Origin: Bacillota bacterium
GTDB lineage: Bacteria; Bacillota; Clostridia; Lachnospirales; Lachnospiraceae
NCBI GenBank assembly: GCA_029558315.1
Contig: JAKQFQ010000462.1
Location: 1-36,707 of the forward strand
Reading direction: 5' to 3'
DNA length: 36,707 nt
The position numbers were made by a program, and so were the translations under genes. This document shows, piece after piece, positions 1-36,707 of the stretch (the stretch's first letter is position 1; each line of letters opens with the position of its first letter). A model generated the notes under the pieces. That model searched no databases. It saw only the letters and a program-made list of their open reading frames with translations, and was not told the DNA's origin.

Positions 1-19
1 TCCCGACCTGGCCGAGAAG

Positions 20-481
20 ATGAAAGCCGAGGTGGAGGGTATTCTGCTCTGGGCTTTTGAGGGGTTGCAGCGGCTGGCCGCCAACAACTTCAAATTCACC
101 GAAAGTGAGCGCACCAGAGGGAACCGGGAGGCAGTCAAACGAGACAACAACAATGTGTATGATTTTCTGGATTCTGACGGGTATGTTCGCCTGAAAGCCG
201 ATCTATCCGCCAGTTCCAAAGAGCTGTACGAAGCATACCAGATTTACTGCACCGAGAACAACTTGCCTGCCCTGAAACCCCGCAGCTTCAGCGAAGCCCT
301 GATCGCCTGCCAGAGCCGCTACAATCTGGAATACTGCAACAATGTGACCAACGCAGCCGGACGGCGGGTGCGTGGCTTTCTGGGAATTGAGGTACTGGTA
401 AGAAATCATATATCAGTGTTTTCCGGTGATTCGATGCGTACGTACGTACCGGAAGATGTGCCGGAGGAATGGCGGCGCTGA
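20..481 (+). CDS. C-terminal part of a phage/plasmid P4-family DNA primase/helicase (5' end probably outside the window)
   Basis: ORF is open near the left edge; sequence 'FKFTESERTRGNREAVKRDNNNVYDFL...SSKELYEAYQIYCTENNLPALKPRSFSEAL' resembles the C-terminal region of P4-type primases of mobile elements. Confidence 0.65.
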   Translation: MKAEVEGILLWAFEGLQRLAANNFKFTESERTRGNREAVKRDNNNVYDFLDSDGYVRLKADLSASSKELYEAYQIYCTENNLPALKPRSFSEALIACQSRYNLEYCNNVTNAAGRRVRGFLGIEVLVRNHISVFSGDSMRTYVPEDVPEEWRR

Positions 482-500
482 ACCGTGTACGTACGTACGC
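436..500. repeat. 14-bp perfect inverted repeat GCGTACGTACGTAC / GTACGTACGTACGC straddling the primase stop codon
   Basis: 436-449 and 487-500 are exact reverse complements; each contains the self-palindromic 12-mer GTACGTACGTAC. Confidence 0.9.
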
Positions 501-635
501 TTTGATTAACCCTTGTTCTACCTTTTATAGCAATTCGGCGGCTATGGTAGTCAGAATCACCGGTCAAATCTCCATGCTAAATCAAGGCGAGTGGGAATCG
601 AAAAATATTTGACGGTTGGAAGAAATCATTTTACG

Positions 636-695
636 AAACCGTGCTTCTCGTCCCGGTGAACCGGGTACATGGAATCATGGGAAAATGCACGGTTT
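636..695 (+). other. Candidate structured RNA element: outer stem enclosing two hairpins
   Basis: AAACCGTGC (636-644) pairs with GCACGGTTT (687-695) and encloses CCCGG-TGAA-CCGGG (652-665) and CATG-GAAT-CATG (668-679). Confidence 0.5.
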
Positions 696-801
696 CAAGC
701 CAAGTCACACGGAACGGAAAAGTCGGAAGGTGCGACCTATGGGCAGGACATCACACCGGCAATTCTGAACGGATTTGGTAACAAGGGAATTTTTACGGCA
801 C

Positions 802-844
802 AGCGAAGCAGTTATGCCATAGGGCGTACCGGCTTCGCTTTTTT
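802..844 (+). terminator. Rho-independent terminator or attenuator upstream of the HTH-like ORF
   Basis: AGCGAAGC (802-809) / GCTTCGCT (832-839) stem followed by a T run. Confidence 0.65.
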
Positions 845-870
845 ATCAAGTAAATTTAGGAGGATTTTTT

Positions 871-1083
871 ATGATGACGGTACGCAACGAGATTAAGGCA
901 CAGATCGTCCGGGCGGGATATACCATGCAGGAGGTAGTTGACCGGCTCCATGAGGAATACGGCTGGTCGGACAGCGTTTCCAACCTGTCGGCCAAACTCC
1001 AGCGGGAATCCATCCGCTACAAGGAGGTTGTGGAGCTGGCCGATGTGCTGGGCTATGACCTGATCTGGCAGAAACGGAGGTAA
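871..1083 (+). CDS. Small HTH-like protein of mobilizable elements
   Basis: RBS AGGAGG upstream; 70-aa ORF 'MMTVRNEIKAQIVRAGYTMQEVVDRLHEEYGWSDSVSNLSAKLQRESIRYKEVVELADVLGYDLIWQKRR', XRE-like in layout. Confidence 0.65.
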   Translation: MMTVRNEIKAQIVRAGYTMQEVVDRLHEEYGWSDSVSNLSAKLQRESIRYKEVVELADVLGYDLIWQKRR

Positions 1084-1087
1084 ACCT

Positions 1088-1294
1088 ATGACAAGTGAAG
1101 AAAAGAAACTGTTGCAGGCAAAGCACCGCTTGGAGGAAGCCCAGGCACGGGACCGGGTGAAGGAGCGAAAAGCCCGGACAAGGCGGCTCATTCAGGAGGG
1201 CGCTGTGCTGGAAAAAGTGCTGCCGGAAGTACAGGCGGTAGGGCTTGACAATCTGGAAGAATACCTGCGGCGAAAGCTGGCAGCACACGATTGA
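1088..1294 (+). CDS. DUF3847-like small protein encoded next to a relaxase
   Basis: 'KKLLQAKHRLEEAQARDRVKERKARTRRLIQEGAVLEKVLP' is typical of DUF3847 proteins upstream of MobA/MobL. Confidence 0.7.
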   Translation: MTSEEKKLLQAKHRLEEAQARDRVKERKARTRRLIQEGAVLEKVLPEVQAVGLDNLEEYLRRKLAAHD

Positions 1295-1346
1295 AAACGG
1301 CTGGGAGGTCTCCGGGAAACCGGGGGCCTTCCTCTTTTTTATCCCG

Positions 1347-1450
1347 AAGGGCGCACTTACTCACCACCTGCTAAAGCAGGCGGTGGTAGCCCTCCCGGTG
1401 GTCGGGCACGTGCGCTCTCCGAGGGGGATTGCGGCTCCTGCGGGAGCCGC
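1347..1450. other. Putative oriT region of the first mobilization module
   Basis: Lies just upstream of the relaxase. Minus strand reads GTAAGTGCGCCCTT (1347-1360) next to an imperfect hairpin (1363-1387). Plus strand has GTGCGCTCTCCGAGGGG (1410-1426), which is identical to 11585-11601. Perfect hairpin GCGGCTCC-TGCG-GGAGCCGC at 1431-1450. Confidence 0.6.
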
Positions 1451-1692
1451 TGGACAAGGCTGCATTTCTGCCAAACTGCCAGCCTTATCCATGCAGTCGG
1501 CGCAGGGGTGGTATATTGCCACCCCATCCCGCCGCCTGCCTGCATCAACCTGCCGCCGGCAGCTTGACACAGATACAGGGGGGAACGAATCGTTCCGCCC
1601 CTGCTGGTGGTGCGTCGTATTTCACGACACACTGAGCGAAAACAAGGGTGCCCTGTTTCGGGGCACCCCTTTCAGAAAGGACAAGGTGATTT

Positions 1693-3381
1693 ATGGCGAT
1701 TTATCATTTGGAGGCCAAAATAGTCAGCCGTGGAGCCGGACGCTCCGCCGTGGCTGCTGCGGCCTATCTGAGCTGTTCCCGGATGCTCAACGAGTATGAC
1801 GGGGTACAGCATGACTACACCCGCAAACAGGGCCTTGGGTGGCGGCAGGTTTTTCTGCCAGCCACCGCCCCCGCAGAGTGGCAGGATCGGGAAATCCTGT
1901 GGAACGCTGTGGAGGAAACCGAAACCGCAAAGGACAGCCGCCTTGCCCGTGAATTTGTGGCGGCGCTGCCCATAGAACTGAGCCGGGAGGAACAAATCCA
2001 GCTCCTGCAAGATTTTATCAAGGAACAGTTTGTTGCAGACGGAATGTGCGCCGATGCTGCCATCCATGACCTGTATCCTCCCGGACACAATCCCCATGCC
2101 CATATCCTGCTGACGGTGCGCCCGCTGGATGAAAAGGGAAAATGGCAGTACAAGACCGAGAAAGAATATCTCTGTGTCAAAGACGGCGAGGAACGGGGCT
2201 TTACCGCCGCTGAGTTCAAACAGGCACAGACCGATGGATGGGAGAAACAGTACCAGTACAAGGTGGGCAAAAAGAAGGTGTATATGGCCCCTTCCGCAGC
2301 GCAGGCACAGGGCTATGAGCGGGTGTCCAAGTACCCCAAAAGCACCAAATATGGCAGGCAGAATCCCATCACGGAACGATGGAACAGCGACGAGCAGCTT
2401 GTCCTGTGGCGGGCTGCATGGGCGGATGTGGCAAACCGCTATCTGGAGCGCACCGGGCACGAAGAACGCATCGACCACCGCAGCCATGCCGAGCGTGGTC
2501 TGCTGGAGCGGCCTACGGTCCATGAAGGCGTGGTTGCCAGAGCCATGGAGAAAAAGGGTATTATCTCTGACCGGTGCGAACTGAACCGGCAGATCAAGGC
2601 GGACAATGCCCTGCTCCGGGAGCTGAGGGGACAGGTCAAAAAGCTGACGCAGGCGGTCAAGAATACTCTCCCGGCGCTTGCTGAGGCTATGGAGAATCTG
2701 TGTAAAAATCTGCTGCTGTTCTGCTATCAACTGGGGTATCTCCGCAAGGGCAAGGAACGCCTGAATGCTTCGCTGAATACGCTGCGCCCTGCCCTCACGC
2801 AGTACAATCAGCTGGCAAAGGACATCCGGGATAAGACGAAAGAGCGCCGCAGCCTGCTTTCCGAGAAAAAGGCGATCTCTGCTGTCCATGTGTTCCGACA
2901 CCGGGAACTGGCGGCAAAGATTGCGGCTCTGACAGAGGATTTAGAGGAACTGCGCTCGGAGAAAAATATGCTTTTGGCATCGCTGGCATATACCGAGGAA
3001 GATGCCGCCGATAAATTCTCTAAAGACATCGCTGCCATGGAGCAGAGTCTGAAACGGTTGGAAGAACAGGAACAGAAATATTCCGCCGAGCTGGACGCTG
3101 CCCTGAATGAGTATGCCGGGCTTCGGGAGCAGGCACAGGGCTTCGACCCGGTGCAGCTGTATGAAGCAAGGCAGGCCAGCCGCCCCAGCAAGGAGCAGGA
3201 AGCGGAGAACCGGGCGCAGGAGGTTTACGGCGAGAAGTACAGCCCGCTTTTGATGTTTGACAGCAAAAAGGCGGTTTCCCGTATGCTGCATGAGGATATG
3301 GAGCGGCAGGCCGTGCGGAGGATGGTGCGGCAGGCGCAGCAAAGCGTTTATAAGAAAAAGAGTAAGGAGCAGGAACGATGA
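1693..3381 (+). CDS. MobA/MobL family relaxase (MobQ type)
   Basis: 'MAIYHLEAKIVSRGAGRSAVAAAAYLSCSRM' N-terminus; histidine motif 'HNPHAHILLTVRPL'; coiled-coil C-terminus. Confidence 0.93.
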   Translation: MAIYHLEAKIVSRGAGRSAVAAAAYLSCSRMLNEYDGVQHDYTRKQGLGWRQVFLPATAPAEWQDREILWNAVEETETAKDSRLAREFVAALPIELSREEQIQLLQDFIKEQFVADGMCADAAIHDLYPPGHNPHAHILLTVRPLDEKGKWQYKTEKEYLCVKDGEERGFTAAEFKQAQTDGWEKQYQYKVGKKKVYMAPSAAQAQGYERVSKYPKSTKYGRQNPITERWNSDEQLVLWRAAWADVANRYLERTGHEERIDHRSHAERGLLERPTVHEGVVARAMEKKGIISDRCELNRQIKADNALLRELRGQVKKLTQAVKNTLPALAEAMENLCKNLLLFCYQLGYLRKGKERLNASLNTLRPALTQYNQLAKDIRDKTKERRSLLSEKKAISAVHVFRHRELAAKIAALTEDLEELRSEKNMLLASLAYTEEDAADKFSKDIAAMEQSLKRLEEQEQKYSAELDAALNEYAGLREQAQGFDPVQLYEARQASRPSKEQEAENRAQEVYGEKYSPLLMFDSKKAVSRMLHEDMERQAVRRMVRQAQQSVYKKKSKEQER

Positions 3382-3418
3382 TGATTTTGAAGGACATTTA
3401 ATGTTTACATTTGATTTA

Positions 3419-3462
3419 TTGACTATACGGTCTATTTGCTCTATAATAGACCGTATGGTCAA
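3419..3462 (+). promoter_or_regulatory. Sigma70-type promoter inside an 18-bp-arm palindrome, probable TetR operator
   Basis: TTGACT (3419-3424), 17-bp spacer, TATAAT (3442-3447). TTGACTATACGGTCTATT (3419-3436) and AATAGACCGTATGGTCAA (3445-3462) are complementary at 17 of 18 positions. Confidence 0.85.
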
Positions 3463-3487
3463 TAATATGTGACAGGGGAGGTAGAGG

Positions 3488-4036
3488 ATGAAAAAACAAG
3501 AGAAAACTCAGAAAACCAAAGAACGTATCCTTGCTGCTGCTCTTGAAGAATTCGGAAGCAAAAGTTATGATGCGGCCTCGGTCAATAGTATCTGTGAAGC
3601 AGGCCAAATTCCCAAAGGTCTAATTTACCATAATTTTAAGGGTAAAGATGAACTGTATTTACTTTGTGTGAAATCTTGCTACGATGAAATGATGGCAGCT
3701 TTGGAGGTGCATTCGTTTGAAATCCTGGATGCAAAAGAGAGCCTACAGAACTTTTTGATGGTAAGGCAAAGATTTTTTCAAGAAAACCCGAACTATGCAA
3801 ACATTTTTTTCAATGCAGTGTTACAACCTCCAAAGCATCTGGCTCAGGAACTTGCTCAACTGCGAAGAGGGTTCGATGAGTATTTCAGTCAATGCTATCT
3901 TGCCGTTTTGAATTGTCTAACCCTACGGGATGGAATCACAAAAGAACTGGCATTGGAATATTTTCTGGCTGCCAGTGAAATGTTCAACAGTTATTTTCAA
4001 AAAAAGCCGAGCAAAACGGTGATTACCGGGAACTGA
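3488..4036 (+). CDS. TetR/AcrR family transcriptional regulator, apparently frameshifted near the C-terminus (alternate frame runs to 4122)
   Basis: 'KTKERILAAALEEFGSKSYDAASVNSICEAGQIPKGLIYHNFKGKDELY' is a TetR_N domain; the alternate frame after an A7 run encodes 'AEQNGDYRELIDDHEGRLSAIFDIMLYGVAKEPTGGAS'. Confidence 0.88.
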   Translation: MKKQEKTQKTKERILAAALEEFGSKSYDAASVNSICEAGQIPKGLIYHNFKGKDELYLLCVKSCYDEMMAALEVHSFEILDAKESLQNFLMVRQRFFQENPNYANIFFNAVLQPPKHLAQELAQLRRGFDEYFSQCYLAVLNCLTLRDGITKELALEYFLAASEMFNSYFQKKPSKTVITGN

Positions 4037-4118
4037 TTGACGACCACGAGGGCAGATTGTCTGCTATCTTTGACATCATGCTCTATGGTGTCGCAAAGGA
4101 ACCAACAGGAGGAGCATC

Positions 4119-4205
4119 ATGACGATTGAAGAAAAAAGGGATTATTTAATGGTGCAAGCAAGTTTGAATAGTTCCTGTCAGGAAAGGTCAGGTGAAACAA
4201 AATGA
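4119..4205 (+). CDS. 28-aa mini-ORF linking TetR and antiporter genes by ATGA overlaps
   Basis: ATG 4119-4121 overlaps TGA 4120-4122 of the frame-corrected TetR; its TGA 4203-4205 overlaps ATG 4202-4204; AGGAGG-like sequence upstream. Confidence 0.4.
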   Translation: MTIEEKRDYLMVQASLNSSCQERSGETK

Positions 4206-6040
4206 TATTGTTATTTCTAAGATTATTGCTTACCATAGGAACTGCTTTCCTTGTAGGTAAGCTTGTTTCAAAAGTGAAGTTACCGTCCATATTGGGATGG
4301 TTGATCACTGGAATGGTTTTAGGTCCTCATGCACTGTCGCTGATGAACCAGCAGCTTCTGGATACACAGTGGTATCAGACAGTTGTTCACATTCTTGAGT
4401 GCGGCGTTGGCCTGATGATTGGAACAGAACTTGTCTGGAACAAAATAAAGCGGTCGGGAAAAGCCATTGTCATTACCACACTAACACAATCACTCGGAAC
4501 ATTTTTGCTTGTTTCGCTGGTTTTTGGTATTGTATTTTATGTATCGAACATACCAGTTTATTTAGCGTTCATTTTTGGAGGAATTGCGCTTGCGACAGCA
4601 CCGGCTCCGGCATTATCTATCGTTCGGGAATTTAAGACCACAGGACCGGTTACTAAAACTTTAATTCCTATGGCAGCATTGGATGATATTGTAGGCTGTA
4701 TTGTCTTTATCACAACGATTGCGATTGTTGCAGGCAATCTCTCTGCTGGCGATTTACCCGCATATATGATTGCTCTTGTTGTTATTCTCCCTCTGCTCAT
4801 TGGCGTTGTAACGGGTCTGGCAGCTGGCTTGGTGTTGAAAAAAGAGCGAAGCAAATCGATCACGCTGATGCTGCTGATTGTCATGATTATAGTAGCTTCT
4901 GCTGTGGGCTTTATTTTTAATACATTGGTGTTGCCCCGCCCTGTTTTGAATTTTATGCTGATCGGCATGGCGTTTTCGGCAACTTTTTCCAATATGATTT
5001 CAGAAATGCGTCTGGAACAAATCATGGATGGTTTTAATCCTATTTTGGGCGTTTCCATGATTGTTGTGATTTTGAATTTGGGCGCACCACTGGATTACCA
5101 CTTGATCCTTGGTGCTGGCTTGTTTACCGCCATTTACATTCTGGCAAGAGCGGCAGGAAAATATTTCGGCGCTTATTTTGGAGCAAGCATCACAAAGAGT
5201 CCCGAAACGGTGAAAAAGTATCTCGGCCTTACATTGCTGCCACACTCCGGCGTTTCCCTGGTGTTTACTGGCATCGCTGTTTCTGTTTTGGCTGCACCGG
5301 CTCCTGAATGTGCAAAAATTGTGCAGGGAACCATTGCGGCGGCAGCTGTAATCAATGAAATCATTGCTGTAATCACAGCAAAAAAAGGATTTGAATGGGC
5401 TGGCGAGATGAATAGCGCAACGAACAGGAGCGATGATAAGATGCAACACATCATTATTACAATTAGCAGGCAACATGGAAGCGGCGGACGAGAAATCGGA
5501 AGAAAGGTGGCTCAACAACTGGGATTACCTTTCTATGACCGAGAGATTATTGAGCTGGCAGCCAAGGACAGTAATATTGACATCAGCTTTTTTGAGAACA
5601 GTGAAACGAAAGATGCCGGCAGTTTGATTTATGATCTTTCTGCAGGTAGCCATGTTATGCTTCCGATTACCGACAGGGTATATTTGCAGCAAGTGAAAAC
5701 AATTCGTGACATCGCTAGAAATGGAGGGTGTGTGATTGTTGGACGTTGTGCGGATGCAATCTTAGCGGACAATCCACATATTCTCCGGGTGTTTGTATAT
5801 GCAGATGCCGATACAAGGCGAGAGCGTGTTGAAACTTTATACCATGAACCGGCAAACGAACTGGAAAAGTTAGAAAAGAAACGTTGCTCCTATTATCAGC
5901 ACTATACTGGGAAACGATTTGGTGATGCACAGAATTATGATATGTGTTTGAATAGCGGTTCCCTTGGGCTGGATGAGTGTGTGAAAACAATTTGCTCTGC
6001 CTATCACAATCATGTGGGAGAATCAACTGAGGAGGAGTGA
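4202..6040 (+). CDS. CPA2-like cation:proton antiporter fused to a C-terminal cytidylate-kinase-like domain
   Basis: About 400 aa of multi-TM Na+/H+ exchanger-like sequence followed in frame by 'IIITISRQHGSGGREIGRKVAQQLGLPFYDREIIELAAK...GGCVIVGRCADAIL', typical of Cytidylate_kin2 proteins. Confidence 0.85.
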   Translation: MILLFLRLLLTIGTAFLVGKLVSKVKLPSILGWLITGMVLGPHALSLMNQQLLDTQWYQTVVHILECGVGLMIGTELVWNKIKRSGKAIVITTLTQSLGTFLLVSLVFGIVFYVSNIPVYLAFIFGGIALATAPAPALSIVREFKTTGPVTKTLIPMAALDDIVGCIVFITTIAIVAGNLSAGDLPAYMIALVVILPLLIGVVTGLAAGLVLKKERSKSITLMLLIVMIIVASAVGFIFNTLVLPRPVLNFMLIGMAFSATFSNMISEMRLEQIMDGFNPILGVSMIVVILNLGAPLDYHLILGAGLFTAIYILARAAGKYFGAYFGASITKSPETVKKYLGLTLLPHSGVSLVFTGIAVSVLAAPAPECAKIVQGTIAAAAVINEIIAVITAKKGFEWAGEMNSATNRSDDKMQHIIITISRQHGSGGREIGRKVAQQLGLPFYDREIIELAAKDSNIDISFFENSETKDAGSLIYDLSAGSHVMLPITDRVYLQQVKTIRDIARNGGCVIVGRCADAILADNPHILRVFVYADADTRRERVETLYHEPANELEKLEKKRCSYYQHYTGKRFGDAQNYDMCLNSGSLGLDECVKTICSAYHNHVGESTEEE

Positions 6041-6653
6041 ATTTGTATTTTAGAGAATTTCAACAAAGCGATTCCACTGAGATGATACAAATTATCCGAG
6101 AAACTTGGGGATATGATCGCTTTTGTTCTCCCCCAATAGCTGAAAAGTTGGCAAAGGCGTATCTGTACAGTTGTTTAGCAGACCAGACCTATACACAGGT
6201 TGCGATTGTAAACGATATACCCGCAGGCATTATCATGCCAAGGATGTTTCAGTCCATCGTTGTCCACCATCCCTGCGCATCAAACAATGGATTGCAGTGC
6301 TCGATCTGCTCCGCACCCGTGAGGGGCGGGCGGCATCCCGGGTTTTTGTTAAAGTAGAGGCCATTGACCGGGAGCTTCTGCGCTGCTGCCCGCCCTATAT
6401 GGGGGAACTTGCATTTTTTGCCGTTAGCAGTTCCTATCGAGGACAGGGCGTAGGCAAGCAATTGTTCCAAAAAGCAGTCGAGTATTTGCGGAAACAGAAG
6501 ATTTCATCGTTTTATCTGTTTACAGATACCAGCTGTAACTACGGATTTTATGAGCATCAGGGGATGCAACAAAAAACGAAGAAAATATGCAGTATGAAAA
6601 TCGGAGATCATACAGAAGAGTTTGAGTTTTATCTGTATGACTACCATTTTTGA
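6037..6653 (+). pseudogene. GNAT-family N-acetyltransferase split by a frameshift
   Basis: Frame 1 gives 'MNLYFREFQQSDSTEMIQIIRETWGYDRF...DIPAGII'; from about 6240 the coding sequence continues in another frame as 'KDVSVHRCPPSLRIKQW...AFFAVSSSYRGQGVGKQLFQKAVEYL'. Confidence 0.7.
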
Positions 6654-6701
6654 AACTTGCCAAAAGCGTTTTATTAAACAATTCCATCCAAAGCATTACA
6701 C

Positions 6702-6748
6702 AAAATCGCTGCTCATAGGAATGTGTTCTATGAGCAGCGATTTTATAT
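6702..6748. terminator. Bidirectional rho-independent terminator
   Basis: AAAATCGCTGCTCATAG / CTATGAGCAGCGATTTT perfect 17-bp arms with a 9-nt loop. Confidence 0.85.
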
Positions 6749-6803
6749 TCCCAAATAATATTAGGTAAAACACCCTTGACAAATCTCTTTCCAAAAGCGA
6801 CTT

Positions 6804-8735
6804 TTGGAAGATTACGCTAAGAAGCATGGATTTGACAATTTCCGACACTTTACGGATGACGGTATCAGCGGTACAACCTTTGAAAGAAAAGGCTTTAAGG
6901 CAATGATTGAAGAGGTTATGGAAGGAAATATATCGACAATCATTGTAAAGGACATGAGCCGTTTTGGACGAGATTATCTGAAAGTCGGTTACTATACAGA
7001 GATTATGTTCGTGGAAAATGGAGTGCGTTTCATTGCTATCAATAACAACATTGATAGTGCCAATCAGACGGACAGTGATTTCACTCCATTTCTGAACATT
7101 ATGAATGAGTGGTATGCAAGAGATGCCAGTAGAAAAATAAATGCAGTATTTGCAAGCCGGATGGAGAGCGGTCTTAGGTGCAGTGGTGCAATTCCATACG
7201 GTTATTATCGTAAGCCGGATGATAAGCAGACCCTTTATGTGGATGAAGAGTCAGCAAAGGTGGTAAGGCGAATTTTTGATATGGTGGTTAAGGGATATTC
7301 CTATGCAGAGATTGCTAAGATTTTCAGTGAGGAAAAGGTCTTGTGCCCGACAGAATACAACAGACTGCATTATCCCGAAGATTGCAGGCACAAGCCAATG
7401 GATGACCCTTACAGATGGAACTCCACAACATTGGGATATATCATTCATCGGCAGGCGTATTTAGGACATACAGTTTTGAAAAAGTCCAAGGGATTATCCT
7501 ACAAGTCGAAGAAGCGTGTTAAGGTTGCGGATGAGGACAAGATTATTTTCAAGAATACGCATGAGGCAATTGTTGACGAGGAAACATGGAAAATTGCCAA
7601 CAAGGTAAAGGCATACCGCAAAAAGACACCATACAGTGTAGACCCATTCAATCTTACCGGACTTCTCTATTGTGCGGATTGTGGTGCAAAACTTATCAGA
7701 AGAAGTTATAATTCCGGCACCGGAGAAAGATATGAAAGCGACCAAGCCTATTGTTGTAGCAAATATCGGCAGATTACCAGTGATTGCACCATGCACTTTA
7801 TCAAGCGTTCGGACATATTGGAACTGATAAAAAAATCCATCCAAAGAGTCAGTAAATACACGATAACTAACGAGAAAGAATTTAGGGAACAGATACTTGC
7901 CGAGTTAGCGGTAAGGCAGGAAGTTGATACTTCCCAAAATGCGGAAGTTATCGCAAATGCAGAGGCAAGGATGAAGGAGCTTGATACTTTGATAGGCAAG
8001 CTGTATGAAACCTATGCACTGGAAAAAATATCGGACAGACAGTATCAGCGACTTATGAACCAGTATGAGGACGAGTACGGAGAACTGGAAGCAATGGTAG
8101 AGGAACTTGTGCCGGATGAAGAGGAACAGACACCGAAGAGTGCCATGGACTCCTTTATTGCATTAGCAAAGAAATATGCAGATTTTGAGGAACTCACACC
8201 GACCATGATACATGAGTTTATTGATAAAATTGTAGTCCATGAGTCAAATGGTGTGAGAGGGTTCGGGCGAAAGCAGAAGATTGAGATTTATTTTAATTTT
8301 ATCGGGCAATTTATACCGCCATACAGCACAGCAGAGCTGAAAGCAGAAGCAAAGGAGCAGGCTGTTAAGAAAGCGGAAAAGGACAGAATAAGAGCAGAAA
8401 AAAGGGCAGAAACCGTGAAACGGTACAAGGAAAATAGAGCCAAGAGACTGGCACAGCTTAAGGCAGATGCAGAAGCCGGTGACCCTAAAGCGATTGCAGA
8501 ATATGAAGAGTATTGTAGGAATGAAGAGAAAAAGCGGGAGCAGAGCAAGGCATACTTCAAGGAGCGTTATCGCAGGGAGCAGGAGAAATATAAGGCTACA
8601 AAGGCACTGGCAGAGCAGGGAGACAGTCGGGCAGTGGAACTATTGACGGAATATGACCGAAGAATTGAGCATAAAAAGCAAGTGGCAAGTGAGCGTGAGA
8701 AAGCAAAGCGCAGAGCAAAGAGGAAAGTGTCATAG
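6804..8735 (+). pseudogene. Large serine recombinase (resolvase/recombinase/DUF4368 type), 5'-truncated
   Basis: 'FTDDGISGTTFERKGFKAMIEEVMEGNISTIIVKDMSRFGRDYLKVGYYTE' resolvase core, 'GLLYCADCGAKL' zinc ribbon, DUF4368-like 'DKIVVHESNGVRGFGRKQKIEIYFNFIG'. Homology extends in frame to about 6786 (QKRLLEDYAKKHGF), but the upstream catalytic-Ser segment is absent. Confidence 0.85.
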
Positions 8736-8926
8736 CTTAAATGCTACACGATAATTATTGTATGGATGGGAGCTGAAATAGGGCAGCCCGGGAAATTATC
8801 ATCAAGAGAATAGGGGAATGATTTGGTGCGGTAGTTATCGTATGAAATCAGCAAAAAAGGGCATTCAAAACGGACAGTTGGAACTGTGTGTTGCGGATGT
8901 CTTTTCTGTTGGTATGACCGGTGCAA

Positions 8927-9035
8927 CCTTCCCTTCCCCTTCCTTCTCTTTCTCTTCCTAGAGAAAAAAGAGAAAAAGAAAAGCAGAAAAGAAAGAACCA
9001 AAGAAAAGAATAAAATAAAAAGATAAAAAAGAGAT
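8927..9035. repeat. Polypyrimidine tract followed directly by a purine-rich tract
   Basis: 8927-8959 is 33 uninterrupted pyrimidines; 8960-8983 is 24 uninterrupted purines, then A/G-rich sequence to about 9035. Confidence 0.85.
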
Positions 9036-9070
9036 ATACCATCTCTATCTTATCCTATCCCATCCTATCC

Positions 9071-9097
9071 GCCTGCCGTAGGCAGGCTTTATTATTT
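9071..9097 (+). terminator. Short perfect hairpin followed by a T-rich stretch
   Basis: GCCTGCC-GTA-GGCAGGC then TTTATTATTT. Confidence 0.6.
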
Positions 9098-9160
9098 GCC
9101 CGTCAAAAGTACGAGTCAAGAGACGTAAAAAGTACGAGCCTAGTAGAAAGGAGTGATTTC

Positions 9161-9442
9161 ATGGGCAGTTTATCCAAGTACGAGCAGGAAACTGTTATCA
9201 ATTTCAATGCAGGGGAGCAGACAGCCATTGTTTACACCAGAGATAAAGCTGTTATGAGGCGAATTGATGCGTTAGTTATCGAGTTCCCTAATGTGTATAG
9301 GCTTGTTAGTGAAACTGATATTGATAAGACATATTCAATGCCAAAATCACACATTAGTTATCGCAAGCCGAGAAGATTAAGTGATGAATGCAGGGAGCAT
9401 AAAAGGGAGCAAATGACACGATACAATTCAAGAGATAGTTAG
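9161..9442 (+). CDS. Hypothetical small protein carried on the mobile element
   Basis: 93-aa ORF with upstream AAAGGAG RBS; no confident family. Confidence 0.65.
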   Translation: MGSLSKYEQETVINFNAGEQTAIVYTRDKAVMRRIDALVIEFPNVYRLVSETDIDKTYSMPKSHISYRKPRRLSDECREHKREQMTRYNSRDS

Positions 9443-9567
9443 TTGAGAAAATGTATGTTCTGTGATATAATCGATTTGCTACAAGGAGAGCGAAAACTTG
9501 AATTTTACGAATACTTTATGTTCTTGTCAGTGCACATATCGGAAAAAATATTTGGTCATTTAAAGGC

Positions 9568-9598
9568 AAAGGTTCAATATATGATGTGTTGAACCTTT
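9568..9598 (+). terminator. Hairpin AAAGGTTCAA / TTGAACCTTT
   Basis: 10-bp perfect arms, followed by a T-rich sequence. Confidence 0.6.
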
Positions 9599-9627
9599 TA
9601 TCATACCTATATGGTTGATAAAATAAA

Positions 9628-9659
9628 TAGTTGACAAACACAACTAAATGAGATATTAT
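9628..9659 (+). promoter_or_regulatory. Promoter of the MarR operon overlapping a probable MarR operator
   Basis: TTGACA (9631-9636), 17-bp spacer, TATTAT (9654-9659); inverted repeat TAGTTG (9628-9633) / CAACTA (9641-9646) overlaps the -35. Confidence 0.7.
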
Positions 9660-9676
9660 TCCTTTAAAAGGGAGGA

Positions 9677-10135
9677 ATGATTATGAATCAAGCAAAGCTA
9701 CTTAGAGAAAATACAAGAATTTTGGAATGTCACCTGGGAAACATCAATAAAACAGATTCCTGCTGTTGTGGAATAAGTGAACCAGAGTGTTTTGTTTTGG
9801 TTGAAATTGGTAGAAAACCAAATATTTCAGTAAAAGAATTGGCAGAGATATTGAGGTTAGATAAAAGTGGTGTCAGCAGAACGGTTGAAGAACTTGTTCA
9901 GAAGGATTATGTAGAAAGAAAACCATCTACAGAAGATAGAAGATTTGTGGTTTTAAATCTTACACTCAAAGGAAAAGAGCGTTTTGAAAAAATTGAGAAT
10001 GATATGAATCGAAAATTTAAAGAAATACTAGATAAAATTCCGGTTGATAAAAGAGAACAGGTGATTGAAGCACTTGAATTATATAATGTCGCTTGCGGTG
10101 AACTTGAAAGGATTAAAAGAGGGTGTTTGCAATGA
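9677..10135 (+). CDS. MarR family transcriptional regulator
   Basis: 'ISVKELAEILRLDKSGVSRTVEELVQKDYVERKPSTEDRRFVVLNLTLKGKE' winged-helix signature. Confidence 0.92.
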   Translation: MIMNQAKLLRENTRILECHLGNINKTDSCCCGISEPECFVLVEIGRKPNISVKELAEILRLDKSGVSRTVEELVQKDYVERKPSTEDRRFVVLNLTLKGKERFEKIENDMNRKFKEILDKIPVDKREQVIEALELYNVACGELERIKRGCLQ

Positions 10136-10578
10136 ATCATGTAGAAAAGGCGGTAGAATACTACAATAATAATTTTAATTGTTCGCAAGGAGTATTTACA
10201 TCATTTGCGACAGAAATGGGAATGGATGAAAAATTAGCACTCAAGTTAGCTACAAATTTTGGTGGTGGTGAAAGAAAAGGCGAATTGTGCGGAGCCGTAG
10301 CAGGTGCTTTGATGGTTCTTGGACTACGATGTGGACATTGTGATAGCGAAGATATAGAAGGAAAATCAAAAGCTTATGCGGTATCAACTGAATTTATGGA
10401 CCGATTTATTAAGAAAAATGGTAGTGTAGTATGTCGTGAATTGTTGGGATATGACCTTACTAAGGCAGAAGATAAATTGCTTATTGAAGAACAGAAACTT
10501 TTTAAAACATTTTGTCCGAAAATGGTAGAGAGTGCCGCTGAGATAGTGAATGAAATGATTACTGAGGGGATATGTTAA
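10132..10578 (+). CDS. C_GCAxxG_C_C family (putative redox) protein
   Basis: 'FNCSQGVFTSFATEMG...GGGERKGELCGAVAGALMVLGLRCG' with the characteristic Cys motifs; ATG overlaps the MarR stop (ATGA). Confidence 0.88.
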   Translation: MNHVEKAVEYYNNNFNCSQGVFTSFATEMGMDEKLALKLATNFGGGERKGELCGAVAGALMVLGLRCGHCDSEDIEGKSKAYAVSTEFMDRFIKKNGSVVCRELLGYDLTKAEDKLLIEEQKLFKTFCPKMVESAAEIVNEMITEGIC

Positions 10579-10591
10579 GGAGGATTAGACG

Positions 10592-11017
10592 ATGAATGAG
10601 CAGAAAATATATGAATTGATGAATAGTAATTTGGGATTTTACCTTGCAACAATGGATGGTGACCAGCCAAGAGTAAGAGGAATGATGTTATTTAAAGCAG
10701 ATAAGGATGGAATTATTTTTCATACAGCATCTACAAAAGATGTGTACAAACAGCTTCAAAAAAATCCCAAAGCGGAACTTTGCTTTAATGCTAACGGTGT
10801 TCAGATTAGAGTGACAGGCGAAATAGAAGTTTCGACAGATGAAAAATTGCGTGAAGATATTTTTTCGCATCCTACTAGAAAGTTTTTGCAAGCGTGGAAG
10901 GAAAATGGAATAGATAATCTTCTTACTGTTCTTGTGATGCGAAAATGTGAGGCTGTTATGTGGACAATGGAAACAAATTTTGAACCTAAAAAAGTAATAA
11001 GTATATGTAACGGATGA
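10592..11017 (+). CDS. Pyridoxamine 5'-phosphate oxidase family (PPOX/FMN-binding split barrel) protein
   Basis: 'LGFYLATMDGDQPRVRGMMLFKADKDGIIFHTASTKDVYKQLQKNPKAELCFNANGVQIRVTGEIE'. Confidence 0.88.
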   Translation: MNEQKIYELMNSNLGFYLATMDGDQPRVRGMMLFKADKDGIIFHTASTKDVYKQLQKNPKAELCFNANGVQIRVTGEIEVSTDEKLREDIFSHPTRKFLQAWKENGIDNLLTVLVMRKCEAVMWTMETNFEPKKVISICNG

Positions 11018-11098
11018 TGATTAAATATTACTGTACATTCATTACAACAATAAGAGTGAAACTTTCAGGTTTCACCGCACTTTAATTTAATATCGAAC

Positions 11099-11145
11099 AC
11101 CAAAAGGTGGCATGGAAAGTCAAAACCATGACCGCCTTTTTTGTT
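11099..11145 (+). terminator. Terminator-like hairpin after the MarR cargo operon
   Basis: AAAAGGTGGCATGG...CCATGACCGCCTTTTTT imperfect stem with a T run. Confidence 0.55.
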
Positions 11146-11167
11146 GCCCAAAATGAAGAAAAGGAGA

Positions 11168-11530
11168 ATGAAAAACATGATTAGGAACAACGAAAAATCA
11201 GCAGAGATTTTAAGAGCAGAAGAGCAGTTGGCACAAGCCAAGGCGAGACTGGCAGAAGCTAAGAGGAAAGAGGGAGCAAGGAAGAGAAAAGAGGAAAATC
11301 AGCATAAGTACATGATGGGCGGTATTGTTCACAAATATTTTCCCGAGTGCTACCAGTTTGACGAGTTGGAGCTGAACCGCATTATTGCATCTGCAATCAA
11401 GTCAGAGCAGTGCCAGCGCATTATTGAAATCGTGAAAAAGGAAAGTGCTGAAAAGAGTGGCAGTGCATTTGTAAAATCTGAAAGTGAGGTGGTTAATGAT
11501 GAAGGTGCCGGCAAGGGCGAAAGTGCCTAA
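11168..11530 (+). CDS. DUF3847-like protein encoded next to a relaxase
   Basis: 'EILRAEEQLAQAKARLAEAKRKEGARKRKEENQHKYMMGGIVHKYFPECYQFDELELNRII'. Start chosen at an ATG after AAGGAG; the ORF track begins at 11141. Confidence 0.7.
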   Translation: MKNMIRNNEKSAEILRAEEQLAQAKARLAEAKRKEGARKRKEENQHKYMMGGIVHKYFPECYQFDELELNRIIASAIKSEQCQRIIEIVKKESAEKSGSAFVKSESEVVNDEGAGKGESA

Positions 11531-11537
11531 AACCATT

Positions 11538-11681
11538 CAACGAAATTTTTTCGTTGCGCACAGATATACCATCTGCGATGGTATGTGCGCTCTCCGAGGG
11601 GTCTTGCAGACAGCCATTGCCTGCCGAGGGCAGTCAAAAGGGAACACTGCGTTTTCCCTTCGGTGCAGAGGGCGCACCTAC
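11538..11681. other. Putative oriT region of the second mobilization module
   Basis: Hairpins CAACGAAA-TTT-TTTCGTTG (11538-11556) and ATACCATC-TGC-GATGGTAT (11566-11584), the latter followed immediately by GTGCGCTCTCCGAGGGG (11585-11601); opposite-strand motif GTAGGTGCGCCCT (11669-11681). Confidence 0.65.
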
Positions 11682-11806
11682 CCATTTGCATACTTTGCGT
11701 TCAGTGAAGCTCTAAAGAGCGGAGCTGCACTGCCCACAAAGTCAGACGATACCGCAAAGTCCACAGTATCGGTCAGCCATAGTCCACGCAGAAAAGAGGT
11801 GTTGCT

Positions 11807-13354
11807 ATGGCTGTAAAAAGCCTAAGTACCCGTATTGCTATCATAGGCAGGGGAGCAAAGTGTAGTGGTGGCTCATCCGCAGTTGATAGGTCAGCGTATA
11901 TCAGCCGTACCACCATGTACTCTGAATATGACGGAACCTATTATTATCCCAAGTATAGTGAGGATTTGGTGCATAGTGAGGTTATGCTACCGGAGAATGC
12001 GCCGGAGGAATATGCAGACCCATCTGTATTGTGGAACTCAGTGGAAATGCGTGAGAAAAATAATTCCAAGGCACAGCTTGCGAGGTCATACAAGATTTCT
12101 ATTCCAAATGAATGGAGCTATGAGCTTGCCACTGAGGTAGTGAGGGATTATGTGAAGCGTAATTTTGTGGATGAGGGAATGTGTGTGCAGTTTGCTATCC
12201 ATGATTCCGAAAATCCGGTCACGCATCAGAGGAACTTGCATTGTCATATTATGATGACCATGCGCCCGATTATGGAAGATGGAACATGGGGAGAAAAGCA
12301 GAAAAAGATTTATATACTGGATGCAGATGGGAACAAGATTAGAACCAAGAAGGGGAACTATAAATGCACCACGCAGGATGTGACCGGATGGAACAATAAG
12401 GAGAATGCAAAGCGGTGGCGCAGGAACTGGGCAGATACAATCAATGCAGTTAATGAGAAGAACGGATTGACGGAGAACTTTTGGGAACACCGTTCCTTTG
12501 AGGAGCAGGGGCTTGATATTCTCCCACAGATACATTTGGGAGAAAAAGCCAGTGCGCTTGAGAGAGCAGGCATACAGACTGAGAGGGGAAATATCAACCG
12601 TAGAATTATGGAGCAGAACAAGGCTATTCTTACTGCCAAAATGCTTGTGGCAAAAGCAGAGGAACAGTTGCAGAAGCTTGTTAATTCCAAGCCGGTCGAA
12701 GCAGTGCGCAATACTGCCAATGAAGTGCTTGATATGATAAGGGCAGTTGTCGGCAGAAAAGGCAGACTGGATATTCCGGTTGTGGGTAGCAAGTATCTGA
12801 AAAAGATTTCCCAGAGGCAGGCATTGCAGGAGCAGGACAGAATGGAGCAGTTTGTTGTTTCAAATCGGATTGAGAGCTTTGAGCAGTTGCAGGGATTTAT
12901 GGAACAGAGGGTGCCGGCGTATGAAAAACTGGCACAAGAAAGGCAAGGCATAGCGGAGAAGATAGCAAGACTGGAGCAGTTGCTTTATGCGTACAGTGAA
13001 TTACAGCCTTATATGGAATATCATAAGACGAGCAATTCCATGAAAGGATTTGCTAAGCGTAATTATGATAAAGCCCATCAAACGGAGCTTGAAATGTACG
13101 ATAGTTATCGGGCAGATTTGAAGAGAATGCTTGCACCGGATGAGAAGATAACACCGAAGAAGTGGACGGAGCAGAAAGCCCGGCTTGAAGCGAAATTGCA
13201 GGAGAGCAATCCAGGCTATGCAAAGGTTGTTACGGAGCTTGCATCCGCAGAGGTTATAGAACATAACAGAAAGATGTATGCTTTGACGAGAGAGGCAGAG
13301 CAGAGGCAAAGAAACAGAGTGCCGAAGCACAAGAAAAATGAACAGTCATTATAA
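11807..13354 (+). CDS. MobA/MobL family relaxase (second copy, divergent from the first)
   Basis: 'IAIIGRGAKCSGGSSAVDRSAYISRTTM' and 'HQRNLHCHIMMTMRPI' motif. Confidence 0.92.
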   Translation: MAVKSLSTRIAIIGRGAKCSGGSSAVDRSAYISRTTMYSEYDGTYYYPKYSEDLVHSEVMLPENAPEEYADPSVLWNSVEMREKNNSKAQLARSYKISIPNEWSYELATEVVRDYVKRNFVDEGMCVQFAIHDSENPVTHQRNLHCHIMMTMRPIMEDGTWGEKQKKIYILDADGNKIRTKKGNYKCTTQDVTGWNNKENAKRWRRNWADTINAVNEKNGLTENFWEHRSFEEQGLDILPQIHLGEKASALERAGIQTERGNINRRIMEQNKAILTAKMLVAKAEEQLQKLVNSKPVEAVRNTANEVLDMIRAVVGRKGRLDIPVVGSKYLKKISQRQALQEQDRMEQFVVSNRIESFEQLQGFMEQRVPAYEKLAQERQGIAEKIARLEQLLYAYSELQPYMEYHKTSNSMKGFAKRNYDKAHQTELEMYDSYRADLKRMLAPDEKITPKKWTEQKARLEAKLQESNPGYAKVVTELASAEVIEHNRKMYALTREAEQRQRNRVPKHKKNEQSL

Positions 13355-13416
13355 CAGCGAGAGGGCAGTTTACAGACAGTGGTTTGTAGCTGTCCTTTTT
13401 GCGTGAAGGGAGAAGC

Positions 13417-13578
13417 ATGGAAGAAAGAGAGACAAAGTACAATGCCGGTGGGAGCTTTGAAACCACCATAGGCAATACAAATTATGAGGTGGTGATGAAT
13501 TTTAGGGATGAGGGTATGAGTATGCAGGAAAAGGCACTCAGGGCGGTAAAAGAGGATATTCACAAGGAAAGTGCGTGA
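13417..13578 (+). CDS. TnpW-like transposon-encoded small protein
   Basis: 53-aa ORF 'MEERETKYNAGGSFETTIGNTNYEVVMNFRDEGMSMQEKALRAVKEDIHKESA' located after the relaxase, the usual TnpW position. Confidence 0.6.
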   Translation: MEERETKYNAGGSFETTIGNTNYEVVMNFRDEGMSMQEKALRAVKEDIHKESA

Positions 13579-13624
13579 TGTGTTATTTTGCAAGTGACAC
13601 AAATACGGTCTTGACAAAACGCTC

Positions 13625-14062
13625 CCAAAAGGCACAGTGCTTTTAGAGGTTGGTAATGCCTTAAAACACGGTGGTTACAGTATAAAAGTGCTGAACACAA
13701 TCAATTTTGCAAAGTCAATGCACTACAATCCCCTTGCGTATATTCGTTCTGAAAAGGATATTTTGAAGCTTGTAAACACGATTATTGCCAACACCAAAGG
13801 CGAAGGCAACCAAGGCGGAGAGGATTTTTGGGTAAAGGTAGAACGTCTTTATTACTCTGCACTTATCGGATATATCTGGTATGAAGCCCCCGAGGAAGAA
13901 AAAAATCTGAATACGCTTATTGAGATGATTAATGCAAGTGAGGCAAAGGAGGAAGATGAGGACTTCAAAAATCCTATCGACTTACTTTTTGATAAGCTTG
14001 AAAAATCAGACCCTGAACATTTTGCTGTGAGGCAATATAGAAAATATAAGCTTGCGGCGGGA
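13625..14062 (+). pseudogene. Internal fragment of a VirD4/TraG-type conjugative coupling protein
   Basis: 'PKGTVLLEVGNALKHGGYSIKVLNTINFAKSMHYNPLAYIRSEKDILKLVNTIIANTKGEG...HFAVRQYRKYKLAAG' is internal VirD4/TraG sequence; similarity stops at both ends. Confidence 0.85.
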
Positions 14063-14300
14063 GCGACTGCTTTGCTATGGCTTTTTTGTTTGCTTCCCTG
14101 TTCATTGTGATTCCTCCTCATTTTCGATAAAACTATTGTACCGTAGATGAGGAAAAACTATATTGACATTTGTTAAGAGCCGAGTATGCTTGCTTTGAGT
14201 ATAACCCCATTATACCACAGATATTAGCGGCTTGAATCGCGATAATGAAAGAATCTTCTCGACTACCGTTATGGTACTTGAGATAAGGGCGAACCTTAAA

Positions 14301-14403
14301 TTTCACGATTTGCCTGACGTCGTGAAACATGATGTTATGGTTACAGAAGTACGCAATATGAAATTAAGGGAGTCGCATTTTGCGACGCCCTGTTATAGGG
14401 CGT
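14301..14403. repeat. Cluster of three stem-loops
   Basis: TTTCACGA/TCGTGAAA (14301-14308/14320-14327); GTCGCA-TTT-TGCGAC (14372-14386); ACGCCCT-GTTAT-AGGGCGT (14385-14403). Confidence 0.7.
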
Positions 14404-15060
14404 ATTAACAAACCTATATAATATCATATTACCCCCCAAGACCTCCGTAATCCGAACACATCGCATTTCAAGCAGTCAAAATGATACGCAAGACCTTTTT
14501 GCTACTCTCTAACATTAAAGACCTCGGGCATCTGACGGCAAAAAAACACCCCGAAAAGCACCACAAAAAATATTTTCAGAAAAAATAAAGTAATCCCTAA
14601 CATCTTTCCAGTATCCAATCGTTACAGGCACTTTTCTTCAAATCCCGATATTATGGGGAAAACAGAATAATCCCTATTAACAACGCAACATCCATGTCAA
14701 AGAAAAGCCCGATTTCAGACGGTTTTATCGTCATTTTGACATATTAACAAGGCTCGAAATATGTTACACCAGAAGTACAGATGGTAAAATCGCAGAATCC
14801 GTGTATGAGGTCTTTGAAGAACCACTGTTGCCTGACATGTGGGTACGAAACGTCCCCACGTTTCAAAGCAGAGATTGTACACCTGTGTCGGATTTTTCTG
14901 CGTTGGATAAGCCTACGTTGGAAAATCCACAAACGGTTTTACCGTCGCCGTGAAAACAGTCGATGGTATTGTAGGCGGGTTACTAAGTATTAAGTAAATA
15001 AATACGTAAAAACAAAGTATGTATTTAATCAAATCCATATCAATCTAACAGGATGATGAG

Positions 15061-15255
15061 ATGGATACAATGGAAACTTATCACAAGAATATCTGTGATA
15101 ATATCGACGATGACATCATCTCTGAACAGTTTAACAGGGAAATGCTTGATGAAATCATTGAGATAATGCTTACAATCAGCAAGTACTCTTCGACAGGGGA
15201 CATCACGATTTATATGGGACGGACTGATCAGAAATTGATAGCATTAAAGGAGTAA
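15061..15255 (+). pseudogene. Probable remnant of a RepA/DUF6017-type replication initiator
   Basis: 'YHKNICDNIDDDIISEQFNREMLDEIIEIM' resembles the C-terminal DUF6017 region of RepA-like proteins on mobile elements; the rest diverges. Confidence 0.45.
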
Positions 15256-15717
15256 AGGAGTTCAGTAACCATACTCCTTACACTCTGGCTCATCATATAT
15301 GCCTTGTATTCTAGCGCAAAAGGGCAAGGAATGGAATTGAACATGCACCTTGCTCTCAAAATGTATGAAAAAGAGAGTAAGTGTCCAAATTAAAACAACG
15401 CTTTACTCTTTTGACATCTTGGGAAGATGTTTTCTGTAGAAAAAAGAGCAAAAGAGACAATTCTAATATGCCTTACCCTCAAGAGTATGATTGCAGAAGA
15501 TTCCTATTTATTGAGCAGGTATCATTTCCTGTCGGTGTGTCTGCACACACTTTTCTCGAGATGAAGAGGGATAGTCAGACAGAAAGATGCGATGTGGAAG
15601 CGATACCGATTCTGGGTTTTACATTATACGTTGTTATAGTGAACAATTGCACATATTATTTATACACTCTGAATGAAATTCGCTATATTTTGACATGAAA
15701 TTCAGTATTAATATAGT

Positions 15718-15746
15718 TTTACAAAAGTTGGAAAATCGTTTATTAT
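15718..15746 (+). promoter_or_regulatory. Candidate sigma70 promoter of the MoxR operon
   Basis: TTTACA (15718-15723), 17-bp spacer, TATTAT (15741-15746), about 60 bp upstream of the MoxR ORF. Confidence 0.5.
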
Positions 15747-15807
15747 AAAAAAGATGGACATTGGTGTAATTAAAAAAATGTTAATAAGAGAATGATGAGA
15801 GGAATTA

Positions 15808-16806
15808 ATGATGGAACAGAATAAAGTAAATGAAATTAGTCAGGAAGAATTAGCAAAAGCGATTACAATTACAAGTCGCATCAGTGAATATTTTAACAGT
15901 AAGGTAGTTGGACAACAATGGTTAGGTTATTCACTGCTTGTATCACTTGTTACGAATGGACATATCTTATTAGAATCAGTTCCGGGTCTTGCTAAAACAA
16001 CAGCTGCCAAGGTTATGACAGATGCGGTACATGGAGAATTCTCCAGAGTACAGTGTACACCGGATCTGTTACCAAGTGATATTATCGGAACGCAGACATT
16101 TAATATGACAAGTAACAGCTTTGAGACAAAATTAGGACCGGTATTTGCGAACTTTGTATTACTTGATGAAATCAATCGTTCCAGTGCCAAGACTCAGAGT
16201 GCCATGCTAGAAGCAATGCAGGAGAAAGCAGTCAGCATTGGCGGCGAATCATTCCAGTTGCCGGAAGTGTTTATTGTTATTGCAACGCAGAACCCAATCG
16301 AGCAGGAAGGTACCTATGTTCTTTCAGAAGCTCAGTTAGATCGATTTCTGTTAAAAGAAAAATTATATTACCCGAATGCAGAACAGGAAGTAGAAATCCT
16401 TAACCGAATTGAAGCTGATGTGTTCTCCAATATTGAGAATGTGGCATCTATCGAAGATATTGAATATTTACAGAAGCTTTGCAGAAAAGTCTATATCGAT
16501 CCTTCTATCAAAAAATATATTGTAGATATTGTTCAGGCTACACGTATGACTGAGAAAATCCTTCCACCGGAACTGTCACAGTATGTTGCTATGGGAGCTA
16601 GTACCAGAGCTGCAATCGCATTTATGGAGGTTGCAAAGGCTGTAGCAGTTATCAATGGACGTGCATATTGTACTCCGGATGATGTAAAAGCATTTCGTTA
16701 CAGTATCTTGAGACATCGTATTATGCTGAATTTTGCAGCTGTTGCAGATGAGGTAAAGGAAGAAACAATTATTGATGCAATTATCAATTCTGTTATTGCA
16801 CCGTAA
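15808..16806 (+). CDS. MoxR family AAA+ ATPase
   Basis: Walker A 'SVPGLAKTTAAK', Walker B 'FVLLDEINRSSAKTQSAMLEAMQE'. Confidence 0.95.
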   Translation: MMEQNKVNEISQEELAKAITITSRISEYFNSKVVGQQWLGYSLLVSLVTNGHILLESVPGLAKTTAAKVMTDAVHGEFSRVQCTPDLLPSDIIGTQTFNMTSNSFETKLGPVFANFVLLDEINRSSAKTQSAMLEAMQEKAVSIGGESFQLPEVFIVIATQNPIEQEGTYVLSEAQLDRFLLKEKLYYPNAEQEVEILNRIEADVFSNIENVASIEDIEYLQKLCRKVYIDPSIKKYIVDIVQATRMTEKILPPELSQYVAMGASTRAAIAFMEVAKAVAVINGRAYCTPDDVKAFRYSILRHRIMLNFAAVADEVKEETIIDAIINSVIAP

Positions 16807-16844
16807 CCTGTCATTAACAGCATTCGTTGGGAGAATACGTAACT

Positions 16845-17732
16845 ATGAAAATGAATTATATTTCTAAAATCAAGGCCAATATGCGGCGTTATAAGACGAT
16901 TCATACAACGCTTGCAACCAGCCGGGTTTTAGATGGATCTTACAATTCGATTTATAAAGGTCGCTCCATGAACTTTGATGAGCTTCGTGAATATATTCCC
17001 GGAGATGATATCAAGGATATCGACTGGAAGGCGACTTCAAGAAAACAAAAGGTCATGGTTCGTCAGTATATTGCGGAGAAGAAACATAACATTATGCTGG
17101 TAATGGATACGAATCACAGAATGTTAGCAGACACGGCAGAGGCAGAAGAAAAGCGGGAAGTGGCAATTATGAGTGCCGGAACGCTTGCTTATCTGATTAA
17201 CAGTAATGGAGACTATATCAGTGCAATCTATTCTACGGAAAAATCAATTCAACATTTTCCTTTCCGTACAGGGCTGCCCAATATTGAGAATATTCTTAAT
17301 TGTTATCATAAAGAGGTAACGAAGGATAACGATTCCAACCTGGAATTTGCATTACAGTACATTGCTAAGAATATTCATAGAAAGCTGATTCTGTTTATCG
17401 TAACAGATCTTCATGGTATCTCCAAAATATCAGATAAAACATTAAAGCAGCTTTTGCTTAAGCAGGATGTACTTGTCATGAATATCAGTGATACGAAAAT
17501 GACAGGCAAGAAAGTATTTGATGTGGAAAATAATGACTATGTACCGGCATTTATCTCAGAGAACAAACAACTTTCACGAATTGAAGATGAAAAACAGAAG
17601 AAGCTGATGATGGAATGCGAGAATAAGTTAAAGAACAATGGAATTGCTATGACAACCATCGACAATACCAACGAGATTGATACACAGGTAATCAGTCTGT
17701 TGGAAATGCATAAATCGGAGAAACAAAAATAA
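16845..17732 (+). CDS. DUF58 domain-containing protein
   Basis: 'YKGRSMNFDELREYIPGDDIKDIDWKATSRKQKVMVRQY' is the DUF58 signature. Start set to the ATG at 16845; the ORF track begins at a TTG at 16827. Confidence 0.93.
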   Translation: MKMNYISKIKANMRRYKTIHTTLATSRVLDGSYNSIYKGRSMNFDELREYIPGDDIKDIDWKATSRKQKVMVRQYIAEKKHNIMLVMDTNHRMLADTAEAEEKREVAIMSAGTLAYLINSNGDYISAIYSTEKSIQHFPFRTGLPNIENILNCYHKEVTKDNDSNLEFALQYIAKNIHRKLILFIVTDLHGISKISDKTLKQLLLKQDVLVMNISDTKMTGKKVFDVENNDYVPAFISENKQLSRIEDEKQKKLMMECENKLKNNGIAMTTIDNTNEIDTQVISLLEMHKSEKQK

Positions 17733-18217
17733 TGGAGACCTCAGTAAAAGTACAGGATATGTTTTCTTATTCACTTATGCCCATCTACATTGTAGCCGGT
17801 GCCATGGTGCTTGTGTTATTAATCATACTCCTTAGAATATTACTTAAAAACAGAAAAAAGAAGACTGCAAAGAAAAACACCCCGGTTGTAGTTACGAAGC
17901 CTATTGCTGTTAGGGGAAATGTTTCCAAAGCAGATTATCTCAACAAATTAGAGCAGTTGAAACTTCAATATCAACAGGGAGAATGCAGTGTAAGAGATGC
18001 ATATCAGCGAATGAGTGCGATTATTCGTGGATTTGTTGAAGAAGCAACAGGAATAAAAGTACCTAATTATACCTTACAGGATATAAAAGAACTGAAAATG
18101 CCGGTACTGGAAGAATTGATTGAAGAATATTACTCCCCTGAATTTGAAAGAGAATCAGAGGGTGATGTAATTACTTCTATTGATAAAACGAGGGGAGCAA
18201 TTGAGCGATGGAATTAA
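17732..18217 (+). CDS. Single-TM membrane protein of the MoxR/VWA operon
   Basis: N-terminal TM 'IYIVAGAMVLVLLIILLRILL' with a soluble C-terminus; overlaps both neighbouring genes. Confidence 0.75.
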   Translation: METSVKVQDMFSYSLMPIYIVAGAMVLVLLIILLRILLKNRKKKTAKKNTPVVVTKPIAVRGNVSKADYLNKLEQLKLQYQQGECSVRDAYQRMSAIIRGFVEEATGIKVPNYTLQDIKELKMPVLEELIEEYYSPEFERESEGDVITSIDKTRGAIERWN

Positions 18218-19263
18218 GAAATGCTTATGCAATCTATATTTGTCTTGCAGTAGTGCTGGTTCTTGTGTTCCTTTCTTTCTTGAAATTACACAGGAAAACG
18301 GCGTTTAGTAAAGGAAAGAAGGCGGTTGTCCCAGATTATTTGGCAAAAGACCGTTACTATAAAAGCAGAGTAATGGCATATCGTTTTATGAAGATTATTA
18401 CGGGTATTGTGTGCATTCTCAGCATTTGCGTAACTTCTTTATTGATTGCAAGACCATATACTAAGAAGATGGTCGTGGAAGAAGCCTATAGTAGAGATAT
18501 TTTCCTGTGTATGGACATTTCGACTTCTGTTGATATGTTAAATGAACAGCTTGTAAGTAAATTGAAAGGCGTAGTTGAAGATCTTTCCGGAGAGAGAGTT
18601 GGAATTGTTATCTTTAATACAACGCCGATTATACTGTGTCCATTAACAGATGATTATGAGTATGTAATCAGTGTTTTGGACAAGGTTGGAGAAGCTCTTG
18701 AAATGCGTAACAAGGTCTATGCGGATTATTCTATACTGGATAATGCAGATTATGATGAGTATGCAGAATATATAATGTTGGATGATTATATCAGTAGTGG
18801 AACGCTGGTGGGTAATGAGAAAAGAGGCAGTTCCATTATCGGTGACGGTCTTGCAGCAACCGCATATGATTTCCCGGATTTGAAGGAAGATAAAGATCGT
18901 GTTAGAATCATTATTTTCACAACGGATAATGACCTTCAGGGCGACCCGCTCGTTACACTTGATGAGGCAGCGGATATCTGCAAGGAGAATAACATTATTG
19001 TTTATGGTATTGGCACAGAAGAGATGTATGACGAATTTCGTGATGAAATGAAAGCGGCGGTAGAGAGAACCGGTGGAAATTTCTATATGGAAGAAGAAAG
19101 CGGTTCAATGAAACAGATTGTCAGTGATATTGATGAACAAGGCAGAAATCTGATTAAAGTTGAGCAGCACAGTGTAGAGACGGAACATCCGGAATATCTG
19201 GTGATGACTTTGACTGTATCGTTGGCCTGTATGTATATATTCTTAAAATTATCTAAGAGATAG
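18208..19263 (+). CDS. VWA domain membrane protein (BatA-like position)
   Basis: MIDAS 'FLCMDISTSVDML' (DxSxS), TM segments at both ends. Confidence 0.88.
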   Translation: MELRNAYAIYICLAVVLVLVFLSFLKLHRKTAFSKGKKAVVPDYLAKDRYYKSRVMAYRFMKIITGIVCILSICVTSLLIARPYTKKMVVEEAYSRDIFLCMDISTSVDMLNEQLVSKLKGVVEDLSGERVGIVIFNTTPIILCPLTDDYEYVISVLDKVGEALEMRNKVYADYSILDNADYDEYAEYIMLDDYISSGTLVGNEKRGSSIIGDGLAATAYDFPDLKEDKDRVRIIIFTTDNDLQGDPLVTLDEAADICKENNIIVYGIGTEEMYDEFRDEMKAAVERTGGNFYMEEESGSMKQIVSDIDEQGRNLIKVEQHSVETEHPEYLVMTLTVSLACMYIFLKLSKR

Positions 19264-19270
19264 GAGCATT

Positions 19271-20266
19271 ATGATAAGTAATTCATTTGTTGAAAGTAAA
19301 ATCATTGAATTAATGTCGGGAAAAATCGCTATCTATCCGGTGATTCCAATTACGACAATGGCAATTATCTGTGTTGCCATTCTATTGTTTAAAAGAAGAG
19401 GAGTTTTCCCATTTATCCGGCAGATTATTGTTGTCCTTTTATTATTTCTGCTGAACCTTAGAATCCTAATTCCGGATGCGAACATGACAGTTACACAGGA
19501 TAATCTTGATGCTTATGTACTGTTTGTGGTAGATGATACAATCAGTATGGTTGCAGAAGATTACAATGGTGGTTCCCGTATGGACGCAGTAAAAAATGAC
19601 TGTGCGCACATTATTGATGAATTGCAGGGAGCAAGATTCGCAATTATTTCCTTTAATAATGATTCACAGGTAATGACACCATATAGTGATGATACGACAT
19701 TTGCCAAAAGTGTAATTAATTCGATTCAGCCTTTGCAGGAGTTCTATGCGACAGGAACAACACTGAACGTATGCAAGGATGATATGATCGATATGCTGGT
19801 ACGTGCCAAAGAAAGTGATTCCGGAAATGTATATGTCTTTTTTATCAGTGATGGAGAGATAACTTCTGATGAGGAACTGGACTCTTTTGATGATGCGAAG
19901 GAGTATGTTGATGGCGGTGCGGTACTTGGCTATGGAACAGAAGAAGGCGGTAACATGCATCTTCTGAATTATATGGATGAAATGGAGCTTGTTATGGATA
20001 ACCGTGTCTGGTCTAATCCACAACCGGCAGTATCTAAGCTTGATGAAGATAATCTAAGGGATATCGCAAGAGATCTGGGTGTGGAATACATTCATATGAC
20101 AAAGCAGCAGAAGGTGAATGACGTCCTGGATGAAATCAAAGATTCTGCGATATCGCAGACCGTTGAGAAAGTTGAAAAGAATTATCATGAGACGTATTAC
20201 TGGTTTGCGATACCGATTGCATTTATGATGATTTGGGAATTTGTATTATTAAAGAGAAAGAAATAA
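19271..20266 (+). CDS. VWA domain membrane protein (BatB-like position)
   Basis: 'YVLFVVDDTISMVAED' DxTxS MIDAS-like motif, TM segments at both ends. Confidence 0.85.
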   Translation: MISNSFVESKIIELMSGKIAIYPVIPITTMAIICVAILLFKRRGVFPFIRQIIVVLLLFLLNLRILIPDANMTVTQDNLDAYVLFVVDDTISMVAEDYNGGSRMDAVKNDCAHIIDELQGARFAIISFNNDSQVMTPYSDDTTFAKSVINSIQPLQEFYATGTTLNVCKDDMIDMLVRAKESDSGNVYVFFISDGEITSDEELDSFDDAKEYVDGGAVLGYGTEEGGNMHLLNYMDEMELVMDNRVWSNPQPAVSKLDEDNLRDIARDLGVEYIHMTKQQKVNDVLDEIKDSAISQTVEKVEKNYHETYYWFAIPIAFMMIWEFVLLKRKK

Positions 20267-20298
20267 TAACTATAGAATCTATACGAGGGAATGAATTT

Positions 20299-21324
20299 AT
20301 GAAAAGAGTACTTTGGGGAATTGAAGCGGTTCTTCTACTTGCACTGGTAGTACTTCTTACCAATCAAATATGCAATGAAAATATGCTGAAACGGTATTCT
20401 CATAAGGATTATCAAGAGAATAGTTTTGCTTTTCTTGGCTTTTTGCAGCCGTATATTGCGCCTTATAATCTTGGAAATGTTTATTTTCAGAGAGGTGATT
20501 ACGAAGGGGCAATCGAAAAGTATCAGGAAGCTTTGAAATTTAATCCGCCAAATGAATATGATTGTCAGATTCGAATTAATGAAGTGTTGGCTATGGTTAC
20601 GCCAATTGACACGACAACGATCACGGTAGATAATTATGACGAGACCATTGAATTCCTGAAATCAGCGCAGACGATTCTATGTGAAAATGGTTGTGCAAGC
20701 ATGGAGGGTAGTGCAGGTCATAACGAGGATGCTCAGCAAGTGAAGGAAGATATTGACAGACTCATCTATGAACTTGGGGTAAAGGTATCCTTTATTAAAA
20801 ATGATGAAAATGGAGAGCCGCTTTCAGGTGCTTCATTACAGATTCTTGATGAAGGGGAACAGGTTCTCTATGAGTGGACCTCTAATGGTGAACCATTTAC
20901 CCAGATTAGATTCCAGGTTGGAAATACCTATATATATCATGAGGAGAAATCTCCGGAAGGATATATAGAAGCGCAGGATATTTCATTTACAATCAACGAA
21001 GATGGAACAGTAAACTATGACCGTAACGGTGATGGTAATGTAGATGATGCTGATATGGCTGAAGTAGCAGATGTCTCTGAAAATGAAGTGATTATGGTTG
21101 ATCAGAAACCACAGGATCAGAGTGGTGGTGGAGGATCAGATTCACAAAACCAGCAAAATCAAGACCCTCAGGATCAATCCGATGAGGGGGAAGAAAGCGC
21201 TGCACAAGATTATGAACAGCAGCTTCAGGAACTTCAGGATGAAGGACAGTCACAACGAGTAGAAGAGATGTCTGAGGACGAATACATATTTAACTATGAT
21301 TATTATGACGGAGCAACCTGGTGA
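20299..21324 (+). CDS. Membrane-anchored TPR protein with SpaA/Cna_B-like domain, EF-hand-like loop and acidic Q-rich tail
   Basis: N-terminal TM; TPR 'APYNLGNVYFQRGDYEGAIEKYQEALKFNP'; 'FIKNDENGEPLSGASLQILDEGEQVLYEWTSNGEPFTQIRFQVGNTYIYHEEKSPEGYIEAQDISFTINEDG'; 'DRNGDGNVDDAD'. Start set to the ATG at 20299. Confidence 0.8.
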   Translation: MKRVLWGIEAVLLLALVVLLTNQICNENMLKRYSHKDYQENSFAFLGFLQPYIAPYNLGNVYFQRGDYEGAIEKYQEALKFNPPNEYDCQIRINEVLAMVTPIDTTTITVDNYDETIEFLKSAQTILCENGCASMEGSAGHNEDAQQVKEDIDRLIYELGVKVSFIKNDENGEPLSGASLQILDEGEQVLYEWTSNGEPFTQIRFQVGNTYIYHEEKSPEGYIEAQDISFTINEDGTVNYDRNGDGNVDDADMAEVADVSENEVIMVDQKPQDQSGGGGSDSQNQQNQDPQDQSDEGEESAAQDYEQQLQELQDEGQSQRVEEMSEDEYIFNYDYYDGATW

Positions 21325-22354
21325 TGAGGTTACTTCTAGGAGAAGTGTATTGAACAAGCGAAGTACGAATATTGAAGTGATGCGTTTCCTGTCAGCGGCA
21401 TTGGTAATATTATCGCATGCGTATCCAATAGTAACCGGAACAAAGGAAACGGAATTATTATACAGATTGACTTATGGCCAGCTCACATTTGGTGGACTGG
21501 CTGTTTCGTTTTTCTTCTTTGTCGGTGGATATTTTGCTGCAGGTAGTGTGCAAAAAGAAGAGAAGAGTCTGGGATATATAACGAAGCGGCTGAAAAGATT
21601 ATTGCCTTCACTTGGAATTGTTGTACTATTATCCATAATCATGGGAGGATTTCTGACAGAACTGTCAATAAAGGAATATCTGACATCAGGCAAAACCTGG
21701 TTATATTTATTAAATACAATTATGTTACCGGTACATAACCTTCCGGGAGTCTTTGCGGGTCAACCCTATGCATCGACTGTCAATGGTGCTTTATGGACAC
21801 TGCCGGTAGAAATGGCATGCTATATGGCCTGCCTTCTGTGGTATCGTCTTGGGCTATCAAAGCCAAAGAAATTATGGATTTCCATCGTATTCGCAGGTTT
21901 GGTGAGTGCTATGGGCATTATACTAGGACCAAGATATGAGATTATTATAAGCGTGACGAGACCGTGTATTCTCTTTTATATGGGAATGCTGTATCGACTT
22001 TACGGGGAACATATCAGAAAAAGCATATGGATTGCACTGATATGTATAGGCGCTTTGATTATAACATCCATCTATGGAGGCCTTTATATAGCAATCCTAC
22101 TGACATTACCATATATGATCAATTATTTCGCATTTCATGATAGCATCAATATGCCTGAGCTGTTAGCACAAGGCGGAAAGATTTCTTATGCAATGTATCT
22201 TGTCGGATTCCCAATTCAACAAGCGTTGGTTGCACTGAAAATCACAGATACCCACACGGGCAATTTTGTACTTGGATTATTACTTGATATAGTGATTGCC
22301 AGTGGTATTACCTGGATAAATAACAAAATTACGCAAATTAGATTTTTCTCGTAG
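21296..22354 (+). CDS. Acyltransferase family (Acyltransferase_3/OafA-like) membrane protein
   Basis: 'NIEVMRFLSAALVILSHAYPI' and 'NGALWTLPVEMACYM' motifs with multiple TMs; overlaps the preceding gene by 29 bp. Confidence 0.88.
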   Translation: MIIMTEQPGDEVTSRRSVLNKRSTNIEVMRFLSAALVILSHAYPIVTGTKETELLYRLTYGQLTFGGLAVSFFFFVGGYFAAGSVQKEEKSLGYITKRLKRLLPSLGIVVLLSIIMGGFLTELSIKEYLTSGKTWLYLLNTIMLPVHNLPGVFAGQPYASTVNGALWTLPVEMACYMACLLWYRLGLSKPKKLWISIVFAGLVSAMGIILGPRYEIIISVTRPCILFYMGMLYRLYGEHIRKSIWIALICIGALIITSIYGGLYIAILLTLPYMINYFAFHDSINMPELLAQGGKISYAMYLVGFPIQQALVALKITDTHTGNFVLGLLLDIVIASGITWINNKITQIRFFS

Positions 22355-23894
22355 TCCACTTGGAACAATCCTTTATAGAGGTCGCAAACGCTTGATAGAA
22401 ATCAGGTTCATGGCATACCATCAGTATACTGCCTTTATAGGCATTTAAGGCACGCTGAAGTTCTGCCTTGGCATCTACATCAAGGTGATTGGTTGGCTCA
22501 TCAAGTACGAGAAGATTGCTCTCACGATTCATCAGTTTGCAGAGACGGACCTTGGCCTGCTCACCACCACTTAGTACACGTACCTTACTTTCAATGTGCT
22601 TGGTTGTTAAACCACATTTGGCAAGTGCAGAACGAACTTCATATTGTGACATCCCGGGGAATTCTTCCCAAATTGCTTCGATACAGGTGCAATCGATTTC
22701 TTGCGACATTTCCTGCTCAAAATATCCGATCATAACATTTTCACCAAGACTCACTTCGCCCATAAGAGGAGGTATTAAACCAAGAATGCTTTTGAGCAAT
22801 GTAGTCTTACCAATTCCATTAGCACCTGTCAGAACTAATTTTTCGCCTCGTTCCATTTGCAGGGTCAGAGGACTGGATAATGCTTCGTCGTATCCAATAA
22901 TCAGATCTTTGGTCTCAAAGAGATAACGACCCGGAGTGCGGGCTTCTTTAAAATGAAATTCCGGCTTGGGTTTTTCTGAAACCAGTTCAATAACATCCAT
23001 CTTATCCAATTTCTTTTTTCTTGCCATAGCCATATTTCTTGTGGCAACACGGGCTTTATTTCTTGCAACAAAATCCTTCAAATCAGCAATTTCTTTCTGT
23101 TGTTTGTTATAAGCGGCTTCTAACTGCATCTTCTTCATTTCATAGACTTCTTCAAATTTCTCGTAGTTACCTACATAACGGTTTAATTCCTGATGATCCA
23201 TATGATAAATAATATTGACTACACTGTTGAGGAAAGGAATATCATGAGATATTAAGATAAATGCATTTTCATATTCATTTAAATACCGCTTCAGCCATTC
23301 AATATGTTCCGCATCAAGATAGTTGGTAGGTTCATCAAGAAGAAGAATATCGGGCTTGGCAAGCAAAAGCTTACCTAAGAGAATTCTGGTACGCTGACCA
23401 CCACTTAGTTCTGTGACATCGGTATCAAGGCCAAGATCCAGAAGTCCAAGAGCGCGGGCAACTTCATCAACTTTGGAATCTATCAGATAAAAATCATGCA
23501 TGGTGAGCAGATCCTGAAGTGTTCCTAGCTCCTCCATATATTGCTCAAGCTCTGTCTCATCGGCACTACCCATAGCATCACAAATTAGATTCATGCGTTG
23601 TTCCATTTCATAGAGGAAATCAAAAGCAGAGGATAGAACAGCGCGGATACTCTGCCCTTTTTCCAAGACAGTATGCTGGTCAAGGTAACCAATTCGTACA
23701 TCTTTGGCCCATTCTACTTTGCCCTCATCCGGCATGAGTTTATTCGTGATAATACTCATGAAGGTAGACTTACCTTCTCCATTGGCACCAATCAGTCCAA
23801 TATGCTCTCCCTTTAACAGGCGAAAGGAAACATCCTGAAAAATAGCACGATCTCCAAAACCATGTGATAAGTGTTCAACATTTAATATACTCAT
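22338..23894 (-). CDS. ABC-F family ATP-binding cassette protein
   Basis: Two NBDs: 'GANGEGKST'/'LSGGQRTRILLGKLLLAKPDILLLDEPTNYLD' and 'GANGIGKTT'/'LSGGEQAKVRLCKLMNRESNLLVLDEPTNHLD'; no TM. Confidence 0.95.
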   Translation of the reverse strand: MSILNVEHLSHGFGDRAIFQDVSFRLLKGEHIGLIGANGEGKSTFMSIITNKLMPDEGKVEWAKDVRIGYLDQHTVLEKGQSIRAVLSSAFDFLYEMEQRMNLICDAMGSADETELEQYMEELGTLQDLLTMHDFYLIDSKVDEVARALGLLDLGLDTDVTELSGGQRTRILLGKLLLAKPDILLLDEPTNYLDAEHIEWLKRYLNEYENAFILISHDIPFLNSVVNIIYHMDHQELNRYVGNYEKFEEVYEMKKMQLEAAYNKQQKEIADLKDFVARNKARVATRNMAMARKKKLDKMDVIELVSEKPKPEFHFKEARTPGRYLFETKDLIIGYDEALSSPLTLQMERGEKLVLTGANGIGKTTLLKSILGLIPPLMGEVSLGENVMIGYFEQEMSQEIDCTCIEAIWEEFPGMSQYEVRSALAKCGLTTKHIESKVRVLSGGEQAKVRLCKLMNRESNLLVLDEPTNHLDVDAKAELQRALNAYKGSILMVCHEPDFYQAFATSIKDCSKWTTRKI

Positions 23895-24108
23895 TTTTAT
23901 CCTTCCGTTTTTACTACATTATGTAATTTATTTCGTTAATTCTGATTCTTATTTGGGTTGCATTCATCGTATTCTTTCGCCATTATACATAATACCGATG
24001 AAAATGGCAACATTTAGGAGTATAATGAAGCAAATGTAAAATGTGGGTAATATTGTATAGAAATGCGGATTAATGAAATAGAAATGAATCAAAAATGAGG
24101 ACAAAAAG

Positions 24109-25578
24109 ATGAAGAATGAAACAATGATGCAGTATTTTGAATGGTACCTTCCTGCTGATGGTTTGTTGTGGAAACGTGTGAGTGCGCAGGCAGATAAATT
24201 AAAGGCTGCAGGAATCACAACACTGTGGTTGCCTCCGGCTTATAAAGGAATGAATGGAAAGAAAGATGTCGGGTATGGTGTCTATGATATCTATGATCTT
24301 GGAGAATTTGACCAGAAGGGGAGCGTTGAAACCAAATATGGTAATCGCGAGGATTATCTGAAAGCAGTAAAGACGTTACAGCGGAAGGGGATTCGCTTTC
24401 TCTGTGATATCGTGCTGAACCATATGATGGGAGCGGATGGACTTGAAAGAGTAATGGCTGTGAAAACTGCCGAGAATAACAGACAACAGATGCTGAATGC
24501 ATCGGAGGAGATCAGTGCATGGACAGTGTTTGACTTCCCTGGGCGTAATGGCAAGTATTCTGGATTTACATGGAATAAGAGTCATTTTAGTGGCTCTGAC
24601 TGGGATGAGTCTAAACAAAGCAAAGGTCTGTATCTGTTTGAAGGAAAGTGCTGGAATCATGATACTGATGATGAGAAAGGTAATTATGATTACCTCATGG
24701 GCGCAGACCTTGATATGGATAATGAAGAAGTCAGAGAACAGTTACAGGAATGGGGAAGTTGGTATGAGAACACAGTACATATGGATGGATTTAGACTGGA
24801 TGCAGTAAAACATATATCTGCTGATTTTTATAAAGACTGGCTGAATAATTTGAGAAAGCAAACAGGAAAGGATTTATTTGCCGTAGGTGAATATTGGCAT
24901 ACTGATTTAACACATTTGACGAAGTATCTGGATGAGGTGGATCAGGAAATGTCACTGTTTGATGTTCCGCTACATTTTAACTTTTTTAATGCATCACGAC
25001 AGCAGGGAACGTACGATATGCGAGGATTGATTTCTAATTCATTATTATCGGTCAACGCAAAGCATGCGGTAACCTTTGTTGATAATCATGATACGCAGCC
25101 TGGACAGGCGCTACAGACCTTTGTAGAAAGCTGGTTTAAGCCAATTGCTTATGCAATGATTCTTTTATGGGATGGTGGTATTCCCTGCGTATTCTATGGG
25201 GATTATTATGGAATTCCATCTAGGAATATTGCTCCCGTGTTGGAATTGCCAAGGCTGATTAAGATTCGTGAGTTGTATGCATATGGAAGACAGGAGAGTT
25301 ATTTTGATCACGACAATGTTGTCGGTTTTGTAAGACGTGGAGACGATGAACATGAGAATTCCGGGCTTGCGGTATTGATGAGCGATGGTGCTGGCGGGGT
25401 TAAGAAAATGTTAATCGGAAGAAAAATGGCCGGAATGCAATTATATGATGTCACCGGAGATTGTTCAGAACCGGTGACCATTGATCATAAGGGCTATGGA
25501 GACTTTAGGGTAGAAGGTGGCTCTGTATCCGTATGGGTAAGAAGAGAAGCCTACGAATATTTAGAGACGATGGTATAG
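24109..25578 (+). CDS. Alpha-amylase (GH13, probably cytoplasmic)
   Basis: 'MMQYFEWYLPADGLLWKRV', 'DGFRLDAVKHI', 'VTFVDNHDTQPGQAL' catalytic motifs; no signal peptide. Confidence 0.95.
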   Translation: MKNETMMQYFEWYLPADGLLWKRVSAQADKLKAAGITTLWLPPAYKGMNGKKDVGYGVYDIYDLGEFDQKGSVETKYGNREDYLKAVKTLQRKGIRFLCDIVLNHMMGADGLERVMAVKTAENNRQQMLNASEEISAWTVFDFPGRNGKYSGFTWNKSHFSGSDWDESKQSKGLYLFEGKCWNHDTDDEKGNYDYLMGADLDMDNEEVREQLQEWGSWYENTVHMDGFRLDAVKHISADFYKDWLNNLRKQTGKDLFAVGEYWHTDLTHLTKYLDEVDQEMSLFDVPLHFNFFNASRQQGTYDMRGLISNSLLSVNAKHAVTFVDNHDTQPGQALQTFVESWFKPIAYAMILLWDGGIPCVFYGDYYGIPSRNIAPVLELPRLIKIRELYAYGRQESYFDHDNVVGFVRRGDDEHENSGLAVLMSDGAGGVKKMLIGRKMAGMQLYDVTGDCSEPVTIDHKGYGDFRVEGGSVSVWVRREAYEYLETMV

Positions 25579-25603
25579 TTCATTCGTCAACAGTACATAC
25601 TGA

Positions 25604-26212
25604 TTAAATTATATTGACGAGAAGAATGAGAACAGCAATTGGAATAACAGTTCCACCAACTAATTGTCCAAAAGTATGCCTTTTCATAGAGATACTTGCC
25701 CAACATACCAAAGCTAATAATAGAATACCGGGAATCAATGCAGGTACTCCAAGAGTGACCATAAGTGCGATAGGACCTGCAACACCGCAGGAATGTCCGC
25801 TTGCTTTACGATGAAAAAATTTGGTGAATGCAAAAATCAAAAGTCCTGATAAGAGGTACTCAAGATAGATAATCCACATAGTAATGGGCGCTTTGGAGAA
25901 GAAGCAGGAGATACAGCCGAACAGATAACCTAAAACAGCAAAAACAATTGCGAGGTTACGCTGGCCTTTTCTTCCCTGATCTTTATAATGAGGCATAAAG
26001 CGCTGGAGTGGGTAGGCTAATAATGGCAATACCGTCAAAAACAGTATGGATAAAAACAAATTGATGGTATTACCAAATATGCTTTTACGGTAAAAGAACA
26101 GAAGCAACATCGTTAGCAGTGCCATGATTGGAGCAACAGTAGCAACACGAATAATTTTCATGATTTTTGATTTCATAATAATCTCCTTTAAATACATCAA
26201 ACTATAACACAT
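25604..26212 (-). CDS. Hypothetical multi-TM membrane protein
   Basis: 202-aa ORF with several hydrophobic segments; convergent with the amylase gene. Confidence 0.7.
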   Translation of the reverse strand: MCYSLMYLKEIIMKSKIMKIIRVATVAPIMALLTMLLLFFYRKSIFGNTINLFLSILFLTVLPLLAYPLQRFMPHYKDQGRKGQRNLAIVFAVLGYLFGCISCFFSKAPITMWIIYLEYLLSGLLIFAFTKFFHRKASGHSCGVAGPIALMVTLGVPALIPGILLLALVCWASISMKRHTFGQLVGGTVIPIAVLILLVNII

Positions 26213-26363
26213 AGTATATTATACCACGTTATATGGCATTTGTATTCATAAAAATGTAAGATTCTTCAAAACCTTGAAAGATAAAGGAAAATGTGCAATA
26301 CTTGATAATGATGTTGACCTGTAGAACTTAATAGAATCAGTAAATCCTGTTAGGAGGTTCTTC

Positions 26364-27446
26364 GTGATTAGATTTCTTATTCAAAGTAATTATGCTTGTA
26401 TTGTTATGTGTGTGTTGATGCTGGTTTATCTTGGGATCGACAGATCTTTTGAGCGTAAAGTTAGAAATCTGTTTGGGATTGCAGTTTGGGCTGTCCTTGC
26501 CCTGACGCTGGTTGATGCAGTTGATTTATACAATACCAAACAGGATTGGAATGTTATTGCCGGAAATTGTCTCAATGCAATAGGTATGGTGTTACGTCCA
26601 TTGCCTATTTTTTGTATTGCACTGATTATCTGCAGATACAGAGACAAAAAGTACTATGGAATGATTTTGCCTTTTTGCATCAATTGTCTGCTTGCCTTAT
26701 GTATTATTCCCAGTGGAGTCTGTTTTATTTTTTCCAAAGAAAATTTTTTCTTATACATTTTACTGAATTATTCGCCTTATCTGGTGTGTTTCTTCTATAT
26801 GTTTGTTCTTGTAATCCTGACACTTCTGGAGTATCGTCAGAATGGAATCCCGGAAATGCTTACAATATTTATGATTGCGCTGATTACAATCGTTGCAACG
26901 GTGCTGGAGAGTGTGTTTGAGTTTGATTTTTTCCTCAATGTATCCTTTATCATCAGCCTCATGTTTTACTATTTGTTTTTGCATGTTCAGATCTACAAAA
27001 GAGATTCGCTGACGAATCTTTTGAATCGCAGAAGCTTCTACCTTGATGCATCGGATAACCTGGAATATCCAATGACAATTGCAGAAATTGATTTGAATAA
27101 CCTTAAGAAAATCAATGATAGCGCAGGACATAGTGTCGGAGATAAGGCAATTCTTACTGTAGTAGATGCAATGAAGACAGGAATCATCAATGGATATTCA
27201 ATCTATCGTACCGGTGGAGATGAATTTATGATGCTTGGAATTAAGAAGAGCAGAAGTGAGAGCGAAAATATTATGAAGCAGATCATGGAACACTTGAAAG
27301 ATACTCCATATCAGATTTCATATGGTATTGCAGAGTATGATCCCGGAATGTCTCTTGAGAAGGTGGTAAAGAACGCCGATGAGAATATGTATCAGATGAA
27401 GCGCGAAACGAAACAGGGAAGAAATGATTCTGAAAAGAAATCTTGA
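26364..27446 (+). CDS. GGDEF domain protein with N-terminal multi-TM region (putative diguanylate cyclase)
   Basis: 'RDSLTNLLNRRSFYLD' and 'IYRTGGDEFMMLG'. Confidence 0.92.
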   Translation: MIRFLIQSNYACIVMCVLMLVYLGIDRSFERKVRNLFGIAVWAVLALTLVDAVDLYNTKQDWNVIAGNCLNAIGMVLRPLPIFCIALIICRYRDKKYYGMILPFCINCLLALCIIPSGVCFIFSKENFFLYILLNYSPYLVCFFYMFVLVILTLLEYRQNGIPEMLTIFMIALITIVATVLESVFEFDFFLNVSFIISLMFYYLFLHVQIYKRDSLTNLLNRRSFYLDASDNLEYPMTIAEIDLNNLKKINDSAGHSVGDKAILTVVDAMKTGIINGYSIYRTGGDEFMMLGIKKSRSESENIMKQIMEHLKDTPYQISYGIAEYDPGMSLEKVVKNADENMYQMKRETKQGRNDSEKKS

Positions 27447-27517
27447 AAATAAGAATCTGTTATGCTACCATAAAATCCATATTTAACAAATCGTAAAAAG
27501 AAAGGCTGGGAAATAAC

Positions 27518-28894
27518 ATGGCACAATTATGGGGAGGTAGATTTACCAAAGAAACAGATCGAGATGTGTATCTGTTCAATGCCTCTATCAATTTTGATAA
27601 AAGATTATATTTGCAGGATATTGAAGGCAGCATTGCACATGCAATCATGCTGGAAAAGCAGGGAATTCTCACATTAGAGGAGAAGGATGCAATTGTGAAA
27701 GGTTTAAGTACCATTCGCAGCGGGCTGGAAGAAGGTACATTAGAGATTACCGATCAATATGAAGACATTCATAGCTTCGTAGAAGCAACACTGACAGCTA
27801 TGATTGGTGAAGCCGGTAAAAAATTACATACCGGCAGAAGCCGTAATGATCAGGTCGCTCTTGATATGAAAATGTATGTACGTGCAGAGATTATTGAGAT
27901 TGATCATCTGGTAATGGAGTTTCAGAAGATACTGCTTCGTATTATGGAAGAAAATCTGGATGCCTATATGCCTGGATTTACACATTTGCAGAAGGCACAG
28001 CCGGTTACACTGGCTCATCATTTCGGAGCTTATTTTGAGATGCTTCGAAGAGATCGTTCCAGACTGGATGATATCTATAAAAGAATGAATTACTGTCCGC
28101 TTGGTGCCGGAGCGCTGGCGGGAACGACATATCATCTGGATCGTGGATACACAGCTTCTATGTTAGGGTTTGAATCACCAACATTAAACAGCATGGATTC
28201 TGTGTCAGATCGTGATTATGTGATAGAATTGTTAAGTGCACTCTCTACAATTATGATGCATTTGTCCAGATTCTCAGAGGAAATCATTCTTTGGAATTCT
28301 AATGAATATGGATTTGTGGAAATCGATGATGCCTATTCTACCGGAAGCAGTATTATGCCGCAGAAGAAGAATCCTGATATCGCAGAACTGGTTCGTGGTA
28401 AAACAGGACGTGTCTATGGTGATCTGATGGGTATGCTGACGACCATGAAAGGACTTCCGCTTGCATACAACAAGGACATGCAGGAAGATAAAGAAGGAAC
28501 ATTTGATGCAATTGATACCGTAAAAGAATGTGTTACAATGTTTATGCAGATGGTGGATACGATGAAATTTAACAAGGACGTAATGAGACGTAGCGCAACC
28601 AGAGGATTTACCAATGCGACGGATGCGGCTGACTATCTTGTGAAACATGGAATGGCATTTCGTGATGCACATAGTGTCATCGGACAACTTGTATTGACCT
28701 GTATTGAAAAGAATAAGAGTATCGAAGAGATGACGATAGAGGAACTAAAAGAAATCAGTGATGTTTTTGAGCCGGATCTCTACGAAGAAGTGTCCATGGA
28801 AACTTGTGTTGAGAAACGACTGACTACCGGTGCACCTGGAATTAGTGCAATGAGAAATGTGATTGCAGAATACCATAATTATTTGAAAGCATAA
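27518..28894 (+). CDS. argH: Argininosuccinate lyase
   Basis: 'MAQLWGGRFTKETDRDVYLFNASINFDKRLY', 'TGRSRNDQVALDMKMY', 'GSSIMPQKKNPDIAELVRGKTGRVYG'. Confidence 0.97.
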   Translation: MAQLWGGRFTKETDRDVYLFNASINFDKRLYLQDIEGSIAHAIMLEKQGILTLEEKDAIVKGLSTIRSGLEEGTLEITDQYEDIHSFVEATLTAMIGEAGKKLHTGRSRNDQVALDMKMYVRAEIIEIDHLVMEFQKILLRIMEENLDAYMPGFTHLQKAQPVTLAHHFGAYFEMLRRDRSRLDDIYKRMNYCPLGAGALAGTTYHLDRGYTASMLGFESPTLNSMDSVSDRDYVIELLSALSTIMMHLSRFSEEIILWNSNEYGFVEIDDAYSTGSSIMPQKKNPDIAELVRGKTGRVYGDLMGMLTTMKGLPLAYNKDMQEDKEGTFDAIDTVKECVTMFMQMVDTMKFNKDVMRRSATRGFTNATDAADYLVKHGMAFRDAHSVIGQLVLTCIEKNKSIEEMTIEELKEISDVFEPDLYEEVSMETCVEKRLTTGAPGISAMRNVIAEYHNYLKA

Positions 28895-28948
28895 CTGGTA
28901 TTCTTCAATATATTAAAGATTCACAGTAATCTTAGGAGGAGAGATATT

Positions 28949-30034
28949 ATGAGCAACAAATTAAAAGCAGGTATTTTAGGCGGAACAGGAATGGTCGGAC
29001 AGAGATTCATTTCCTTATTAGAGAATCACCCTTGGTTCGAAGTGACTACCATTGCTGCCAGTCCTCGTTCAGCAGGGAAGACATATGAAGATGCTGTTGG
29101 TGATCGTTGGAAAATGACAACACCTATGCCTGAGGCTGTTAAAAAAATAGTTGTAATGAATGTGAATGAAGTTGAAAAAGTTGCAGCAGAAGTGGATTTT
29201 GTATTCTCAGCAGTAGATATGACAAAGGAAGAGATTCGTGCCATAGAGGAAGCTTATGCTAAGACAGAGACGCCTGTTGTCAGCAATAACAGTGCACATA
29301 GATGGACTCCTGATGTTCCGATGGTAGTTCCCGAGATTAATCCGGAACACATGAAGGTAATTGAGTTCCAGAAGAAGAGACTTGGAACCAAGAGAGGATT
29401 TATCGCTGTTAAGCCGAACTGCTCTATTCAGAGTTATGCACCTGTACTTACTGCATGGAAAGAATTTGAACCTTATGAGGTTGTTGCTACAACTTATCAG
29501 GCAATCTCCGGTGCAGGCAAGACATTTAAGGACTGGCCTGAAATGGAAGGCAATGTCATTCCTTATATTGGTGGTGAAGAAGAAAAAAGCGAGAAAGAGC
29601 CTCTTAGAATCTGGGGTGAGATTAAAGATGGCGTGATTGAGCCGGCTGCTTCACCGGTAATTACCTGTCAGTGCATTAGAGTTCCTGTATTGAATGGACA
29701 TACAGCAGCTGTATTTGTTAAGTTTAAGAAGAAACCAACCAAAGAGCAGTTGATTGAAAAGTTAAGAAGCTTTAGCGGTGAACCTCAAAGACTTGGTCTT
29801 CCAAGTGCTCCGAAGAACTTTATTCAGTATCTTGAGGAAGACAACAGACCTCAGGTTGCTTTGGATGTTGACTATGAAAACGGTATGGGTATCAGCGTAG
29901 GCAGAATCCGTGAAGATTCTGTATATGACTGGAAGTTCGTAGGCTTATCTCACAACACAGTACGTGGTGCTGCAGGTGGTGCTGTCCTTTGCGCTGAATT
30001 ACTCAAGGAAATGGGATATATTGAAGCAAAATAA
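28949..30034 (+). CDS. asd: Aspartate-semialdehyde dehydrogenase (archaeal/fungal-type sequence)
   Basis: 'AGILGGTGMVGQRFISLLENHPWFEVTTIAASPRSAGKTYEDAVGDRWKM' and 'VKPNCSIQSYAPVL'. Confidence 0.93.
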   Translation: MSNKLKAGILGGTGMVGQRFISLLENHPWFEVTTIAASPRSAGKTYEDAVGDRWKMTTPMPEAVKKIVVMNVNEVEKVAAEVDFVFSAVDMTKEEIRAIEEAYAKTETPVVSNNSAHRWTPDVPMVVPEINPEHMKVIEFQKKRLGTKRGFIAVKPNCSIQSYAPVLTAWKEFEPYEVVATTYQAISGAGKTFKDWPEMEGNVIPYIGGEEEKSEKEPLRIWGEIKDGVIEPAASPVITCQCIRVPVLNGHTAAVFVKFKKKPTKEQLIEKLRSFSGEPQRLGLPSAPKNFIQYLEEDNRPQVALDVDYENGMGISVGRIREDSVYDWKFVGLSHNTVRGAAGGAVLCAELLKEMGYIEAK

Positions 30035-30039
30035 GTGAT

Positions 30040-31404
30040 TTGGTGGTTACGATGTTTGTAGGAAGATTAAAGGAACTGGAATATCTGGAAGATAATTATC
30101 ATAAAGAAGGAAGTAATATCCTTGTCATTTACGGACATAAGGGAGTTGGTAAAACCTCCCTTATGTTCCGTTTTGTGCGGGGAAAAGAGGTAAGCTACTA
30201 TTGTGCAAGACCCTGTTCCTTTGAGGAACAGCAGAATATGTGGCTGCAGGAACTGAATCTTAGAGTCGATCGTGATGAAGATGGTCTTGGAAGAATTCTA
30301 AATGCACAGCAGAATACAACGGAACAGAAAAAAGTTCTTATTATAGATGAATTTCAAAATATTGTGAAATACTCGGATCAGTTTATGCTATGGCTGATTC
30401 GCTTTTTAAAGGAACAGTCCAAGGAATATCTTGTTTTATTATGTTCTTCCTCCATTAGCTTTGTGGAGAATGGTTTTGTGCCAAGAATCGGTGGATTGGC
30501 TCTTGGAATCAGCGGATTTTTTAAAGTGCCTGAACTGGGATTTGTTGATTGCGTTACATATTTTAAGAATTTTACCACCAGGGACTGTATGGAGGTCTAT
30601 CATATTCTTGGAGGAATGCCTTCTTACTGGGCAAGATTTTCAGATAAGTTAAGTGTTGAAGAGAATATCAAGAGATGTATTCTTCATCCGGATTCCTTTC
30701 TTTATGAGGAAGGACAGCGCATTGTTGCGGAAGAACTTCGTGAATTAAATGTTTATAACACAATTCTTTTCTGCCTGGCCAATGGCTTGAACAAATTGAA
30801 TGATCTTCATGTACATACCGGTTATTCAAGAGCAAAAATCAGTGTTTACATTAAGAATCTCATGGAAAGAGAATTGGTAGAGAAGGTATTTTCTTTTGAT
30901 AATGCGAGCAGTATCAATGCCAAAAAGGGCGTATATCGGATAACCAATCGATATTTACATTTCTATTTTCAATTTATGTTTCAAAGACAGAGCCAACTGA
31001 TTATGCTTGGTTCCAAACGTTTCTATGAAGATTATATTAAAGAACCAATCGCTTCATTTCATCAAAATGGATTCAAGAGAATTTGTACAGAATACCTTAC
31101 AATCCTGAATGAGAAAGAAATGCTGCCAATCAAAGCCAGTAAAACAGGCGAATGGGTCGGCAAGGATGGAACGATAGATATTGTAATGCAAAATGAAGAA
31201 TGGGACAGCCTGTTATGTTTTTGCAATTGGGAAAAGGAAATTCTGACGATAGATGATTACAACCGATATCTTGGGATTATCGAAAGTGCAAGACTGCATC
31301 CTGATCATATCTATATATTCTCGGCAGGTGAATTTGACGAGAATCTGAAATTAAAGGAAAGATTCTCTGACGAATTAAATCTAATAGATATCAATACGCT
31401 GTAA
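30040..31404 (+). CDS. Archaeal-type AAA/STAND ATPase with DUF234-like C-terminus
   Basis: 'FVGRLKELEYLEDNY', Walker A 'GHKGVGKTSL', Walker B 'KVLIIDEFQNIV', winged-helix and DUF234-like tail. Confidence 0.85.
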   Translation: MVVTMFVGRLKELEYLEDNYHKEGSNILVIYGHKGVGKTSLMFRFVRGKEVSYYCARPCSFEEQQNMWLQELNLRVDRDEDGLGRILNAQQNTTEQKKVLIIDEFQNIVKYSDQFMLWLIRFLKEQSKEYLVLLCSSSISFVENGFVPRIGGLALGISGFFKVPELGFVDCVTYFKNFTTRDCMEVYHILGGMPSYWARFSDKLSVEENIKRCILHPDSFLYEEGQRIVAEELRELNVYNTILFCLANGLNKLNDLHVHTGYSRAKISVYIKNLMERELVEKVFSFDNASSINAKKGVYRITNRYLHFYFQFMFQRQSQLIMLGSKRFYEDYIKEPIASFHQNGFKRICTEYLTILNEKEMLPIKASKTGEWVGKDGTIDIVMQNEEWDSLLCFCNWEKEILTIDDYNRYLGIIESARLHPDHIYIFSAGEFDENLKLKERFSDELNLIDINTL

Positions 31405-31416
31405 AGGAAAGAAAAT

Positions 31417-33465
31417 ATGGGAAAATCCCTCTATATTGCTGAAAAGCCTTCTGTTGCCAAAGAATTTGCGAAGGCTTTAAAATTGAATATGAAGAGTTAT
31501 GATGGATACCTTGAGTCAGAGGAAGCTGTTGTTACCTGGTGTGTGGGACATTTGGTAACCATGAGTTATCCGGAGGTTTATAAACCGGAATTAAAACGCT
31601 GGAGTTTTCAGACGATTCCATTTATACCAAAGGAATTCAAGTATGAGGTGATTCAGAGTGTCCGTAAACAATTCATGATTGTCAGTGGACTTCTAAACAG
31701 AGAGGATGTAACAACAATCTATGTATGTACAGACTCCGGGCGAGAAGGAGAATATATCTATCGTCTGGTAGAACAACAGTCCGGTGTTCATGGCAAAGAG
31801 CGCAGAAGAGTCTGGATTGATTCACAGACAGAGGAGGAGATCCTTCGTGGTATCAGAGAGGCCAAGGACCTGTCGGAATATGATGCGTTATGTGCATCTG
31901 CCTATCTTCGTGCACAGGAAGATTACCTGATGGGGATTAATTTTTCAAGAGCCCTGACGCTTAAATATGGAGGGTTTGTTAAGAATTACTTAAAGGCAGA
32001 TAAGGGTGTTATTTCTGTTGGACGTGTTATGACCTGCGTTCTTGGAATGGTAGTAAACAGAGAACGCGAGATAAGAAATTTTGTTAAAACTCCTTTTTAC
32101 AGGGTGATGGGTAGTTTTGATATGGACAAAACAACGATTCCGGGAGAATGGAAGGCGGTTGCCGGATCGAAGTATTTTGAATCCCCTAAGCTGTATAAAG
32201 AAAATGGATTTGCGAAGGAAGAGGATGCCCAAGAGCTGATTGCCTACCTGAAGGAGAACAATGCCATTGCAGGTGCAGAAGATAAGATTCATGCTTCTTT
32301 GCTTAATTCCGAAAAAAAGACAGAGAAGAAAAATGCACCTTTGCTTTATAATCTGGCAGAGTTACAGAATGAATGTTCCAAGCTGTTTAAAATCAATCCG
32401 GATGAGACATTAAAGATTGTTCAGGAACTCTATGAGAAAAAGCTGACAACATATCCCAGAACGGATGCCAGAGTATTGTCCACAGCTGTCTCCAAAGAGA
32501 TTGATAAAAACATTCGCGGATTAAAAAATTATGGCTATGTGAGCAGCTATTGTGATGAAATTCTAGATTCCGGTTCCTATAAGAAGATTGCAGGCACGAA
32601 ATATGTCAATGATAAACAGATTACGGATCATTATGCAATTATTCCAACGGGGCAGGGATTGAGCGCACTTAACAGCGTGTCCGTGACGGCACAGAAGGTC
32701 TATGAGATTATTGTAAGAAGATTCCTTGCGATCTTTTACCCACCGGCGATATTTCAGAAAGTGGCTTTGACAATTGGAATCAAGGAAGAATCATTTTTGG
32801 CAAACTTCAAGGTGCTTGCAGATGAAGGTTATCAGAAAATAATGAAATATTCCTTTTTTAAAGAAAAAGTTGAAACAGAGGATAAAAATGTCTCCGGCAA
32901 GGATGGAAGCGATGAGGGGACGAATGAACTAAAATGTGATCCGGAGTTTTTAAAACTCTTAGGGACCTTGAAGAAGGGAGCAGAGCTTCCCTGCGATGCA
33001 CTTGAAATTAAGGAGGGTGAGACAACACCACCCAAGAGATATAATTCCGGAAGCATGATTCTGGCAATGGAAAATGCAGGTCAATTGATTGAAAACGAGG
33101 AAATGCGTGCACAGATTAAAGGAAGCGGTATTGGAACTTCTGCCACAAGAGCAGGAATTCTAACCAAGCTGGTCACGATAAAATATCTTGCACTGAATAA
33201 AAAGACGCAGATCATTACGCCAACACTACAGGGAGAGATGGTCTATGATGTGGTCAATCATTCCATCAGGCCATTACTAAATCCACTCTTAACGGCAAGC
33301 TGGGAAAAGGGCTTGACCGGTGTTGCAGAGGGGACGATTACAGAGGATGAGTATGTCATGAAGCTGAGCGATTTTGTCACCAGACATACGAATAATGTGA
33401 AGACCCTGCAGAATCAGAATATGCTTTATGGATGCTTTGATCAGGCTGCAAAGTATTATAAATAG
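31417..33465 (+). CDS. topB: DNA topoisomerase III
   Basis: 'SLYIAEKPSVAKEFAKAL', 'CTDSGREGEYIYRLV', active-site Tyr region 'LTTYPRTDARVLS'. Confidence 0.95.
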   Translation: MGKSLYIAEKPSVAKEFAKALKLNMKSYDGYLESEEAVVTWCVGHLVTMSYPEVYKPELKRWSFQTIPFIPKEFKYEVIQSVRKQFMIVSGLLNREDVTTIYVCTDSGREGEYIYRLVEQQSGVHGKERRRVWIDSQTEEEILRGIREAKDLSEYDALCASAYLRAQEDYLMGINFSRALTLKYGGFVKNYLKADKGVISVGRVMTCVLGMVVNREREIRNFVKTPFYRVMGSFDMDKTTIPGEWKAVAGSKYFESPKLYKENGFAKEEDAQELIAYLKENNAIAGAEDKIHASLLNSEKKTEKKNAPLLYNLAELQNECSKLFKINPDETLKIVQELYEKKLTTYPRTDARVLSTAVSKEIDKNIRGLKNYGYVSSYCDEILDSGSYKKIAGTKYVNDKQITDHYAIIPTGQGLSALNSVSVTAQKVYEIIVRRFLAIFYPPAIFQKVALTIGIKEESFLANFKVLADEGYQKIMKYSFFKEKVETEDKNVSGKDGSDEGTNELKCDPEFLKLLGTLKKGAELPCDALEIKEGETTPPKRYNSGSMILAMENAGQLIENEEMRAQIKGSGIGTSATRAGILTKLVTIKYLALNKKTQIITPTLQGEMVYDVVNHSIRPLLNPLLTASWEKGLTGVAEGTITEDEYVMKLSDFVTRHTNNVKTLQNQNMLYGCFDQAAKYYK

Positions 33466-33507
33466 TGTGTTATCACAGGCAAAGAGAAGAGAGGAAAAAG
33501 AATTAAA

Positions 33508-34173
33508 ATGGAAAAAGCAAAAATATGTAATCTTTATGATTTGCAGGAAACAATCGCATCGAAGCTGTTTGAAGGCATCGAGTATCCATGGGAATTATTG
33601 CCCAGAATCAGCGACTTTATTGTTGAACTTGGAGCAACTTTGGATGCAGCACAATTTGACAAAAGAGGTGAGAACATCTGGATTGCCAAAAGTGCAAAGG
33701 TAGCACCAACAGCGTGCCTGAATGGCCCGCTTATTATTGATGAGGAAGCAGAAATCAGACACTGCGCATTTATCAGAGGCAATGCCATTGTTGGAAAGCA
33801 TGCAGTTGTCGGCAATTCCACAGAGCTTAAAAATGTTATTCTGTTTAACAATGTTCAGGTTCCTCATTACAACTATGTCGGAGACAGTATCCTGGGATTT
33901 AAGTCTCACATGGGTGCCGGTTCGATTACCTCCAATGTAAAGAGCGATAAGACGCTTGTAGTTGTGAAGGATGCAGAGGAACAGATCGAGACAGGAATGA
34001 AGAAGTTCGGAGCAATGCTTGGAGATTATGTTGAAGTTGGATGTAATTCTGTATTAAATCCAGGTACTGTCATTGGAAGACACAGCAATATCTACCCGAC
34101 TTCCTGCGTTCGTGGTGTGATCCCGGAGGAATCTATCTACAAAAAGAACGAAACTATTGTGAAAAAACAATAA
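33508..34173 (+). CDS. Left-handed beta-helix (hexapeptide repeat) protein, UDP-GlcNAc pyrophosphorylase-like
   Basis: Repeats 'APTACLNGPLIIDEEAEIRHCAFIRGNAIVGKHAVVGNSTELKNVILFNNVQVPHYNYVGDSILG'. Confidence 0.85.
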   Translation: MEKAKICNLYDLQETIASKLFEGIEYPWELLPRISDFIVELGATLDAAQFDKRGENIWIAKSAKVAPTACLNGPLIIDEEAEIRHCAFIRGNAIVGKHAVVGNSTELKNVILFNNVQVPHYNYVGDSILGFKSHMGAGSITSNVKSDKTLVVVKDAEEQIETGMKKFGAMLGDYVEVGCNSVLNPGTVIGRHSNIYPTSCVRGVIPEESIYKKNETIVKKQ

Positions 34174-34277
34174 AAACCACTGGATTTTTTCGACATAATA
34201 TGAGAAAATAAAGCCGGTGTGTTATAACATGAAGTGTTATAAAGAAAATCAACATACATTTGAAAGGAGAACTACAC

Positions 34278-34982
34278 ATGATTATTTCTAAGGAAGTTCA
34301 GGAAATGTGTACAGTTGCACAAGGCGTTCATCATGGCGCAGCGCCCATTCCCGAAGAAGCAAAATGGGTAAAAGCAAAAGAGGTAAAGGATATTTCCGGT
34401 CTTACACACGGTATTGGCTGGTGTGCACCTCAGCAGGGAGCTTGTAAGTTAACATTAAACGTTAAGGAAGGTATTATCCAGGAGGCATTGGTTGAGACAA
34501 TCGGTTGCTCCGGAATGACACATTCGGCTGCTATGGCATCTGAAATCTTACCGGGCCTTACTGTTATGGAAGCATTAAATACAGACCTTGTATGTGATGC
34601 AATCAATACAGCAATGAGAGAATTATTCTTACAGATCGTTTACGGACGTACTCAGAGTGCTTTCTCTGAGGAAGGTCTTCCCATTGGAGCCGGACTTGAA
34701 GATCTTGGTAAAGGTCTTAGAAGCCAGGTTGGTACAATGTACGGAACTCTTCAAAAGGGACCAAGATATTTGGAAATGGCTGAAGGCTATGTAACAGGTA
34801 TCGCTTTAGACAAAGATGATCAGATTATTGGATACAAATTTGTCAGCCTTGGCAAGATGACTGACTTCATCAAGAAAGGTGACGATCCTACTACTGCATA
34901 CGAGAAGGCATGTGGACAGTATGGACGTGTTGCTGATGCAGTGAAGATTATTGACCCTAGAAACGACAAAGAAGTAAAATAA
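34278..34982 (+). CDS. NifU/IscU-like iron-sulfur cluster assembly scaffold family protein
   Basis: 'GWCAPQQGACKLTLNVKEGIIQEALVETIGCSGMTHSAAMASEILPG'. Start at the ATG after AAAGGAG; the ORF track begins at 34260. Confidence 0.83.
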   Translation: MIISKEVQEMCTVAQGVHHGAAPIPEEAKWVKAKEVKDISGLTHGIGWCAPQQGACKLTLNVKEGIIQEALVETIGCSGMTHSAAMASEILPGLTVMEALNTDLVCDAINTAMRELFLQIVYGRTQSAFSEEGLPIGAGLEDLGKGLRSQVGTMYGTLQKGPRYLEMAEGYVTGIALDKDDQIIGYKFVSLGKMTDFIKKGDDPTTAYEKACGQYGRVADAVKIIDPRNDKEVK

Positions 34983-34996
34983 GGAGGAGACGAACA

Positions 34997-36007
34997 ATGG
35001 CTTTATTTGAATCATATGAAAGAAGAATTGACAAAATCAATAAAGTTCTCGGTGAGTATGGAATCTCTTCCATTGAAGAAGCTGAGAAGATTACAAAGGA
35101 TGCCGGCTTAAATGTCTATGACATGGTTAAGGGTATCCAGCCTATCTGCTTTGAAAATGCATGTTGGGCATATACAGTTGGCGCTGCCATTGCAATCAAG
35201 AAAGGTTGCAGAAAAGCTTCTGAAGCAGCAGAAGCAATCGGTGAAGGACTTCAGTCTTTCTGTATACCGGGTTCTGTAGCTGATACACGTAAGGTTGGTC
35301 TTGGACATGGTAACCTTGGTAAGATGCTTCTTGAAGAGCAGACAGAGTGCTTCTGTTTCCTTGCAGGACATGAATCCTTTGCAGCAGCTGAAGGTGCTAT
35401 CGGTATCGCTGAGAAAGCAAACAAAGTACGTCAGAAACCGCTTCGTGTTATCTTAAACGGACTTGGTAAAGACGCTGCACAGATCATTTCCCGTATCAAT
35501 GGATTTACCTTCGTTGAGACCTTATATGATCCATACACCAACACTGTTAAGGAAGTTTCCAAGACAGCATATTCTGAAGGCCTTCGTGCTAAGGTTAACT
35601 GCTACGGAGCAAATGATGTTTGTGAAGGTGTAGCAATTATGCACAAAGAAGGCGTTGATGTTTCCATTACCGGTAACTCAACCAATCCTACCAGATTCCA
35701 GCATCCTGTTGCAGGTACCTACAAAAAAGAGTGTATCGAGCAGGGTAAGAAATACTTCTCTGTAGCTTCCGGTGGTGGTACAGGCCGTACACTTCACCCG
35801 GATAACATGGCAGCTGGTCCTGCTTCCTACGGATTTACAGATACTTTGGGACGTATGCATTCCGATGCACAGTTCGCTGGTTCTTCTTCCGTTCCTGCAC
35901 ATGTAGAAATGATGGGATTAATCGGAGCTGGTAACAACCCTATGGTTGGTATGACTGTTGCTGTAGCTGTTTCGATTGAAGAAGCTGCTAAGGCTAACAA
36001 GTTCTAA
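34997..36007 (+). CDS. GGGtGRT family protein
   Basis: Contains the defining 'SGGGTGRTLHPDNMAAGPASYGFTDTLGRMHSD' and is paired with the NifU-like gene. Confidence 0.9.
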   Translation: MALFESYERRIDKINKVLGEYGISSIEEAEKITKDAGLNVYDMVKGIQPICFENACWAYTVGAAIAIKKGCRKASEAAEAIGEGLQSFCIPGSVADTRKVGLGHGNLGKMLLEEQTECFCFLAGHESFAAAEGAIGIAEKANKVRQKPLRVILNGLGKDAAQIISRINGFTFVETLYDPYTNTVKEVSKTAYSEGLRAKVNCYGANDVCEGVAIMHKEGVDVSITGNSTNPTRFQHPVAGTYKKECIEQGKKYFSVASGGGTGRTLHPDNMAAGPASYGFTDTLGRMHSDAQFAGSSSVPAHVEMMGLIGAGNNPMVGMTVAVAVSIEEAAKANKF

Positions 36008-36037
36008 GAACCGTAAGCTTCATTTTGAACTAATTTT

Positions 36038-36098
36038 AAGAGTATTACAGAAGTGTACAGAATTTGTACGTCCTTTACTGTAATACTCTTATTTTATT
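36038..36098 (+). terminator. Two-tier rho-independent terminator
   Basis: AAGAGTATTACAG (36038-36050) / CTGTAATACTCTT (36078-36090) with inner GTACA-GAATT-TGTAC and a trailing T-rich run. Confidence 0.85.
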
Positions 36099-36175
36099 TG
36101 AACTATAAAGTGAAATAGATTGATTATTTACAGAGTGCATATATAATATAGTTATATTTGACAGGGGATATGATC

Positions 36176-36670
36176 ATGACTGAATTAGAATTATACTATA
36201 ACAAATTTTATGAAGAACGTAGATTGGATTCAAGACATGGACAGGTGGAGTATATCACATCCATGAAGTATATTCATGAATGCCTTGACCGTTTAGAAAG
36301 TACGGAAACCAGGGATAATATTAAGATACTTGACTTGGGAGCCGGGACCGGAAGATATTCCATTGCGCTTGCGGAGGAAGGCTACGATGTTACGGCAGTG
36401 GAACTGGTTCAGCACAATCTTGGAATATTGAAATCAAAGCAGAGTACGGTAAAAGCATTCAAAGGGGATGCCAGAACATTATCCAGATTTGATAATGATA
36501 CATTTGACCTTACACTCGTGTTTGGCCCGATGTATCATTTGTTTACGTATGAGGATAAATTAAAAGCATTACAGGAAGCTATCAGAGTTACAAAACGCGG
36601 TGGTTTTCTGCTGGTTGCCTATTGTATGAATGAGTATGGTGTGATTACTTATGCAATGTCATTTAGATAA
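36176..36670 (+). CDS. Class I SAM-dependent methyltransferase, appears C-terminally shortened
   Basis: 'IKILDLGAGTGRYSIALAEEGYDVTAVELV' and 'DTFDLTLVFGPMYHLFTYEDKLKALQEAIRVTKRGG'. Confidence 0.85.
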   Translation: MTELELYYNKFYEERRLDSRHGQVEYITSMKYIHECLDRLESTETRDNIKILDLGAGTGRYSIALAEEGYDVTAVELVQHNLGILKSKQSTVKAFKGDARTLSRFDNDTFDLTLVFGPMYHLFTYEDKLKALQEAIRVTKRGGFLLVAYCMNEYGVITYAMSFR

Positions 36671-36707
36671 GCATTTCGTCTGTTAGGAAAGGTATCTCAC
36701 AGGTTAC

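What the first reader, a model, noticed from the sequence alone, without database searches (positions are those of the whole stretch)
4202..6040. Membrane antiporter fused to a cytidylate-kinase-like domain, as mobile-element cargo
A single uninterrupted ORF runs from an about 12-TM CPA2-like exchanger into a P-loop (ISRQHGSGGREIG) cytidylate-kinase-2-like domain. The kinase-like domain could be a nucleotide sensor gating transport or a small-molecule kinase coupled to transport (inference). It sits behind a TetR gene with a strong palindromic promoter, which suggests inducible resistance or stress cargo.
Basis: partly seen in the sequence, partly recalled or inferred. Interest (0 to 1): 0.6.

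Follow-up and report, generated by a model that had tools for sequence, protein, structure and literature searches.

The report
Ion antiporter with kinase-like tail
A gut bacterium's ion-proton exchanger carries, as one protein, a tail shaped like a nucleotide kinase but lacking its key catalytic lysine; the same tail is attached to at least three other unrelated transporter families, so it is probably an undescribed kind of transporter control domain.

Summary
Window 4202-6040 (+) is one open frame of 612 aa: a 13-helix CPA-superfamily cation/proton antiporter, then a PF13189 "cytidylate kinase-like" domain on the cytosolic side. It is not an assembly error: ten other genomes carry the intact fusion at 58-74% identity, and eight more carry broken or truncated versions. 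About 60 relatives are antiporter alone. All fused kinase domains form one clade, which suggests one fusion and repeated losses. TetR plus antiporter is an old conserved pair with a shared palindromic operator; in this window the TetR gene is frameshifted. The cassette joins sharply onto a MobQ mobilizable element.

The wider finding is that the same domain is also the C-terminal tail of MATE, DUF6198/YczE-type and EamA transporters, and sits as a separate gene just behind MATE, SLC13, ABC and RND transporter genes. The whole PF13189 family lacks the Walker A lysine, yet the fused domains keep its invariant residues and are under purifying selection.

I think it most likely that the tail is a ligand- or nucleotide-sensing gate, working like the RCK domain of KefC but unrelated to it (mechanism confidence 0.45). 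No biochemistry exists, and I found no paper on the fusion. Most stand-alone PF13189 genes show no transporter link.

The parts
1693..3381 (+). MobQ-family relaxase (MobA/MobL) of the mobilizable element upstream of the cargo
   Evidence: Pfam MobA_MobL 2.8e-92; NCBIfam MobQ above its cut-off
3419..3461 (+). Promoter (TTGACT 3419-3424, TATAAT 3442-3447, 17-bp spacer) overlapped by two TetR-type operators (TGACTATACGGTCT 3420-3433, AGACCGTATGGTCA 3448-3461)
   Evidence: Sequence; motif WGACN-N4-NGTCW upstream of 56 of 63 TetR-first homologous loci against 0.3% of shuffles; same layout visible in the upstream regions
3488..4036 (+). TetR-family regulator, frame cut short by a frameshift at or near the A7 run 3999-4005
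   Evidence: Pfam TetR_N 2e-11; relatives continue with the sequence found here in another frame
4202..6040 (+). Whole fusion gene (612 aa)
4202..5425 (+). CPA-superfamily antiporter module, 13 TM helices, N-out/C-in; ion-site Asp161-Asp162 (codons 4682-4687), conserved Lys320 (5159-5161)
   Evidence: Pfam PF00999; AF2; fold hits NHA2, NapA, NhaP, KefC; charge count; D161/D162 align with Asn-Asp of PaNhaP
5417..5443 (+). Linker between the domains (aa 406-414), low confidence in the model and variable in sequence and length
5444..6037 (+). PF13189 Cytidylate_kin2 domain, cytosolic tail; P-loop-position motif ISRQHGSGGREIG at 5462-5500
   Evidence: Pfam 4.4e-49; fold match to 3hdt and 3fdi, TM-score 0.85-0.86 by target length; family-invariant residues kept
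6041..6653 (+). GNAT acetyltransferase gene, broken across two frames; whole GNAT genes follow the antiporter in L077, L103 and L116
6804..8735 (+). Large serine recombinase (Resolvase, Recombinase, DUF4368), the other side of the cargo
   Evidence: Pfam

Best explanation
The protein is a proton-coupled monovalent-cation antiporter (CPA superfamily, NapA/NhaP-like fold with an Asp-Asp ion site) whose cytosolic C-terminal tail is a PF13189 nucleotide-kinase-fold domain. I propose that the tail is a ligand-sensing regulatory domain. It binds a cytosolic nucleotide or nucleotide-like metabolite in the old NMP-kinase pocket and, bound or unbound, holds or releases the transport core, so that ion/proton exchange follows metabolic state or stress. 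This is the job done by the AMP/GSH-binding RCK domain of KefC, reached by an unrelated fold. Expression is set by the adjacent TetR repressor through two operators in the promoter. Shown: fusion, topology, conservation, selection, operator, and recurrence of the tail on other transporters. Inferred: ligand binding, gating, direction of the effect, ion specificity.
For: Ten other intact fusions. All 16 CPA-fused kinase domains form one clade, SH-aLRT 97. Both domains are under purifying selection in the only unsaturated pairs (dN/dS 0.035-0.055 antiporter, 0.11-0.15 kinase). Family-invariant residues are kept in the tail: R423, GSGG 426-429, Y445, D446, G514, R515, D518, R561. The Walker A Lys is Gly in 69 of 70 rows with a residue there, stand-alone and fused, and Lys-Ser-Thr of Cmk aligns with Gly-Arg-Glu, which favours binding over catalysis. 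The tail is cytosolic. The same domain is C-terminal on MATE, DUF6198 and EamA transporters, and sits 13-19 nt behind MATE, SLC13, ABC and RND-cluster genes. Every N-terminal partner seen is a multi-pass transporter or transporter-like membrane protein. KefC sets the precedent: C-terminal RCK domains bind AMP and inhibit a 13-TM NapA-like antiporter (PMC11150392).
Against: No ligand, transport or gating data. Many close relatives work without the tail, and the fused genes are often broken (8 of 20 against 2 of 72 unfused), so the tail is dispensable or was being lost. Most stand-alone PF13189 genes near this clade have no transporter upstream. Domain packing is not defined by the model (pTM 0.60). 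Solved PF13189 structures are annotated only as putative kinase or uncharacterized.
Confidence: 0.45

Rival explanations
1. The tail is an active small-molecule or nucleotide kinase that uses a non-canonical phosphate loop (invariant Arg423 in place of the lysine) and modifies a compound or metabolite coupled to transport or detoxification.
For: Fold and remote profile similarity to (d)CMP kinase; strict conservation of R423, GSGG, YD and GR..D across fused and free members; purifying selection; association with export-type transporters MATE, RND and EamA; a GNAT gene in the same cassette.
Against: Walker A Lys and Ser/Thr are missing family-wide; NCBIfam (d)CMP kinase model scores 24.6 against a cut-off of 102.1; a cation antiporter has no obvious phosphorylatable substrate.
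Confidence: 0.25
2. Membrane tethering only: the domain has a general cytosolic housekeeping role, and fusion merely places it near membranes or ties co-expression to TetR control, without coupling to transport.
For: Tail repeatedly lost; fused genes often broken; most stand-alone PF13189 genes are not transporter-linked.
Against: Independent joins to four unrelated multi-pass families, plus short-gap operon linkage to others, is more than tethering predicts, and no soluble N-terminal partner was seen.
Confidence: 0.2
3. Assembly or annotation artefact: two neighbouring genes joined by an error.
For: Two flanking genes (TetR, GNAT) are frameshifted on this contig, so the contig could hold errors.
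Against: Same architecture intact in ten independently assembled genomes, one a named isolate; no unfused antiporter locus has an intact kinase gene directly behind it.
Confidence: 0.02

Closest known systems
KefC / KefB (glutathione-gated K+/H+ antiporters)
   Same: 13-TM NapA-like antiporter with a C-terminal cytosolic domain; in KefC that domain binds AMP and GSH and inhibits transport (PMC11150392); KefC is among the fold hits
   Different: KefC's tail is an RCK/KTN Rossmann domain; here it is a P-loop-kinase fold (PF13189) with no RCK hit in Pfam; ligand unknown
NapA / NhaP / NHA2 antiporters
   Same: Fold match to the membrane part; acidic ion-site pair at D161-D162 aligned with Asn-Asp of PaNhaP
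   Different: These lack this tail; sequence identity only 16-18%
PF13189 Cytidylate_kin2 proteins (PDB 3hdt, 3fdi)
   Same: Tail is a full member by sequence and fold, with the same GSGG loop and no Walker A Lys
   Different: Those are stand-alone soluble proteins without a known function
SLC9C1 sperm Na+/H+ exchanger and SOS1
   Same: CPA exchangers with large regulatory cytosolic tails; both among the fold hits
   Different: Tail folds are unrelated (cyclic-nucleotide-binding and voltage-sensor domains in SLC9C1, from general knowledge)

Membership tests
PF00999 Na+/H+ exchanger (CPA superfamily) | Pfam gathering score over most of the membrane domain | tested here: met
   72 bits against 26.2, positions 3-365 of 375
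PF00999 Na+/H+ exchanger (CPA superfamily) | Acidic ion-binding pair in the core helix | tested here: met
   D161-D162 invariant in the fused set and aligned with Asn-Asp of PaNhaP
CPA2 subfamily TIGR00932 | NCBIfam curated cut-off | tested here: not met
   34.1 bits against 238.3; hence 'CPA2-like', not filed as a member
KefB/KefC | C-terminal RCK/KTN nucleotide-binding domain | tested here: not met
   No RCK/TrkA hit; the tail is PF13189
KefB/KefC | Gating of transport by a cytosolic ligand | not testable with these tools
   needs transport assay
PF13189 Cytidylate_kin2 | Pfam gathering score, full length, family-invariant residues | tested here: met
   167.5 bits against 28, positions 1-175 of 176; invariants kept
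Cytidylate kinase (Cmk, (d)CMP kinase) | Walker A GxxGxGK[ST] | tested here: not met
   Lys-Ser-Thr of Cmk aligns with Gly-Arg-Glu; Gly in 69 of 70 members
Cytidylate kinase (Cmk, (d)CMP kinase) | NCBIfam equivalog cut-off TIGR02173 | tested here: not met
   24.6 against 102.1
TetR-regulated transporter operon | Adjacent TetR gene with conserved palindromic operator in the promoter | tested here: met
   the window's TetR itself is frameshifted

The most novel reading that the evidence does not exclude
PF13189 is a plug-in transporter-control module of Bacillota and other gut and oral bacteria: a kinase fold that lost catalysis, became a nucleotide or metabolite sensor, and was joined independently to at least four unrelated transporter families (CPA antiporter, MATE, DUF6198/YczE, EamA) or kept as an operon-encoded subunit of others (MATE, SLC13, ABC, RND). 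It would be a counterpart of RCK and CBS domains not described before.
Probability: 0.35. Interest if true: 0.75.

Novelty: new variant of a known kind. Interest (0 to 1): 0.52.

Why it matters
PF13189 is common in gut bacteria, yet I found no paper on its function. A conserved fusion gives a handle: the function of the domain can be read out as an effect on an assayable antiporter. If the sensing reading holds, cation exchange and drug export by MATE, EamA and RND systems in gut bacteria would be tied to cytosolic nucleotide state by one shared domain.

Tried and rejected
Assembly error: rejected by ten intact homologues. Separate genes elsewhere: unfused antiporters are common, but none has an intact kinase gene directly behind it. 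Viral or plasmid carriage: no full-length hit in phages, plasmids or IMG/VR. Defence system: no PADLOC hit. Internal start for a free kinase (AGGAG before ATG 5441): possible here, but the Met and the Shine-Dalgarno sequence are not conserved at that position in the other fused genes, so not adopted. General operon link of all PF13189 genes to transporters: tested and not supported for the stand-alone clades nearest this one; the MATE-linked stand-alone cases in that test were collected with a MATE query and are biased. Profile search of the PDB with A3 gave nothing; the profile covered 415 positions, so mainly the antiporter part. Literature searches for the fusion or the family gave no characterisation.

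Full report
What is there. The window holds one uninterrupted ORF, 4202-6040 (+), 612 aa. Pfam splits it into PF00999 Na_H_Exchanger (aa 14-385) and PF13189 Cytidylate_kin2 (aa 418-586), both well above their cut-offs. AlphaFold2 on an alignment of 36 relatives gives mean pLDDT 82 and pTM 0.60: 13 membrane helices, a floppy linker at 406-414, and a confident alpha/beta domain. Against the PDB the tail matches 3hdt and 3fdi (TM-score 0.85-0.86 by target length) and the membrane part matches NHA2, NapA, NhaP and KefC. Charge asymmetry of the loops (17 K/R on one side, 1 on the other) puts the tail in the cytosol. D161-D162 align with the Asn-Asp ion site of PaNhaP.

It is a real, conserved fusion. 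A scan of one genome per species found ten other intact fusions (L048-L056, L058; 58-74% identity) and eight broken or truncated ones (L057, L061, L062, L064, L066, L069, L079, L094); L077 keeps only a degenerate tail. About 60 further loci carry the antiporter alone, ending at the same place. In the antiporter tree, 17 of 19 fused rows fall in one 28-row clade (SH-aLRT 99) mixed with 11 unfused ones. In the kinase tree all 16 fused domains form one clade (SH-aLRT 97) among stand-alone kinases. One fusion followed by repeated loss explains this best. In three close genomes, the only pairs with unsaturated synonymous change, both parts are under purifying selection: dN/dS 0.035-0.055 for the antiporter and 0.11-0.15 for the tail. 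Fused genes are broken more often than unfused ones (8 of 20 against 2 of 72, Fisher p = 5e-5, counts made by hand). This fits frequent loss, but the fused gene is also 1.5 times longer and most loci are metagenome-assembled.

The tail is not an ordinary kinase. Profile alignment with Cmk places Lys-Ser-Thr of the Walker A motif on Gly-Arg-Glu. In 69 of 70 PF13189 rows with a residue there, fused or free, it is Gly, and 3hdt and 3fdi also lack the lysine. Yet R423, GSGG 426-429, YD 445-446, GR 514-515, D518 and R561 are kept. That is a pocket under selection, with canonical phosphotransfer doubtful.

The same tail sits on other transporters. Long reading frames among the kinase hits proved to be further fusions. 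MATE + PF13189 has nine full-length, stop-free cases in 246 genomes (Pfam). DUF6198 (YczE/YitT-like) + PF13189 has eight with full coverage, one with a stop codon, including one in this window's own genome (G000:C249), plus a ninth in G010. EamA + PF13189 has one (L165). These mostly form separate branches of the kinase tree, so the joins are largely independent, though the MATE group is itself scattered. In L129, L143 and L162 the MATE and kinase frames are parted by no more than a stop codon. In annotated records the kinase-like gene lies 13-15 nt behind a MATE gene (Lachnospira eligens, Roseburia), an SLC13 permease (Ruminococcus albus) and an amino-acid ABC transporter (Treponema saccharophilum). 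In Fusobacterium vincentii it ends an HlyD-RND cluster. A published RNA-seq table for F. nucleatum TDC 100 lists consecutive locus tags for an RND permease, a hypothetical protein and a cytidylate-kinase-like protein, all about 2-fold up (PMC9848294). Against this, the stand-alone kinases nearest to the fused clade show no transporter upstream, and the Parabacteroides and Monoglobus cases have none.

Regulation and context. A TetR gene lies beside the antiporter in nearly all loci, fused or not, usually upstream and in one clade downstream. Upstream of TetR, a WGACN-N4-NGTCW operator occurs in 56 of 63 TetR-first loci (0.3% in shuffles). In the window two copies overlap the -35 and follow the -10. 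The window's TetR lost its C-terminal part by a frameshift at or near an A7 run, and the following GNAT is also broken, so this copy may be unregulated, or the contig has small errors. MobQ relaxase homology with another genome ends at 3377; homology to chromosomal TetR-antiporter cassettes starts at about 3385-3417. A large serine recombinase follows at 6804. The cassette is thus cargo of a mobilizable element here. In relatives the flanks searched show no such relaxase, and only one (L096) has a related recombinase.

How it most likely works. A CPA-type antiporter whose cytosolic kinase-fold tail senses a nucleotide or related metabolite and gates exchange, like the RCK domain of KefC, which binds AMP and inhibits a 13-TM NapA-like core (PMC11150392). 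Binding, gating and ion specificity are inferred. The main rival is an active kinase with an unusual phosphate loop. A weaker one is mere membrane tethering.

Novelty. Both halves are known families. The combination, and its recurrence on four transporter families, I did not find described. The paper library is open-access only, and InterPro architectures could not be checked, so 'undescribed' is provisional.

Noticed in passing
window 3999-4005 and 6041-6653: TetR is frameshifted at or near an A7 run (relatives continue ...KKAEQNG.YREL...) and the downstream GNAT gene is split over two frames: either a decaying cassette or contig errors.
   Followed up: partly
G000:C249 (L132/L152): The window's own genome carries a second transporter-kinase fusion, DUF6198 (YczE-like) + PF13189, on another contig.
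   Followed up: partly
L048-L127: Fused antiporter-kinase genes are broken far more often (8 of 20) than unfused antiporter genes (2 of 72).
   Followed up: partly
L166-L170 (C-terminal halves): Another PF13189 subgroup carries a conserved C-terminal domain (..TPDFYLP..YIELTT..K.NRK.R.LKELYP..N..) that resembles a PD-(D/E)XK nuclease by eye; no Pfam hit beyond PF13189 was found for L167.
   Followed up: no
window 9677-14110: A second partial mobile element: MarR, C_GCAxxG_C_C protein, PNPOx-like protein, another MobA/MobL relaxase and a VirD4 (T4SS coupling protein) fragment.
   Followed up: no
L188 (Ruminococcus albus pRUMAL02): PF13189 gene lies between an SLC13 permease and a TrkG/TrkA potassium system, a candidate ion-transport cluster.
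   Followed up: no
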